Source: Gammaproteobacteria bacterium (GTDB lineage Bacteria > Pseudomonadota > Gammaproteobacteria > SZUA-229). From it: a stretch of 64,000 bases of DNA. Positions within the stretch are counted from its first letter, which is position 1, and each line of letters opens with the position of its first letter. A model generated the notes under the pieces. It ran no database searches, was not told where the DNA came from, and was given only the letters and a program-made list of their open reading frames with translations. Below, piece by piece: positions 1 through 64,000 of this stretch. The DNA is taken from NCBI GenBank assembly GCA_016744065.1, contig JADGFA010000018.1, positions 1 through 64,000 on the forward strand, in the 5' to 3' direction. The position numbers and the translations under genes were made by a program.

Positions 1-67
1 GTAGATGTTTAATTATTTTGAAAAACATTATATTCTGTCTGTATATGTGATGATTAAGGACATATTT

Positions 68-1120
68 ATGGATTTACAAAGCTATTTAGATCGTATAGAC
101 CTGCTTGATTACCTGCTTATTGCGCTGAATTTATTATTATTAGTATTAGCCAGACGTATTTTGCTGTTTTTCAGGGCTGAAGAAGGCGATGAGTCCGATT
201 TTGCCTTTAAGGTGCAGGTTTTCAGGGCTTTAAATCTTCTGATTATTCTCAGTTATGGTTATAGTAATATTTATCTGGAGACACTGGATAGTGGCCCTGG
301 TTTAAAGCTGGTTTCAATTTGGGTGATTATTTATTTATCCTATCTGATTAAGCAAATTGTTAGTTTCTGGGTGCGTAATAAATACGGTAAATTGCGTGAT
401 ATTAATGGTGAGAAAAAAAGTATAGAAACCTATACCAGTCGTTTATTGAGCTTATTGACGGGTGTGGTGATCTTTGTAATAGCACTTATTTCTATTATTA
501 ATGTGCTTGAATTTAATAATTTATTACAGGCTGGTGGTGTTATTGGCATTATTGGTGTTTTTCTGGCATTAACGCAGAATGCCTGGGCACCGGATATTAT
601 TAGTGGTTTGATATTTCTTAATAACGGTATGATTGAGGAGGGGGATGTTATTGAGCTTGATGATAATGGCTCATTTATTGGTATTGTTTATAAAACTAAA
701 ATGTTTCATACAGAGATATTGAACCTGGTTAATAATCACAGAGTCATGTTAAAAAATGCTCGCCTGAGAGAGTTTACTATTCATAATTTATCTAAATTTG
801 CTTCTGCTAAAGGTTTAAGAGAAAAGCTTCAATTTAAGATTGCTTATGATGTGTCACCAGAAAAAGTCAGGCAAATGTTTATGGCTGCTGAAGAAAAGCT
901 GGAAAATGATTACGGTATTAAATTAGCTGAAAAAAACACATTTGAAATCGGTATACTGGATACGGGTGATCATGCTGTTGAATGGGCTGTTTATTATTTT
1001 ACTAAAGATGTAAAAGCATTAATAAAAAACAGACAGGCTATTCGAGAGTGCATTTTGAAAACGGCAATGGAGTTTGATATTTCATTAGCCACACCGATTA
1101 CGCATGTGAATATGGCTTAA
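68..1120 (+). CDS. Small-conductance mechanosensitive channel (MscS family)
   Basis: Inner-membrane channel of the MscS type, expected to open under membrane tension and release solutes during hypo-osmotic shock. Counting from the chosen start, about four hydrophobic helices fall near residues 13-33, 50-70, 78-100 and 119-146. A glycine/alanine-rich pore helix follows (QAGGVIGIIGVFLALTQN), then the Sm-like beta domain (GDVIELDDNGSFIGIV) and a C-terminal mixed domain. At 350 residues it is close to the classical family size plus extra N-terminal helices. I chose the ATG at 68 because AAGGA lies seven bases upstream. The frame stays open to an ATG at position 5, so a longer form with a 21-residue extension is possible. 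It stands alone, convergent with the aldehyde dehydrogenase gene. Confidence 0.85.
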   Translation: MDLQSYLDRIDLLDYLLIALNLLLLVLARRILLFFRAEEGDESDFAFKVQVFRALNLLIILSYGYSNIYLETLDSGPGLKLVSIWVIIYLSYLIKQIVSFWVRNKYGKLRDINGEKKSIETYTSRLLSLLTGVVIFVIALISIINVLEFNNLLQAGGVIGIIGVFLALTQNAWAPDIISGLIFLNNGMIEEGDVIELDDNGSFIGIVYKTKMFHTEILNLVNNHRVMLKNARLREFTIHNLSKFASAKGLREKLQFKIAYDVSPEKVRQMFMAAEEKLENDYGIKLAEKNTFEIGILDTGDHAVEWAVYYFTKDVKALIKNRQAIRECILKTAMEFDISLATPITHVNMA

Positions 1121-1443
1121 GGTTTTTTAGTTATAAGTGTATATTTTCAGATTAATTTATGGATGAATGTGAACGCCGCTGTGAAATATTTCGCACGGGG
1201 AAAGAACATCGATTTTTGGCGCTCGTCCCCTTAATTCATACCATTAAGAGTTGATGGTGCAGGTAGCTGGCGCGCTAAAACCCTGATGGCATCACAACAG
1301 GGGACGGAGCACAAAAAGCAGCGGTTACCCTGTTTTAGCTACATTTTGTATATTGTCAGTTCTATATAATTTACTTTTCCCTGAGCAAAGCAAGCATACG
1401 CGAATTGCGCAGCAGGGTAATAGCAGGTACCTGTACCGTTAAA
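1121..1443. other. Gene-free convergent spacer
   Basis: About 320 bases between two convergent genes. No supported ORF or RNA gene was found. It is visibly richer in G and C than its flanks. It holds a loose inverted pair (GGCGCTCGTCCCC near 1218 against GGGGACGGAGC near 1299) and a short palindrome GGTACCTGTACC near 1430. No T-run terminator is obvious for either neighbour. It may be a decayed remnant of an older element, but nothing identifies it. Confidence 0.4.
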
Positions 1444-2883
1444 CTATAATTTATCTGATTTTATCACTATCATTTTTTCAATTTGCATATCTTTAAATGT
1501 ATGGGGGATTCCACCAACCCCCATGCCCGAGTGGCGCAAACCAGCAAAGGGCATCCAGTCTACTCGAAAAGCAGTGAAATCATTTACCATAACAGCCGAA
1601 GCATTAAGTTGTTTGTAGGCATGCATGGCAGTGTTTAAATTTGTTGTATAGACGGCTGCCTGAAATGATACATCGAGGACGTTAGCACGCTTGATGGCAT
1701 GGTCAATATCCTCATATTCATACACACAGATAACGGGACCAAAAATTTCTTTGCATGTAACTGAGGTATTTTCAGGGGGGTTAAATAATACCGTTGGTGA
1801 ATAGCAGCTATCTGAAATTTTACCTGAGCCGGATATTTTTTCAGCGCCTGCATTTATAGCTTCTTCCACCCACTCATTAATTCGATCTGTTTCTGTGTGT
1901 CGAATGATTGGGCCAATATCTGTATCTGCGGATGTCGGGTCACCAACAGTCATTTTATTGCCGAGTTCGGCTATTTTTTCGGCAACCTGTCGAGCAATAC
2001 TTTTTTCCACAAATACACGTTGCACAGAGACACAAACCTGACCTGCGTGATAAAAACCACCTTTTGCCAGCATGGGTAATGCATTATCCAGATCTGCATC
2101 GGCGGCGACGATAACAGGTGCGACTCCCCCGTGTTCTAATGCGCATCTAGCGCCTGGAGCGAGTTTTGAGCGCAGCATCCAGCCAACTTTTGCGCTGCCG
2201 ATAAAGCTAAAGAAGCCGACTCGAGAGTCGGCGACTAATGCCTCAGCTACTTGATGATTTTCAGGTGTTACAACCTGGGCCCATTCCTCTGGTAAGCCTG
2301 CCTGGTGAAATAGCTTAATTAATTCATAACAGGACAGAGGCGTATCATCCGCAGGTTTTATAATAACAGGGCAGCCAGAGGCTACAGCGGGACCTACCTG
2401 GTGAATAATTAAATTTATTGGGTGATTGAATGCACTGACTGCTACAACAACGCCTATGGGCTCGTGGGATGTAAATGCCAAACGATTCATTGAGGCGGCA
2501 TTAAGGCCCATGGGAATTTCTTCGCCATGATTATTGCGAATGCATTCTATGCAGTTATTAATACCGTCAATAGCCCGATCCATCTCTACTTTTGTATCAT
2601 TTAATGGTTTACCGCCTTCCTGTGCGGAGATCAGAATTAAGCGTTCGGCATTTTCTGCCATTAAGGCGGACAGGCGAGTTAAAATTTTAATGCGTTTTTC
2701 TGCACTTAACCATTTTGATCGGTTGTTGTATAAGTTACTGGCAGTATTGAGTGCATGATCAATCGCTTTTTTATCAACCTGATCGACACTGGCAATTAGC
2801 TGATTATCATATGGGGCGGTGACCTCCAGTTTTCCACTGGCTTTTATATTGCCAGCAATCATGTTTTCATAGTGTGTTGTCAT
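1444..2883 (-). CDS. NAD(P)-dependent aldehyde dehydrogenase family protein
   Basis: Oxidises an aldehyde to the acid (or acyl derivative) with NAD(P)+; the substrate cannot be read from sequence. Its 479 residues match the family. The oxyanion Asn is N153 (AFNHP) and the cofactor-binding Lys is K176 (IIKPADD). The general-base Glu is E250 in LEHGG, where most members have LELGG, and the nucleophile is C284 in GQVCVSVQ. The start ATG has AAGG about nine bases upstream. It lies 95 bases downstream of the acetolactate synthase gene on the same strand, so the two are probably co-transcribed. The LEHGG variant occurs in a subgroup that includes enzymes on small phosphorylated or hydroxylated aldehydes. 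That is family knowledge, not proof of substrate here. Confidence 0.88.
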   Translation of the reverse strand: MTTHYENMIAGNIKASGKLEVTAPYDNQLIASVDQVDKKAIDHALNTASNLYNNRSKWLSAEKRIKILTRLSALMAENAERLILISAQEGGKPLNDTKVEMDRAIDGINNCIECIRNNHGEEIPMGLNAASMNRLAFTSHEPIGVVVAVSAFNHPINLIIHQVGPAVASGCPVIIKPADDTPLSCYELIKLFHQAGLPEEWAQVVTPENHQVAEALVADSRVGFFSFIGSAKVGWMLRSKLAPGARCALEHGGVAPVIVAADADLDNALPMLAKGGFYHAGQVCVSVQRVFVEKSIARQVAEKIAELGNKMTVGDPTSADTDIGPIIRHTETDRINEWVEEAINAGAEKISGSGKISDSCYSPTVLFNPPENTSVTCKEIFGPVICVYEYEDIDHAIKRANVLDVSFQAAVYTTNLNTAMHAYKQLNASAVMVNDFTAFRVDWMPFAGLRHSGMGVGGIPHTFKDMQIEKMIVIKSDKL

Positions 2884-2978
2884 GCAAAAAACCTTATACC
2901 TGAAGTAAGGGTGGTACCTCTGTTATGAAATGCTGTTCATAACAGAGGTCAGGGCGTTTCTGATATATTATCTGTGCT

Positions 2979-4631
2979 TTAAATTGGACAGGCAATATCA
3001 CCTAATCGTTCTGTTAGTATCATGTTTTCACGATAATCAATGGGGATTAATACCAGGCTTGGGCCATCTTCATTTAAGGCGGTTTCAAGTGTGCTTTTGA
3101 TTTCAGATGATTTTGTTACTTTGTGTCCGTTCCAGCCGAAGGCTTCAGCAAGTTGCATCCAGTCTGGGTTACCAAATGCCAGGTCAGTGTGTTTACCAAA
3201 CTGACTTTGCTGTTTCCAGGCAATTAATCCATATTCATTGTCTTCCCATACCATAACCGCACATTTAACATTTAAGCGTCTGGCGGTTTCCATTTCCTGT
3301 ACATTCATCATGAAGCCCGCATCACCAGAAACAGCTAAAACCCGTTTGTCCGGGTGAATCATTGAAGCGGCGATTGCTCCAGGTAAGGCAAACCCCATTG
3401 AACAAAAACCATTAGGGATAAGGCAGGTGTTAGGTTCGTAGCACTGGTAATGTCTTGCTACCCACATTTTGTGTGCACCTACATCAGATAACATGATGTC
3501 ATGTGGTCCCATTACTTCACGGGCATCCCATAATACTTTTTGTGGTTTTAATACGTCATTGGCATCATCGTCTTTATATATTGCCAGTTCCTGATGCATC
3601 TGTTCACGGGTGGCTTTCTGTTGTGACAGGTCATATGTTAAGCCGCCATTTTCTTCTACACGATCGAGCAACATGGTGATGGTTTGCGCCATATCACCAA
3701 TTAATTCAACTTCTGGATGATAATGCGCATCAATTTCTGCAGGATAAAAATCGGCATGAATAATCTTTTTATTGCCATCCTTGTTCCACAGGTTGGGGTG
3801 GTATTCCATCATGTCATAACCCAGGGTGAGTATCAGGTCTGCTGCATCAATAGCACAGGCTACCACGTCTTTAGACTGTAAGCCGATGGTGTAAAGACAG
3901 TAATCAGCGTCCATATCTACACTGCCCTTACCCATAAATGTGCTGACCACGCCAATCCCGGTTGCTTCACAGAATTTTCTTAATTGCTTACTGGTGCGGC
4001 GACGTATACAGCCGTTACCTGCAAGAATAATTGGACGCTTTGCTTTTTTAAGCATCTCAAAAGCTTCATCAATAATCTTATTGTCAGGTCCAGGGCGACG
4101 AAAGCGACGAGGGGGGATAGGTTTTGTTGTTGTCTGTAGTTTTGCTATATCTTCAGGTAACTCTATTAATACTGCGCCGGGTTTTTCTGAGCGGGCTACG
4201 CGAACTGCCTTACGAATAATTTCTGGAATATTGTCCTGGTGTAAAATACTGGTTGCCCATTTGGTAACAGGGGCATACATTGCAACCACATCCATTACCT
4301 GGTGTGATTCTTTATGTAATCGTTGTGATGAGCCCTGTCCTGTTAGAACGAGCATTGGTGCATGGTCCATATTGGCATCGGCTACACCGGTGATAAGGTT
4401 GGTTGCCCCTGGCCCCAAAGTCCCTAAGCAACCAGCAGGGTTACCCGTGAGACGACCATAAATTTCAGCCATAAAGGCGGCTCCCTGTTCATGACGGCAT
4501 AAAATGAAGCGAATTTTGTCAGATTTTTCCAGTGACATCATAAAGTCAGCATTTTCTTCGCCGGGAACACCGTAAATATATTCTATACCTTCTTCTTCAA
4601 GACACTTAACAAACAAATCAGATGCTTTCAT
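2979..4631 (-). CDS. Acetolactate synthase, catabolic (AlsS-like) type
   Basis: Thiamine-diphosphate enzyme expected to condense two pyruvates to acetolactate. From the ATG at 4631 (preceded by GGAAAG) the protein has 550 residues. The N-terminal ThDP domain carries the catalytic Glu at about residue 48 (RHEQGAAFMAE). The C-terminal domain carries the Mg/ThDP motif SGDAGFMMNVQEMET followed by EDNEYG. The middle domain reads LTLGYDMMEYHPNLWN, which aligns with the FAD-independent Bacillus AlsS type (LTIGYDPIEY) rather than with biosynthetic IlvB/IlvI. No small regulatory subunit gene is adjacent. No acetolactate decarboxylase is visible, so the fate of the product is unknown. A TTG 15 bases upstream would extend it by five residues but lies within the ribosome-binding sequence. 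Confidence 0.85.
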   Translation of the reverse strand: MKASDLFVKCLEEEGIEYIYGVPGEENADFMMSLEKSDKIRFILCRHEQGAAFMAEIYGRLTGNPAGCLGTLGPGATNLITGVADANMDHAPMLVLTGQGSSQRLHKESHQVMDVVAMYAPVTKWATSILHQDNIPEIIRKAVRVARSEKPGAVLIELPEDIAKLQTTTKPIPPRRFRRPGPDNKIIDEAFEMLKKAKRPIILAGNGCIRRRTSKQLRKFCEATGIGVVSTFMGKGSVDMDADYCLYTIGLQSKDVVACAIDAADLILTLGYDMMEYHPNLWNKDGNKKIIHADFYPAEIDAHYHPEVELIGDMAQTITMLLDRVEENGGLTYDLSQQKATREQMHQELAIYKDDDANDVLKPQKVLWDAREVMGPHDIMLSDVGAHKMWVARHYQCYEPNTCLIPNGFCSMGFALPGAIAASMIHPDKRVLAVSGDAGFMMNVQEMETARRLNVKCAVMVWEDNEYGLIAWKQQSQFGKHTDLAFGNPDWMQLAEAFGWNGHKVTKSSEIKSTLETALNEDGPSLVLIPIDYRENMILTERLGDIACPI

Positions 4632-4872
4632 TTTAGCTTTCCACAAATTTTTTAGAATAGGTTAAGTGTAGTTTATATTTAAGGGATCTCCATCCGGGAA
4701 AATGAACTGTTTTTTTAATGTTATATTTTGTGTGGTAATTTTGAGAAAATGGGTAAGTAACGGAAATACTCAGTGGTATTAATCGATAGATAGACGATAA
4801 AAAATAAAGTCCTGTTTCAGCAGAGGTGAATTTTAAACAAGGTGATTTGTTTGCTCTGTGAAGTGGCCGTTT

Positions 4873-7497
4873 TTAGGAAAAAATACTGGCTATTACGGGC
4901 TCTTCTACATAGTACCCCTGTAAATAATCAACACCCATATCAGTAAGCAGTGTTTTTGACTCTTCAGTCTCTACCCATTCGGCTATGGTCTTAAGATTCA
5001 GCTCATGACCAATGTGGTTAATTGTTTTAACCAGTGATTGATCAATTTTATCAGCAACCATATTACGAATAAAAACACCGTCAATTTTCAGAATATCGAC
5101 CGGTAATGATTTAAGGTAAGAGAAAGAGCTAAGCCCTGTACCAAAATCATCTAAAGCAAATAAACAACCTAGTTTTTTAAGTTGGGTGATTAAAGTCAGT
5201 GCCGATTCCTGGTTCGTAATGGCAGCTGTTTCTGTTATTTCAAAACAGAGCTGATTTGGATTAACGCCGGTTTGAGTAATATTGCCTGCAATATATTCGT
5301 ACAGGTTGGCCTTTCCCAGAGACTGACCAGACAGGTTAATGCTATAAATCATATCGGAAACAGCCAGTGCTTCTATTTCATTAATAGCATGTTTTATTAC
5401 CCAGCAGTCAATATCGTGCATTAAATTGTAACGTTCAGCAGCAGGAATAAATGCCATTGGAGGGATGATGTCTCCATCATCTGATTTAAGACGAATTAAA
5501 AATTCGGTAATAGGCCTGATTTCTCCAGGTATGGTAGGGGCTATTAGTTGTTTGTATAGTACAAAATTCTGTTCCTGTAATGCAGATCTTATGCGTGTTG
5601 GCCATTGCATTAAACCAATGTGCTCCGCAACTGCTTCATCGTCAGGTGTATAAATATGTACAGTGTCTCGTCCTTTTTCTTTTGCGATATAACAGGCCGA
5701 GTCAGCCGTACTTAAAACATCAGTAATGGATTCAGTGTGCTTATCTATAAAGACAAGGCCAATACTGGCACCCACCGTAAATAGTTTTGATTCCCAGACG
5801 AATTGTGTTTTTTTGACTTCCTCTCGAATGTTATGGGCTATTTTTTCTGCAACTTTAATATCACAGTTAGTTAATAAAATACCAAATTCATCACCGCCGA
5901 GGCGTGCAAGAACATCATCTTTTCTAATATGTCTTTTAATTTTTGAACTGATAAGTTTGAGTAACTCATCACCTGCTATATGTCCACAGGTGTCATTAAC
6001 GACTTTAAATTCATCCAGATCGATATAACAAAAACTATATTTGATGGTATCACTACGGCGGTTATCAATAGCATACTGTAAATGTGTTTCAAATCCACGT
6101 CGATTGGTTAAGCCGGTTAATTCATCATGAGTTGCCTGATGGGCTATTTTTCTAACCAGTTTTCGCTCTTTACTTATATCTCTTAAAACCAGTACAACGC
6201 CAGTTAGCTGATTGGATGAATTATGTATGCTGGCTGCATTAGTATTAATAGAAATAGGTTTGCCATTGTGATGCAACAGCATTGCTGTTTCTGATATATT
6301 CCCAGTTACCGGGTTACTTAAACAATATTCAACTGGTTTTTTTACAGAGCTAGGGTCATTTTCATCTACTAAAACAAAAATTTGTGAAAATTCTTTGCCG
6401 TAAACTTCATTAAGTGTATAACCTAATAATTGTTCGGCTGCATTATTAATGAATTCAATTCTTCCGTGTATGTCAGTAGAAATTACGGCATCTCCAATAG
6501 ATGTGAGAGTAATGCGTGCTTTTTCCTGTTGGTCAAAAAGCTTGTCCTGAGCTATTTTTTGTCGATACTGTGAACTTCTGAGGCTATATAAAAGAAAAAC
6601 AAATACCAGGCTTATGCTAAAAGATAGAATGCTAGCGGTATATAACGTTTTATTCATGAACTCTTCTAATGATAGATATTTTGAAATATTCAACTCAAAG
6701 TTGTTATCATGAATTTTTAAAAGAGCAGAAAAACGCAGTGGTTCAGTATGCCAAAATGGTACGTTATTTTCTTTTTTTGAGACAACGGAAATAAAGTCCG
6801 ATTTTTTTCCATTGATTGAAATATTAAACTCACCATAAAAAGTAATGAAGTCAGGAATGAGTTTATTTACATTTATCTGGATAATGGCTAATGAACTTGC
6901 CTGGTCTTTTCTGGATGATTCTATTGCAGGTTTAAAGTATCCTGAATAAATAGCTTTTAATAAATAATAATGTGAATCGGATTTATACAACCTGTTATCA
7001 GGCTTGGTATTAATTATTGTGCCACGTGAAATAGTTTTTGATATTTCTGTTATATATTGGTTGTTTTTATTGAAATCAAGCCCAATAAGTTTAGAGGTTT
7101 CTGGTGTATAAGGCTCAATACTACTAATAATGTATGATTCTGCGTGTGGTTTACCGCTCTGTTTATCAAGATCAGGTTTATCAGCAATGTAGATGGCATC
7201 AACAAAATCAAAATTATCAAGTATATCAATAGAGAATTCTGAGACATCATTATTTTTGTTACCTGTAGAACTATGGTTTAACCCAACCAGTGAAACCAGG
7301 GCAGCATCAATATTATTTAGTCTGTGTAGCAGTGTATTATGTATGGTTTGTGAACGTTGTGAAAATTTGCTTTGAATATCCTGCTGGCTCATCCATATAG
7401 AAATAGCAATAAAGCCACAGTTCAGGCTAATCAGGACTATTATTACAAATAAATAGTCTTTAAATGAAAATGAATAATTTGTTTTTTTAGGTTTCAA
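4873..7497 (-). CDS. Membrane-anchored PAS-GGDEF-EAL cyclic-di-GMP protein
   Basis: Two-TM sensor likely to make and/or break cyclic-di-GMP. A helix at about 13-34 and another at about 286-305 flank a roughly 250-residue periplasmic sensor domain that I do not recognise. A PAS domain follows at about 328-445, with an intact GGDEF at 534-538 (RLGGDEFGILL). The EAL domain is altered at its signature: TEFLIRL (665-667 EFL) replaces EALIRW. However, the metal/substrate-binding Glu, the NLS motif, EITETA, DDFGTG and LQGYY are all present, so phosphodiesterase activity is still possible. It starts 115 bases after the ABC permease gene, same strand, and may be transcribed with it or alone. A 240-base spacer separates it from the acetolactate synthase start. 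Confidence 0.88.
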   Translation of the reverse strand: MKPKKTNYSFSFKDYLFVIIVLISLNCGFIAISIWMSQQDIQSKFSQRSQTIHNTLLHRLNNIDAALVSLVGLNHSSTGNKNNDVSEFSIDILDNFDFVDAIYIADKPDLDKQSGKPHAESYIISSIEPYTPETSKLIGLDFNKNNQYITEISKTISRGTIINTKPDNRLYKSDSHYYLLKAIYSGYFKPAIESSRKDQASSLAIIQINVNKLIPDFITFYGEFNISINGKKSDFISVVSKKENNVPFWHTEPLRFSALLKIHDNNFELNISKYLSLEEFMNKTLYTASILSFSISLVFVFLLYSLRSSQYRQKIAQDKLFDQQEKARITLTSIGDAVISTDIHGRIEFINNAAEQLLGYTLNEVYGKEFSQIFVLVDENDPSSVKKPVEYCLSNPVTGNISETAMLLHHNGKPISINTNAASIHNSSNQLTGVVLVLRDISKERKLVRKIAHQATHDELTGLTNRRGFETHLQYAIDNRRSDTIKYSFCYIDLDEFKVVNDTCGHIAGDELLKLISSKIKRHIRKDDVLARLGGDEFGILLTNCDIKVAEKIAHNIREEVKKTQFVWESKLFTVGASIGLVFIDKHTESITDVLSTADSACYIAKEKGRDTVHIYTPDDEAVAEHIGLMQWPTRIRSALQEQNFVLYKQLIAPTIPGEIRPITEFLIRLKSDDGDIIPPMAFIPAAERYNLMHDIDCWVIKHAINEIEALAVSDMIYSINLSGQSLGKANLYEYIAGNITQTGVNPNQLCFEITETAAITNQESALTLITQLKKLGCLFALDDFGTGLSSFSYLKSLPVDILKIDGVFIRNMVADKIDQSLVKTINHIGHELNLKTIAEWVETEESKTLLTDMGVDYLQGYYVEEPVIASIFS

Positions 7498-7612
7498 TAT
7501 TTAAAGCTTTAACAAAATGTTGCTACAGATTAATTTAATTGTGTTTTAACTGCCGACGGCATCTTTTGCTCATCTTTAGCGACTATAACAAGAATTTTCA
7601 GTATATCCTAAT

Positions 7613-8386
7613 TTATTGCTTGATACCCACACCTCTATTAAGCAGACGCATCGCATATGTGAACAGTAAAACGGTGAAACCAATGATAATAATGATAGCG
7701 GTGCTCAGGTCGGTATCACTTGAACCTATCATGCCGTACCTGAACGAGCTGATCATGTAAAGTATAGGGTTGGCTAATGAGACTGATTGCCAGAAGTCTG
7801 GTAGCATGTCTATTGAGTAAAAAATGCCGCCTAAATAGGTTAAAGGAGTTAAAACAAAGGTAGGGACAATACTAATATCATCAAAGCTATTGGCATAAAT
7901 AGCATTGATTAAACCGGCGATAGAAAAAAGAGTCGCTGTTAATACAAAAACGAGCAGACTTATTGCATAGCTATGGATATGGATATCTGAGAAATACATG
8001 GCAACCAGTGTGACTACAATACCAACAATAATGCCTCTGGCGACACCTCCAGCCACATAACCAATGAGAACTAGATAGTTGGGCGTAGGGGAAACGAGTA
8101 ACTCCTCTATACTTTTTTGAAATTTTGCACTGTAGAACGAGGACACAACATTACCGTAAGAATTAGTTATCACCGCCATAAGTATCAGCCCAGGAACAAT
8201 ATAATCCATATATCTGTGGCCATTAATATCACCGATTTGAGAGCCAATTAAATTACCAAAGATGACAAAATATAGGGCCGTGGTTATTGCTGGAGGTAAA
8301 ACAGTTTGAATCCAGATTCGAATAAAGCGCAGGTACTCTTTAATAACAATGGTTTGTAGTGCGTTAAATTTTTCAGCCCAGGTCAT
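7613..8386 (-). CDS. ABC-2 type transporter permease (YadH-like)
   Basis: Inner-membrane half of an ABC-2 exporter. Its 257 residues have six hydrophobic segments, the ABC-2 signature region (FYSAKFQKSIEELLVSPTPN) and the typical PLTYLGGIFYSIDMLPDFWQ stretch near the last helices. This matches the YadH/NodJ-like family. The gene follows its ATPase with a seven-base gap, so the pair is one transcription unit. The exported substrate is unknown; YadGH homologues are often linked to efflux of toxic compounds or polysaccharide. Confidence 0.88.
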   Translation of the reverse strand: MTWAEKFNALQTIVIKEYLRFIRIWIQTVLPPAITTALYFVIFGNLIGSQIGDINGHRYMDYIVPGLILMAVITNSYGNVVSSFYSAKFQKSIEELLVSPTPNYLVLIGYVAGGVARGIIVGIVVTLVAMYFSDIHIHSYAISLLVFVLTATLFSIAGLINAIYANSFDDISIVPTFVLTPLTYLGGIFYSIDMLPDFWQSVSLANPILYMISSFRYGMIGSSDTDLSTAIIIIIGFTVLLFTYAMRLLNRGVGIKQ

Positions 8387-8393
8387 AATTAAA

Positions 8394-9383
8394 CTATCCG
8401 CTTAAGTTATCTGCATGAGATGTTTGTTGCAGGGTTTCAATCAGATCAGAGTTATTGCGATTTTTTTCAACCAGGCACATAAATAACTGCTCAAGGCGAT
8501 TGGTTTTATTTCGCATACTCGATATATTAATATCATTTTCTGTGAGTAGCTTAAATAAGCTATTTAACTGGGATTTTTCATGCAGACTAATTTCTAATGT
8601 ATTTTCATCGATGACCTGAATATCAAAATAAGATAGCTCATCGTTGAGTAGAAAGTTTGTGTTAGTCAGGGGCGATTGCAAATAAAGGATAAATGTTTCA
8701 GTATTTAGCTGGCTTAGTAGCTTTTTCATACTGGTATGCTCAATGGTACAGCCATGATCAATAATCGCGATGTTTTTGCACAGGCTTTCCGCTTCTTCAA
8801 GATAATGGGTTGTTAGGATAATGGTAGTACCCTGCTGGTTTATTGTGCTTAGAAAGTCCCACATAGAGCGGCGAATTTCAATATCAACACCTGCTGTAGG
8901 CTCATCGAGTATGAGTAGTTTTGGATGATGAACCAGTGCCCGTGCGATCATGAGTCGGCGTTTCATGCCGCCAGATAGCTCTCGCGCCATTACATTACGT
9001 TTATCCCATAACTCCAGTTGCTTTAGATAGGTTTCAGCACGTTGGTAGGCAAGTTTTCGGGCGATGCCATAATACCCTGCCTGATTAACCAGAATCTCTA
9101 TAACACGTTCAAACTGATTGAAATTAAACTCCTGAGGTACCAGGCCAATACATGATTTGGCCTGTGCCTGATGGGTATCATAATCAAAGCCGAAAATACT
9201 TACTTTACCGGATGATTTGTTCACAAGCCCCGATATGATGCCAATAGTAGTTGATTTACCTGCACCGTTTGAGCCAAGTAAAGCAAAAAAATCGCCTTCT
9301 TCTACTGTCAGGTCAACACCCTTGAGGGCTTGTGTGCCATTTTTATAGGTCTTCTGTAGATTGCTTATTTCCAGAGCATGCAT
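8394..9383 (-). CDS. ABC transporter ATP-binding protein (YadG-like)
   Basis: Energises the adjacent permease. Walker A is GSNGAGKST (residues 37-45), the signature is LSGGMKRRLMIARAL, Walker B is LLILDEPTAGVD, and the switch His lies in TTHYLEEAE. The roughly 100-residue C-terminal extension after the ATPase core is typical of this exporter subgroup and is the least conserved part. Divergent TetR-family gene 9606-10187 is about 220 bases away, so that regulator probably controls this exporter. The spacer between them is very AT-rich, and I could not define a clear TetR operator. Confidence 0.9.
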   Translation of the reverse strand: MHALEISNLQKTYKNGTQALKGVDLTVEEGDFFALLGSNGAGKSTTIGIISGLVNKSSGKVSIFGFDYDTHQAQAKSCIGLVPQEFNFNQFERVIEILVNQAGYYGIARKLAYQRAETYLKQLELWDKRNVMARELSGGMKRRLMIARALVHHPKLLILDEPTAGVDIEIRRSMWDFLSTINQQGTTIILTTHYLEEAESLCKNIAIIDHGCTIEHTSMKKLLSQLNTETFILYLQSPLTNTNFLLNDELSYFDIQVIDENTLEISLHEKSQLNSLFKLLTENDINISSMRNKTNRLEQLFMCLVEKNRNNSDLIETLQQTSHADNLSG

Positions 9384-9605
9384 AGATTTTAGGTTGAAAT
9401 CACTATTTTAATAAGCTCTTGATTATATAGACAACTTGACCGCTTATCAGGTAAAACTTGAAAAAAATCATAAAAAATAATACGATTGTCTTAGAATAGG
9501 TGAAGTTAAATTAAATAAATATTATTATTAAAAAATGGAAATGACACTATAATTCAAGTTTGGTTTTTAATTATTTTAAAATGTTAGTCTTGCACAGGTA
9601 AAGTT

Positions 9606-10187
9606 ATGGGTACAAAAGGATCTGCCAACCGCCAGCGAATCGTTGATGCCGCTGATTATTTATTTTATTCACGCGGTTATAATCAGACATCGTTTAGCGA
9701 TATTTCTGATAAAACGGGTATTCCCCGTGGTAATTTTTATTACTACTTCAAGACTAAAGAAGATATTCTGGCTGCGGTTGTTGATGCACGTTTAATTGAA
9801 TTTAAAGATATGCTGAAGTGTTGTGAAAATGCGGCCTCAGGTCCGCTTGAGCGTTTACATGCTCTGGTGCAATTTCCTCTTCAGCGTGAAACACAGATAT
9901 TACAGTATGGCTGCCCGATTGGTTCCTTAAGTTCAGAGCTGGTTAAGGATCAGGATACTGAAATATCCCAGACACGGTTAACGGCGGTTTTTGATTTGTT
10001 AAAAAACTGGATTGAAGAACAATTAAATAAATTAGGCCAGTCTGCTCGTGGTGATGATATTGCTAAAGATTTGTTAGCAAAAATGCAGGGAATCATTATT
10101 ATTGCCAATGTATACAGGGATGCTGAGTTTTTGCGAAGAGGTATTAACGATATACAAAGCTGGCTTAACCAGACCCTAAGTCACTAA
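9606..10187 (+). CDS. TetR/AcrR family transcriptional regulator
   Basis: 193-residue one-component repressor. The helix-turn-helix lies at about residues 27-46 (TSFSDISDKTGIPRGNFYYY), followed by KTKEDIL, the classical TetR N-terminal pattern. The C-terminal ligand-binding half is helical, and its ligand cannot be inferred. The gene is divergent from the YadGH-like exporter and leads a two-gene unit with the small unknown gene that follows after 28 bases. By analogy, binding of an exported compound would release repression of the exporter. Confidence 0.88.
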   Translation: MGTKGSANRQRIVDAADYLFYSRGYNQTSFSDISDKTGIPRGNFYYYFKTKEDILAAVVDARLIEFKDMLKCCENAASGPLERLHALVQFPLQRETQILQYGCPIGSLSSELVKDQDTEISQTRLTAVFDLLKNWIEEQLNKLGQSARGDDIAKDLLAKMQGIIIIANVYRDAEFLRRGINDIQSWLNQTLSH

Positions 10188-10215
10188 CAGGGTGGTTTTA
10201 AGCAGGTAGGTATTT

Positions 10216-10665
10216 ATGAACCATAACTCACAATATTTAGACCCTTATGTAAAGCGTTTTAAAGAAGGTCGTTTTGAGTCATTGATGCGCTGGGAACAGC
10301 TTGAGCAATTCTGGGAAACGTTACGTTCACAAATTGATGATGGCTGGTATGTTTATGCTGTGGGAGAAGCTGCACCTGTTGTGCCCGATAGTAAAGAAAA
10401 TGTTCTGAGTTTTATAACTGAAATAAATCAGCTTCTGCATAAAGAACATGAAGAAAAATACTGTGGCATTGTTTATGCTGATAATCATCAGAAACCCGAC
10501 TTTATAAAAATATTTGATCCAAATAATTTGGGTGTAAGTTGTGGCTTTAGCGATAACCCGCCTTTACCGGGTTGGGTTATGTCTAAGATAAAGCCCGTTA
10601 ATTTACAGGATGCACTTCAACCAGCTAATAGTCGACGTCGATGGTGGAAAAAGGTTTTTGACTGA
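10216..10665 (+). CDS. Conserved hypothetical protein, 149 aa
   Basis: I do not recognise a named family. The protein is acidic and soluble-looking, with no signal peptide or membrane helix. It is aromatic-rich (WEQLEQFWETLR, DDGWYVYAVGE) and ends in a basic tryptophan patch (RRRWWKKVFD). It sits 28 bases after the TetR gene and is probably co-transcribed. The ribosome-binding region GCAGGTAGGT precedes the ATG by a few bases and supports the start. Function unknown. Confidence 0.7.
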   Translation: MNHNSQYLDPYVKRFKEGRFESLMRWEQLEQFWETLRSQIDDGWYVYAVGEAAPVVPDSKENVLSFITEINQLLHKEHEEKYCGIVYADNHQKPDFIKIFDPNNLGVSCGFSDNPPLPGWVMSKIKPVNLQDALQPANSRRRWWKKVFD

Positions 10666-10775
10666 TTTTGTGTCGCTACCTACACTTGAAAATATAATAT
10701 AAATATTGTTTATGATAATACTGGTTTAAGCACTAATTTTAGAAAAATATATAAGTAAGAACATACACGATCAGT

Positions 10776-10845
10776 TGTCATCCTGAGCCGATGCGAAGGG
10801 GGCAGCTATTCGGGTGTTTAAAATTCTTCGCACGTGCTCAGAATG
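10776..10845. repeat. Degenerate palindromic dispersed repeat, copy 1
   Basis: An imperfect inverted repeat. The left arm contains TGTCATCCTGAGC followed by GATGCGAAG. The right arm, from 10826, reads CTTCGCACGTGCTCAGAATG. It matches the near-perfect element at 38408-38477 in motif order and length, with several substitutions. It lies in the 329-base spacer between the 149-aa gene and the HMA-like gene. The rest of that spacer holds the inverted repeat at 10926-10981 and no gene that I can support. Confidence 0.6.
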
Positions 10846-10925
10846 CGCTTGTAGTTTAAATCTGTGTTGCCTGACACATTCTTAGTGCATTTAAATAAGG
10901 TAGTGTTGGGTCTTAAGCAGGAGCC

Positions 10926-10981
10926 ATTAAGTGCTACCCTTTAACCTGTATAGTGCAGAGGCAGTTTGAATAGCACTTAAT
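10926..10981. repeat. 11-bp inverted repeat
   Basis: ATTAAGTGCTA at 10926-10936 is perfectly inverted as TAGCACTTAAT at 10971-10981, with a 34-base loop. It lies just past the stop of the minus-strand HMA-like gene. It could be a 3' stabilising hairpin or a second small palindromic element; there is no U-tract to call it a terminator. Confidence 0.5.
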
Positions 10982-10994
10982 TCCTATTTAAAAA

Positions 10995-11231
10995 CTATAA
11001 AAAACCGACCAACTGAGCATGTAGTCCAAAATCATTTACAGCATGTAATAATGTTTTTGGTGTCGTCGCATCTATATCGTATCCAACAATCATTAGATGC
11101 GGCTGTGTAGCATGATATCCAAGCCCAATTACGCCGGCCTGATTGCGCATTTGTGATTCAATAATGAGCTGTTCTCTGTGGTTAAGATCTTCATCGATAT
11201 GCAGCATAATATCTGACATGTGTATATCCAT
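10995..11231 (-). CDS. Small HMA-like (ferredoxin-fold) protein without CXXC
   Basis: 78 residues in a beta-alpha-beta pattern suggestive of the heavy-metal-associated fold: DIMLHIDEDL, a helix, VIGLGYHATQPHLMIVGYD, a helix TPKTLLHAVNDFG, and HAQLVGFL. The CXXC metal-binding loop is absent and there is no cysteine at all. Histidines are frequent. AGGGGA lies seven bases upstream of the ATG. It is on the same strand as the DoxX-like gene, about 240 bases downstream of it. The fold assignment is inference from pattern only; function unknown. Confidence 0.55.
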   Translation of the reverse strand: MDIHMSDIMLHIDEDLNHREQLIIESQMRNQAGVIGLGYHATQPHLMIVGYDIDATTPKTLLHAVNDFGLHAQLVGFL

Positions 11232-11472
11232 AACATTCCCCTGATTCTCGAAGGTGTTGTACTATTTTAAGAAAACATTATGAATAAATCCAAAAAAATT
11301 ATTTAATGCGTAATGGTGTGAATAAAAAAAAGTTATAGGTAGGCCATCATTGTTATCGTTAAGTTTTGTGATGTCTTTTTATGGGAAAAGAACGGCATTT
11401 CTGTCGCTCTTTCTCCTGGCTGATATTACTGAGTGTTGTATCGACAATTAAAGTGACAATTTATGAGTTAAA

Positions 11473-12075
11473 CTAGTCCATAAAGCGTTTATGTAATAAA
11501 TGATCAATGCTGAGTTTTCCCGCACCCAGATACATTAACGCCAGTAACATTATGAAATACGTTGCGGCAAATTCAATACCATTATTGAGTATAACCAGGC
11601 TGCCATTTTCTGTTAACCAACTGTAATTTGCATGTTCCTGCAAAACGGATTTGGCCCTGTCAAGTTTGTCAATAGCCGCTATTGTTCGATCAGTTGCGAA
11701 GAACCCCGATCCTTCTGCAATGGCTAACCAGCCATTTTGCCAATGTACGCTAATGGCTGCGACCAGCATTGTGATCATAAGTGGAATGGATATCCAGCGA
11801 ACTGAAATACCAAAGAATAGAAAAATAGCACCGATGATTTCTGTGAATGTTGCCAGATAAGCCATTAAGCCGGGGAGAGGCATACCTAACCCCCAGTCAT
11901 CATTTGCAAACCAGGCAATAGTGTCTTCCATGCTCCCCAGTTTTTTTGTACCTGCCATCCAGAAGATAGGTACGAGATAAAGTCGTAATAATAGAGGGGC
12001 AATAAAGTCGAGTAATTTTATTTTTTCTAGAAAGAAATCATGTGTATCTACCATTAAATCAATTAACTTGTCCAT
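11473..12075 (-). CDS. DoxX family membrane protein (HvfX-like)
   Basis: 200-residue inner-membrane protein of the DoxX family: four hydrophobic helices, with the family motif FWMAGTKKLGSMEDT after helix 1. A long loop between helices 3 and 4 contains WLTENGSLVILNNGIEFAATYF, a stretch I associate with DoxX members that accompany copper-binding RiPP genes (HvfX type). An HvfA-like precursor gene lies 1.8 kb upstream on the same strand, separated from it by the glutamate-synthase-like gene and a terminator. The HvfX label is therefore an inference from family resemblance and proximity. The start ATG follows AAGG at a rather long spacing. Confidence 0.78.
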   Translation of the reverse strand: MDKLIDLMVDTHDFFLEKIKLLDFIAPLLLRLYLVPIFWMAGTKKLGSMEDTIAWFANDDWGLGMPLPGLMAYLATFTEIIGAIFLFFGISVRWISIPLMITMLVAAISVHWQNGWLAIAEGSGFFATDRTIAAIDKLDRAKSVLQEHANYSWLTENGSLVILNNGIEFAATYFIMLLALMYLGAGKLSIDHLLHKRFMD

Positions 12076-12160
12076 TATAGGGGGGGCCTTTTCATAATTA
12101 TTACTGTTTTATTGACTAATGGGCATAGTGTAAGTTCCGATTAGTTCCCTGTATCGGTGG

Positions 12161-13645
12161 CTATTCACCTGGGTACAGTTCACGCAATGATTTTGAGCGT
12201 CCACTGGCCTGGACTATTCTTGCATGATCGCGGTTAAACTCCCGAGGTGATTTAACACCGCATGAATGCCCAATAACGCCAACCTCATGAATTATATTTT
12301 GAATATAATGGGTCACTCGCCATGATTTTTGAGAATGCACCAGACCGCGTTGTAGCTTTTTATCATGGGTAGTTATACCAGTAGGGCAGGTGTTTTTATC
12401 GCATTGCAGTGCCTGAATGCAGCCAAGAGCAAACATAAAACCACGCGCGGTAACAATAAAGTCAGCTCCCATACAAAGTGCCCAGGCGACTTCACCAGGT
12501 GTAATGAGTTTACCGGATGCAATAACTTTGATGCGTTCTCTCAGGCCGTGTTTTCTTAGTTTGTCGACAACTAATGGCAGGCTTTCCTGAATGGGTAAAC
12601 CAACATAATCTATCAGGCTCATGGGGGCGGCACCGGTACCACCAGTTGAGCTATCAATAGTAATAAAGTCGGGTGCGTAATCTAAACCACGTTGCTGTAT
12701 TTTTTCACAGAGTTCGTCAATCCAGCCATAGGCACCAATGACGACCTTAAAGCCAACAGGTTTTCCAGTGATATTACGAATATGATAGATCATATTCAGT
12801 AAATCATCATTTGAATTAATGTCAGTATGGCGATTAGGGCTAATAGAGTCTTCACCCTCTGCAATACCTCGAATGGCTGCAATTTCGGCTGTGACTTTAT
12901 CGCCTGGAAGTATACCGCCTTTTCCTGGTTTTGCTCCCTGACTGAGTTTTATTTCAAACATTTTTACCTGTTCAATAGCCGCGACTTCTTTTAGCTTTTT
13001 ATCGGACAGGTTTCCTTCATGATCTCTAACTCCGTACTTTGCGGTACCAATTTGAAATACGATATCGGCACCGCCTTCAAGGTGATAAGGTGATAAACCA
13101 CCTTCCCCCGTATTTATCCATGCACCTGCTTTATAAGCGCCGTGTGACAATGAAATAACCGCAGGTTTTGAAAGGGCTCCAAAACTCATGCCTGAAATAT
13201 TGAATATTGATGAAGTTGTAAATGGAGATTTACAGTTTTCACCAATTGTTATGGGTTTGGGATTTACTGCGTCTTTACCCAGAGTAGGAAACGGGCAGTT
13301 AACAAAAATAATTGTACCAGCGGGTTTTAAGTCACGTGTTGAACCAAAGGCAACCGTATTACTGATGTTTTTTGCTGCACGGTAAACCCAGGAACGTTCG
13401 GCTCTGTTAAAAGGCAGCTCCTCTCTATCCATGGTAAAAAAATATTGTCGGAAGAAGGTGCCCAGGTGTTCAAACCAATATCTAAAGCGGCCAATGACGG
13501 GGTAGTTTCGGCGAATAGCATGAACAGTCTGGTTACGGTCAATAACATAAATAATGATGACTAAAATAGCGGTAATGCCGATAGATGTGACGAATAATAT
13601 TGCAAGTATCTGTAGAAAATCATGTACAAAAGGGATGTCATTCAT
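12161..13645 (-). CDS. FMN-binding glutamate synthase family protein
   Basis: 494 residues corresponding to the FMN/glutamate-synthase central TIM-barrel domain (GltB/GltS type) as a stand-alone protein, with an N-terminal membrane helix (about 8-33). Motifs visible: GEGGLSPYH, KPGKGGILPGDKV, SPNRHTDI, the glycine-rich FITIDSSTGGTGAAP and the cysteine motif ALQCDKNTCPTGITTHD typical of the Fe-S region. It lacks the glutaminase domain, so it is not a full glutamate synthase. The exact reaction is not established for this family. It precedes the DoxX gene by 85 bases on the same strand and is separated from the HvfA-like gene by a terminator. Confidence 0.82.
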   Translation of the reverse strand: MNDIPFVHDFLQILAILFVTSIGITAILVIIIYVIDRNQTVHAIRRNYPVIGRFRYWFEHLGTFFRQYFFTMDREELPFNRAERSWVYRAAKNISNTVAFGSTRDLKPAGTIIFVNCPFPTLGKDAVNPKPITIGENCKSPFTTSSIFNISGMSFGALSKPAVISLSHGAYKAGAWINTGEGGLSPYHLEGGADIVFQIGTAKYGVRDHEGNLSDKKLKEVAAIEQVKMFEIKLSQGAKPGKGGILPGDKVTAEIAAIRGIAEGEDSISPNRHTDINSNDDLLNMIYHIRNITGKPVGFKVVIGAYGWIDELCEKIQQRGLDYAPDFITIDSSTGGTGAAPMSLIDYVGLPIQESLPLVVDKLRKHGLRERIKVIASGKLITPGEVAWALCMGADFIVTARGFMFALGCIQALQCDKNTCPTGITTHDKKLQRGLVHSQKSWRVTHYIQNIIHEVGVIGHSCGVKSPREFNRDHARIVQASGRSKSLRELYPGE

Positions 13646-13813
13646 ATTTTAATCAACTGGTTTATTATGTTTTAAAGGTGCCCTATATAAAATAGCAGTA
13701 ATTAATGTTTTTTGCTGAAGATGTATTTTTTAGTTGGATAAAAATATAGTTACTCGCTTTTATTGTGTTTTCCTGAGATATGGATGGGGTGAGTCTTATT
13801 TTTCTGAAGGCAT

Positions 13814-13843
13814 AAAAAAAGCTCCGAAATCTGGAGCTTTTTT
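13814..13843 (-). terminator. Intrinsic terminator after the HvfA-like gene
   Basis: An 11-bp stem (AAAAAAGCTCC with GGAGCTTTTTT) around a seven-base loop, with A/T runs on both sides so it can work in either direction. It lies 48 bases past the HvfA-like stop codon and before the glutamate-synthase-like gene, so the peptide gene is its own transcription unit. Confidence 0.85.
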
Positions 13844-13890
13844 ATAAATTCTGAAAAAAACAGAATTTTAACAGAGTGAAAAACTAACTA

Positions 13891-14133
13891 TTATTCACCT
13901 GTTTTTTTGTCGCCACCACACTTGCCTTCACCACATTTACCGTCTTTTTTGTCGCCACCACACTTACCGTCTTTCATGTCGTCTTCAGCAGTACCTTCAG
14001 CTACAGTGATTTGTTCTGCAGCCGTATTGCTCATACCAAATGGGTTTTCTGCTGCATTTGTGATTGGGCTAAATGCCATTACAAATAAAAAACTTAGGGC
14101 AGCGATAATAGATTTGTTAAATAATTTAGTCAT
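13891..14133 (-). CDS. HvfA-like secreted peptide with GKCG repeats (putative copper RiPP precursor)
   Basis: 80-residue precursor with a clear signal peptide (about residues 1-27, ending near ITNA) and a low-complexity tail. The tail has three GKCG units with cysteines at 58, 67 and 72, one of them in an exact EGKCG. In HvfA/bufferin-type peptides the EGKCG cysteine is converted by a multinuclear iron oxygenase (DUF692, HvfB with HvfC) to an oxazolone-thioamide that binds copper. That is family knowledge; no such enzyme is encoded in this window. The gene is monocistronic, with a strong terminator behind it and a sigma-E-like promoter before it (14251-14277). The ATG is preceded by AAAGG at about nine bases. 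Confidence 0.8.
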   Translation of the reverse strand: MTKLFNKSIIAALSFLFVMAFSPITNAAENPFGMSNTAAEQITVAEGTAEDDMKDGKCGGDKKDGKCGEGKCGGDKKTGE

Positions 14134-14250
14134 CTTTTTATACCTTTTTAGGTTGGTTTGAAGAACCTGAGTCTATCCTTATTTATATTTTGGATCGTCT
14201 ACAGGTTCACATTTTTAAACTTTTACATCTTTTTAATGCTTTGCGTAGAT

Positions 14251-14277
14251 TTAGACATAAAGTATAAATTGAGTTCC
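14251..14277 (-). promoter_or_regulatory. Sigma-E-like (ECF) promoter for the HvfA-like gene
   Basis: On the minus strand GGAACTC (14277-14271) is followed after 15 bases by TCTAA (14255-14251). This agrees with the RpoE pattern GGAACTT-N15/16-TCTRA. The predicted start site near 14244 gives a leader of about 110 bases. The -35 lies inside an imperfect inverted repeat (TTGAGTTCCA/TGGAATTCAA, 14269-14291). Confidence 0.5.
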
Positions 14278-14330
14278 ATTGTGGAATTCAATTCATATAT
14301 ATACAGGGATAAAGTGTGAACGGTTTATCA

Positions 14331-14750
14331 CTATACTTCTAATAGTTTTTTTAGTGATGTGAAGTATTTAGTTTCATCAGGAGGCGTATTGTTTGTTTGG
14401 GATGACCACATCGCTTCAGCCAGGCACTCAATCATAGCGTGCTCAGCATCATGTATTGAGCCCTTTATTATGACCAGTTGTTGGTAAATTTTAGTGATAC
14501 CTGCCGGGCGATTAGTGGCTATCTGTTCCCTGAGTCCAAGATGTAAACCCATATGTAAAAAAGGGTTTGTTTGCCCGGCTTCAGGTAGAAAGTCTTTATC
14601 TAATTGAAGTATGCAGTCATGGTATTCCGGGTGTTCTTTAATGACATCGGTTATTTGTATTTCAAGTGGGCTGAGTACCTGTTGCTGCTGGAATTTATCC
14701 CATGCCGTTTTATACATTTGTCGTAGCTGGTTTCGATTGTTGCCAAACAT
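14331..14750 (-). CDS. DUF1841 family protein
   Basis: 139 residues of the conserved gammaproteobacterial/betaproteobacterial DUF1841 family: MFGNNRNQLRQMYKTAWDK at the start, then FLHMGLHLGLREQI and IYQQL. Histidines cluster in HPEYHD, HMGLHL and HDAEH, which may bind metal; this is inference. No membrane segment. It starts nine bases after nth ends and closes the rnf-nth operon. Function unknown. Confidence 0.85.
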   Translation of the reverse strand: MFGNNRNQLRQMYKTAWDKFQQQQVLSPLEIQITDVIKEHPEYHDCILQLDKDFLPEAGQTNPFLHMGLHLGLREQIATNRPAGITKIYQQLVIIKGSIHDAEHAMIECLAEAMWSSQTNNTPPDETKYFTSLKKLLEV

Positions 14751-14759
14751 CAGGGTATC

Positions 14760-15395
14760 CTAGTCAATATTTTTCTGTTTAAATTCACACAGGTCTTCAA
14801 TAATACAGGAGCCACAGCGTGGTTTACGTGCTATACAGGTGTATCTTCCATGTAAAATGAGCCAGTGGTGAGCATCCAGTTTATATTCTTCAGGAATAAA
14901 CTTAAGTAATTTTTTTTCTACTTGCAGAACATTTTTTCCGGGTGCAATTTTAGTACGGTTGGCAACCCGAAAGATATGTGTATCCACAGCAATAGTGGGG
15001 TGACCAAATGCGGTATTGCGAATGACATTGGCTGTTTTCCGGCCAACGCCTGCTAAGGCCTCCAGTGCCTGTTGATCATCAGGTACTTCAGAGTTATGTT
15101 GCTCAATTAGTATTTTACAGGTTTTAATAATATTTGAAGCTTTTGTATTATACAAACCAATTGTTTTAATGTATTTTTTTAACCCAGTCTCACCCAGTTT
15201 AAGAATTTTTTCAGGTGTATTGGCTACGGCGAATAATTTTCGAGTTGCTTTATTGACGCCTTTGTCTGTTGATTGTGCAGATAAAGCAACAGCAACTAGT
15301 AGCTCATAGGGTGTTGAGTATTCCAGTTCTGTAGTGGGTTGAGGATTTTCCGCTTTAAGCCGGGAAAAAATTTCGCTACGCTTCAGTTTATTCAT
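14760..15395 (-). CDS. nth: Endonuclease III
   Basis: Base-excision repair glycosylase/AP lyase acting on oxidised pyrimidines. Its 211 residues match the family. The helix-hairpin-helix is LAGVGRKTANVI, containing the catalytic Lys. The catalytic Asp lies in AVDTHIFRVANR. The [4Fe-4S] ligands are in the C-terminal motif C-X6-C-X2-C-X5-C (CIARKPRCGSCIIEDLC). The gene begins 13 bases after rnfE, an arrangement conserved in many gammaproteobacteria and consistent with co-transcription. Confidence 0.95.
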   Translation of the reverse strand: MNKLKRSEIFSRLKAENPQPTTELEYSTPYELLVAVALSAQSTDKGVNKATRKLFAVANTPEKILKLGETGLKKYIKTIGLYNTKASNIIKTCKILIEQHNSEVPDDQQALEALAGVGRKTANVIRNTAFGHPTIAVDTHIFRVANRTKIAPGKNVLQVEKKLLKFIPEEYKLDAHHWLILHGRYTCIARKPRCGSCIIEDLCEFKQKNID

Positions 15396-15408
15396 TTAAC
15401 GATAACGA

Positions 15409-16104
15409 TTAAACAGCTGCTTCAGTTGAGCTTACGATCTGGGTTGCGGTGTTTGTCTGTTTTTTCTTATTATGTTTATCAATAACATTCTTGAGTGCAA
15501 TAATTAACCCCATGCCAATGAATGCACCCGGGGGTAAGATAGCTAACAGAAAACCGGAGTAATCTTCAATAAATACCCATGTCCAGTTATGTGCCAGCTC
15601 ACCAAACATCAAGTGTGAATTATTAAATAACGTACCATAGCCAAGTATTTCTCTGATTGCACCCAGAGTCACAAGTACTAATGTAAAACCCAGTCCCATC
15701 ATCAGGCCGTCCAGAATAGAGGGTAATAATCTGTTTTTAGATGCAAAAGCTTCTGCTCGTGCAAGAATACCGCAATTGGTTACGATTAATGGAATAAAAA
15801 TACCTAACACGGTATACAGTTCGTATAACCAGGCGTTCATGGCTAATTCAATAGCGGTCACTACAGAAGCAATAATAAGAACAAAAACAGGAACACGCAC
15901 TTCTGGGCGCACCAGATGGCGAATGAGTGAAACAACAGCATTAGATATAATGAGTGTTAGCATGGTTGCCAGACCCAGGCCCAGACCATTTATAACTGTG
16001 CCGGTAACCGCAAGTAAAGGACAGAGGCCGAGTAACTGCACGAGTGCAACATTATTGTTCCACAATCCATTTTTACTGATTTCGTTGTAGTTATCGTCTT
16101 TCAA
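15409..16104 (-). CDS. rnfE: Rnf/Rsx electron transport complex subunit E
   Basis: Integral membrane subunit of the six-subunit Rnf (Rsx) complex, which moves electrons between NADH and ferredoxin or, in enteric bacteria, helps reduce SoxR. 231 residues with six hydrophobic helices, beginning [23 protein letters not shown] and containing [17 protein letters not shown], both RnfE hallmarks. A paralogue of RnfA, with inverted topology relative to it. It lies between rnfG and nth with short gaps. Confidence 0.95.
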
Positions 16105-16123
16105 TTTGTTGGTTCACTTTGAA

Positions 16124-16789
16124 TTAGCCTGTTTTGTTATCAGGAAGCAATTGTTTTGTCTGTTTATCGTATTGTTCCAGTAATTCTTTTTTATGTCTGT
16201 CGAAGTATATCAAACATAAATGCACAGCCTGCACTACTGCTCGTGGGGTAATTGTAGCACCAGTAAACTGATCAAATACACCGCCATCTCGTTTAACTTT
16301 CCATTTTTTTTCTTTGGGTGAGTGTAGCGATTTTCCGCTAAAAGAGAGCACCCAGTCGCTTTTCTCTGTTTCCATCGCATCGCCAAGACCGGGTGTTTCT
16401 TTATGGCTGACAATACGTACACCTGATAATGTGCCATCTATATTAATACCGACCAGCATCTTAATTTCACCACTATAGCCCTTAGGTGCAATGACTGAAA
16501 AAATCATTGCGCTTATTTTATTTTGACGTTTGGCAATATAAACAGTGGAGCTTTTCTTTTGTCCCAGTCGGTTATCGGCGTCTATGTTAATGCTTGTATG
16601 TAGTAAATCATTGTCATATTTGTTACTGGGTAATATCTGATTCAGCTTTCGTAGTAGAGCCAGGCGCTCATTATCGGCAATTTTTTCTGCTGTTGTCTGA
16701 TGGGTAATCCCCACCAGAGTTGTGCCAACAATAGCAAACAGGCCAAGTATTAGCCCACTGACTAAAATATATTTTTTATTATTCATCAT
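16124..16789 (-). CDS. rnfG: Rnf/Rsx complex subunit G (FMN-binding)
   Basis: Periplasmic flavoprotein subunit with one N-terminal membrane anchor (about residues 7-28). Covalent FMN attachment is expected at the second Thr of FTGATITPRAV near residue 177. 221 residues, as usual for the family. Its first codons overlap the end of rnfD by 11 bases, implying translational coupling. Confidence 0.94.
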   Translation of the reverse strand: MMNNKKYILVSGLILGLFAIVGTTLVGITHQTTAEKIADNERLALLRKLNQILPSNKYDNDLLHTSINIDADNRLGQKKSSTVYIAKRQNKISAMIFSVIAPKGYSGEIKMLVGINIDGTLSGVRIVSHKETPGLGDAMETEKSDWVLSFSGKSLHSPKEKKWKVKRDGGVFDQFTGATITPRAVVQAVHLCLIYFDRHKKELLEQYDKQTKQLLPDNKTG

Positions 16790-17861
16790 CGTCTACTTTA
16801 TGATGATGTGGAAATTCAGTCCAACTGTGGCCAAAAGCACGTGGCATGGTGTAATAGTCCAGTAATGGAGCCGCCATATTCATTAGTATAACGGCAAATG
16901 CAATACCGTCGGGGTAGGCGCCCCAGGTGCGAATAATAAAAATAAATATACCTATTCCAGCACCGTATAACCATCGGCCCTTTGTCGTTGTTGCTGCCGT
17001 TACCGGGTCAGTGGCAATGAAAAAAGCCGCTAACATAATGCCGCCGCTAAATAAATGAAATGAAGGGGGCGTGAATGAGGCGTAGTCATAAAGCGCAAAT
17101 GTATTGGATAGAATAAGTAATGCGGCAATAAGGCCGGCTGGAATACGCCAGTCAATAATGCCTTTTAATGCAAGGTAGAGACCTGTTGCCAGAAATAATC
17201 CATTAACCCATTCCCAACCAAAACCACCCACTGAACCAAACATTGGGCCATATATTGTATGGTGTTCAATTTCTTTAATACTTAACTCAAGGCCGAGTTG
17301 TGTTTTTACAGTGTCTAATGGCGTTGCCATGGTGATGGCATCCCAGGTGTAAGTCAGTGGCAAGTCACCACCAAAAATAATACTTAAAGTTTCAGTGAAA
17401 TTGAGTTGAGTATAGGTATCCAGCAAGGGTGGAACCCATTGAGTCATTTCTCTGGGAAAGGAAATAATAACAACTACATAACCTACCATTGCAGGGTTAA
17501 AAGGGTTAAAGCCTAAGCCGCCATATAAGTGTTTGGCCACTACAATGGCAAAGAGTGTACCGATAACGGTTAACCACCAGGGGGCTAATTGAGGTAAGGC
17601 AAGTGCAAGCAGGCAGGCGGTAAGCAATGCACTACCATCGGTTATATATGGCTTTATCGGACGCTTGCGTATCCATAGCATTAATGTTTCGGCTAACAGG
17701 GCAACGACAGAAGCAATAATAATATTAATTAATACACCCCAGCCAAAGAATATGATCATTGCAATGGTGCCAGGAATCATCGCTAACAAAACTTTAAACA
17801 TTAACGCCTGAATACTGTTTTTCTGTGTTATATGTGGTGAGCTGGCCGTTTTAAATAACAT
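16779..17861 (-). CDS. rnfD: Rnf/Rsx complex subunit D (membrane, FMN-binding)
   Basis: 360-residue multi-spanning subunit. The covalent-FMN site is most likely T180 in TMATPL. Other family landmarks are KHLYGGLGFNPFNPAM and TDPVTAATTTKGRWLYG. The C-terminus ends in acidic/histidine residues (HHHKVDDDE). It follows rnfC after a 53-base gap and overlaps rnfG. Confidence 0.95.
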   Translation of the reverse strand: MLFKTASSPHITQKNSIQALMFKVLLAMIPGTIAMIIFFGWGVLINIIIASVVALLAETLMLWIRKRPIKPYITDGSALLTACLLALALPQLAPWWLTVIGTLFAIVVAKHLYGGLGFNPFNPAMVGYVVVIISFPREMTQWVPPLLDTYTQLNFTETLSIIFGGDLPLTYTWDAITMATPLDTVKTQLGLELSIKEIEHHTIYGPMFGSVGGFGWEWVNGLFLATGLYLALKGIIDWRIPAGLIAALLILSNTFALYDYASFTPPSFHLFSGGIMLAAFFIATDPVTAATTTKGRWLYGAGIGIFIFIIRTWGAYPDGIAFAVILMNMAAPLLDYYTMPRAFGHSWTEFPHHHKVDDDE

Positions 17862-17914
17862 GGTATGCCTCCGTGTTTTTAAAATTGAGTTTGCTTAATA
17901 TAGTGTGCAAAAAT

Positions 17915-19513
17915 TTATTTTTCATTGACGTTTTCATCACTAGCAAGTTTTGCTTCTTTCTTTTTCTGTACCCGTTTCATAGCGGCTTCAATAGCTGATT
18001 TTTTAGGGTCAATTTCTGTTTCAGTGTCTTCTTTTTTTGCAGCCGTTTCGGCCATTTTTTTCTTTTCGAGCAGTTCTTTCTTTTTACGTAATTTTTCTGC
18101 ACGTTCTTTTTTTTCTTTGTCTAAACGTGCCTGTCTAAAATCATGGCGAACCCGCGCATGATCAGATTTAATTTTGTCACGTTCCTGATTCCATATTTCT
18201 GTTTTTGCAAAACGGTAATATTGCACCAGTGGAATCTGGCTGGGGCATACCTGTGCGCAGCAGCCACACTCAATACAGTCGAATAAATGGTAATCCTGTA
18301 TCAGGTCAAATTTTTTCGAACTGGCCATCCAGTAAAGTTGCTGCGGTAAAAGCTGTGCAGGGCAAACTGTTGCACAGGCACTACAACGAATGCAGGGCAT
18401 AGTAGCCGGTGCTTCTGCCTGAGTGTTCTCTACTAATATACAGTTGCTGCCTTTTATTACAGGTAAATGGTCTGTTTGTAGTGTAAAGCCCATCATGGGG
18501 CCGCCCATAATTAACTTGCTGGCATCCTCATGGTATCCACCGGATTGTTTGATTAGTTCAGATATAAGTGTGCCAATTAAGACTTCTATATTTTGTGGCT
18601 GTTGTACGCCATTGCCAGTAATAGTAACAATGCGGGAAATAAGGGGTTCACCAAGTACAATTGCTTTATGAACGGCTACAGCCGTGCCTACATTCTGGAC
18701 CAATAGCCCTATATCTGATGGGAAGCCATCACTGGGTACTTCTTTATGCGTGAGAACTTTAATTAACTGTTTTTCACCACCTGTTGGGTAAAGTGTAGGA
18801 ATGCACACAACTTCAATTGTATGTAGTGCTTTTTCTTTAATAACCGTTTTTATTGCTTGAATGGCTTCGGGCTTATTGTCTTCAATTGCAATCAGGCAGT
18901 GTGTGGCCGAGACGATATACTGAATAATGCTACAGCCAGAAATAAGCTCTTCTGCATATTCACGCATTAACATATCGTCGCAGCTAATATAGGGCTCACA
19001 CTCCACGCCATTAATAATTAGCGTTTCAATATGTGCTTTTGGGCCAGGGTTTACTTTAACTGAAGTAGGAAAAGCGGCCCCCCCTAGCCCTACGATACCT
19101 GCCTGACGAATCAACTGGCGTAGTTCGGACGGTGATTTTGTATTCGGATAAAGCGTGGGCTTGAGTTCAATCCATTCGTCTTCACCGTCGGATTCAATAA
19201 CGATGCAAAGTGTATTTAAACCTGAGGGGTGTGGTGTGGGAAATTCGCCAATTTCGACAACAGTACCCGAGGTAGGAGCATGAACAGGGGCGCTTATATA
19301 TTCAGAACTTTCGGTAACGGCTTGCCCTTTTAGCACCTTATCGCCCACTTTTACCAGTAATTGCCCTGCTTCACCAATATGTTGTTGTACGGGTAATACC
19401 AGGCGTTCAGGTAGACTGGCTTTAATAATAGGTGTGCGGGTCGACATTGCTTTATTGCTGTCGAGTTTTAAGCCACCGTGAAAGTGCCAGAGTTGTTGAG
19501 AGGATCGTGTCAT
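17915..19513 (-). CDS. rnfC: Rnf/Rsx complex subunit C (NADH-binding Fe-S protein)
   Basis: 532-residue peripheral subunit with a NuoF-like NADH/FMN domain (GLGGAAFPTSVKV, INGVECEPYI) and two [4Fe-4S] motifs (CIRCSACATVCP and CIECGCCAQVCP). The C-terminal 110 residues form a Lys/Glu/Ala-rich coiled-coil tail, short relative to the long repeat tail in Escherichia coli. The start ATG lacks a strong ribosome-binding sequence; the protein begins HFHGGLKLDSNK soon after, as the family does. It is 20 bases downstream of rnfB. Confidence 0.95.
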   Translation of the reverse strand: MTRSSQQLWHFHGGLKLDSNKAMSTRTPIIKASLPERLVLPVQQHIGEAGQLLVKVGDKVLKGQAVTESSEYISAPVHAPTSGTVVEIGEFPTPHPSGLNTLCIVIESDGEDEWIELKPTLYPNTKSPSELRQLIRQAGIVGLGGAAFPTSVKVNPGPKAHIETLIINGVECEPYISCDDMLMREYAEELISGCSIIQYIVSATHCLIAIEDNKPEAIQAIKTVIKEKALHTIEVVCIPTLYPTGGEKQLIKVLTHKEVPSDGFPSDIGLLVQNVGTAVAVHKAIVLGEPLISRIVTITGNGVQQPQNIEVLIGTLISELIKQSGGYHEDASKLIMGGPMMGFTLQTDHLPVIKGSNCILVENTQAEAPATMPCIRCSACATVCPAQLLPQQLYWMASSKKFDLIQDYHLFDCIECGCCAQVCPSQIPLVQYYRFAKTEIWNQERDKIKSDHARVRHDFRQARLDKEKKERAEKLRKKKELLEKKKMAETAAKKEDTETEIDPKKSAIEAAMKRVQKKKEAKLASDENVNEK

Positions 19514-19533
19514 GTTCAGATTAATTTTTAAGT

Positions 19534-20094
19534 TTATGCCTTAGGTGCGGTTTCAGTTGATGCAGGTAATGACCAACGCCAGGTATCCTGTTCAGGTTTT
19601 ACTGTTTTTATATGAATGCAATCAACCGGGCAGGGGGGGATGCATAAGTCGCAACCTGTGCATTCATTTTCAATAATGGTGTGCATTTGTTTGGCAGCAC
19701 CGAGTATGGCATCAACCGGGCAGGCCTGAATGCATAATGTGCATCCGATACAAATTTGTTCATCAATATAAACAACAGTTTTTTGAGGCTCATCTGCATG
19801 TTCTTCATCTAACGCTACAGGTTCAATGCCTAACAGATCAGACAGGGCAAGCATGGTGGCTTCACCACCAGGCGGGCATTGATTAATACCTGCTTCACCA
19901 CTGGTAATTGCCTCAGCATATGGTCGGCAGCCCGGGTAAGTGCATTGACCACATTGTGTCTGGGGCAGCAGGGCGTCGATTTTATCAACAATGGGATCAC
20001 CTTCCACATGAAATTTAACGGAGGTATAACCCAGTAATACTCCGAAGATAGTGGATATAACAGTCAGGGTGATAATAGCAACCAGTATTGACAT
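19534..20094 (-). CDS. rnfB: Rnf/Rsx complex subunit B (ferredoxin-like)
   Basis: 186-residue Fe-S subunit: an N-terminal membrane helix, then the four-cysteine [4Fe-4S] domain ([22 protein letters not shown]), then two ferredoxin-type motifs ([12 protein letters not shown] and [12 protein letters not shown]). It passes electrons between ferredoxin and the membrane subunits. It starts five bases after rnfA ends. Confidence 0.95.
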
Positions 20095-20099
20095 TAAAG

Positions 20100-20678
20100 T
20101 TAATTTACCAGACCAATAAAGCCCATAAAGGCGAGTGACATAATACCTGCTGTGATCATGGCAATTGCAGTCCCCTGAAAAACTTCAGGCACATCAGCAG
20201 CAGCTATACGCTCACGTATACCCGAGAAAAGGATCAGCACCATTGAGAAGCCTACAGCCGCGCCAAAACCATAAAATACCGATTGAAGAAAACCATGTCC
20301 TTCCTGAGTGTTAAGTAAGGCGACGCCGAGTACAGCGCAATTTGTGGTGATCAGCGGCAGGAAAATCCCTAATACGTTATATAATACCGGGCTGGTTTTA
20401 TGTACCACCATTTCAGTAAACTGTACTACAACAGCAATAACCAGAATAAACATAATAGTGCGTAAGTAAATGATATCCAGAGGTACCAGAATATACTGGT
20501 TAACCAGATAACTACATATAGATGAAAGTGTGAGCACAAAAGTAGTCGCTAGTGCCATGCCTATAGCCGTTTCCAGTTTACGTGAAACACCCATAAATGG
20601 GCACAGGCCAAGAAATTTCACTAAAACGAAATTGTTAACCCATATAGTACTGATCAGAATTAATGCGTATTCAGTCAT
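20100..20678 (-). CDS. rnfA: Rnf/Rsx electron transport complex subunit A
   Basis: 192 residues with six membrane helices; landmarks are [18 protein letters not shown] and the internal [12 protein letters not shown]. It leads the operon rnfABCDGE-nth-DUF1841. The start is set by family length and by [21 protein letters not shown]. There is no strong Shine-Dalgarno sequence before it. Instead an 86-bp duplication of this gene's own 5' end places short ORFs upstream, whose stop codon overlaps this ATG (ATGA), so translation may depend on termination of the upstream ORF. Confidence 0.95.
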
Positions 20679-20764
20679 GTGTTCAGGTACTTCACAGGCG
20701 TAAGCGTACTCTTTTGATCATTTGAGCAGGGAGTACTGATCAGAATTAATGCGTATTCAGTCAT
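20675..20764 (-). CDS. Upstream ORF 1 of rnfA (29 codons)
   Basis: Begins with the duplicated rnfA start ([11 protein letters not shown]), then continues with 18 unrelated residues ([10 protein letters not shown]...), and stops at a TGA that overlaps the rnfA ATG as ATGA. Created by the 86-bp duplication. Whether it is translated is unproven; the overlap is the arrangement that would couple termination to rnfA initiation. Confidence 0.35.
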
Positions 20765-20850
20765 GTGTTCAGGTATTTCACAGGCGTAGGCGTACTCTCT
20801 TGATTATTTGAGCAGGGAGTACTGATTAGAATTAATGCGTATTCAGTCAT
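20761..20850 (-). CDS. Upstream ORF 2 of rnfA (29 codons)
   Basis: Same design as the ORF after it: it starts [11 protein letters not shown], carries substitutions N, E and P in its tail, and ends in a TGA overlapping the start of the next short ORF. The frame has stayed open despite several base changes between copies, though the copies may simply be young. Confidence 0.3.
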   Translation of the reverse strand: MTEYALILISTPCSNNQESTPTPVKYLNT

Positions 20851-20867
20851 GTGTTCAGGTATTTCAT

Positions 20868-21233
20868 CGTAATTAAATGTGTTTTTCTGACCTTAAAGGT
20901 CAGGTGCATAGATTAAAATTAGCATATATTGTTATTTATGCAGGTATCAGTTATGCCATAGAGATAAGAGTTTACCTTAATACACTGATCTTGGGGGCTG
21001 ATAAATATAAATATAGGGAAAATCTTATATAACAGGGTATAAGTCAGAGCCTGTATCTCCCTGGTTTAAGGTTAAATTAGTGGATAAAAGGCCTTGCCTT
21101 TAATAGTAAAAGCATGCGTTAATTAGCCTCTTTCCCGCTAAATGGTGCTTTTGTAGTTACGGTGCCAGTTCCTTGGAAATGCTTAGAGTCGGGTCAAACA
21201 TTTTAAATTAGCGTGGAAATCCGTAATGTTCGG
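20868..21233. other. Gene-free segment upstream of an orphan terminator
   Basis: About 370 bases with no supported ORF on either strand, between the rnfA triplication and a strong plus-strand terminator. The minus-strand part must hold the rnf promoter. The plus-strand terminator at its right end has no upstream plus-strand gene, so a short plus-strand RNA is possible. I compared it by eye with 6S, tmRNA, SRP and RNase P landmarks and saw no match. Confidence 0.4.
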
Positions 21234-21258
21234 AGCCGGCCTAAAGCCGGCTTTTTTT
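21234..21258 (+). terminator. Orphan plus-strand intrinsic terminator
   Basis: AGCCGGC, loop CTAAA, GCCGGCT, then a run of T: a perfect 7-bp GC-rich stem with a U-tract only in the plus direction. Neither flanking gene is on the plus strand, so it would end an unannotated transcript. Confidence 0.75.
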
Positions 21259-21353
21259 ATGTATGTAATATGTTTATTATTGCATTACATTTTATTTGCA
21301 GCCTGTTTCCTGTCTTATCAAGTTTCAGGCGAGTGTATTATTTCCTGGCCTGA

Positions 21354-22286
21354 TTATTGTGTGTGTGTTTTACAGAACTTAGGTCTGAATTCTTCTTTAA
21401 GTGTTCCTTTCAGGCAATTCCAGACGATTCTTCCTTTTAAAGTATTAGGGGTGAAAATGAGTGTCTGTTTTCCCCCCTCCAGCACTTCTGCCCGTAGAAC
21501 AACAGTAATAACTGCGTCTTTCCCGAGGGTGACTGACTCTAGCGTCTGGTTGCTGATTTGTTTATCCAGTCCCGCATCAATATTTTGATTGGGCCAAAAA
21601 TTTGTTTTAAGAATAAACTCAGTTACCGTATTACGGGTATCAAATGCGAGCTGGAGGTCTTTTTCAATTTTTAGACGCTTGGCGTACTGTTGATAAAAAG
21701 GATAGGCAATACCAATGCCAATTACTAATATAATAATTAATAAAGCCATTTTTTTTAATATAGTTCTGGTTTTGTTGGCTCTTAGTTCTTCAGGGTCATA
21801 ACCACAATGTTTACAGATTGAATTTGTACTTGCGCGAACCGTGCCACACTCGGGGCAAAAATTGGCTGAGTCAATGTTTTCAATAACTTCATGTGCACTG
21901 TTTGGAGTGGTTGATTTTGTTTTTGGTCCTTCGGTAAGGCTCAGGTTTACATGCTCATGATGTAGCGGTGTTATTTCAGGTTGAGTGATATCTGTTAACG
22001 GTTTCACCTGCGTTGATGTTTCTATTTCTTCAATTGTAGGTAATGCGCTTTCTTCGACGTCGTCTTCTATTATGTCTATACGGCAATTTACACCTGCTGC
22101 ACTGATTGCTTTATGGAATTTTTCAGCTGTTGCTTTATCTGTTTGTTTTTTTATTATGAATGATTTTTTCTGTAGAATTTGCTGTGCTTTTTCAGCAGAG
22201 ATTTTAAACAGTTTAGCCAGTTGGGATGAGGCGGATTCAGATGCCTGTGTATGAAGAATGGTTACATTGTATTTTTCATTGTCCAT
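21354..22286 (-). CDS. Chimeric protein: L7/L12-like domain, zinc ribbon, TM helix, pilin-like domain
   Basis: 310 residues. The first 75 (YNVTILHTQ, ISAEKAQQILQKKSFIIKK, AEKFHKAISAAGVNCRI) resemble the C-terminal fold of ribosomal protein L7/L12. A zinc ribbon follows (FCPECGTVRASTNSICKHCGYD, about 143-164), then one TM helix (about 178-196). A C-terminal domain resembles type IV pilin-like proteins: a helix after the TM, then DKQISNQTLESVTLGKDAVITVVL and IVWNCLKGTLKEEFRPKFC with a terminal cysteine pair. There is no N-terminal prepilin peptidase site, so it should stay in the membrane with the pilin-like part outside. It is alone on its strand, downstream of purD. Domain labels are by pattern; function unknown. 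Confidence 0.65.
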   Translation of the reverse strand: MDNEKYNVTILHTQASESASSQLAKLFKISAEKAQQILQKKSFIIKKQTDKATAEKFHKAISAAGVNCRIDIIEDDVEESALPTIEEIETSTQVKPLTDITQPEITPLHHEHVNLSLTEGPKTKSTTPNSAHEVIENIDSANFCPECGTVRASTNSICKHCGYDPEELRANKTRTILKKMALLIIILVIGIGIAYPFYQQYAKRLKIEKDLQLAFDTRNTVTEFILKTNFWPNQNIDAGLDKQISNQTLESVTLGKDAVITVVLRAEVLEGGKQTLIFTPNTLKGRIVWNCLKGTLKEEFRPKFCKTHTQ

Positions 22287-22399
22287 TTGCTATATCTTCT
22301 CAATTTGGATGCTTGTTAAGCACGTTCTCTTGCCTGAGGGCAGAGCGCAGGAAAGTTGCGTTCTGCCTTTAAATAGAGATGTTTTAAGTCTGAGAGTAA

Positions 22400-23668
22400 T
22401 TAAATCGCTTTAAACCCGATATCCTTACGGTAATATACTTTATTCCAGTGTATTTTTTCAACAATTTCATAAGCTGTTTTTTGTGCTTCGGCTACGGTAT
22501 TGCCCATGCCGCAAGCGCATAGTACTCGGCCACCATTGGTTACCGTTTTACCGTTTTTGATTGCAGAGCCCGCATGAAAGACTTTTGATTTATGTGTGTC
22601 CAGACCTTCCAGGCCGCTAATGACATCACCTTTATTATAGCTACCAGGGTAACCGCCTGCCGCAAGCACAACACCGAGTGCGTATTGTGTATCCCACAGA
22701 GTGGTTTGCTGGTCCAGTTTCCCATCAACTGCTGCCAGACATAGTTCGACCAGATCGGATTGAAGGCGCATCATAATAGGCTGGGTTTCAGGGTCTCCAA
22801 AACGGACATTGTATTCCAGGACTTTGGGCTTACCATTTTCGATCATTAAGCCCGCGTATAAAAAACCACTAAAAGGGTAGCCTTCGTTTGCCATACCATC
22901 AACGGTGGGGCGAATGACTTCATCGATAACATTTTGATGAATTTCATCGGTTACCAGAGGTGCTGGAGAATAAGCACCCATACCGCCTGTATTGGGGCCT
23001 GTATCGCCTTCGTCACGTGCTTTATGATCCTGAGACGTTGCCATAGGCAGTATGTTTTTGCCGTCAATCATGCAAATGAAGCTGGCTTCCTCACCACTTA
23101 AAAATTCTTCGATAACAACCCGTGCGCCAGCATCACCAAAGCTATTACCTGAGAGCATGTCTTTTACGGCATCAATTGCTTCGTCTTCTGTTTGAGCAAG
23201 AATGACGCCTTTGCCTGCAGCGAGGCCATCGGCTTTAATAACAATTGGTGCGCCCTGTTGCTTGATATAGGTGATGGCTTTAGCTTCATCGGTGAAATTG
23301 CCGTAAGCAGCGGTGGGGATATTATTACGCGCAAGAAAATCTTTGGTAAACGCTTTTGAACCCTCCAGTTGCGCGGCACCGCGAGTTGGGCCAAATATTT
23401 TTAAACCGGCAGCTTGAAATATATCAACTACACCATTTACCAGAGGTGCTTCTGGGCCAACAATTGTTAATGTCACTTCATTTTGCAAAGCAAACTTTTT
23501 CAGCTCATCAATGTCTTCAGCATTAATATCTATATTTTTAACTTTGTTTTCATGGGCTGTACCCGCATTACCCGGTGCAACAAAAACATTTTTAACGTCT
23601 TCAGATTGAGCTGCCTTCCAGGCCAGAGCATGTTCGCGGCCACCGCCGCCTATGATAAGAATATTCAT
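22400..23668 (-). CDS. purD: Phosphoribosylamine-glycine ligase
   Basis: Second step of purine synthesis: joins glycine to phosphoribosylamine with ATP. ATP-grasp enzyme of about 422 residues. The N-terminal MNILIIGGGGREHALAWK fixes the start at 23668 with AGG upstream; an ATG 24 bases earlier has no ribosome-binding sequence. Further motifs are VVIKADGLAAGKGV and FGDPETQPIMMRL. It follows purH after about 120 bases, the usual gammaproteobacterial purHD pair. Confidence 0.96.
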   Translation of the reverse strand: MNILIIGGGGREHALAWKAAQSEDVKNVFVAPGNAGTAHENKVKNIDINAEDIDELKKFALQNEVTLTIVGPEAPLVNGVVDIFQAAGLKIFGPTRGAAQLEGSKAFTKDFLARNNIPTAAYGNFTDEAKAITYIKQQGAPIVIKADGLAAGKGVILAQTEDEAIDAVKDMLSGNSFGDAGARVVIEEFLSGEEASFICMIDGKNILPMATSQDHKARDEGDTGPNTGGMGAYSPAPLVTDEIHQNVIDEVIRPTVDGMANEGYPFSGFLYAGLMIENGKPKVLEYNVRFGDPETQPIMMRLQSDLVELCLAAVDGKLDQQTTLWDTQYALGVVLAAGGYPGSYNKGDVISGLEGLDTHKSKVFHAGSAIKNGKTVTNGGRVLCACGMGNTVAEAQKTAYEIVEKIHWNKVYYRKDIGFKAI

Positions 23669-23786
23669 TGTTTGACCTGTTTTTATTGCCATAGAGATAT
23701 AGGGAAAGAGAAGTAAATTACTTTATTATGCCGTGACGCTAATAATTAAAAAATTCTATGTTCCCCATGCTTTTGCGGTAAATGTT

Positions 23787-25355
23787 TTAATGTTTAAAAT
23801 GACGCATGCTGGTAAATACCATTGCCATGCCATGTTCATTTGCTGCTGCAATGGTCTCATCATCACGCATTGAGCCACCTGGCTGGATTACCGCTGTAAT
23901 ACCGGCTTCATGTGCTGCGTCAATACCATCACGAAAAGGGAAGAAGGCATCGGATGCCATTACAGAGCCCTTAACCTGAAGGTTTTCATCAGCTGCTTTT
24001 ATACCAGCAATTTTTGCAGAATAAACGCGACTCATCTGGCCTGCACCCACACCAATTGTCATCTGGTTCTGTACGTAAACGATGGCATTTGACTTAACAA
24101 ACTTGGCAACCTTCCAGGCAAATAATAAATCGCGTAGCTGATCTTCTGTAGGTTGTTTTTCAGTAACCACCTGAAGGTCACTTATGTCCACCATGCCAAG
24201 ATCGCGATCCTGCACGAGTAAACCGCCGTTGATGCGTTTGAAATCAAGAGAAGGAACAGGTTTATCCCACTGGCCGCATTCTAAAACACGTACATTTTTC
24301 TTTTCGGTTAATACGGCTTTTGCCGTGTCACTTACTGACGGAGCAATAATAACTTCAACAAACTGGCGTTTTATTATTTCAGTTGCAAGGTCTTCTTCCA
24401 GCGTTCGGTTGAAAGCGATGATACCGCCAAAAGCCGAAGTTGGGTCTGTTTTATAAGCAGACTCATATGCGGCCATGGCATTATCGGCAATCGCTACACC
24501 GCAGGGATTTGCATGTTTTACGATAACACAGGCTGGTTCAGAGAATGATTTAACGCATTCAAGAGCTGCATCCGTATCGGCAACGTTATTGTATGAGAGC
24601 GCTTTACCCTGTACCTGGGATGCACTGGCCACGGAAACTTCAGTTGGGCTAGATTCTTTATAGAAAGCAGCCTGTTGATGTGGGTTTTCACCGTAGCGCA
24701 TTTCCTGGACTTTATCGAACTGCATATTAATAGTGCGAGGGAAGTTTGATTTGCTACCGTCTGCATTGATAGTGCCAAGATAATTTGCAATAGCACCATC
24801 ATAATTAGACGTGTGTTCAAAAGCTTTAACGGCGAGGTCAAATCGTGTCGCCTGACAGATACCCCCCGTTCTGACTTCCTCAATAACTCGAGAGTAATCC
24901 GATGGGTCCACTACAATGGTAACAAAAGCATGATTCTTTGCGGTTGAACGAACCATAGTAGGGCCACCGATATCGATATTCTCAATTGCATCTTCAAGGC
25001 TGCAATCGGGGTTAGCGATAGTGGCTTCAAACGGATACAGGTTAACGACAACCAGATCAATAGGTGCAATATCATTGGCCTGCATAACATCATCATCTAT
25101 ACCGCGACGGCCTAAGATACCACCGTGGATTTTAGGGTGCAGAGTTTTAACACGGCCATCCATCATTTCAGGGAATCCCGTGTGTTGAGAGACTTCGGTA
25201 ACGGGTAGATTATTATCAGCCAGTAATTTAGCTGTTCCGCCGGTAGAAAGAATTTCAATTCCAGCATCAATAAGAGCCTGAGCAAGTTCTATTATGCCCG
25301 TTTTATCTGAAACGCTCATCAGAGCCCGTTTTACCGGGCGGATATCATTACTCAT
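23787..25355 (-). CDS. purH: Bifunctional AICAR transformylase/IMP cyclohydrolase
   Basis: Last two steps of IMP synthesis. 522 residues. The N-terminal IMP cyclohydrolase domain has a methylglyoxal-synthase-like fold ([43 protein letters not shown]). The C-terminal transformylase domain has [10 protein letters not shown] and [12 protein letters not shown], and the protein ends MRHFKH. It precedes purD. The 317-base spacer before it (after fis) contains a long hairpin at 25521-25551 and otherwise nothing I can identify. Confidence 0.97.
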
Positions 25356-25520
25356 AGCTTCTGTAACCCATAATATGCAATCTAAGGGTGCGAATTATAA
25401 ACTAATTAGTGGGGAGCCAGAAGGCTCAGTCGAATATTTATAGGTATTTGAAATGCCAGGTTATCTGAATTTATTATCAGGCTAAAAAATGATAATGCCA
25501 CATAAAAATGCTACTGAGAA

Positions 25521-25551
25521 TTAATAAACCCACATGAAGTGGATTTATTAA
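25521..25551 (-). terminator. Hairpin between fis and purH
   Basis: A 13-bp stem around loop ATGAA (plus strand) or TTCAT (minus strand). On the minus-strand RNA all 13 positions pair, one of them as U-G; on the plus strand the same position is a C-A mismatch. That favours a minus-strand role as a 3' end or attenuator for dusB-fis. It lacks a U-tract. Confidence 0.5.
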
Positions 25552-25672
25552 ATAGTTATACTGATTAATGAGGGGGATGCGCCAGTTGCCTGTCTGTTTA
25601 TTTTTTAAAACGTATTTTTTCTCTGTGTGTACATCGTTTCAGTGGCAAGCGGGTATCTTCGTTAAGTTTGTG

Positions 25673-25966
25673 TTATTTAATCAGCTTATAGGTTTTAAGT
25701 TTTTTGCGTAGCGTGCCACGGTTTATACCCAGGCACTCAGCCGCCTTTGACTGGTTGCCATCCACGTATTGCATAATGAGTTCCAGTAATGGTTCTTCTA
25801 CCTGTTGTATTACCAGGTCATAAATATTGCCTGGGTTTTCGCCATCCAGATCATCGAGAAACTGTTTTAGTGATGAACGTATAATTACATTAAGCGCTGA
25901 GCTTTGGTCATCATTTTGCATATCATTTTGGGTATTATGTAAATTTATAACATTGCTATTATTCAT
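25673..25966 (-). CDS. fis: Nucleoid-associated DNA-binding protein Fis
   Basis: 97-residue global regulator that bends DNA and controls rRNA and growth-phase genes. The C-terminal helix-turn-helix QSKAAECLGINRGTLRKKLKTYKL is near identical to the family. The start overlaps the dusB stop as ATGA, the conserved dusB-fis arrangement. Confidence 0.96.
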   Translation of the reverse strand: MNNSNVINLHNTQNDMQNDDQSSALNVIIRSSLKQFLDDLDGENPGNIYDLVIQQVEEPLLELIMQYVDGNQSKAAECLGINRGTLRKKLKTYKLIK

Positions 25967-26988
25967 GCTGCAATTGGCCTGTTTATTGTTTTTGTTTTAA
26001 AAGGGATATCATTCAAGTTATTAAAAAAATTAATAACTTCATTTAATTGTTGTGGTGCATCTTTAAAGCGATTGATGTGTTTGCGAAATGCAGCCTGCTG
26101 GTTATCATTAATGAATGCACATTTCTGTGTGTACCAGTTGATATGCTTACGTGCAATCTGTACGCCCCGTTGTTCGCCATAAAAACGATAGAGGTCAGTC
26201 AGGTGGCCTTCTATTAGTTGGATAACTTCCTGTTGATCCGGTGAGGGTAATGGATCTTCGTTTTTTAAATAGTGATTAATTTCACGAAATATCCAGGGAT
26301 TTCCCTGAGCACCGCGTCCGATCATAATGGCATCAGCACCGGTTAGTTGCATTACCTGTCGAGCTTTATCTGCTGAAGTGATATCACCATTTGCTACCAG
26401 GGGTATTTTTATAAGTTGTTTAATCCGGGATATTGTTTCGTATTCAGCCTCACCCCTGTAGGCATCGGCTCGTGTGCGGCCATGTATGCTTAGCATTTGA
26501 ATGCCGTTGTCTTCTGCTATATGGGCAATAGTGGGGGCATTTTTATTTTCATGGTCCCAGCCAGTACGTATTTTTAAGGTAACCGGTACATCTACTGCGG
26601 CGGCGACAGCCTGTAAAATAGCGGCTACGCGTTTTTCATCTTTCATTAATGCGGAGCCAGCGGCAACATTACATACTTTTTTGGCAGGGCAGCCCATATT
26701 GATATCAATTATATGGGCACCCTGAGAAACATTAAACTGGGCGGCATTCGCCATTTTAACCGGATCAGTACCTGCAATTTGCACACTGACGGGGCCAACT
26801 TCTCCCTGAAGATCCATGCGTAATCGTGTTTTATGGCTATTGCGTAAATGTGGTTCAGAGGTCACCATTTCAGACACGACAAGTCCAGCACCCATCTTAC
26901 GACAGAGTTGTCGGAAGGGTTTATCGGTTATGCCCGCCATAGGGGCGAGAAAAACAGGGGATGTCAGTGTATAAGGGCCAAGTTGCAT
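25963..26988 (-). CDS. dusB: tRNA-dihydrouridine synthase B
   Basis: FMN enzyme that reduces uridines in the tRNA D-loop. 341 residues with the TIM barrel start VFLAPMAGITDKPFRQLCR, the catalytic cysteine in NMGCPAKKVCN, RTGWDHEN, and the FMN phosphate site MIGRGAQGNPWIF. It overlaps fis by four bases. The 296-base spacer upstream lies between it and the end of fnr. Confidence 0.96.
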   Translation of the reverse strand: MQLGPYTLTSPVFLAPMAGITDKPFRQLCRKMGAGLVVSEMVTSEPHLRNSHKTRLRMDLQGEVGPVSVQIAGTDPVKMANAAQFNVSQGAHIIDINMGCPAKKVCNVAAGSALMKDEKRVAAILQAVAAAVDVPVTLKIRTGWDHENKNAPTIAHIAEDNGIQMLSIHGRTRADAYRGEAEYETISRIKQLIKIPLVANGDITSADKARQVMQLTGADAIMIGRGAQGNPWIFREINHYLKNEDPLPSPDQQEVIQLIEGHLTDLYRFYGEQRGVQIARKHINWYTQKCAFINDNQQAAFRKHINRFKDAPQQLNEVINFFNNLNDIPFKTKTINRPIAA

Positions 26989-27162
26989 TTAGTTATCCAG
27001 TTCCGTGGACGACTAATATTACCCTCATAAACAAGGATAAAAAATAAATATATTTACTTTTTTTTCATAAAAAAGGCTTGCTTTTTAAGGTGTTTAAAAA
27101 AATCAAATACTTGGGTGAGGTTGTTATGAGACTAAAGTTGCAGTTCAGGTATTGGGTGTTTG

Positions 27163-27206
27163 TTCAGGTAGCTTTTTTTCAGGGTATTAAAAAGGCTTTA
27201 CCTGAA
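27163..27206. repeat. Inverted repeat between fnr and dusB
   Basis: TTCAGGTA (27163-27170) is inverted as TACCTGAA (27199-27206), with further CTTTTT/AAAAAG pairing inside. It could serve as the fnr 3' hairpin or a site upstream of dusB; the sequence does not decide between these. Confidence 0.4.
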
Positions 27207-27284
27207 GATTCGGTAGAATAAAAACGGATTTTTAGTTTGTTGTTATTTTGAACGTGGTTTATATTTTAAAAGTGACTCCCCGTC

Positions 27285-28049
27285 TCAAGCTGTTTTACTT
27301 GGGCAATCAGAGGTGGTGCAGTGATCAGAAATTCCAGCTAATGTTTTGAGTGCCTGTAACTTGTGGATATTTACATATTTTCTCTGAGTTGATAGCAACC
27401 CCTCACTCTGAAAGCGGCTAAATGTGCGGCTAATGGTTTCTATCGTTAATCCTAGATAGTTGCCAATATCTTTACGTGACATGGTGAGGTTAAATTCAGT
27501 TTCAGAAAAATTACGGGCTTTCAGGCGACTAGACAGGTTTACCAGAAATGCAGCCAGTCGTTCGTCTGCGCTTTTTTGTGCCATCAGCATCAATAATGAC
27601 TGATCACCGGCAATTTCTTTACTCATAATACGGAATAGCTGGTGGTGCAATTCAGGTATTTTGCTGCTTAGATCTTCCAGTGTTTCAAATGGCAGCTCAC
27701 ACAGGCTGGTAGTTTCCAGTGCAATAGCAGAGCACGGGTGTTTGCCGTCATGGATGGCGTCAAGGCCGATGAGTTCACCTGGCAAATACAGGCCTGTGAT
27801 CTGTTCGTCCCCCTGTTCGCTTTCAGTAAAGGTCTTAATCGAGCCGCTGCGAACCGCAAAGATAGAGGTGAAGATATCACCGCTATTAAATAGATATTCA
27901 CCCTTGTGTAGTGGTCGGCTGCGTTTAACAATTTTATCCAGCCTGTCGATATCACCTATATCAAGGCCAAGAGGCAAACAAAGGTCGTGTAGACTGCAGC
28001 TTTGACAAGCTGTTTTCAGGGCTGATAATTTAATGGATGTAGTTGTCAT
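27285..28049 (-). CDS. fnr: Oxygen-sensing regulator Fnr (CRP/FNR family)
   Basis: Global anaerobic regulator using an oxygen-labile [4Fe-4S] cluster. 254 residues. The ligands align with Escherichia coli Fnr: C15, C18, C24 and C117 (in LCELPFETL), the same 102-residue span as C20 to C122. A cAMP-binding-like beta roll follows, then the DNA-reading helix in [19 protein letters not shown], where E, S and R are the specificity residues for TTGAT half-sites. A palindrome close to an FNR box lies about 113 bases upstream, suggesting autoregulation. bolA lies upstream on the same strand. Confidence 0.95.
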
Positions 28050-28155
28050 AATAGGTTGCAGCTATATTCACAATAGATGGGGTTAGTGTATCGAATTCCA
28101 TTAATAAAGGTAAGCCCTTTTGTGCGATGTTTATAACTATTAAGCGCGGCCCGTC

Positions 28156-28169
28156 TTGACTTAAGTCAA
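28156..28169 (-). promoter_or_regulatory. FNR-like palindrome upstream of fnr
   Basis: TTGACTTAAGTCAA, inside a perfect 16-bp palindrome (28155-28170). It differs from the FNR consensus TTGAT-N4-ATCAA at one base per half-site. A TATAAA at 28135-28130 on the minus strand would place a start near 28123 with the site centred near -40. Confidence 0.5.
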
Positions 28170-28230
28170 GGCAATGAGTGTAATTTTATATATATAAATC
28201 ACTTTAAAGATGAAAATGTTGCCATGAGGG

Positions 28231-28539
28231 TTATTTGCCTCCACCCATACATGGAGGTGACTTGGGCGCTGAGCCTTTCTCAGCCCATTCGTCTGGCGTC
28301 ATGGTATGTAATGCAAGTGCATGAACAGGGCCTTCAAGTTCTTCAGCGAGTGCCTTGTTTATAATACGATGTCGAGCTATCAGCATTTTTCCATTAAATT
28401 CGTTGGATACAGCGATAATTTTAAAATGAGATTCGGAGCCTGGAGGTACATTATGCATATCACTTTCATTGTTCACATCCAGGTATTCAGGTTTAAGTAT
28501 TTCTTGTAATTTTTCAATGATATCGTTTTCTATGCTCAT
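28231..28539 (-). CDS. BolA/IbaG family protein
   Basis: 102-residue small protein of the BolA family, which partners with monothiol glutaredoxins in Fe-S cluster handling. Visible: the KH-like fold, an HFKIIAVSNEFNGKMLIARHRIIN core with the conserved His in RHR, then VHALALHTMTPDEW. The C-terminal tail (PPCMGGGK) adds a cysteine. The two subfamilies cannot be separated with certainty here. It is upstream of fnr on the same strand and downstream of the structured region 28614-28917, which may be its leader. Confidence 0.9.
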   Translation of the reverse strand: MSIENDIIEKLQEILKPEYLDVNNESDMHNVPPGSESHFKIIAVSNEFNGKMLIARHRIINKALAEELEGPVHALALHTMTPDEWAEKGSAPKSPPCMGGGK

Positions 28540-28613
28540 GCTTAAGCTCTATAAAATGGGAGTGAAAACCTATTTTAACAAGAATATATTAGAATAGTTG
28601 CTTTTTTAAGGGC

Positions 28614-28655
28614 AAAAAAAAGAGCCGACTACCACACGAAGTGGTGGCTGGCTCT
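28614..28655 (-). terminator. Intrinsic terminator of the structured RNA upstream of bolA
   Basis: Stem of up to 15 bp (AGAGCC paired with GGCTCT at the base; 28621-28655) followed on the minus strand by eight U. Two A-C mismatches interrupt the stem in the minus sense, and only one in the plus sense. However, the long U-tract exists only in the minus direction; plus has three T. It lies upstream of bolA, so it ends or attenuates whatever is transcribed from the FNR-type promoter. Confidence 0.75.
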
Positions 28656-28667
28656 TTAACTCCCCCC

Positions 28668-28867
28668 CAGGAGATTCCTTACATTCTGGTTAAGTATGAA
28701 CCCTGTCAGTACTCAGCCAGTAGATTCTTTCAAGCCTGAGATGGTACGAAGTTTGTTCGTATTCCCTCAGGAGATTCTTTACAACCTGAGCCTGTACGAT
28801 GTCTGTTCGTACTCCCTCAGGAGATTCTTTATATTCTAGTTAAGTGCGAGTTCTGTCAGCACCTAAT
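28668..28867 (-). repeat. Four imperfect 50-bp tandem repeats with hairpins
   Basis: Units begin at 28668, 28718, 28768 and 28818, an exact 50-bp period. Each starts with CAG(G/T)AGATTC and contains a hairpin later in the unit. The stem sequence differs between units but pairing is kept: GTAC/GTAT-type in units 1 and 2, GTACGA/TCGTAC in unit 3, GTGC/GCAC in unit 4. A second stem CTCAGG/CCTGAG spans a unit junction. No spacer sequence separates the units. Confidence 0.9.
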
Positions 28868-28923
28868 CAAAAAATGGGTTATAAACCTGAATTATTGTCG
28901 TTATCGGGCTTAACTATGGATAG

Positions 28924-28965
28924 AGCATAGAGAGTTGCTGTGAAATGAGCATTGATTTAAATCAA
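28924..28965 (-). promoter_or_regulatory. Class II FNR-dependent promoter
   Basis: TTGATTTAAATCAA at 28952-28965 matches the FNR consensus exactly in both half-sites. On the minus strand TATGCT (28929-28924) is a fair -10. A start seven bases past it, near 28917, puts the box centre (28958.5) at -41.5, the standard activating position. It sits just beyond the bpt stop codon. Confidence 0.75.
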
Positions 28966-28996
28966 TAAAATACATTTAGTTAATTATTTACGGATT

Positions 28997-29698
28997 TTAA
29001 AATACTTGCCAGTTATCCTGTTGATAGACTTCTAGTCCGGAAAAGTTGCGTTTGTATTGCATTTTTGGGTGGTTTTCGATCCAGTATCCCAGGTACAGGT
29101 GTGTTTTTTGATAAAGTCTGGCAAGCCAGATTTGTTGTAATATTGCAAAAGTGCCCAGGCTGCGTTTATGCTCTTCCGGTTCAAAGAATGTGTAAACAGC
29201 AGAAGGACCGGCAGGCAGAAAATCTACAACTGCAACAGACAATAATTTATCTTTAAAGCGTGACTCAATAAATATACTTGTATTCCAGTTATTTAATAAA
29301 AAATTACTAAAATCATCAGGCATTGGGTCGACCATATTGCCATCTTTGTGTCGGCTATTTAAATAACGGCTATAAAGGGAAAAATATTCGTCTTTAAATT
29401 CTGCGGGTTTAAGGTATGTGATCAAATCCTGATTGTTTTTTAGGCAGCGCCGTTGATTACGGCTGACTTTGAAGTTATCTATATTAATTCGACAGGGAAT
29501 GCAGGCTGAGCATTGTTTGCAATGCGGCCGATAAACAAATTCACCACTGCGTCTGAAACCTTTACTGAGTAGCAGGCTATATAATTTGGAGTCTATCTCT
29601 ATCTGAGGATCAGGAATCAGATTAGAGGTCTGGCGATCGTCATAATAACCACATTCATGTTCTGCGGTGATATATAAACTAAGGTGTTGTGAATTCAT
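28997..29698 (-). CDS. bpt: Aspartate/glutamate leucyltransferase (Bpt)
   Basis: N-end-rule enzyme that moves Leu from tRNA to proteins starting with Asp or Glu, marking them for ClpS/ClpAP. 233 residues. It begins with the conserved CGYYDDRQTSNLIPDP and contains the cysteine motif YRPHCKQCSACIPCRI and YLGYWIENHPKMQYK. It is related to eukaryotic arginyltransferase (Ate), but this short form is the bacterial Bpt type. The FNR-type promoter starts right behind its stop codon. Confidence 0.92.
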   Translation of the reverse strand: MNSQHLSLYITAEHECGYYDDRQTSNLIPDPQIEIDSKLYSLLLSKGFRRSGEFVYRPHCKQCSACIPCRINIDNFKVSRNQRRCLKNNQDLITYLKPAEFKDEYFSLYSRYLNSRHKDGNMVDPMPDDFSNFLLNNWNTSIFIESRFKDKLLSVAVVDFLPAGPSAVYTFFEPEEHKRSLGTFAILQQIWLARLYQKTHLYLGYWIENHPKMQYKRNFSGLEVYQQDNWQVF

Positions 29699-29820
29699 GC
29701 TGCCTATCTTATTTACTTATCAGTATAAAAACCAGCGAATGTGTAATACCTTCTTTAGAGTTTGTGCTGCTTTTAAAATAAGAGAGAAGATCCCAGTTGA
29801 AATCAGTTTAAATTACGCTT

Positions 29821-29857
29821 AAAGGCGTACAGATAGGGTGTTATAATGCGCGCCTTT
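29821..29857 (+). promoter_or_regulatory. Putative metH promoter with flanking inverted repeat
   Basis: A perfect -10 TATAAT at 29842-29847 lies inside an inverted repeat AAAGGCG (29821-29827) / CGCCTTT (29851-29857). The -35 is poor, and the leader is about 25 bases. No cobalamin riboswitch is seen. Confidence 0.4.
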
Positions 29858-29878
29858 GTCGTTATTGGTTATTAAAGA

Positions 29879-32800
29879 ATGAGTTCTGAGACTCAGCAAA
29901 ATATTCGAATTGAGCAGTTAAAACAGGCCCTGAAAGAGCGCATCCTCATACTGGATGGGGGTATGGGTACAATGATCCAGAGTTATAAACTGGAAGAAAT
30001 TGATTATCGTGGTGAGCGGTTTGCCAATTGGGAATCAGATTTAAAAGGCAATAATGACCTGTTGAGTATTACCCAGCCGGGTATTATCTGTGATATTCAT
30101 AAGGCTTATCTTGAAGCCGGCGCAGATATTATTGAAACCAACACATTCAATGGCACATCCATTGCGATGGCTGATTACTCGATGGAAGCGTTGGCATATG
30201 AGTTAAACTTTGAAGGTACAAAAGTTGCCCGTAAAGCGGCAGATGAGCTTTCCACGCCAGAGCGTCCTCGTTTTGTAGCCGGTGTTCTCGGCCCGACCAA
30301 TCGTACTGCATCAATTTCACCGGATGTGAATAATCCGGGTTTTCGTAATGTGAGTTTTGACCAGTTAGTTGAAGCTTATACTGAGGCTACCCGGGGGCTG
30401 GTTGATGGTGGCTCGGATATTCTATTAATAGAAACCGTATTTGATTCACTTAATGCAAAAGCGGCTATTTTTGCTGTGATGCAATATTTTGAAGATCACG
30501 ACATAAAAATACCGGTAATGATATCTGGCACTATTACAGATGCATCTGGGCGAACGTTGTCTGGGCAGACAGCTCAGGCATTCTGGAATTCTATGCGTCA
30601 TGTTAACCCGATTAGTTTTGGTTTTAACTGTGCATTGGGTGCGGATGAGCTGCGTCAATATGTGGCAGAAATGTCTGGCATCGTGAGTTGCAATATTAAT
30701 GCGCACCCGAATGCAGGTTTGCCAAATGAGTTTGGTGAATATGATGAATCACCGCAAGACATGGCAGCGCAAATTGAAGAATGGGCAAGCTCAGGTTTCT
30801 TAAATATTATTGGTGGTTGTTGTGGTACAACGCCGGCTCATATAAAAGCCATTGCTGAAGCCGTAAGCAAACATGCACCTAGAAAACTTCCCGATATAAA
30901 AGTGGAGTGCCGATTAAGTGGCCTGGAGCCATTGAGCATTACACCTGAATCGTTATTCGTTAATGTGGGTGAGCGCACTAATGTAACCGGCTCAGCCAGA
31001 TTCAAACGTTTAATTCTTGAAGAGGATTATGAAACCGCATTAGATGTCGCGCGTGAACAGGTAGAAAATGGTGCGCAGGTCATCGATATTAATATGGATG
31101 AGGGCATGCTCGATGGCGAAAAAGCCATGGTGACTTTCCTGAATTTAATTGCCTCAGAACCAGATATTTCTCGAGTGCCAGTGATGATTGATTCATCTAA
31201 ATGGCACATTATAGAAGCCGGCCTTAAATGCATTCAAGGCAAGGGCATAGTTAACTCTATAAGCATGAAAGAAGGTGAAGATATTTTCATCGAACATGCT
31301 AAATTGATTCGCAAATATGGTGCTGCAGCTATAGTTATGGCCTTTGATGAAACCGGTCAGGCGGATACCCGTGATCGTAAAATCGAAATCTGTACCCGCG
31401 CATATAAAATTCTGACAGAAAAGGTTGGCTTCCCAGCAGAAGATATTATTTTTGATCCAAATATTTTTGCGGTTGCCACTGGTATCGAAGAGCATAATAA
31501 CTATGGCATGGATTTTATAGAAGCCACCGAAGTTATTAAGAAAACGCTACCCCATGCCATGGTGTCGGGTGGTGTATCGAATGTGTCGTTCTCTTTTCGT
31601 GGTAATAACCCGGTACGTGAAGCTATACATGCGGTGTTTTTATACCATGCAATAAAAGCCGGCATGGATATGGGAATAGTTAACGCAGGACAACTGGCGG
31701 TTTATGATGATTTGCCAGAAGAGCTGCGTGAACATGTAGAAGACGTGGTGTTAAACCGACGTGAAGATTCAACTGAACGTCTGTTAGATATTGCTGATAA
31801 ATACCGTGGTGATGGTAGTACCGGTAAAAAAGAAGAAAATTTAGAATGGCGTGAATATGAAGTCAGTAAACGTATCGAATATGCTCTGATTAAAGGCATT
31901 GATGCTTATGTGGTAGACGATACAGAAGAAGCGCGTTTAAGTTTCGATCGTCCAATTCAGGTAATTGAAGGGCCGTTAATGGACGGCATGAATGTGGTGG
32001 GTGATTTATTCGGCGACGGAAAAATGTTTTTACCCCAGGTGGTTAAGTCTGCCCGGGTAATGAAAAAAGCCGTGGCGCATTTAATTCCTTTTATAGAAGC
32101 CGAAAAAGATGGCGAAGTACAATCCAATGGCAAAATTTTAATGGCCACGGTAAAAGGTGATGTGCACGATATTGGCAAAAACATTGTCGGCGTTGTATTG
32201 CAGTGTAATAATTTTGAAGTGGTTGATATGGGGGTGATGGTGCCTGCCAATCAGATCATTGAAAAAGCCAGAGAAGAAAATATCGATATCATTGGTTTAA
32301 GTGGTTTGATAACACCATCGCTTGATGAAATGGTGCATATTGCCAAAGAACTGCAACGTTTGAATATGAATATACCAGTGATGATTGGTGGTGCCACAAC
32401 ATCTAAAGCACATACCGCCGTTAAAATTGAGCAAAATTATGAAGGCCCAACTGTCTGGGTAAAAGATGCCTCACGTGCGGTAGGCGTTGCGCAGAGTTTA
32501 ATTTCGACTGACCTTAAAGATAGTTTTTTAAAGGAATTATCGGCAGATTATGAACAGGTACGAATTAACCATGCAGGGCGTCGCAAGAAAACAAACTGGG
32601 CAAAAATAGAAGATGCTCGCGCGAATAAAGTGAAAATCGACTGGGATAAAAGTGACATAGGCTCGCCTACCTTTACCGGTGTAAAAGTATTTGATGATTA
32701 TTCATTAGAAGAGATTAAAGAATATATAGACTGGACACCGTTTTTCTTTGCCTGGGAATTAAAAGGTCGTTATCCAAAAATTTTAACGGATAAAGATAAA

Positions 32801-33580
32801 GGCGAAGAGGCGACTAAGTTATTTAATGATGCTAAAACTATGCTGGATAAAATTATCAGTGAAAAATGGTTACAGGCAAAAGCCGTGGTCGGTGTGTTCC
32901 CGGCTAATAGCATTGATGATGACGACGTAGAAATCTATACCGATGATTCACGTAATAAAGTGTCAACTACACTTAATTTCCTGCGCCAGCAAACACAGCA
33001 GCCACCGGGTCGACCTAATTACTGTTTAAGTGACTTTATTGCACCAAAAGAAACTAAACTAAATGATCACATCGGTGCCTTTGCGGTAACCACAGGCATA
33101 GGCATAGAAGAACATGTAAAGCGCTTTGAAGATGATCACGATGACTATCAGGCCATTATGCTTAAAGTATTAGCTGACCGTTTAGCGGAAGCTTTTGCCG
33201 AGTTAATGCATAAAAGGGTGCGTAAAGAGTACTGGGCTTATGCACAAGATGAAAGTCTGGATAACACCGCTCTAATTGCCGAAGAATATAAAGGTATTCG
33301 CCCTGCACCGGGTTACCCTGCCTGCCCTGATCACACGGAAAAAGCGAAACTTTGGCAACTAATAGAAGCCGATAAAAATGCAGGTATTACGATCACAGAA
33401 AGTTTTGCTATGCTTCCTGCGGCTTCAGTCAGTGGCTGGTACTTTAGTAACCCTGAATCAAAATATTATGCGGTGGCAAAAATTAACCGGGATCAGGTTG
33501 AGGATTATGCAAAACGTAAAGAAATGACATTAACTGAAACAGAACGTTGGTTATCGCCTAATTTAGGCTATGATAATTAG
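29879..33580 (+). CDS. metH: Cobalamin-dependent methionine synthase
   Basis: Transfers a methyl group from methyltetrahydrofolate to homocysteine through cobalamin. 1233 residues, full four-module length. The homocysteine domain has zinc ligands C251 (GFNCALG) and C314/C315 (GGCCGTTP). The pterin domain contains [14 protein letters not shown]. The B12 domain contains [11 protein letters not shown] with the axial His, plus SGLITPS and IGGATTS. The AdoMet reactivation domain ends [15 protein letters not shown] and [13 protein letters not shown]. It is divergent from bpt. The organism must make or import cobalamin. Confidence 0.98.
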
Positions 33581-33605
33581 AGTTTAAAATTAACTGAGTA
33601 GATTT

Positions 33606-34433
33606 ATGCACAAAACCCAAGCATCTCAGAAAGGATTCAATGTATTCAGGTATAAGGAAGATCGCTTACCTGTATTAATTATTCTGGCTTTAACAGTGGT
33701 TGATTTTATTTTGTATTTTAGCGTGAATAATGCATTGGTATTGTTTATGTATTATCTTGTAATGATTGTGCCCAAGGGGACGATCTGTGCCTGGAATCAT
33801 CATCATCAACACCTTTTCACCTTCAGGAATACATTGCTGAATAGAGGGCTGGAGTTTGCGTATGCTCTGCATACGGGTGTCACAACGCATCTCTGGCGAC
33901 TGCATCATGTATTGGGCCATCACCTGAATTTTTTAGATCAGGAGAAGGATGAAAGTAGGTGGAAACGAAAAGACGGTAAAAAGATGGGGGTGGTTGAATA
34001 CACATTAAATGTTGCCTTAACCGCTTATCCACGGGGTTATAGTGTTGGTAAAAAACATCCAAAACAATTAAGACCCTTTATTCTAAATACAGTAATTACA
34101 TTTGTAATTGTTGGTTTACTTGTTTGGTACAACCCTGTAGCAGGCATTTTATTGTTTGTTTTGCCAATGATTACCAGCCTGTTATTTACCGCCTACGTAA
34201 CGTATGACCATCATTCGGGCTTAGATACACAAAATGAATTCGAGGCATCAAATAATAATTTAAGCCCGATATATAATATATTAACAGGCAATCTTGGCTA
34301 TCATACAGCCCATCATCATAAGCAAGGAGTGCACTGGTCAAAGCTGCCTCAGCTCCACGAAACCATACAGGATAAAATTCCTGGGCATCTTTATACCAAG
34401 TCATCCATTACAAATATGGTACTGGGTGAGTAA
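33606..34433 (+). CDS. Fatty acid desaturase family membrane protein
   Basis: 275-residue integral membrane di-iron enzyme, expected to introduce a double bond (or hydroxyl) in an acyl or similar chain. Three histidine clusters are visible: WNHHHQH near residue 64, RLHHVLGHH near 98, and YHTAHHHKQGVHW near 238. Four hydrophobic segments lie between them. It starts 25 bases after metH and may share its transcript, though no functional link to methionine is evident. Substrate unknown. Confidence 0.82.
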   Translation: MHKTQASQKGFNVFRYKEDRLPVLIILALTVVDFILYFSVNNALVLFMYYLVMIVPKGTICAWNHHHQHLFTFRNTLLNRGLEFAYALHTGVTTHLWRLHHVLGHHLNFLDQEKDESRWKRKDGKKMGVVEYTLNVALTAYPRGYSVGKKHPKQLRPFILNTVITFVIVGLLVWYNPVAGILLFVLPMITSLLFTAYVTYDHHSGLDTQNEFEASNNNLSPIYNILTGNLGYHTAHHHKQGVHWSKLPQLHETIQDKIPGHLYTKSSITNMVLGE

Positions 34434-34752
34434 GTTAGTTATTAAATAAGCTGTATTAGCCTGTTATGCTGTTCAGGCATTCTTTGCTTCAAGCTGCCCC
34501 TCTAGTGCCCTGCCGTCTGTCGTGAAGATCGATAGAGGTAGGTTTATGGCGGTGATTATACCTTTCATTTATAACGCTCTTGCGAACGGTTATTTCTGTT
34601 TATCAGGAATAGCCGATAAGTGTAAGTAACTGGAAAGCCTGTTTTTTTTCATATACTCGATAGCCGTTTAAATTCCCTGTCTACAGGGCTGGAAATATGC
34701 TTTTTTTGAGTAATATTTCCATTGTCTGGGCCTGTAAACAGGAAGAAAAATG

Positions 34753-34973
34753 TTATCCACAAATATTGTGGATAACTCTGTGGATGAATCTATGATTGAG
34801 GTCTGAAATCCGATTATGACGGAATTGTTACTAGATTGTACAAAAAACATACAATTAGAATTATTCTATAAATATCAATGAGTTAAAAATAAATTAAAAA
34901 TGATTTGACAGTTTGGAAGTATTAATAATCGCTTAAATAGCCCGTGAGGGATAAATATCCTGACTGTGTATAA
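34753..34973. other. DnaA-box cluster in a 646-bp gene-free region
   Basis: TTATCCACA (34753-34761), TGTGGATAA (34767-34775) and TGTGGATGA (34779-34787) are two perfect inverted consensus DnaA boxes and a one-mismatch third within 35 bases. A weaker TGTGTATAA lies at 34965. The stretch 34825-34925 between them is very AT-rich. The region 34434-35079 has no supported gene. It also holds an 11-bp hairpin at 34588-34614 behind the desaturase gene. Confidence 0.7.
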
Positions 34974-35079
34974 CTAGCGCTGAAACAAGATAAAAAAGTA
35001 TAAATTTACTGTCTATTTGATAGTTTTAGGTATCATAGGTTGACAGGCAGGGCTTTGACTCCTGTAAAAAATAAATTAG

Positions 35080-35865
35080 GTGAAATATTTGCACCAGAAA
35101 CATAAAAATCAGAGTAATGAGAGTTGTTTTATTCATAAAAATGGATGCTATTTACTGTATAACCCTGAATTGCTGGAAGCTCCCGAAGCCAGCTTGCTAA
35201 AGCAGGGTATTCTTAAGAAAGCAGATCATTATCAGCTTATTACCAGGGGAGGGCGTGGTCAGGCCTGGTTTGTTGTAGTGAGTGGTATATCTGCTGTTTA
35301 TCGAAAGTATATGCGCGGTGGAATAATGGCTCGCATAAATCGACAAACCTACATGGGGTTGAACTGGGAAAATGGCCGCTCTATTAAAGAGTGGCGCATG
35401 CTGCAATGGATGTTTGATAAGGGTTTGCCTGTTCCACGCCCCGTTGCAGCATCTGTTTGTCGAGTGCCTTTTAGTTTCAGCCCTTTGTATCAGGCGCAGA
35501 TACTGGTTGAGCGCATTCCCGGTGCGCAAACACTGGATCAGATATTAACTCAGCATGTGATAGAGGGTGACGCGTGGCGGGCCATTGGCCAGTGTGTCCG
35601 ACGGTTTCATTGTAAAGGTGTTTACCATGACGATCTGAATGCCAGTAATATATTACTGGATGCGGAACTAACAATACACCTTATTGATTTTGATAAAGGG
35701 GCATTGCGAGGGGCTCAGGAGACAAATACACCCTGGATGGAGAATAATTTACAGCGACTTAAACGCTCGTTATTAAAACAGCAGAAGCTACATAAAAAAT
35801 ACCATTTTACAGAAGATAACTGGCACATGTTGATAGCGGGGTATGAAGAGTCGGTTACAGAATAA
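35080..35865 (+). CDS. kdkA: 3-deoxy-D-manno-octulosonic acid kinase
   Basis: Phosphorylates the Kdo residue of the LPS inner core. 261 residues with a protein-kinase-like fold: GGRGQAWFV near the N-terminus, the catalytic loop YHDDLNASNILLD and the metal site LIDFDKG. The first codon is GTG. A TTG at 35089 with AGGTGA five bases upstream is an alternative start, shorter by three residues. It is separate from the other LPS genes at 38.6-41 kb. Confidence 0.88.
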   Translation: MKYLHQKHKNQSNESCFIHKNGCYLLYNPELLEAPEASLLKQGILKKADHYQLITRGGRGQAWFVVVSGISAVYRKYMRGGIMARINRQTYMGLNWENGRSIKEWRMLQWMFDKGLPVPRPVAASVCRVPFSFSPLYQAQILVERIPGAQTLDQILTQHVIEGDAWRAIGQCVRRFHCKGVYHDDLNASNILLDAELTIHLIDFDKGALRGAQETNTPWMENNLQRLKRSLLKQQKLHKKYHFTEDNWHMLIAGYEESVTE

Positions 35866-36061
35866 ATAAAAATTCAGGCATGATTTAATCATGATTAATA
35901 TTTAAGGTTATTTTATCCTCAACGAACATTACATCCTCTTAACGTTTTTTTAAAAAGCGGGTAAGGGTATGGTCTGTCTTAGTGTAGAAGAAGAGGTTAA
36001 TGATGTGACGGCCTCCTGATTAGCCAATGGGGTAAAATTATGGTTTGTAGAGGGTGTATAG

Positions 36062-36388
36062 ATGATACTTGAAGTTGCCGTACTTGATGTGAAGCCAGGC
36101 CAGGAAAAAGAATTTGAAGGTGCTTTTTATAAAGCGCAGAAAATAATATCAAATATGAATGGTTATATTTCACATCAACTCCAGAAATGCATAGAAAAAA
36201 ATAATCGCTATATCCTTCTTGTAAACTGGGAAACACTTGAAGATCACATTGTGGGTTTTAGAGCATCACAAGAATATAAAGAATGGCGTAATTTATTACA
36301 CCATTTTTATGAGCCTTTTCCTGAAGTAGAGCACTATCAAACTGTGTATGATTCTGCTGTTCTCATTAATGATATTAAAAATAAATAA
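36062..36388 (+). CDS. Antibiotic biosynthesis monooxygenase (ABM) domain protein
   Basis: 108 residues with the ferredoxin-like ABM fold: ILEVAVLDVKPGQEKEFEGAF, GYISHQLQKC, RYILLVNWETLEDHI and EPFPEVEHYQTV. Members are cofactor-free monooxygenases or small-molecule binding proteins; this one cannot be assigned a substrate. It stands alone, convergent with the small-protein operon. The ATG follows GAGGGTGTATAG, giving a plausible ribosome-binding site. Confidence 0.82.
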   Translation: MILEVAVLDVKPGQEKEFEGAFYKAQKIISNMNGYISHQLQKCIEKNNRYILLVNWETLEDHIVGFRASQEYKEWRNLLHHFYEPFPEVEHYQTVYDSAVLINDIKNK

Positions 36389-36470
36389 TTCAGTTATGGT
36401 TTATTGTGGAATGTTAATTCGCTCTATTATAGCCAGGGCCTCATATTAAGTTGTGACACCCTGGTTATAT

Positions 36471-36731
36471 TTAAATCGGGTGTTTTTCCTGCAGAGCGTC
36501 TTCATGTACCAGATATACTCCCTTGCGGACTCTAAATACAAATTTTGTATGCGTCATGCTCATCTGCCCCGGCTCTATAGTGGCAGCAGGTAGAAATGAC
36601 ATGCTGTACTGGCTTTTTATATCGGGAAAATAAGATTTAAATTCCTGTAATGATACGATTACGCCTCTGTCTTCAATGCGGCCCAGTTCACCTTTCTGAA
36701 TGGCTTCAATAAAACGCTGTTTCAATGTCAT
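36471..36731 (-). CDS. Small hypothetical protein, 86 aa (operon gene 3)
   Basis: No family recognised. Soluble, mixed alpha/beta: an N-terminal helix (LKQRFIEAIQKGELG), then VIVSLQEFKSYFPDIKSQYSMSFLPAA and a basic strand FVFRVRKGVYLVHEDAL. Its start overlaps the stop of the preceding gene by one base (TAATG), with AAGGA seven bases upstream, so it is translationally coupled. Last gene of the three-gene operon. Confidence 0.7.
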   Translation of the reverse strand: MTLKQRFIEAIQKGELGRIEDRGVIVSLQEFKSYFPDIKSQYSMSFLPAATIEPGQMSMTHTKFVFRVRKGVYLVHEDALQEKHPI

Positions 36732-37030
36732 TATGGGGTCCTTGTAAATACTTTATGGTTTTCACTTTGATCTTGTGTTTCTTTTTGTATGCGGGATTTA
36801 AGTTGATAGATATTATTAATGACTTCACCTACAGAGCAGAGGTAATTGTCCAGCGTTTTAGCTTTTAGAGTATCCGTTGTGCATAGGTTATCAATTTTGG
36901 GAGGTGAATTTAGCAGCGCTTTTAACTGGCTGGTGTAATGAAACAGGTGAGATGAATAATGAGGTGGGCTTGGGGCATGACGATTAAAAACTAGAGGTAT
37001 TTTAATAATTACAGACTGATCACGACGCAT
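36731..37030 (-). CDS. Small hypothetical protein, 99 aa (operon gene 2)
   Basis: No family recognised. I start it at the ATG at 37030 because GGAG lies six bases upstream; an ATG 12 bases earlier lacks such a site. It has a proline/histidine-rich N-terminal half (FNRHAPSPPHYSSHLFHY) and a helical C-terminal half with NYLCSVGEVINNIYQLKSRIQKE. It is coupled to the next gene through TAATG. Confidence 0.65.
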   Translation of the reverse strand: MRRDQSVIIKIPLVFNRHAPSPPHYSSHLFHYTSQLKALLNSPPKIDNLCTTDTLKAKTLDNYLCSVGEVINNIYQLKSRIQKETQDQSENHKVFTRTP

Positions 37031-37090
37031 TATGTTCTCCATGCGAGAGGTAATAAAAATAGATAATGAAAAATTACAGGTAGGGAAACC

Positions 37091-37111
37091 GGCGCTTTAT
37101 ATAAAAGCGCC
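37091..37111 (-). other. Intercistronic hairpin in the small-protein operon
   Basis: GGCGCTTT and AAAGCGCC form a perfect 8-bp stem with a five-base loop between genes 1 and 2. There is no U-tract, so an mRNA processing or stability element is more likely than a terminator. Confidence 0.45.
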
Positions 37112-37159
37112 AGTGGCGACCACCTGGCTAACCAACGTGCTTACGTATAAGTACCCTGG

Positions 37160-37480
37160 TTAAGGTAAAAAGGCAGTGTGTAATACACGCTTTTTAGCAT
37201 CTTTTGTAGATGCTCCCAACCATGACAGACAGCGTTGTAAGTCAATAGGTAGGCGTTCACACATTAAACCGGCTTTCACATGGCCGTGTTTGATGAGTGT
37301 GGGCCTATAAAGAATAAGCATGCACAAGGTTTCCATAAGGCCGATGGAATCAGGCGGTTTAAGTGGGGATAAACACTGCCGAGAAGCACAAAGCCGTGCT
37401 GGCAGGATTGGGTTATAACATTTTGCCAAAAAAAAGCTTTGGGCAAAGGGGGAACGTGACGTAATATTGCAATTAGCCAT
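37160..37480 (-). CDS. Small cysteine-rich hypothetical protein, 106 aa (operon gene 1)
   Basis: No family recognised. Seven or so cysteines are spread along the protein (ANCNITSR, LAKCYNP, RLCASRQCLSP, METLCML, GLMCERL, QRCLSWLG), without a regular metal-ligand spacing that I can name. AAGGAG six bases before the ATG is the best ribosome-binding site in this neighbourhood and supports a real gene. It leads the operon, behind a 150-base leader with a strong hairpin. Confidence 0.65.
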   Translation of the reverse strand: MANCNITSRSPFAQSFFLAKCYNPILPARLCASRQCLSPLKPPDSIGLMETLCMLILYRPTLIKHGHVKAGLMCERLPIDLQRCLSWLGASTKDAKKRVLHTAFLP

Positions 37481-37509
37481 AATTAACTCCTTGAAGTTGG
37501 TTGTGGTCA

Positions 37510-37624
37510 GCAGGTTTGAGGTGCGCTTACACCTTGGACCTGCGCATGATTTTTAATGATATCGCGTTTTTGTTACCTCCTTATTTGGGTTCAAAATGCG
37601 TTATTTATTGTTAAAGCGTTATTT
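37510..37624 (-). promoter_or_regulatory. Structured leader of the small-protein operon
   Basis: Three elements lie between the predicted start and gene 1. Direct repeats GCGTTATTT at 37598 and 37616 (18-bp period, similarity extending further). GGAGGT (minus strand, 37580-37575) with no start codon at usable distance. A two-step hairpin, GCAGGT/ACCTGC with inner AGGTG/CACCT, at 37510-37543. Confidence 0.45.
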
Positions 37625-37631
37625 CTTTAAC

Positions 37632-37677
37632 ATGTCCATATTAGCTAATGAAAATTGTATTTGTCAAATATAGACAT
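37632..37677 (-). promoter_or_regulatory. Promoter overlapped by an inverted-repeat operator
   Basis: On the minus strand a perfect -35 TTGACA (37667-37662) is followed after 18 bases by TAATAT (37643-37638). An inverted repeat with 11-bp arms and one mismatch (ATGTCCATATT at 37632-37642, AATATAGACAT at 37667-37677) covers the -10 and flanks the -35. This is a repressor-type arrangement. The regulator is unknown. Confidence 0.6.
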
Positions 37678-37787
37678 AATGAAAATGTGTATAACATATT
37701 TTTTTCAAGCATAATGTGGTTAGTTATATTTGTGTTTAATTTAAATAGCACAGGGTAGTTCGGGACGCTGGTTTTAAGGGGGGAGTA

Positions 37788-38204
37788 TTATTTTTTTATA
37801 TTCTGGTTTTTCTCAAGAACCCAGCAGCGTTCGTTTCGGCTAAAGCCGATGTGCTCATAGTATGTGTCTGCTGCAGGGGCCGCTATTAAAATGAGTTTGC
37901 ATTCAGGCCCTAGTTCATTTTGAGTGTGTATCTGTAGTTTTTTTCCAATGCCTTTTTTCTGATACTGTTTATCTACGGCTAAATCAGACAGATAACAGGC
38001 ATAGTGAAAATCGGTTACTGAACGTGCAATACCAATAAGTTTATTTTCATCCCATGCACTTATGATTAAGTTGCTGTTGTTAATCATTCCTTCCATACAG
38101 ATATAGTTATTTATTGGGCGGCGTTCACCTAGTGTGGATTGCTTGAGTAACTCAATAAACTGCTCAGTCGAAATAGACTGATTGTTTTTGTATTTGATTT
38201 TCAT
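37788..38204 (-). CDS. GNAT family N-acetyltransferase
   Basis: 138 residues with the acetyl-CoA-binding core LSDLAVDKQYQKKGIGKKLQ (Q/R-x-x-G-x-G/A pattern). Further segments are LIGIARSVTDFHYACYLSDL and KLILIAAPAADTYYEHIGF, a single-domain GNAT of the PanZ/YjcF-like size. Its acceptor cannot be told. It is monocistronic; the 414-base spacer upstream carries the palindromic repeat at 38408. Confidence 0.85.
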   Translation of the reverse strand: MKIKYKNNQSISTEQFIELLKQSTLGERRPINNYICMEGMINNSNLIISAWDENKLIGIARSVTDFHYACYLSDLAVDKQYQKKGIGKKLQIHTQNELGPECKLILIAAPAADTYYEHIGFSRNERCWVLEKNQNIKK

Positions 38205-38407
38205 TTGAGAGATGATTCCATATTATTAAGCTGTACTGTAAATTTGACGGTTTTTTCTAGTGATAGTGATCTGTAAATTAAAAACATTAGGTTAAAAGTA
38301 CTTGCTTAAGCCACAGTATAGGGTAAGTGCGGGTTTGAAAAAATATACAAGTAAAAATAAATATGAGTAATTGTCATCTTTAAATAACGGTCATTTGTGA
38401 ATATCTG

Positions 38408-38477
38408 TCATCCTGAGCGAAGGCGAAGGACCTTGAATACCCCGAGTAGTTAGATTCTTCGCCTTCGCTCAGGATGA
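38408..38477. repeat. Perfect palindromic dispersed repeat, copy 2
   Basis: Two 21-bp arms (38408-38428 and 38457-38477) are exact reverse complements around a 28-base loop; the arm begins TCATCCTGAGCGAAGG. This is the best-preserved of three related elements in the window and lies in the spacer between waaA and the GNAT gene. The rest of that spacer (38205-38618) has no supported gene. Confidence 0.88.
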
Positions 38478-38618
38478 TCGTTATAGGGGGGGGTTAATGC
38501 AGTGGTTCCACTCATTTGTGCAGGCGAGATCAATAGTTGTGAACCGGTATTGTTTGTTAACAGGTGATGGGGCTATGTTGCTTGATCCAAACTACGGGTG
38601 CATTTAAGTCGGTGTTAT

Positions 38619-39842
38619 TTATGTTAGAGATAGTATTTCTGAAATATAAGTGTCTAAAATTGTAGATTGTTTCTGTAGTGCTAATTTAGCTTTTTTTCCT
38701 GTCGATATTAATACTTCGGGATTCTTAAAGTAATTAGAGAGCGTTGTTTCCAGGTCTGATATATTTTTTACCTGTATGCAGGCCTGGTTTTCAATAAGTA
38801 GCTTTACTTCATCTTTAAAGTTAAACATATGTGGACCGCAGATCGTTGGTTTTCCCATACGGCAGGGTTCCAGAATATTTTGTCCGCCATGTTTAATTAA
38901 TGATCCACCAATGAAAACGCATTCAGCTCCCTGTATAAATTGTGTTAGTTCCCCTAGTGTGTCTGCCAGGTATATTTTTGTGTTTTGACTTAATGATTGT
39001 TGCTGGCTGCGAACAGTATATTTTATTTTGAGTTTATTTAGCTGTTTTTGAATTTTTTTGCTGCGATCAGGGTGCCTGGGCACAAGTACCAGTAACATTT
39101 CTGGCTTGAGCTTGTTCCAGAGTGTGGCTAGCTGTACCTCTTCATCGTTATGGGTTGAGGCGGCAACACAATAGGGGCGATTATTCAGGCTAATGGGCTT
39201 GTCGTGCAGAGGCTTATCAACTGAAGTGAATTTTAAATTTCCCGCAACAGTTAACTGATTAATTTCTGCGCCCAATTGTCTGAAATTATCCAGCTCTGTA
39301 TTCGATTTACAAAGTATTTTACTAACATATGAAAGACTGGTTTTATAAAGGGACTTAATCCAGTTATTTGCTGACAGGGTGCGATGAGAAAGACGAGCAT
39401 TAATAATAGAGATTGAAATGTTATTAGCATGGCATAGTTGGTATAGCAGAGGCCATATCTCAGTTTCCATAATCAGGCACTGTGAAGGTTTGTATGCTTT
39501 TATAAAGCGCTTTATTGCAAAGCCAGATTCTATGGGTAAAAAACAATGGCTGGTACGCGTAAAATCATGTCGAGCAACCGTGTTTGCGCCAGTCACTGTA
39601 TTGGTTGTTATAATAAAATGAGTATCAGGAAATTGTGTTAATAATTTAAGGTGTAGTGGGTGATAGGTGTTTACTTCACCGACGGATGCACAATGAATCC
39701 ATATGGATTTATTTTTACTGGCAGGGTAAGCGAACCCCAGGCGTTGTAAAAAATATCGGCTAGATTTATCGCGTAAAGAAATTTTCAAAGTGTATATAAA
39801 AAACACAGGCCATAATAAAATTGTCAGAAATCGGTAAATCAT
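38619..39842 (-). CDS. waaA: Kdo transferase
   Basis: Adds Kdo to lipid A precursor at the inner membrane. 407 residues, GT30 family. It has an N-terminal membrane anchor and the catalytic Glu in ASVGEVNTYHPL. Also seen are METEIWPLL, INARLSHRTL, VPRHPDR and the nucleotide-sugar site FIGGSLIKHGGQNILEP. It follows lpxL on the same strand; a palindromic repeat copy fills the 175-base gap. Confidence 0.96.
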   Translation of the reverse strand: MIYRFLTILLWPVFFIYTLKISLRDKSSRYFLQRLGFAYPASKNKSIWIHCASVGEVNTYHPLHLKLLTQFPDTHFIITTNTVTGANTVARHDFTRTSHCFLPIESGFAIKRFIKAYKPSQCLIMETEIWPLLYQLCHANNISISIINARLSHRTLSANNWIKSLYKTSLSYVSKILCKSNTELDNFRQLGAEINQLTVAGNLKFTSVDKPLHDKPISLNNRPYCVAASTHNDEEVQLATLWNKLKPEMLLVLVPRHPDRSKKIQKQLNKLKIKYTVRSQQQSLSQNTKIYLADTLGELTQFIQGAECVFIGGSLIKHGGQNILEPCRMGKPTICGPHMFNFKDEVKLLIENQACIQVKNISDLETTLSNYFKNPEVLISTGKKAKLALQKQSTILDTYISEILSLT

Positions 39843-39857
39843 ATATGCGTGGAGAGC

Positions 39858-39947
39858 CTGTTATTCTGAGCGTAGTGAAGAGTTTGGTGTGATAAAGCGT
39901 CAGGGCAGAGCATGGCATCAGTTTTTTTAGTTGTACTCAGTATGACA
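39858..39947. repeat. Degenerate palindromic dispersed repeat, copy 3
   Basis: CTGTTATTCTGAGCGTAGTGAAG at its left and ACTCAGTATGACA at its right end mirror the outer arms of the element at 38408. The interior is longer and more diverged. It occupies the waaA-lpxL spacer. Confidence 0.55.
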
Positions 39948-40017
39948 TGTAACCAGATATTTATTTTATGTGTCTCTGCTGTAGTGCCTGTAAATAAAAA
40001 ACTATATTTATTTATGT

Positions 40018-40950
40018 TCATCTACGTTTTTTCTTTTCAGGGTAAACTGCGGCTTCACCTTCGGGCCTGTTTTTATAACGTTTATGAACCCAGAGATACT
40101 GTTCAGGGTTTTGCATAATTAAATGCTCCAGTGTCTGGTTTATAACGAGTGCATCATCTTCAGTTTTACCCGTCGGGAAATTTTTTAACGAGGGTAATAT
40201 TGTTAGTTTGTAACCCTGGCCACCATTCTTGCGTTTTATATAGTAAGGCACAACAGCCGCACCGGTTATTTTTGCAAATCGTGCGGGTGCGGTCAGGGCT
40301 GATGCCTGTACCCCAAAGAAAGGGGCGAATATCATGTCTTTGCCCCTAAAATCCTGATCGGGTGCATACCATGCGGCATGACCTTTTTTCAGACCTTTTA
40401 TCATTGACAGGGGCTTGTGGTAATCAACGATCGCTTTATAGAGTCGTGCTCTATGATAGCGCATAAAGGCGTCAAATAATTTATTGTGCGCGCGTTTGTA
40501 CATAACCTGAAAGGGAACATAATGATTTAATACCGGGCCACCAATTTCCAGGCAGGTGAAGTGTGCTGTTAAAATAATAACGCCTTTTCCCTGTTCCTGT
40601 GGTTGGGTGATGTTTTCCAGGCCTTCTATTTCACAGAGTTTTAATAATCGTTCATCCTGCCACCAGCTTAAGGCTAACTCAAAAGCAGCCATACCCATAT
40701 TTTTAAAACAGAGCTTTCGCATGCGAATGATTTCATCTGTATGCGCATCAGGAAAAGCAAAACGTAAATTAATATCGGCAATTGTGCGTCGCGCGGGCAT
40801 GAATATATAGATTAACTTGCCCAGTATTGCGCCGCATACTTCTATCGCTGGCAGGGGTAATATAATGACTAACCGCAGCAGGCCCAGAGAAAACCAGGTA
40901 GGCCAGTATTTTGGTGCAAGGTAATGGCTGGGGTTTACGGCCTTTATCAA
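40018..40950 (-). CDS. lpxL: Lipid A biosynthesis lauroyl/acyl acyltransferase (LpxL/HtrB family)
   Basis: Adds a secondary acyl chain to Kdo-lipid A. 310 residues. An N-terminal membrane segment is followed by the catalytic HX4E box in LTAHFTCLEIGG, then YKRAHNKLFDAFM and APDQDFRGKDMIFAPFFG. LpxL and LpxM paralogues are hard to separate by eye. The C-terminal tail is very basic (EKKKRR). Order on the strand: pcm, tolC, lpxL, waaA. Confidence 0.92.
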   Translation of the reverse strand: MIKAVNPSHYLAPKYWPTWFSLGLLRLVIILPLPAIEVCGAILGKLIYIFMPARRTIADINLRFAFPDAHTDEIIRMRKLCFKNMGMAAFELALSWWQDERLLKLCEIEGLENITQPQEQGKGVIILTAHFTCLEIGGPVLNHYVPFQVMYKRAHNKLFDAFMRYHRARLYKAIVDYHKPLSMIKGLKKGHAAWYAPDQDFRGKDMIFAPFFGVQASALTAPARFAKITGAAVVPYYIKRKNGGQGYKLTILPSLKNFPTGKTEDDALVINQTLEHLIMQNPEQYLWVHKRYKNRPEGEAAVYPEKKKRR

Positions 40951-41042
40951 AATATTGACTCTAATTCTGTTTCTAATAGAACAAATGAAAAGGCCGCCCT
41001 TTTCATTTGTATTGCTTATGTATTATATCTGTAGAGTAAAGG

Positions 41043-42389
41043 CTATTGTAAAAAGCTGTTAATGCTCTGTCCGTCATCCATGCTCAGGGTACCGGCTGCC
41101 TGCTTTAAACGTAAGGTGTTTATCACATAATTATAACGTGCACGGGCATAGTCGCGTTCTGCACGATACACTTCGCGTAATGTTGATAACACATCAATGG
41201 CTGTTCGTGTGCCAACTTCAAACCCGGCCTGTGTTGCTTCATGTGCTGCCTGGTTTGAAAGTAGTGCCTGTTTTAATGCTTTTACCTGAGCTATGGTCGA
41301 TGTTACACCAAGGTAAGCATCACGGGTTTGTTGCAGGGTCTGGCGTTTTGCTTTTTCTTTTAATGAGCGAGCCTGCTCTTTTAATGCTACAGACTGTTTA
41401 TGCTTTGCACTGGTAGAACCACCGCTGTATATGGGAATGGTTAGCTGCACTGTAATTGCAGTATCAGTGGAATCTGTTGGTGCAAATCTGCCGCCATCAG
41501 GGCTATTGAAATTATGCTGAGCGACCAAGTCAAGGTAGGGATAGTGTTCTGACTGGTCGGCATCTACCTGTTTTTGAGAGGCCTGAAAATCATACTGTGC
41601 TGCTTTTAATGCTAAATTATTCTGTTCAGCACTTTCGGTCCATTTCAGCATGTCAGTTGGTTCAGGGATGAGTAACGGAATATCTTCAATCATGGGGGAA
41701 ATATTTGTGGTGTAGGTGCCTAAAATGACGGCCAGTGCTTCGAACTGTGCAGATAATATATTTTGTGCATCTATTTCCTGGGCGACAGATGTATCGTAGC
41801 TGGCCTGGGCTTCTTTTACATCAGTGATAGCAATTAACCCGACTTCAAAACGTTTTTTTGATTGTTCCAGTTGTTTACCTATGGCTTCTTTTTCGGCAGT
41901 AGCAAACTTTAAATTATCTTTTGCTCCCAGTGCGTTAAAATAGGCGGTTGCCAGTCGAACAATTAAATCCTGTCTGGCGGCTTCTACTGTTGCTGTGGCA
42001 GAGGCAATTGCCATGTCAGTCTGCTGGAGCTTTTTGTAAAGTTTATGATTATAAAGTGTTTGACTCAGGCTGAGGTTATAGCCATTTGTATTAAAATCAA
42101 TCGTGCCATTTGGAATAAGTGTGCTGGCGCTTTTCGCTGTTTCCTGTTCTGTATGGCTAACAAAAGCGGACAGGCTTAGTTGTGGTAATAATGCGGCTTT
42201 ACTGAGGCCACGACCGGCAACTGAGCTCTGGTAGGTGAATTCAGCCGCCTGTAAATCCTGATCATGTGATGTGGCCAGCTCTAAAGCCTGCGAAAAATTA
42301 AAAGTATGCGGTGTATCTTCCTGTGCGTGTAGAGGAAGACTGAATGACAGACAGGAAGCCGTTACTACGCTAAAGAATATTTTTTTCAT
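41043..42389 (-). CDS. tolC: TolC family outer membrane channel
   Basis: Outer-membrane exit duct for type I secretion and RND/MFS efflux. 448 residues with a cleaved signal peptide (LSFSLPLHAQE). Two structural repeats contain long coiled coils, and the repeat landmarks YNHKLYKKLQQTD, ARQDLIVRLATAYFNAL and VGTRTAIDVLSTLREVYRAERDYARARYNYV are seen. It is 30 bases downstream of the pcm-like gene, a common arrangement. Confidence 0.95.
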   Translation of the reverse strand: MKKIFFSVVTASCLSFSLPLHAQEDTPHTFNFSQALELATSHDQDLQAAEFTYQSSVAGRGLSKAALLPQLSLSAFVSHTEQETAKSASTLIPNGTIDFNTNGYNLSLSQTLYNHKLYKKLQQTDMAIASATATVEAARQDLIVRLATAYFNALGAKDNLKFATAEKEAIGKQLEQSKKRFEVGLIAITDVKEAQASYDTSVAQEIDAQNILSAQFEALAVILGTYTTNISPMIEDIPLLIPEPTDMLKWTESAEQNNLALKAAQYDFQASQKQVDADQSEHYPYLDLVAQHNFNSPDGGRFAPTDSTDTAITVQLTIPIYSGGSTSAKHKQSVALKEQARSLKEKAKRQTLQQTRDAYLGVTSTIAQVKALKQALLSNQAAHEATQAGFEVGTRTAIDVLSTLREVYRAERDYARARYNYVINTLRLKQAAGTLSMDDGQSINSFLQ

Positions 42390-42419
42390 GTTTTGTTGTT
42401 TTACTTTTAAAGTTTGGTT

Positions 42420-43079
42420 TTAAAATTTAAATTCAGGTTTTTGTTCGCCATGTACCAGTGGGTTTAAAACGGTTTCAAAAATAGTTTCATCAGACCACTC
42501 GTTGTCACTGGTGCGGGTAATAATATGTGCCGTCATTGCAGGAGCTGCACCATCAACTACAAACATTTTACCGTTTTCAGTCAGGGCATTTTTAAATGCC
42601 TGGGGTATTTCATTAATTGCCCCGGTTAAAATAATGATATCGTATTTTTTGTTAATATCGGGGAAATCCAGACCATCTGTACAACTTAAGCTTATATTAA
42701 ATATACCTTGTTCTAGCAAGGTTTGAGCTGCTCGTTTGGCTAAAGTTTCATCTATTTCAACACTTTCAACGTGGCTCGCCAGGTTTGCCAGGCAGGCTGT
42801 AAGGTAACCACTGCCAGTACCAATTTCCAGTACATTGTCTTCAGGTTGAATATCCAGCAGTTGTAGTAAACGGCCTTCAATAATGGGGTGCATCATATTC
42901 TGTGAATCATTCAGGGGAATAGCCGTGTCTGCATAAGCGAGATTCAGGTATTGTGCAGGTACATACTGGTCACGGGGTATTGTTTCAAGTGTATTGAGAA
43001 CCTTGTCATCAAGCACGTCCCATGGGCGTACCTGTTGTTCAACCATATTGTAACGACATTGATCCAGATGTGACGACAT
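42420..43079 (-). CDS. Protein-L-isoaspartate O-methyltransferase family protein
   Basis: AdoMet-dependent methyltransferase of the Pcm family. The cofactor site is VLEIGTGSGYLTACLA, with YNMVEQQVRPWDVLDDKVL at the start and VLETIPRDQYVP. I start it at 43079 because GGGGGA lies five bases upstream; an upstream ATG at 43166 lacks one. The result is 219 residues, the family size. In gammaproteobacteria this tolC-linked paralogue is distinct from the surE-linked pcm, so its substrate is uncertain. Confidence 0.85.
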   Translation of the reverse strand: MSSHLDQCRYNMVEQQVRPWDVLDDKVLNTLETIPRDQYVPAQYLNLAYADTAIPLNDSQNMMHPIIEGRLLQLLDIQPEDNVLEIGTGSGYLTACLANLASHVESVEIDETLAKRAAQTLLEQGIFNISLSCTDGLDFPDINKKYDIIILTGAINEIPQAFKNALTENGKMFVVDGAAPAMTAHIITRTSDNEWSDETIFETVLNPLVHGEQKPEFKF

Positions 43080-43215
43080 TAAGTTCCCCCGGAGGTGTTT
43101 AAGGTTATTTGTTATATGTAGCCTGATTCTACCTTTTGCCAGGTAACTTGGATACCCCGTAGGCATCTCTATTTAAATGATTGTGTTTTTTGCGCTTTGC
43201 TTTTTCGATATACCC

Positions 43216-43242
43216 TGTACCTGAACACTCTGCTCAGGTACA
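43216..43242. other. Hairpin in the pcm-thiC divergent region
   Basis: TGTACCTGA and TCAGGTACA form a perfect 9-bp inverted repeat with a nine-base loop. No U-tract. It could be an operator for either divergent gene. Confidence 0.35.
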
Positions 43243-43337
43243 CTTGGCGGCCACAAGCTAGGGGAATTTTGTGCTAGATCGATTAATCGGTGAATAGCAC
43301 GGGATTGAGAATTATCCAGAACTTTAAGGCGTAGAGT

Positions 43338-43456
43338 GCTTTTCTGTTTTCGATAAGAGTGTCTGTAACATCAGGCTGTAAATTTTTTACAGGCATCGTT
43401 GTTAAGGGACTCTAAACTCTTAGAACCTGATCCAGATAATGCTGGCGAAGGGAAGC
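43338..43456 (+). promoter_or_regulatory. TPP riboswitch controlling thiC
   Basis: The 3' half is near-consensus thi box: GAACCTGATCCAGATAATGC followed by TGGCGAAGGGA. P1 can form from GCTTTTC (43338-43344) with GGGAAGC (43450-43456). P2 can form from AAGAGT with ACTCTT. The usual CTGAGA is replaced by CTGTAA (43375-43380). The P1 3' strand can also pair with CTTCC at 43471-43475, followed by four T, a possible alternative stem. Confidence 0.9.
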
Positions 43457-43486
43457 TTTGCTGTTTGCTCCTTCCTTTTGCCATAG

Positions 43487-45400
<1,914 letters not shown>

Positions 45401-45429
45401 AAAAGGTTTTTATCTGTGAATAAACACCG

Positions 45430-45460
45430 ATGAGCGCTAACTTTTTGTGTTGGCGCTCAT
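45430..45460 (+). other. 3' hairpin after thiC
   Basis: A 12-bp stem starting ATGAGCGC and ending GCGCTCAT around TTTTTGT, 30 bases beyond the thiC stop. No U-tract follows, so it is a stability or weak termination element. Confidence 0.5.
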
Positions 45461-45590
45461 GTGGCGTACTATGGGTACATAGGGGTAACCCTGTGTTTCT
45501 ATCAATGAGAAATGCTTTTGATTTGCCAACAATATCTCTAAAAATCTGCTAAGTTTATATTTTGTGTAATTATAATAATAAATTTTTCTA

Positions 45591-47453
45591 ATGACTGATA
45601 CAGATCTCTTCTATTTACTTAAACAACAAGTTGATAAACACCTGTCTTCTATAGATATATCAGGTAGTCCCTGGAAAGAATTTCTGGCGTCAATTAATGC
45701 GACATATCAAAAGTTTGATATTGACCAGCGCACACTTGAAGATTCTTTAACTTTGAGCGCTGAAGAACTGGTTCAGGCTAATGATGAAATGAACGCGGTA
45801 TTTGCGGCCATTCCTGATCAATTATTTCATCTTGATTCGGATGGACGGGTCATTAGTTATAAGCTTGGGCAAAGCAGTTATTTTTATTTAAAAAGTGAAC
45901 GCTTGATTAATAAGTATCTTAAAGATGTTTTAGATATTGAAGTGGTTGATAAATTTGAAGTTTCAATAAAGCAGGTGTTAGAACAACGCTCTATAAAACA
46001 CTTTGAATTTGTTATTTATCATGATAGAAAAATATATTATTACGAAGTACGCATGATGCCAGTGAAGTCACATGGTGTAATTGCACTGATTCGTGATGTA
46101 ACTGAACGTAAGCTGGCAGAGGAGCAAATTGCATTTCTGGCTTATCACGATAATCTTACGGCACTTCCCAATAATCGCTTATTTAAAGATCGCCTGGAAC
46201 ATGCTATTTCGCAGGCTGAACGAGGTAATAAATTACTGGCGATTATGTTTCTGGATCTGGATCGATTTAAATTAATTAATGACACCATGGGGCATTCGGC
46301 GGGAGATGAATTATTAAAAATAACATCACAGCGCTTAATTGAGGCCGTGCGTAAAACAGATTCAGTTGCGATAAATGCTAGTGGTGCTAGCTCTTCAATT
46401 GCGCGTTTTGGCGGGGATGAGTTCACTATTTTGTTAGATGATGTTGAAAATATACAGGCAATAATTCATATCGCAGAACGTATTGTTGAAAATGTTAGCC
46501 AGCCAATGATGTTGGGTCGTCAGGAAGTACATATATCGACCAGTATCGGTATTGCTATTTATCCTGAGGATGGCAAGCAGGCTGATGAGATACTAAAGCA
46601 TGCGGACTCTGCTATGTATCATGCAAAAGCACAGGGTAGAAATAATTTTCAATTTTTTGCTGACTCAATGAATAAGTCTTCGGTTGAGTTATTAGCACTG
46701 GAAAATAATCTGCATAAAGCCATAGAGCATAATGAGCTGTGTTTGTATTATCAGCCTCAGGTTAGTGTTGTTACTGGGCAGGTTGTTGGTATGGAGGCGC
46801 TCATTCGTTGGCAGCACCCAGAAAGAGGCTTTGTTTCTCCTGGTGTATTTATTCCCGTAGCAGAAGAAACTGGCCTGATTATGCAAATTGGTGAATGGGT
46901 TTTTCGGGAGGCCTGTACCCAGGGGGTGAACTGGATAAATGCAGGTTATATACTAGAAAAAATTTCAGTTAATCTTTCAGCCAGACAGCTTAAAGACGAA
47001 GGCTTACCCGCATTAATTGCAAAAACCCTGGAAGAAACAGGCATGCCGGCGGAAAAACTGTGTATTGAATTAACGGAAACAGCGTTGATCCTTGATCCAG
47101 ATGTGGCACTGGCCCGATTGAAAAAAATTAAAGCAATGGGTGTTACATTGTCGCTAGATGATTTTGGTACGGGCTATTCCTCATTAAGTTATTTAAAACG
47201 GTTTCCAATTGATACTTTAAAAATTGACCAGGCATTTATTCGCGATATAAAAGTAGATCATGAAGATGCGGCATTAGTAAAAGCAATTATTGCTATGGCT
47301 CATGGTTTAGATATGGAAGTAATTGCAGAAGGCGTAGAGATTCAGGAGCAGCTTGAATTTTTAGGCGCTAATGCCTGCGATACGATTCAGGGTTATTTAT
47401 TTAGTCGGCCTTTACCTGCCAAAGAGATGGAAGCGCTTTTACTTAAGAGGTAG
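45591..47453 (+). CDS. Soluble PAS-GGDEF-EAL cyclic-di-GMP protein
   Basis: 620 residues without a membrane helix. An N-terminal helical segment (1-65) is followed by a PAS domain (about 68-170). The GGDEF domain is at about 183-355 with GGDEF at 274-278, and a serine/alanine insert (NASGASSS) sits just before it. The EAL domain has an intact EAL at 402-404, plus NLSARQL, ELTETALI, DDFGTG and IQGYLF. No RXXD inhibitory site is seen before GGDEF. Both synthesis and hydrolysis look possible. It is monocistronic with a weak ribosome-binding site. Confidence 0.92.
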   Translation: MTDTDLFYLLKQQVDKHLSSIDISGSPWKEFLASINATYQKFDIDQRTLEDSLTLSAEELVQANDEMNAVFAAIPDQLFHLDSDGRVISYKLGQSSYFYLKSERLINKYLKDVLDIEVVDKFEVSIKQVLEQRSIKHFEFVIYHDRKIYYYEVRMMPVKSHGVIALIRDVTERKLAEEQIAFLAYHDNLTALPNNRLFKDRLEHAISQAERGNKLLAIMFLDLDRFKLINDTMGHSAGDELLKITSQRLIEAVRKTDSVAINASGASSSIARFGGDEFTILLDDVENIQAIIHIAERIVENVSQPMMLGRQEVHISTSIGIAIYPEDGKQADEILKHADSAMYHAKAQGRNNFQFFADSMNKSSVELLALENNLHKAIEHNELCLYYQPQVSVVTGQVVGMEALIRWQHPERGFVSPGVFIPVAEETGLIMQIGEWVFREACTQGVNWINAGYILEKISVNLSARQLKDEGLPALIAKTLEETGMPAEKLCIELTETALILDPDVALARLKKIKAMGVTLSLDDFGTGYSSLSYLKRFPIDTLKIDQAFIRDIKVDHEDAALVKAIIAMAHGLDMEVIAEGVEIQEQLEFLGANACDTIQGYLFSRPLPAKEMEALLLKR

Positions 47454-47548
47454 TGCTCTGTCGCAAGGAAAGAGCGCAACACAGGTAACTTTGTTTCCGT
47501 TTAATATAGCTTCAGTATAATAAAAATTTTGTAAATTTATAACTGCTT

Positions 47549-48136
47549 TCAGGTTAGAGCCAAAATGGGTTTTCTCCCTGAGGGAATACGGGTTGTTGCA
47601 ACGGCCGCATATTCAATTTTTAACCGGCTATATACATCATCTAGAGGCATGCCTAGAATTTGACTGGTGATGGCACGAATAACCCCTGCGTGGGCGACGA
47701 CTAGAATATGCTGCCCGCGATATTGTTCTGCTAAATTTTCGTAAACATCCCATATTCGTTTAGCAAAATCATCTAGTGGTTCAGCGCCTTCAGGACGGTT
47801 ATTGACCGGGTCTGATAAAAAGTCTTCCAGGGCATTGCCTTCATTGTTTTTTATATCTTCGGGTGTACGCCCTTCCCAGCTACCAAAGCCTATTTCTTTT
47901 AAATTATCGACCACAGAGAAATTAATACTCAGGGTGTCAGCAAGCGCTTCACTAAATTTCAGGCAACGTGAAAGAGGCGAACTGATGATGTGTTCCCAGT
48001 GCGGCTTTTCTGGAACCGCATCCCACATTTGTTGCCAGCCGATTTTACTCAAAGGGTCATCAATACTGGAGCCGCGATAACGACGTCCGCCTTCTGGTTC
48101 GCCGTGGCGAATAATGTCGATCTGTGTTTCGCTCAT
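47549..48136 (-). CDS. Histidine phosphatase family protein
   Basis: Phosphoglycerate-mutase-like phosphatase of 195 residues. The catalytic His is in IDIIRHGEPEGG, with SSPLSRCLKFSE and the second His in VVAHAGVIRAI. I start it at MSETQ (48136): its ATG overlaps the ampE stop as ATGA, which indicates coupling. It is similar in size to CobC-type phosphatases, but no cobalamin gene is nearby, so that name is not used. Confidence 0.85.
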   Translation of the reverse strand: MSETQIDIIRHGEPEGGRRYRGSSIDDPLSKIGWQQMWDAVPEKPHWEHIISSPLSRCLKFSEALADTLSINFSVVDNLKEIGFGSWEGRTPEDIKNNEGNALEDFLSDPVNNRPEGAEPLDDFAKRIWDVYENLAEQYRGQHILVVAHAGVIRAITSQILGMPLDDVYSRLKIEYAAVATTRIPSGRKPILALT

Positions 48137-48981
48137 GACATCCAGCCGATTAATGTTAAAACGGATATAAAGGCTAGCCATACCACCAATGTTCTTAATA
48201 CCAGACCACGGGCTGAGCGAATGCAGGATGTTTCTTCACCTGGAGCGCAATCTTTAAGGGCGCCCTGACCAGCAGTGATTAATGTATGGTAATTACAGTC
48301 GTATAAATCATCCTGTTTATTTTTACTGTAAAACTCCTGCTTGGCTCCCTCGTAGTTACCTGTAAGAGCATACCCCACAGCGACTAAATGAGCCGGTGCC
48401 CAGGCAAGAATCGCCTGAAACTGGCGTGCTGCATTAGCCAGAGTTGCATTGCCTGTTGTGCGCATGGTGTGTGAGGTCAGGCGGTAAAGTAATGCGCCAA
48501 ATGGACCCAGGAGTACAAACCAGAAAATAACAGCAAAAAAACGGTCATTGGACTCATGTAGTATGGATCGCATGACTTCAACAATTTGCTGATCAGGATC
48601 AGAAGGTGGCTCTTTTTGCATAATGGCACAGGCTTCTGAGCTGGCTTCGGTTTCATCGCCGCTTTCCCGTGCATCCAGATATCGGTTTATTTGTCTGTTA
48701 AGGTCCCTGGGGCCCAGACAGAAGGCGAAGATGACCAGGCCAAACAGCAGGTCTATCATTCCCAGTAATCGCCCATCAAACCAGATTTGTAAAAGCATGA
48801 CGCATAGCATGATGGGGAGCAATAAAATCAGAATTGATGACAGGTGTTGTGAGCTCAGGCCGGGCAGGGTTTTTAATAACCAGCGGCTATAACCATCAAA
48901 CCAGTCAAAATTACGCAGGTTTTCCAGTGTGTCGCTAATACGTTCAAAAATAATCCCAATTAGAATACAGATAAGTGCCAT
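48133..48981 (-). CDS. ampE: AmpE-like inner-membrane protein
   Basis: 282-residue multi-spanning protein related to AmpE and, distantly, to CobD/CbiB. About four hydrophobic segments; motifs are DWFDGYSRWL near the start, and then FAVIFWFVLLGPFGALLYRL. Follows ampD after 18 bases, the arrangement that identifies it. AmpE has been proposed to act in beta-lactamase induction signalling; its mechanism is not settled. Confidence 0.82.
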   Translation of the reverse strand: MALICILIGIIFERISDTLENLRNFDWFDGYSRWLLKTLPGLSSQHLSSILILLLPIMLCVMLLQIWFDGRLLGMIDLLFGLVIFAFCLGPRDLNRQINRYLDARESGDETEASSEACAIMQKEPPSDPDQQIVEVMRSILHESNDRFFAVIFWFVLLGPFGALLYRLTSHTMRTTGNATLANAARQFQAILAWAPAHLVAVGYALTGNYEGAKQEFYSKNKQDDLYDCNYHTLITAGQGALKDCAPGEETSCIRSARGLVLRTLVVWLAFISVLTLIGWMS

Positions 48982-48999
48982 GGTGCGGTTTTATCCCTT

Positions 49000-49563
49000 T
49001 TAGTCAGTTTGTTGTTGGGTTATCAATTGCTGTAAATGTCCCCAGTTAAATGCGGGCCCTGGATCTGTTTTACGGCCAGGAGCAATATCACTGTGGCCGG
49101 TTATAGCATTTTTATCGATGTCAGGGTAGTTTTGCCTTAATTCTAGTATTAATTTAGCCAGTTTTTCATACTGAATGGTTTCATACGGAATATTATCTGA
49201 ACCTTCGAGTTCAATGCCGATGCTAAAATCATTACAGCATTGTCGGCCGGAATAAGCGGAAGCACCTGCATGCCAGGCACGTTTATGGAAGGGTACATAC
49301 TGAATAATCTCCCCATCTCGACGTATCAACAGGTGTGAAGATACTTTTAACTGGTAGATATCAGCAAAGTAGGGGTGTTCATCCTTTTTGAGCTGATTGG
49401 TAAATAACTGAGATATATAAGGGCCGCCATATTCATCCGGTGGAAGGCTGATATTGTGCACAACAATCAAGTTGATATTCTGGCCGTCAGGGCGGTCATC
49501 AAAATTGTCTGATGAAATCTGTGTGGCATTGCTAAGCAGACCTGATTTATTGTTTATTTTCAT
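49000..49563 (-). CDS. ampD: 1,6-anhydro-N-acetylmuramyl-L-alanine amidase
   Basis: Cytosolic zinc amidase that strips the peptide from anhydro-muropeptides during cell-wall recycling. 187 residues. Zinc ligands are expected in VVHNISLPP, HAGASAY and GHSDIAPGRKTDPGPAFNW; the substrate Glu lies in FSIGIELEG. No signal peptide, as expected for AmpD rather than AmiD. Together with amgK-murU at 52.8-54.5 kb it forms part of a recycling route. Confidence 0.94.
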   Translation of the reverse strand: MKINNKSGLLSNATQISSDNFDDRPDGQNINLIVVHNISLPPDEYGGPYISQLFTNQLKKDEHPYFADIYQLKVSSHLLIRRDGEIIQYVPFHKRAWHAGASAYSGRQCCNDFSIGIELEGSDNIPYETIQYEKLAKLILELRQNYPDIDKNAITGHSDIAPGRKTDPGPAFNWGHLQQLITQQQTD

Positions 49564-49826
49564 GTAGTTAGAGTTTATCAGTTAGATGTGGGCTTGACTA
49601 TAGAATGCGCTCATTTATTAGAGGTAGTCTATAAATTGAAAATAATTCAGATGAGCTATATCTCTTTTCTCTTGAGTCTATAAACTATACCTCTGATCGT
49701 GATCTGAAAGTTATTCCTGTAATGGATTTATTTTCTGTGGGCCCGTCTATATTCATAATATAAAGGGGTAAACGGAGGTAATAATCAGTTCGTTTTACAT
49801 AATTTATAATCTAAGTATCGTTATCC

Positions 49827-51863
49827 GTGAACTCAAATTTTAATTCAGATACCCATCCTCTGGCTGGTCTTAATACGCAGCAGCGAGGAGCCGTTGAATA
49901 TATTTCTGGCCCAATGTTAGTGCTGGCAGGTGCGGGTAGTGGTAAAACCCGGGTAATCACCCAGAAAATTGCTTATTTAATTCGTGACTGTGGAATTAAG
50001 CCTATTCATATTGCGGCGGTGACCTTTACCAATAAGGCGGCAAGAGAAATGAAAGCCAGGGTTAAAAGCCTGTTAGGTAAAGGCGAAGGCCGGGGTTTAA
50101 TTGTATCTACTTTCCATAACCTTGGTTTGCGCATACTGGGTATCGAACATAAACACCTGGGTTATAAAACGGGTTTTAGTGTGTTTGATTCAACAGATAC
50201 TCTGGTTTTGATTAAGGGCTTATATGCTTCAGAGTCACTTAGTAATGTTGATGATGCAGAAGATGCACGGTGGGCTATTTCACGTTGGAAAAATGATTTT
50301 ATTTCACCTGAGCAGGCTATTTCTAACGCAGAAAATGATATTGAAATAAAACATGCTATGTTATATGCCCGTTATCAGCGTCAGTTAAAAGCTTACAATG
50401 CATTTGATTTTGATGACCTGATTTTACAGCCGGTCGTATTATTCCAGCAATTTCCTGATGTGCTGATGAAATGGCAAAATCGAATTCACTATTTACTGGT
50501 GGATGAATACCAGGATACCAATGCCAGTCAGTATCAGTTAGTGAAAATGTTGCTTGGTGACCATGGGCGATTAACGGCGGTAGGTGATGATGATCAGTCA
50601 GTTTACTCATGGCGAGGAGCAAGGCCGGAAAACCTGGCTTTATTGAATGAAGACTATCCAAAATTAAAATTGATAAAACTGGAACAGAATTACCGTTCTA
50701 CTTCGCGTATTTTAAAATGTGCAAACCACTTAATACAAAATAATCCCCATACGTTTGAAAAGCAGCTCTGGTCTGATCTGGGTTTAGGCAGCAATATTCG
50801 AATTATTGAATGTCCGGGTGCAGATGGTGAAGCAGAACGAGTAACTGTGGAGCTAAACACACATAAATTTCAGAAACGAACTCAGTTTGGTGATTATGCC
50901 ATTTTATACAGGGGGAATCACCAGGCGCGTATTTTTGAAAAGTACCTACGTGAAATGCAAATTCCTTATGTAGTGAGTGGCGGAACATCTTTTTTTGAGC
51001 GTGCAGAAGTAAAAGATATCATGGGGTATTTACGCCTGTTAGCCAATCAGGATGATGATACTGCTTTTTTACGTATTATAAATACACCGCGCAGAGAGAT
51101 TGGTGGTAACACGCTGGAAAAACTGGGTGAGTATGCCAATGCACGGAATGTAAGTTTGTTTGAAGCCTGTTTTGAAATGGGATTATCAACAATCTTAAAT
51201 GAACGGGCTGTTATGAAATTACAGAATTTCACTAACTGGATTAATTTGTTAAGTGATAATGCTGAGCGCGGTGATCCAATTGAAGTCGTTAAAGAGATGA
51301 TTAGGGATATTGACTATCAGAACTGGCTTGAAGAACAAAGTAGTGATGTAAAAATTGCAGAAAAACGCATGGAAAATGTTTTTGAGTTAGTTGAATGGCT
51401 GGCACGCTTGCATAAGGACGATAACAGCAAAAACCTGGGTGCACTCGTTGCCCATATGAGTTTAATGGATATTCTTGAGCGAAATAAAGAAGAAGCAAAA
51501 GATGATATGGTCAGCCTGATGACATTGCATGCGGCTAAAGGACTGGAGTTTCCCTATGTGTTTATGGTGGGAGTTGAAGAAGAGTGCCTGCCGCATCGAA
51601 CCAGTATTATGGAGGATAACCTGGATGAAGAGCGTCGTCTTTGTTATGTTGGGGTTACCCGAGCACAAAAAGAATTAACTATCACCTATGCAAAGCACAG
51701 AAGACGTTATGGGGAGGATGTTGAATGCGAGCCCAGTCGGTTCCTGACAGAATTTCCTGAAGAGGAAATAGAGTGGGAAGGCGGTGGACGTAAAGTGGAT
51801 GAGACCGTTTCTAAGGAGCGAGGTCGAAGTCATCTGGCAGCATTAAAAGATATGCTGGCCTAA
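49827..51863 (+). CDS. rep: ATP-dependent DNA helicase Rep
   Basis: Superfamily 1A 3'-5' helicase that helps replication forks pass protein barriers. 678 residues. Motif I is LAGAGSGKTRVI, Ia TFTNKAAREMK, II LLVDEYQDTN, III AVGDDDQSVYSWRGA, IV NYRS, V LMTLHAAKGLEFPYVF, VI RRLCYVGVTRAQ. Start is GTG at 49827, with only a weak ribosome-binding sequence. The length and the LNTQQRGAVEY start suit Rep better than UvrD or PcrA. Confidence 0.94.
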   Translation: MNSNFNSDTHPLAGLNTQQRGAVEYISGPMLVLAGAGSGKTRVITQKIAYLIRDCGIKPIHIAAVTFTNKAAREMKARVKSLLGKGEGRGLIVSTFHNLGLRILGIEHKHLGYKTGFSVFDSTDTLVLIKGLYASESLSNVDDAEDARWAISRWKNDFISPEQAISNAENDIEIKHAMLYARYQRQLKAYNAFDFDDLILQPVVLFQQFPDVLMKWQNRIHYLLVDEYQDTNASQYQLVKMLLGDHGRLTAVGDDDQSVYSWRGARPENLALLNEDYPKLKLIKLEQNYRSTSRILKCANHLIQNNPHTFEKQLWSDLGLGSNIRIIECPGADGEAERVTVELNTHKFQKRTQFGDYAILYRGNHQARIFEKYLREMQIPYVVSGGTSFFERAEVKDIMGYLRLLANQDDDTAFLRIINTPRREIGGNTLEKLGEYANARNVSLFEACFEMGLSTILNERAVMKLQNFTNWINLLSDNAERGDPIEVVKEMIRDIDYQNWLEEQSSDVKIAEKRMENVFELVEWLARLHKDDNSKNLGALVAHMSLMDILERNKEEAKDDMVSLMTLHAAKGLEFPYVFMVGVEEECLPHRTSIMEDNLDEERRLCYVGVTRAQKELTITYAKHRRRYGEDVECEPSRFLTEFPEEEIEWEGGGRKVDETVSKERGRSHLAALKDMLA

Positions 51864-51952
51864 ACGATTACAGCTAAGCAAGCAGCTTTATTTTTTCTAT
51901 CAACGTCACGTGTTATAGCGCTATTTCATCAGGCTGAGTAATGTGTGATTTC

Positions 51953-52723
51953 CTATGATAAAAATTCTGTGGCAATATTTTTTAGTGTCGGCAGGTTTAA
52001 CTGATATTGTTCTGCCAGTTGTAAAGCCCGTTCCAGTCTGGCAGGAGCACTACGGCCCATACAGTTATGTTCAGGGTCACCATTGAATGCAACCAGCATT
52101 TCATTAATTAGTTTTTCGTTATCAAAACTTTGAGAGCAAAGTTTCATCTGTAGTTCTATTATTTCGTTTGCAATTAATCTGGTGAGTGACGAGTGGTTTT
52201 TCCAGAGTTCAGAAACAGTGCCGCCTACTTTAAGGCCGGCTATATTCGTGGTGAGTATATAGATGTTTTTGATCACCAGTTCAAACAGCAGTTCATCCTG
52301 AGTGTTTAATTTACGCGCAGGTATATCAATTGATGCCAGCGTATCTATTAGTATGTTGGCTTTGTCGCCGTATACCGGGGATGGAATCAATACTTTATAA
52401 TCCTGTCCTTTTTTCTTTTCAAACCATACAGAAATAACAGTGGGGGTTAGCTGGTGGCGTAACCAGTCATCGGGGAGTAATTCATTTTGCAATAGTACCA
52501 GGTGTTTCTTCCAGGTCTGTGGAATATTGCTTAATACGCTTTGAACATCTTTTTCAGCTACGGCGACCAGTACGAGTTCTGGGTCAGGTATATCATGAGC
52601 AAGCTGTTGATTGTCCATTTGGCGAGTAACAGGTGTGACAGGGTATCCAGAGCGTAGAAAACCTCGTGCAAACACACCCGCCATCTCACCCATACCAATA
52701 ATTATTATTGTTTTCTTGCTCAT
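51953..52723 (-). CDS. NAD(P)-binding (ketopantoate-reductase-like) protein
   Basis: 256 residues with an N-terminal Rossmann fold (TIIIIGMGEMAGVFARGFLRSG) and a helical C-terminal half that includes KNIYILTTNIAGLKVGGTVSELW. Resembles PanE/ApbA-type reductases, but key catalytic residues cannot be assigned by eye. It is divergent from amgK. Substrate unknown. Confidence 0.65.
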   Translation of the reverse strand: MSKKTIIIIGMGEMAGVFARGFLRSGYPVTPVTRQMDNQQLAHDIPDPELVLVAVAEKDVQSVLSNIPQTWKKHLVLLQNELLPDDWLRHQLTPTVISVWFEKKKGQDYKVLIPSPVYGDKANILIDTLASIDIPARKLNTQDELLFELVIKNIYILTTNIAGLKVGGTVSELWKNHSSLTRLIANEIIELQMKLCSQSFDNEKLINEMLVAFNGDPEHNCMGRSAPARLERALQLAEQYQLNLPTLKNIATEFLS

Positions 52724-52804
52724 AATATTGTATTCCAGAGGTTAATTGCTGGTAAACTTTAAACCAGGTTGAATGATTATAACAAACAAAATAGATTGCC
52801 TGTA

Positions 52805-53854
52805 ATGACTCAAAAGTTAAATATAAAAAACACTTTAATAAATGATGCTGAGGGAAATGCTTCAAGAAAAAGCGATTTAAGGCTTGATGCAATAAAAAAC
52901 TGGATAGTAAATGATTTAAAGTTAGATAACTATCAGATTGAAGTTGCATCCGCTGATGCCAGTTTCAGGCGATACTTTAGAGTTGTATCAGGTAGTAATA
53001 GCTGGGTTGTTATGGATGCCCCACCAGATAAAGAAGACTGTCAGTCATTTGTAAACGTTGCCCGGTTAATTGAAATAGCAGATGTTCAGGCTCCTCATAT
53101 ATACAGCTTTAATGAGGTGCAGGGTTTTATGCAGCTGAGTGACCTGGGTTCTACAGCGTATCTGGACAGGTTGAATAATAAAACAGTTGATTCCTTATAT
53201 TCTGACGCTATCGAGTCGATTGTAAAAATGCAGAAAATTCAGGCTGAATTACCTGAATATAATATTGCACTTTTACAGTTGGAGATGGGGTTGTTTAAAG
53301 ACTGGTATTTGCAGAAACATTTAAATATAACGTTAACGGCTATGCAAAATAAAATCATATTTGATGTGGTTACCCTGTTAACGGAATCTGCATTACAACA
53401 GCCTGTGGTTTTTGTACACCGTGATTTTCATTCACGTAATTTAATGATTACCGATAAAAACAATCCGGGTGTGATTGATTTTCAGGATGCAGTAAACGGC
53501 CCAGTAACATATGACCTGGTTTCATTAATTAAAGACTGTTACATTGCCTGGCCCAGAGAAAAACAATTATTATGGATAGATCAGTTTTTAAATCTGTCCT
53601 CATTTGAGGTGGATAAACAGCACTTTATTAAACAGTTAGACTTTATGGGCCTGCAACGCCATATGAAAGCCATTGGTATTTTTGCACGTTTGAATCATCG
53701 CGATGCGAAACCTGATTATTTAAATGATATTCCACGGACACTGGCATATGTATTTGATGTTTGTCAGCGATATGATGAACTAAAAGATTTTTTAACATTG
53801 CTATCATCATTAAATATAAAAGCTGATTCACAGACGCTGGAACTTATTAAATGA
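52805..53854 (+). CDS. amgK: N-acetylmuramate/N-acetylglucosamine kinase AmgK
   Basis: Anomeric sugar kinase that phosphorylates MurNAc at C1 for re-use in peptidoglycan. 349 residues with an aminoglycoside-phosphotransferase fold: ADASFRRYFRV near the start, the catalytic loop VFVHRDFHSRNLM and the metal site VIDFQDAVNGPVTYDLVSL. I start it at the ATG at 52805; the frame continues to a TTG 36 bases upstream. Its stop overlaps murU by four bases. This supplies the UDP-MurNAc salvage route that bypasses de novo synthesis and fosfomycin. Confidence 0.9.
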   Translation: MTQKLNIKNTLINDAEGNASRKSDLRLDAIKNWIVNDLKLDNYQIEVASADASFRRYFRVVSGSNSWVVMDAPPDKEDCQSFVNVARLIEIADVQAPHIYSFNEVQGFMQLSDLGSTAYLDRLNNKTVDSLYSDAIESIVKMQKIQAELPEYNIALLQLEMGLFKDWYLQKHLNITLTAMQNKIIFDVVTLLTESALQQPVVFVHRDFHSRNLMITDKNNPGVIDFQDAVNGPVTYDLVSLIKDCYIAWPREKQLLWIDQFLNLSSFEVDKQHFIKQLDFMGLQRHMKAIGIFARLNHRDAKPDYLNDIPRTLAYVFDVCQRYDELKDFLTLLSSLNIKADSQTLELIK

Positions 53855-54513
53855 AAGCAATGATATTGGCGGCTGGTCGTGGAGAACGCATGCGGCCTTT
53901 AACGGATAGCCTGCCTAAACCATTAATAAAGGCGGGTTCCAGACATCTAATTGAATTTCATTTATATCAGCTTGCCAATGCAGGGTTTAAAGATGTAATT
54001 ATAAATGTGGCCTGGTTGGGTCAGAAAATTATCAATACCATAGGCCAGGGTGAAAAATATAATTTAAATATAATGTATTCAGATGAGGGCGATCAGGCAC
54101 TGGAAACCGGTGGTGGTATTTTAAATGCGTTACCGTTGTTGGGTGATGAACCCTTTCTGGTTGTTAATGGTGATGTCTGGACTGACTACCCATTTGAAAA
54201 ATTAATTAATTTTCCATTAAAAGATAAGGCGCATCTGGTATTAGTAAATAACCCTGAGCATCATACTGAAGGTGATTTTGCTTTATTTAATAATCGTTTA
54301 ACTGAAAGTGTGTCGAATAAGTTTACCTTTAGTGGTATTGGGGTTTATTCAGCTGATTTTTTTAAAGACCATACCGGTAAAAAGTTTCCGCTGGCGCCGA
54401 TGATAAGAAAGTATATATCTGAAAATAAAATTAGCGGTGAGTTATATAATGGAAAATGGATGGATATAGGGACGCAGAAAAGACTGGGAAGTTTAATTCA
54501 GCTATTAAGCTAA
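53851..54513 (+). CDS. murU: N-acetylmuramate-1-phosphate uridylyltransferase MurU
   Basis: Second step of the MurNAc salvage route: makes UDP-MurNAc from MurNAc-1-phosphate. 220 residues of the nucleotidyltransferase family, with AAGRGERMRPLTDSLPKPLI at the start, YSDEGDQALETGGGI, VVNGDVWTDYPF and WMDIGTQKRL near the end. It overlaps amgK as ATGA and is followed by a bidirectional terminator. Confidence 0.9.
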   Translation: MKAMILAAGRGERMRPLTDSLPKPLIKAGSRHLIEFHLYQLANAGFKDVIINVAWLGQKIINTIGQGEKYNLNIMYSDEGDQALETGGGILNALPLLGDEPFLVVNGDVWTDYPFEKLINFPLKDKAHLVLVNNPEHHTEGDFALFNNRLTESVSNKFTFSGIGVYSADFFKDHTGKKFPLAPMIRKYISENKISGELYNGKWMDIGTQKRLGSLIQLLS

Positions 54514-54569
54514 TGGCTTGAGTTATTTTTTTAAAGCAGAAGTTGGTTTTATGTATTGTATTTTCATAA

Positions 54570-54604
54570 ATAAAAAAGGCAGCCAGTGGCTGCCTTTTTT
54601 ATTT
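54570..54604. terminator. Bidirectional terminator between murU and the beta-barrel gene
   Basis: AAAAAAGGCAGCC, loop AGT, GGCTGCCTTTTTT. A perfect stem with T-runs in both directions, serving both convergent genes. Confidence 0.92.
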
Positions 54605-55145
54605 AAAATGCGTTGCCCTGATATTTAGAGCCACCCCAGAAATAATGAATAGTTGCCATATGAACTGGATCAGTGAGGTCATCGCTATCGTAGTAGGTAT
54701 AGTCTACTTCAAGACGTGCCTCACGGTTCGTGCGCATACCCCAGCCAATAGTATAGCTATTGCCATTTGTTTCCAGGTCAGTAGATGTATTGCTGAGATC
54801 AAAGTTCATGTCGGTACCACTGATTTTGAATTTGTACCAGCTACCATTATTTTCGATTGTTCGATAAGCCAGTCCAATATGGTTACCACTTATAGAGTAG
54901 TCCACTGTGGAATCATCGGTTCCAGCTTCAACGCTGCCATAACCGACAAGTTCAAGTGCCCAGCCATCTTCTTCAACACCAAACATAATACTACCAGTGC
55001 CACCGATATCAGAGTTGGCAGGAGCTACAACGCCTAAACCCAGGCCGTAATAAAAGCTGATGCCCTGGCGACCTGCCTGGCTATTAACTGACATAAGTAT
55101 TAAAAAGGTTGTGATGATTAATAATAAGCTTTGTTTTAATTTCAT
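54603..55145 (-). CDS. Putative outer-membrane beta-barrel protein
   Basis: 180 residues from the ATG at 55145, which GAGGAA precedes by six bases; five further upstream codons are read through from a TTG. Signal peptide ends near NSQA. The remainder alternates polar and hydrophobic residues in about eight strands (GISFYYGLGLGVV, GSIMFGVEEDGWALELVGYG, ARLEVDYTYYDSD) and ends in a Phe, as barrel proteins do. Resembles small OmpA/OmpW-like barrels; role unknown. Confidence 0.75.
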   Translation of the reverse strand: MKLKQSLLLIITTFLILMSVNSQAGRQGISFYYGLGLGVVAPANSDIGGTGSIMFGVEEDGWALELVGYGSVEAGTDDSTVDYSISGNHIGLAYRTIENNGSWYKFKISGTDMNFDLSNTSTDLETNGNSYTIGWGMRTNREARLEVDYTYYDSDDLTDPVHMATIHYFWGGSKYQGNAF

Positions 55146-55445
55146 CCGTTGCTTCCTCAAAATAAATCGGTTGTGCGCTGGTTATCCCATGCATATAGAG
55201 GTGATAGTAGCATGTTTTAAAAAAAATACCTTATGAAAATCAATAATATACAAAAGAAATGTAATATTTTACACAAGAGTCTTGTTGCAAGCCTATAATT
55301 TATTGATATAAATACTTGTATTTCAATGGCTTATAGATTGTTTAGTTTGTTGCTGTTGTCTACTACACTTATAGGCAGTAAGTTTTTTATGGGTCAGTCT
55401 GAAATATTCAGATTTTTGATAATAAAAAGCTGGGGTATTTTGTAT

Positions 55446-56891
55446 ATGGGTCAGGAAATAACGACGAACCATTTTACCAGACGGGATCTCCAGGTGTTTC
55501 AGCAGCGCTTGCAACGAGAAACGGCTGAACTGGAATCCTGGTTTGCGGATAGTGTATTCTCTAGTCATATGCCGGTGGCGGGGTATGAAATGGAAGCCTG
55601 GTTAATTGATCAGGATGCAAGTCCATCGCCCTGTAACGAGCTTTTTTTAAAGACTGCAGATAATCCGCTTTATACAGCGGAGCTAGCACGATTTAATATA
55701 GAGTTGAATGCGCAGCCAATAACAATTCAATCTAATTTTTTATCTGCGTTTGAAAAAGATTTTCAACAGCACTGGCTTTATTGTCAGCAGGTAGCAGCTG
55801 ATATTGGTTGCCGTGTATTAAGTACGGGTATTTTACAGACATTGCAGAATAAGCATTTAAATATGGCCAATGTGTCTAATTTATTACGCTACAGGGCGCT
55901 TAATGAGCAGGTGTTGTTACAGCGTCAGGGGCGCGCTTTAGAGCTGAAAATAAATGGTCACCAGTCATTGAGTAGTGTCCACCATAATGTCATGCTTGAA
56001 GCGGCTGCAACATCATTGCAAATTCATTTGCAGGCACCCCAACATTTAGCTCACCATTATTACAATGCATCTATTTTAATTTCAGCGCCTATGGTTGCCA
56101 TCAGTGCAAATTCACCTTATATGTTTGCAAAAGATTTATGGGATGAAACACGTATTCCTGTTTTTGAACAAGCGGTAGATGTGGGAGGGTATGACGGAGC
56201 AGCTCAGGGGCCAATACATCGTGTTAGTTTTGGAACGGATTATGCGCGTCAGTCATTAATGGAATGTTTTACGGAAAACGAGCAACATTTTCCTGTGCTA
56301 TTGCCCATGTGCTTTACTGAAGATGTCAGCAAAATGCAGCACGTTAGTTTGCATAATGGCACTATCTGGCGCTGGAACCGGCCATTGATTGGTTATGATC
56401 ATGATGGCACACCGCATTTACGCATAGAGCATCGAGTAATGTCTGCTGGGCCAACGGTGCTTGATAACGTTGCGAATATGGCGTTTTATTTTGGTCTGGT
56501 GCAATACTATGCGACGCAAAGTATTGCACCGAATGAAATGTTAGATTTCTCCAGAGCAAGAGATAATTTTTATACATCAGCACAGCACGGAATGGATAAT
56601 AAAGTGAGCTGGCCTGGTTGTGATCGTTGTGATATGCGTCATCTGATTTTACACAAATTAATTGATCATGCTCAGGCCGGTTTAGAAAGCTTAAATCTGG
56701 ATGCGGCAGATATTGAATATTATTTAAGTATTATTCAGTCCCGTGCAGAACAAAAACAAACAGGAAGTCACTGGCAACGTGAATTTGTCAAGCGCCATGG
56801 AAATGATATGCAACGTTTACTGGAAACATATTATCACAACCAGCAAACAGGTGAGCCGGTACATTGTTGGGATTTTGAAACCTATAAATAA
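55446..56891 (+). CDS. Carboxylate-amine ligase, glutamate-cysteine ligase 2 (GCS2) family
   Basis: ATP-dependent ligase related to YbdK/GCS2, which forms gamma-glutamyl or similar amide bonds. 481 residues from the ATG at 55446 (MGQEITTNHF). The frame extends 40 codons upstream, but that part looks unlike the family. Motifs: GYEMEAWLID, ELARFNIELNAQP, HHNVMLEAAATSLQIHLQ, LRIEHRVMSAGPTVLDNVAN. It is followed 11 bases later by an M14-type deacylase, suggesting a make-and-break pair. True glutathione synthesis is not established. Confidence 0.75.
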   Translation: MGQEITTNHFTRRDLQVFQQRLQRETAELESWFADSVFSSHMPVAGYEMEAWLIDQDASPSPCNELFLKTADNPLYTAELARFNIELNAQPITIQSNFLSAFEKDFQQHWLYCQQVAADIGCRVLSTGILQTLQNKHLNMANVSNLLRYRALNEQVLLQRQGRALELKINGHQSLSSVHHNVMLEAAATSLQIHLQAPQHLAHHYYNASILISAPMVAISANSPYMFAKDLWDETRIPVFEQAVDVGGYDGAAQGPIHRVSFGTDYARQSLMECFTENEQHFPVLLPMCFTEDVSKMQHVSLHNGTIWRWNRPLIGYDHDGTPHLRIEHRVMSAGPTVLDNVANMAFYFGLVQYYATQSIAPNEMLDFSRARDNFYTSAQHGMDNKVSWPGCDRCDMRHLILHKLIDHAQAGLESLNLDAADIEYYLSIIQSRAEQKQTGSHWQREFVKRHGNDMQRLLETYYHNQQTGEPVHCWDFETYK

Positions 56892-56902
56892 AGGTGGATT
56901 GA

Positions 56903-57907
56903 ATGTTTGAACAGTATGATGAATTACCTGAAGGTTTTTTAAATGCAAAAGCTGAGACATTACATCGTATTTTAGAAAAACCATCGTTAATACACTTGCA
57001 GGGAAAAGAGCCTGAGCCTTTGTTTATTTCGACCTTATTGCATGGTAATGAAACGACGGGGCTTTATGCAGTGCAAAAATTATTACGCAGGTATCAGGGG
57101 AGGACGTTACCTCGGTCAATTTCAATTTTTGTAGGTAATATTAAAGCGGCTGAGGCGGGTGTGCGCAGGCTGGATCAGCAAGTCGATTATAATCGAATCT
57201 GGCCGGGTACCCATCAGCATTATCTGGCTGAAGCGCATATGGTGCAGCAGGTGACTGATATTATGCGGCAGATGAAGGTGTGGGCGAGTGTTGATATTCA
57301 TAATAATACAGGTAAGAACCCGCATTACGCATGTATTAATAAACTACAGCAATCGTTTATGTCACTAGCGGGTTTATTCAGTGAAACCCTGGTTTATTTT
57401 ACGACACCTAAAGGGGTTCAATCATCTGCTTTTGCTGAATTATGTCCATCGGTAACGCTGGAGTGTGGCTTATCCGGAGAAGAAGCAGGTATTGATCATG
57501 TATTGAATTATTTACAAAGTGTACTGGACTGTGAGGACTTAACCTCATACACCAATACAGATCTAAACCTGTTTCATACGGTGGCCAGAGTAAAAATACC
57601 AGAAGGTTATTCATTTGGTTTTGATGATGATGCAACCATTAACCTGCTACCGGAAATAGAAAATTATAATTTTTGTGAGCTGGATGCGGGGATTGTGCTG
57701 GCACGGGTGGAGCCAGGGAGCAGTGCTTTTTTACAGGCCTTTGATGATGATGAGCGTGAAGTGGGACGGGAATTTTTTGAATATACGGGAGAAAAAATTT
57801 TACTAAAAAAACCAGTTATGCCAGCGATGTTAACCATGGATACTCAGGTAATTCGTCAGGATTGTTTGTGTTATTTGATGGAGCGTATTCCGGTTCCAGT
57901 ACTGTAG
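56903..57907 (+). CDS. Succinylglutamate desuccinylase/aspartoacylase family (M14-like) protein
   Basis: Zinc hydrolase of 334 residues. The Zn ligands H and E are in LLHGNETTGL, the substrate Arg region is RRLDQQVDYNRIWPG, a third ligand lies in SVDIHNNTG, and the catalytic Glu lies in TLECGLSGEEAG. Family members cleave N-acyl amino acids or peptides. It belongs to a two-gene unit with the GCS2-type ligase; substrate unknown, and the operon contains no arginine-catabolism gene, so it is not called AstE. Confidence 0.8.
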   Translation: MFEQYDELPEGFLNAKAETLHRILEKPSLIHLQGKEPEPLFISTLLHGNETTGLYAVQKLLRRYQGRTLPRSISIFVGNIKAAEAGVRRLDQQVDYNRIWPGTHQHYLAEAHMVQQVTDIMRQMKVWASVDIHNNTGKNPHYACINKLQQSFMSLAGLFSETLVYFTTPKGVQSSAFAELCPSVTLECGLSGEEAGIDHVLNYLQSVLDCEDLTSYTNTDLNLFHTVARVKIPEGYSFGFDDDATINLLPEIENYNFCELDAGIVLARVEPGSSAFLQAFDDDEREVGREFFEYTGEKILLKKPVMPAMLTMDTQVIRQDCLCYLMERIPVPVL

Positions 57908-57950
57908 GTTCTTTATAAAAATACAATTAATTTTAGTAAAACTACATAAT

Positions 57951-57979
57951 AATTAGTTACTTAAGGAAAATAACTAATT
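57951..57979. other. Inverted repeat upstream of the DEAD-box gene
   Basis: AATTAGTTA and TAACTAATT are perfect 9-bp arms with an 11-base loop, about 40 bases past the M14 gene. AT-only stem without a U-tract; either a 3' hairpin or an upstream site for the helicase gene. Confidence 0.35.
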
Positions 57980-58142
57980 AAATATATTCTAATATACTAT
58001 ATCTTTTTAGATCGAATTCACATATAGTTCACAGCCTGATCACAATTGATCATGAAGCGCTCCAGCTTAGCATTTAGATAAAATTCAGTTGGTACGTGCA
58101 TTTACTAAATCTACTTATTCTATCTATACAGGGGCCATTAGC

Positions 58143-59414
58143 TTGTCGTTTGATCAATTATTATTATCTCCAGAACTACTTAAATCCGTTAATGAACAAG
58201 GTTTCACTGAACCATCAGATATTCAGTTACAGGCTATTCCGTATATATTAGACGGTCAGGATGTGATGGCATCTGCTCCCACAGGTACGGGAAAAACAGC
58301 CGCATTTGTATTACCTGCATTACATATTCTGTCTCGACCTGATGCACAACAGGTTAAAGGAAATGGACCTCGTGTACTGATATTAACGCCGACGCGTGAA
58401 CTGGCAAAGCAGGTATCAGATAATATTTATCAACTAACTAAATATTTACGTATGCGTTCAACGACGATTGTTGGGGGTATGCCTTATCCGCCACAAATTA
58501 AGGCGTTACGTCAGTCATTAGATTTTCTGGTAGCGACACCAGGGCGCTTAATTGATCATATGAATTCAGGACGAATTGATTTTTCACGTGTCCAAATGTT
58601 GATTTTAGATGAGGCCGATCGCATGCTGGATATGGGCTTTGTTGATGAAGTTACACGTATCGCAAAAGAAACACCGGTTACTCGTCAGACATTGTTGTTT
58701 TCAGCTACATTGGAAGGCCAGGTTGAAAAAGTGGCTCGTGCATTGCTGAAAGATCCTGCTCGTATTCAGATTGCGGGTGTTAAAATTAAACATGATGCTA
58801 TTACTCAACATATGCTACAGGCAGATGACTTCAGTCATAAAAGAAAATTACTGAATCATGTTTTATCCGATGATTCAGTAGAGCAGGCCATTGTTTTTAC
58901 GGCAACTAAAAAAGGTGCAGATAGTCTGGCCGAAAAACTTAAAGATGCTGGTTATGCCTGTGCAGCTTTGCATGGTGATATGAGACAAAATATGCGGCGT
59001 CGGGTAATAGAACAGATGCAGCGTAGGCGATTGAAAGTATTAGTTGCTACAGATGTGGCCGCGCGAGGTCTGGATATAAAAACACTATCACACGTAATTA
59101 ATTTTGATATGCCTATGCAGGCAGAAGATTATGTGCATCGAATTGGCAGAACAGGCAGGGGCGGCTCAACAGGAACGGCCTATTCATTAATAGGGCCGCA
59201 AGACTGGCAATTGTTTTATCGTGTTCAGAAATTCCTGGATACACAATATGAGTTAACTGAAATTTCTGGTTTAGAAGCACAGCAGGCAAAACCAAAATTT
59301 AATACCAGGGGCTCCGGAAGTAAACGACGTAACCCAAATGTACGTTATAAAAAGCGTGGCAAAAATTATAGTGCCAGGAAAAGTAATTACAGTAAGCGCC
59401 CGGAAGCCGCGTAG
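58143..59414 (+). CDS. DEAD-box ATP-dependent RNA helicase (SrmB-like)
   Basis: RNA helicase, probably for ribosome assembly or RNA decay at low temperature. From the TTG at 58143 (AGGGG eight bases upstream) the protein has 423 residues; a longer frame starts at a TTG at 58089. Q motif GFTEPSDIQLQAIP, motif I APTGTGKT, Ia PTRELAKQ, II LDEADRMLDMGF, III SATL, V ATDVAARGLDI, VI HRIGRTGRGG. A basic C-terminal tail (SKRRNPNVRYKKRGKN) binds RNA. It resembles SrmB most, but RhlE-type is possible. Confidence 0.88.
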   Translation: MSFDQLLLSPELLKSVNEQGFTEPSDIQLQAIPYILDGQDVMASAPTGTGKTAAFVLPALHILSRPDAQQVKGNGPRVLILTPTRELAKQVSDNIYQLTKYLRMRSTTIVGGMPYPPQIKALRQSLDFLVATPGRLIDHMNSGRIDFSRVQMLILDEADRMLDMGFVDEVTRIAKETPVTRQTLLFSATLEGQVEKVARALLKDPARIQIAGVKIKHDAITQHMLQADDFSHKRKLLNHVLSDDSVEQAIVFTATKKGADSLAEKLKDAGYACAALHGDMRQNMRRRVIEQMQRRRLKVLVATDVAARGLDIKTLSHVINFDMPMQAEDYVHRIGRTGRGGSTGTAYSLIGPQDWQLFYRVQKFLDTQYELTEISGLEAQQAKPKFNTRGSGSKRRNPNVRYKKRGKNYSARKSNYSKRPEAA

Positions 59415-59535
59415 GTGATTGTTCGCTGAGTAATTATTGCCAGGTTATCAATTGCAGAGGGCGGAGCGCTTAAAATAAATTTTTTCTGGGCAAAGTGAGT
59501 TGATGTAATGTGTTTTGAGAGATAATTTTTTTCAA

Positions 59536-59572
59536 TTTATATTCAAATTAAGTTATTCTAGTTTATATTCAA
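59536..59572 (+). promoter_or_regulatory. Direct repeats upstream of glutamate dehydrogenase
   Basis: TTTATATTCAA occurs twice, at 59536-59546 and 59562-59572, a 26-bp period, ending 20 bases before the start codon. The spacing (about 2.5 turns) could suit a regulator binding one face, or it may reflect AT-rich promoter sequence. Confidence 0.3.
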
Positions 59573-59591
59573 TAAACTCAGGTTCAGTGCA

Positions 59592-60884
59592 ATGTCATCA
59601 GTTTTCAGTGACGCTCGTCAGCGATTACATACTTTAGGTCAATTGTCGGGTATATCTGCTGCGGTAATTGAAAGCCTTTCTCGCCCAAAGGCAACTCTCT
59701 GCACATCACTGTCCATATTAATGGATGATGGTTCTACACAGTATTTTGATGCTTATCGTTGTCAGTACAGCTCTCACCTGGGGCCCTGTAAGGGGGGTAT
59801 TCGATTTCACTCTAATGTTTCACAGGATGAAATACAGGCATTGGCATTGTGGATGACCATTAAATGTGCTGTGGTTGATTTGCCTTTTGGTGGCGGTAAG
59901 GGAGGAGTTAATGTTGACCCTAAAGTCCTTTCACGAATGGAGCTGGAAAGATTATCACGAGCTTATATGCGTGCAATGGCTGATTTTGTTGGGCCAGATA
60001 AAGATATTCCTGCGCCGGATGTATACACCAATGCCAGAATAATGGGCTGGATGCGTGATGAATTTGAAGTGATAAAGCGGCATAAGCAACCAGCTGTGAT
60101 CACCGGTAAACCGGTGAATTTAGGCGGCAGCCTGGGCCGTGAAGAAGCAACAGGGAGAGGTGCTTTTCTGGTAACTGAGTTTTTACGCAGTAAAGAAGGA
60201 AAAGCCCCGGAAGATATTCGAGTGGCTATTCAGGGGTTTGGTAATGCAGGTTACAACATTGCTAAATTATTATTTGATACAGGTTATAAAATAGTTGCAA
60301 TTAGTGATTCCAAAGGTGCAATTTATGATGCTGCTGGTCTGGATGTGGACAGAATTAAGCAGTTAAAAGATGAGTGTCGTTCACTGGATTCAGACTATTG
60401 TGAAAGCTCAGTCTGTGAGTCTACAACCTATAAATCAATCAGTCATGAAGAATTATTTGAGCTTGATGTTGAGTTGTTAGTGCCAGCTGCTTTAGAAAAT
60501 GCAATTACGATCAAGAATGTAAAAAAGGTAAAGGCCAGGTGGATTACAGAAGTCGCTAATGGACCTATCTCTGTGGCTGCAGATGAAATTTTATTTAAAA
60601 AAGGTACGGTTATTATCCCTGATGTACTGGCTAACTCGGGTGGCGTTATTGTGAGCTATTTTGAGTGGGTTCAAAATAAAGCGGCTTATCCCTGGTCATT
60701 AGAAGAAGTGCAGCTGCGGTTACAGGAAAAGTTGAAAATCAGTTTTGATGAGATGTGGCAATATCAGCATCAAAGCGAAAACACCAGCTTAAGAATGGCC
60801 GCATATGCAAAAGCATTAAAAAAATTAGAGCAGGTAATAAAAATGCGTGGTACGAAAGAGTACTTTTCAAATGCAGAAAATTAG
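59592..60884 (+). CDS. Glutamate dehydrogenase (Glu/Leu/Phe/Val family)
   Basis: Interconverts glutamate and 2-oxoglutarate plus ammonia. 430 residues of the short hexameric class. Substrate Lys in GPCKGGIRFH and catalytic Lys in LPFGGGKGGVNVDP, DIPAPDVYTNARIMGWM, the Rossmann motif VAIQGFGNAGYN and PDVLANSGGVIVSYFEW. Size and motifs fit the NAD-type GudB/RocG-like group better than enteric GdhA. It is monocistronic. Confidence 0.93.
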   Translation: MSSVFSDARQRLHTLGQLSGISAAVIESLSRPKATLCTSLSILMDDGSTQYFDAYRCQYSSHLGPCKGGIRFHSNVSQDEIQALALWMTIKCAVVDLPFGGGKGGVNVDPKVLSRMELERLSRAYMRAMADFVGPDKDIPAPDVYTNARIMGWMRDEFEVIKRHKQPAVITGKPVNLGGSLGREEATGRGAFLVTEFLRSKEGKAPEDIRVAIQGFGNAGYNIAKLLFDTGYKIVAISDSKGAIYDAAGLDVDRIKQLKDECRSLDSDYCESSVCESTTYKSISHEELFELDVELLVPAALENAITIKNVKKVKARWITEVANGPISVAADEILFKKGTVIIPDVLANSGGVIVSYFEWVQNKAAYPWSLEEVQLRLQEKLKISFDEMWQYQHQSENTSLRMAAYAKALKKLEQVIKMRGTKEYFSNAEN

Positions 60885-60900
60885 AATTTAACTTAATTTT

Positions 60901-62415
60901 TTATTTTGGAGGTGAGCACTCATAGCTCTTAATTATTTTTTCATTTTCATCTATGCTTTCAATTTTTACATCAAACCCCCATAATCGAGCTACATGCTTG
61001 ATAACTTCATAAGCTGATTTGTCCAGTGGTCTACGTAGGTGTTGTGTATGACGCAGGGTAAGTGAGCGGTTGCCTTTTGCATCTACGCTGTATACCTGAA
61101 TATTAGGCTCAATACTGCCCAGATTATATTGCTCTGAAAGTGTGCTGCGTACGGTTTGATACCCTGCACTATTATGTATGGCGCTAACCTCAATCTGTCG
61201 GTTTTTATCGTCATCAGAGATAGCGAACATTTTAAAATCACGAATTAGTTTTGGTGATAAATACTGACCAATAAAACTTTCATCTTTGAAATTACGCATG
61301 GCAAAGTCTAATGTTTCTATCCAGTTGCTACCTGCAATACCAGGAAACCATTCTCGATCTTCATCATCGGGGTTTTCGCAAATACGACGTATGTCTGTCA
61401 TCATATTAAAACCCAATGCATAAGGGTTAATACCGGAGTAGTAGTCGCTGTCAAATGAAGGCTGTGAAACAACATTAGTATGAGACTGTAAAAACTCTAT
61501 CATGAAGCCCTCTGTACACAGGCCTTCGTCATAGAGCTGATTTAAAATAGTATAATGCCAGAATGTCGCCCAGCCCTCATTCATTACCTGAGTCTGTCTT
61601 TGAGGATAAAAATATTGTGCTATTTTTCGGACGATACGTACTATTTCTCGTTGCCAGGGTTCAAGAAGTGGAGCATGTTTTTCAATAAAATAGAGAATAT
61701 TTTCCTGTGGCTCAGAGGGATATCGAAATTCCTTTTCGTCAGAATTGTTTTTAGCTTTATCAGGAATCGTTCGCCATAGTTCATTGACCTGGGATTGTAA
61801 ATATTCCTCACGTTCCTGTTGGCGATTTTTTTCTTCTTGCATGGATAGTTTAGGCGGACGTTTATAGCGATCTACGCCAAAGTTTTTTAATGCATGACAG
61901 GAATCAAGAATGTTTTCTACTGCTTCTTCACCATAGCGAATTTCACATTCAGCTATATAGTTTTTGGCGAAGAGTAGGTAGTCAATAATAGAGTCGGCAC
62001 TGGTCCAGGTAGTAAATAGGTAATTGTTTTTAAAGAATGAATTATGTCCGTAGGCAGCATGTGCAATGACCAGTGCCTGCATAGGCATAGAGTTTTCTTC
62101 CATTAAGTAAGAAATGCAGGGGTCTGAATTGATGACTATTTCATAGGCCAGCCCCATTTGTCCTCGCTTGTAGTTTTTTTCTGTATTGACAAATTCCTTA
62201 CCAAAAGTCCAGTGGCTATAGCCTAAAGGCATGCCGACTGATGAATATGCATCCATCATCTGTTCAGCAGTAATTATTTCCAGTTGAACAGGGTAGGTGC
62301 TTAAACCAAAGTTTTTCGCAATACGTTCAATTTCAGTATGGTATTTTTCAATAAGATCAAAAGTCCATTCAGAGGTATCTGAAATGGGTAAGTTTTTTTT
62401 AATTTTAGCTGTCAT
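60901..62415 (-). CDS. SpoVR/YcgB family protein
   Basis: 504-residue soluble protein of the SpoVR family (ycgB type), found in non-sporulating proteobacteria together with prkA and yeaH. Motifs: HAAYGHNSFFKNNYLF, MNEGWATFWHYTILN with a zinc-like HxxH, SQPSFDSDYYSGINPYALGFNM. It starts three bases after yeaH ends. Linked in enteric bacteria to starvation and stress response; molecular function not established. Confidence 0.93.
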   Translation of the reverse strand: MTAKIKKNLPISDTSEWTFDLIEKYHTEIERIAKNFGLSTYPVQLEIITAEQMMDAYSSVGMPLGYSHWTFGKEFVNTEKNYKRGQMGLAYEIVINSDPCISYLMEENSMPMQALVIAHAAYGHNSFFKNNYLFTTWTSADSIIDYLLFAKNYIAECEIRYGEEAVENILDSCHALKNFGVDRYKRPPKLSMQEEKNRQQEREEYLQSQVNELWRTIPDKAKNNSDEKEFRYPSEPQENILYFIEKHAPLLEPWQREIVRIVRKIAQYFYPQRQTQVMNEGWATFWHYTILNQLYDEGLCTEGFMIEFLQSHTNVVSQPSFDSDYYSGINPYALGFNMMTDIRRICENPDDEDREWFPGIAGSNWIETLDFAMRNFKDESFIGQYLSPKLIRDFKMFAISDDDKNRQIEVSAIHNSAGYQTVRSTLSEQYNLGSIEPNIQVYSVDAKGNRSLTLRHTQHLRRPLDKSAYEVIKHVARLWGFDVKIESIDENEKIIKSYECSPPK

Positions 62416-62418
62416 ATT

Positions 62419-63687
62419 TTAGGCGTCATGCTTTTGAAAAAGTTTTTTAAATACCGGATAAATGTCTGATATTTTTTCAATTTTTTCCATAGCAAAGTTA
62501 TCCCAGTTTGATTGAATATCTGTATATTCTTCCCAGAGGTTTTGGTGTCGATCAGATGTTATTTCAATGTAAGAGTAGTATTGGACAAAGGGCATAATTT
62601 CTTTATTGAGTAGCTCTACACAAATTTTAGAGTCGTTATGCCAGTTATCTCCATCAGATGCCTGAGCTGCATAGATATTCCAGTCATTAGTTGGGTAGCG
62701 ATCCTGGATTATTGATGCCATTAGTTTTAAAGCACTGGATACCACCGTGCCGCCCGTCTCACGTGAATAGAAAAAAGTTTCTTCATCAACTTCAGATGCA
62801 ATAGTGTGATGTGAAATGAATACTATTTGAATTTTTTCATAAGTTCGAGTCAGAAATAAATACAATAACATGAAGAAACGTTTCGCAACGTCTTTCTCTT
62901 CACGACCCATAGACCCGGATACATCCATAATGCAAAACATAACGGCCTGTGTGGTTGGCACGGGCTGATCAATCCGATTGTCATAGCGTAAATCAAAACT
63001 ATCAATAAAAGGAATCCTTTTTATCCGGCCTTTTAAATAAGTGATGCGCTCACGTAAATTAATAATAACCGGATCAGTTTCATTGTGTCGCTTAAGTAAA
63101 TTATCTAGCTCTAATTCTATCTCTTTGATTTCTTTTTTATAGGGGCCACGTAAGGCTATGCGTCGGCCCATTGCACCCGTTAATGAGCGTACCACATTAA
63201 TATTAGAGGGCATGCCTTCAGATGTGTGGCCGGCGCGCACTTTTCTGGTTTCAGTAATGGTTGATAGTTGGGTTTTAACCAGATTGGGTAGCTCAAGATC
63301 CTCAAAGAAAAATTGTAGAAATTCTTCTCGACTTAATTCAAAAACAAAGTCATCTTCACCTTCTCCTGAGTCTGAGGCTTCGCTTCCTTCACCCTGGCCT
63401 GAACCACCACCCTGAGGGCGAGGAATTTTATCACCCTGATGAAACTCTTTGTTTCCTGGATGAACTATGTCCCGGTGTCCACCCTGTCCATGATGAAAAA
63501 AAGGCTCCGAAGTGTCTTTTTTGGGAATAGATATTTTTTCCCCTTTATCAAGATCTGTTACACTGCGTTCGGAAATTACATTTTCAATTGATTTTTTTAT
63601 CTGTTTACGAAAGCGGCGGAGAAATTTCTGCCGATTTACAGCACTTTTGTTTTTTCCATTAAGTCGTCGATCAACAATCTGCGCCAT
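62419..63687 (-). CDS. yeaH: DUF444/YeaH family protein
   Basis: 422 residues. N-terminal MAQIVDRRLNGKNKSAVNRQKFLRR is near invariant in the family. A charged glycine-rich linker (about 85-115) precedes a C-terminal von Willebrand A-like domain with MIDAS FCIMDVSGSMGREEKD and YSRETGGTVVSSA. It likely works with the PrkA kinase. Middle gene of prkA-yeaH-spoVR; 12 bases after prkA. Confidence 0.94.
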   Translation of the reverse strand: MAQIVDRRLNGKNKSAVNRQKFLRRFRKQIKKSIENVISERSVTDLDKGEKISIPKKDTSEPFFHHGQGGHRDIVHPGNKEFHQGDKIPRPQGGGSGQGEGSEASDSGEGEDDFVFELSREEFLQFFFEDLELPNLVKTQLSTITETRKVRAGHTSEGMPSNINVVRSLTGAMGRRIALRGPYKKEIKEIELELDNLLKRHNETDPVIINLRERITYLKGRIKRIPFIDSFDLRYDNRIDQPVPTTQAVMFCIMDVSGSMGREEKDVAKRFFMLLYLFLTRTYEKIQIVFISHHTIASEVDEETFFYSRETGGTVVSSALKLMASIIQDRYPTNDWNIYAAQASDGDNWHNDSKICVELLNKEIMPFVQYYSYIEITSDRHQNLWEEYTDIQSNWDNFAMEKIEKISDIYPVFKKLFQKHDA

Positions 63688-63699
63688 AATGAATTAGCC

Positions 63700-64000
63700 T
63701 TATGAAGATTTTCGTACGCGTAAATACCATTCGCTTAATAAGCGTACCTGTTTTTCGGTATAGCCCTTATCTACCATACGAGATACGAAGTCTTCATGTT
63801 TCTTCTGATCATCCTGTGATGCTTTGCTGTTGAAGGAGATAACAGGGAGTAGGTCCTCTGTATTTGAAAACATTTTCTTTTCAATTACTGTGCGTAGTTT
63901 TTCGTAACTGGTCCATATTGGATTTTTTCCTTCATTATTGGCTCGGGCACGCAATACAAAATTAACAATTTCATTACGAAAATCTTTCGGGTTACTTATG
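63700..64000 (-). CDS. prkA: PrkA serine protein kinase, C-terminal part (runs off window)
   Basis: Only the last 99 or so codons lie in the window; the frame is open to the right edge, so the start is outside. The visible end reads SNPKDFRNEIVNFVLRARAN, then WTSYEKLRTVIEKKMFSNTE, and ends EWYLRVRKSS, the hallmark of the PrkA/YeaG C-terminus. This AAA+ related kinase responds to starvation and leads the operon with yeaH and spoVR. Confidence 0.9.
   Translation of the reverse strand, partial: ISNPKDFRNEIVNFVLRARANNEGKNPIWTSYEKLRTVIEKKMFSNTEDLLPVISFNSKASQDDQKKHEDFVSRMVDKGYTEKQVRLLSEWYLRVRKSS

Follow-up and report, generated by a model that had tools for sequence, protein, structure and literature searches.

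We found that the DNA between ate/bpt and bolA, in a 64,000-nt stretch of a SZUA-229 gammaproteobacterial contig (JADGFA010000018.1; hereafter the window), very probably encodes an oxygen-controlled small RNA that is conserved across seven genera of one family of uncultured bacteria from marine and sediment settings. The reading we favor, to which we give a probability of roughly 0.7, is a stand-alone, FNR-activated, trans-acting sRNA whose core would block Shine-Dalgarno regions, with atpE as its best target. In anoxia such an RNA would probably lower some components of aerobic energy metabolism, for example ATP synthase. SZUA-229 bacteria have been described as sulfur oxidisers of hydrothermal vents, one of them as a tubeworm symbiont (PMC9769843, PMC12045306). 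An earlier note on this DNA had suggested an FNR- or oxygen-regulated sRNA that is an analogue, not a homologue, of FnrS or PhrS; the comparison of 16 genomes and the lack of an Rfam match now lend this strong support. The features of the locus are collected in Table 1.

Table 1. Features of the sRNA locus and its neighbors, in window coordinates.
Feature	Position	Strand	Basis or remark
ate/bpt, arginyl-tRNA--protein transferase, upstream neighbor	28997..29698	-	Pfam PF04376/PF04377
FNR box TTGATTTAAATCAA, perfect palindrome, centre -41.5	28952..28965	-	direct reading
-10 hexamer TATGCT	28924..28929	-	22 nt 3' of FNR box
Predicted sRNA, ~304 nt	28614..28917	-	promoter-to-terminator span; fold z -4.1
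Module 1, diverged hairpin without GAAUCUCCUG linker	28828..28870	-	
Module 2, linker seed GAATCTCCTG (28818-28827) and hairpin	28778..28827	-	
Module 3, linker seed GAATCTCCTG (28768-28777) and hairpin	28728..28777	-	
Module 4, decayed seed GAATCTACTG (28718-28727) and hairpin	28678..28727	-	
Invariant core CTCCTGGGGGGGAG, anti-Shine-Dalgarno CUCCU and G7, proposed targeting sequence	28660..28673	-	identical in 16/16 homologues
Intrinsic terminator, stem 28619-28657 and U8 28614-28621	28614..28657	-	
Separate extended -10 of bolA, TGTTAAAAT	28572..28580	-	TGnTAnnnT
bolA (BolA family), downstream neighbor, outside the RNA	28231..28539	-	Pfam PF01722, E 9.8e-29
fnr (CRP/FNR family), likely activator of the sRNA	27285..28049	-	

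Homologues were gathered by a DNA search, which supplied four other genomes of the window's genus, and from BolA-linked loci. Together they yielded 16 different loci, and the family is represented by seven genera (five loci from the window's genus, g1; one each from g4, g5, g6 and g8; three from g7; four from g10), and those RNA-bearing genomes that have names are metagenome-assembled Gammaproteobacteria. At each of these loci bolA is the gene directly downstream of the unit, and the predicted RNAs are 62-350 nt long. A 17-mer around the core, allowing at most one mismatch, was present in 13 of 54 family genomes and g10 variants of it in three further genomes; the reversed control gave 0. When an RNA model was run over 369 sampled genomes of the class, family members scored 64-72 bits and all others 34 bits or less. 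We inspected 27 of the outside matches and found that they have neither core nor FNR box and resemble ordinary terminators. Beyond the family, the core pattern returned only chance-level 17-mers from the same 369 genomes. Other genera of the family lack the unit, and there ate is followed by bolA without the unit between them, or bolA is found elsewhere. On a weakly resolved BolA tree the RNA-bearing genera fall together, with two state changes. At gathering score, neither the complete window nor the 11 homologous loci searched had an Rfam match, and the sRNA locus had none at E <= 1. No ORF of at least 60 aa overlaps positions 28540-28996.

The start predicted at 28917 places the center of the FNR box at -41.5, where it would replace the -35 element, and this is the geometry of a class II FNR promoter. 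Comparison shows that the geometry is kept: a TTGA[T/C]N4[A/C/G]TCAA box stands at the equivalent position in 16/16 homologues, and its distance to the TAnnnT hexamer is exactly 22 nt in every one of them, the start position itself being predicted. The g10 box has one half-site base changed (TTGATN4CTCAA). A standard sigma-70 scan of the locus did not flag the sRNA promoter, as would be expected where a class II promoter has no -35 element; the same scan also missed the sRNA terminator.

Directly 5' of the terminator, all 16 homologues carry the 14-nt sequence CUCCUGGGGGGGAG with zero variation. The core is able to form a 5-bp hairpin; its lack of any variation argues for constraint on the sequence and not on structure alone. 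The shortest homologous RNA, that of g4, has 62 nt and consists of core and terminator only. The terminator behaves differently, its sequence varying across homologues with pairing kept. Compensatory changes were seen at 11 of its 15 pairs, two-sided changed cells numbered 45 against 14.4 in shuffles, and none of 500 shuffles reached an equally high covariation for the whole structure. With its own predicted promoter, its own terminator, a long U-tract and a position apart from the downstream gene, the unit has, at the level of sequence, the attributes of an intrinsically terminated trans-acting sRNA.

Folding is better than in shuffled sequence on either strand (z of -4.1 for minus and -4.4 for plus), so energy alone cannot give the strand. 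In the minus sense the ratio of G-U pairs to A-C mismatches is 28:17 in the modules and 22:4 in the terminator, and this balance, together with the promoter and the U-tract, argues for the minus strand. A plus-strand RNA was considered and rejected: its folding energy is as good, but its U-tract is wrong and its G-U balance worse. The earlier note had read from the window a perfect FNR palindrome at -41.5 from a predicted start, a stem followed by eight U at 28614, and a preference for the minus strand. All three hold in the window and, for the 22-nt spacing, in every homologue.

Upstream of the core, the RNA of the window carries a four-copy array with copy spacings of 50, 50 and 50 nt. Identity at lag 50 is 65%; in 2000 shuffles no lag gave more than 44%. 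The module linkers copy the 5' half of the core, GAAUCUCCUG, and both core and linkers contain UCUCCU, which is complementary to Shine-Dalgarno sequences. This RNA has three intact seeds, in module 2, in module 3 and in the core; the seed of module 4 reads GAAUCUACUG, and module 1 has no seed. In a comparison of 17 modules taken from five species, 85% of stem cells are paired, against 34-46% in slid controls, and 7 of 13 stem pairs are changed on both sides. In the predicted fold of the window's transcript, adjacent modules 2 and 3 pair with each other (p ~0.64) more than within their own stems (~0.35), and the seeds are partly paired. We also observed a second type of hairpin insert of about 50 nt, AAAAGTTA.AAGACCTCATATT...GTGATT.ATGGGGTAT, between the modules of two g1 genomes, once in G053 (L023) and twice in G052 (L024).

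The 50-nt modules are confined to g1 and absent from the other RNA-bearing genera. Within g1 their number varies: four in the window, two in G051, three each in G052 and G053, and five in G050. The repeats are a genus-level expansion and not the conserved heart of the RNA. The earlier note had reported four repeats of 50-bp period with pairing-preserving stem changes, and both observations stand, the second with the qualification that modules 2 and 3 cross-pair. It had also put its emphasis on the repeats. The array is real, but it is genus-specific (two to five copies), and the invariant CUCCUGGGGGGGAG core had not been singled out. The note had further held that its reading would be refuted if close relatives had lost both repeats and FNR box while keeping bolA-fnr. 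The repeats are indeed missing from other genera, but the FNR box is kept in 16/16 homologues and the whole unit is absent only from more distant genera.

The conserved segment is complementary to the Shine-Dalgarno regions of the candidate targets predicted here. The best-supported of these is atpE, which encodes ATP synthase subunit c. Its duplex with the core is the third best of 1698 gene starts at -23.1 kcal/mol (mean -9.2, sd 3.6), a ranking that covers 2.12 of 3.88 Mb, or about 55%, of the window's genome (G000). A 12-nt block of the atpE leader, TCTCACAGGAGA, is present in 10/10 RNA-bearing genomes examined outside g10 and precedes atpE in 0/11 RNA-less genomes. Duplex energies are -17 to -24 kcal/mol in these ten genomes and range from -17 to -26 over the RNA-bearing genera tested except g10. 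In the RNA-less leaders TAGGAGA is present but the TCTCA part upstream of it is not, and the duplexes have -11 to -18. In G032, 19 nt of the RNA, UAAUCUCCUGGGGGGGAGU, pair with atpE with a single bulge (-25.8 kcal/mol), and in both G032 and the window's genome the pairing takes in nearly the whole core. Pairing of this extent would explain the invariance of the core, including its G run. The association with atpE possibly reflects a single event, since the RNA-bearing genera fall together in the weak BolA tree, and the leader sequence TCTC-ACAG-GAGA could alternatively be kept for a hairpin of its own. Strong duplexes are also more frequent than expected, with 14 starts at -20 or better against a mean of 3.6 and a maximum of 10 for 60 shuffled cores, but pairing with many gene starts is to be expected of any anti-Shine-Dalgarno sequence.

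Less securely, ctaC, which encodes subunit II of the aa3 cytochrome c oxidase, may be a second target; its function was part of the reason for choosing it from among the top-ranked starts. Its duplex has -21.6 in four g1 species. In the window's genome it has rank six among the 1217 starts of a first list and is missing from the second list of 1698, probably as the start-picking rule chose another start. In g4 there is a perfect 12-nt match within ACCCCCAGGAGAT (-26.5 to -26.9). ctaC is divergent in g7 and g10, it has no good pairing with the core in g7 (-9.6), and five RNA-bearing genomes gave no ctaC match. In g10 both the atpE and the ctaC leaders pair poorly (-12.5, -13.2; -9.7), and g10 keeps the RNA and the core. 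This suggests that the RNA has other targets there or that the target model is incomplete. As a separate observation, the g1 ctaC leader (L262:426, on contig C15 of G000) reads CTTTACTCCAGGGGGTAAAAATG, is identical in four species, can form a hairpin, and is without the CAGGAG Shine-Dalgarno found in RNA-less genera.

Pattern searches at gene starts gave a few further candidates. The perfect-complement pattern CCCCAGGAG...ATG recurred in RNA-bearing genomes at one DUF2244-like gene, in g7 only. All three g7 species (L107-L109) have CCCCAGGAGGCT.AATG, complementary to the core, at the start of this gene, a possible lineage-specific target. With the pattern CAGGAGATT...ATG, atpE was recurrent. 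The same CAGGAGATT was seen at the starts of two other genes, each in two or three genomes, whose products are a DsrJ-like multihaem cytochrome (L169 in G032 and L179 in G033; g7 and g8) and a Tll0287-like haem protein (L166 in G053 and L163 in G051; g1). Both may be counted as candidate targets.

The same FNR-driven RNA might instead work on protein, its core and modules binding a CsrA-, Hfq- or ProQ-type partner and the number of modules setting the capacity, as in CsrB or RsmZ. We consider this unlikely. A module number that varies from 0 to 5 does resemble a titration array, the invariant core lies in hairpin-forming sequence, and the loops are A-rich with ARN-like triplets. A CsrA/RsmA sponge carries multiple ANGGA motifs in its loops, however, and the GGA found here falls outside them: it belongs to module stems or to the 3' arm of the hairpin formed by the core, and hairpin loops do not conserve it as a motif. 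The minimal g4 RNA, a single core and a terminator, would make a poor sponge, and such a role would leave unexplained why conserved leaders match the anti-Shine-Dalgarno sequence.

Less likely still is an FNR-controlled leader of bolA-fnr, in which transcription would either stop at the terminator or read through into bolA, a possibility that the earlier note had left standing. The RNA shares strand and orientation with bolA, and the unit, where present, is always directly upstream of it. bolA appears, however, to have a promoter of its own. Of 36 genomes, 33 have TGnTAnnnT 5' of bolA, where shuffling would predict about 10%: it lies between terminator and bolA in 14 of the 16 RNA-bearing genomes and occurs in 19 of the 20 RNA-less ones. 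A separate bolA promoter, with or without the RNA, suggests that the RNA is most likely its own transcription unit. Moreover, covarying changes preserve the terminator, we saw no conserved antiterminator that could compete with it, and on inspection the core is not complementary to any conserved bolA leader. Further downstream, between bolA and fnr, there is a second FNR-like palindrome, TTGACTTAAGTCAA, at 28156-28169, some 107 bp before fnr begins, which may point to fnr autoregulation. The fnr product has, by eye, what we take to be the N-terminal cysteine cluster and fourth cysteine of FNR, assigned after E. coli FNR. Finally, a neutral REP- or MITE-like hairpin array beside an FNR site by chance would account for tandem repeats that differ in number between species, but is highly improbable given that the window's own genome has no second copy, that the element always occupies the same locus, that 16 genomes conserve its promoter, core and terminator, and that its stems show compensatory changes.

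Comparison of the genomes shows the promoter geometry, the terminator, the strand, the invariant core, the changing number of modules and the separateness from bolA; FNR activation in vivo, use of Hfq, pairing, targets and the direction of regulation are inferred. As a trans-acting sRNA, the RNA would act as follows. In anoxia FNR would bind the -41.5 box and recruit RNA polymerase in the class II manner, and the ~304-nt transcript would end at the U8 terminator. The core, AUCUCCUGGGGGGGAGU, would then pair with Shine-Dalgarno regions and block translation, probably with Hfq; an hfq gene is present, and a U8 tail suits Hfq. In g1 the module seeds would assist the core, so that a few energy-metabolism mRNAs would be repressed at ribosome binding, and with several seeds per RNA (three here) one transcript could pair with several mRNAs or form tighter complexes. 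Because the predicted fold leaves the seeds only partly open, a chaperone or refolding would be needed. Repression of atpE and ctaC would fit an RNA made while FNR is active.

Several known sRNAs resemble parts of this scheme. FnrS of E. coli and other enterobacteria is an FNR-controlled sRNA; it builds up when oxygen is missing and reduces aerobic functions. PhrS of Pseudomonas aeruginosa is an ANR-dependent sRNA that activates pqsR translation via an upstream ORF. The RNA described here would share with FnrS both FNR control and the lowering of aerobic functions, but it has no sequence or structure similarity to it (no Rfam match even at E 1), other neighbors and another seed; FnrS is not known to have tandem modules, and FnrS targets such as sodB are not among the targets predicted here. 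FnrS is named in PMC8595263 and PMC11340327. With PhrS the predicted likeness is activation by an FNR-type regulator; there is again no Rfam match, and the upstream-ORF mechanism is not proposed here. Alphaproteobacterial cuckoo RNAs are anti-Shine-Dalgarno multi-seed sRNAs, and to our knowledge no module array is known for AniS. AniS is a Neisseria meningitidis sRNA dependent on FNR and Hfq (Fantappie et al. 2011, as cited in PMC9973317). Compared by literature only, it is similar in its FNR dependence and low-oxygen induction, both predicted here, and differs in sequence, locus and bacterial group. The Neisseria sibling sRNAs NgncR_162/163, or NmsR/RcoF, are likewise anti-Shine-Dalgarno multi-seed sRNAs (PMC9973317, PMC5362039). 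The sibling and cuckoo RNAs use single-stranded or hairpin anti-Shine-Dalgarno segments to block the ribosome sites of central-metabolism mRNAs and occur in tandem arrangements. Their seed and regulator differ from those proposed here, and the Neisseria siblings, compared by literature only, are separate sRNAs, whereas here two to five modules would lie within one FNR-driven transcript. We found no description of the present RNA in open-licence papers.

The RNA would extend the short list of sRNAs controlled by FNR with a family that has no Rfam match and lies outside the model enterics, Pseudomonas and Neisseria. Its evolutionary record is unusually clear, with an invariant 14-nt core, a fixed promoter geometry and the gain of seed modules within one genus. 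Natural variants with 0, 2, 3, 4 and 5 modules make the question of why sRNAs carry many seeds directly testable. If the predicted targets are true, the RNA would provide a post-transcriptional route from oxygen loss to less synthesis of the ATP synthase c-subunit and a terminal oxidase. More tentatively, and at odds that we would place short of even, this may be an oxygen-sensing sRNA family in which the pairing element has been amplified within the transcript, from one to about six copies, with evolution tuning the number of anti-Shine-Dalgarno seeds per RNA; in chemosynthetic gammaproteobacteria the family would link FNR to how much ATP synthase c-subunit and aa3 oxidase is translated.
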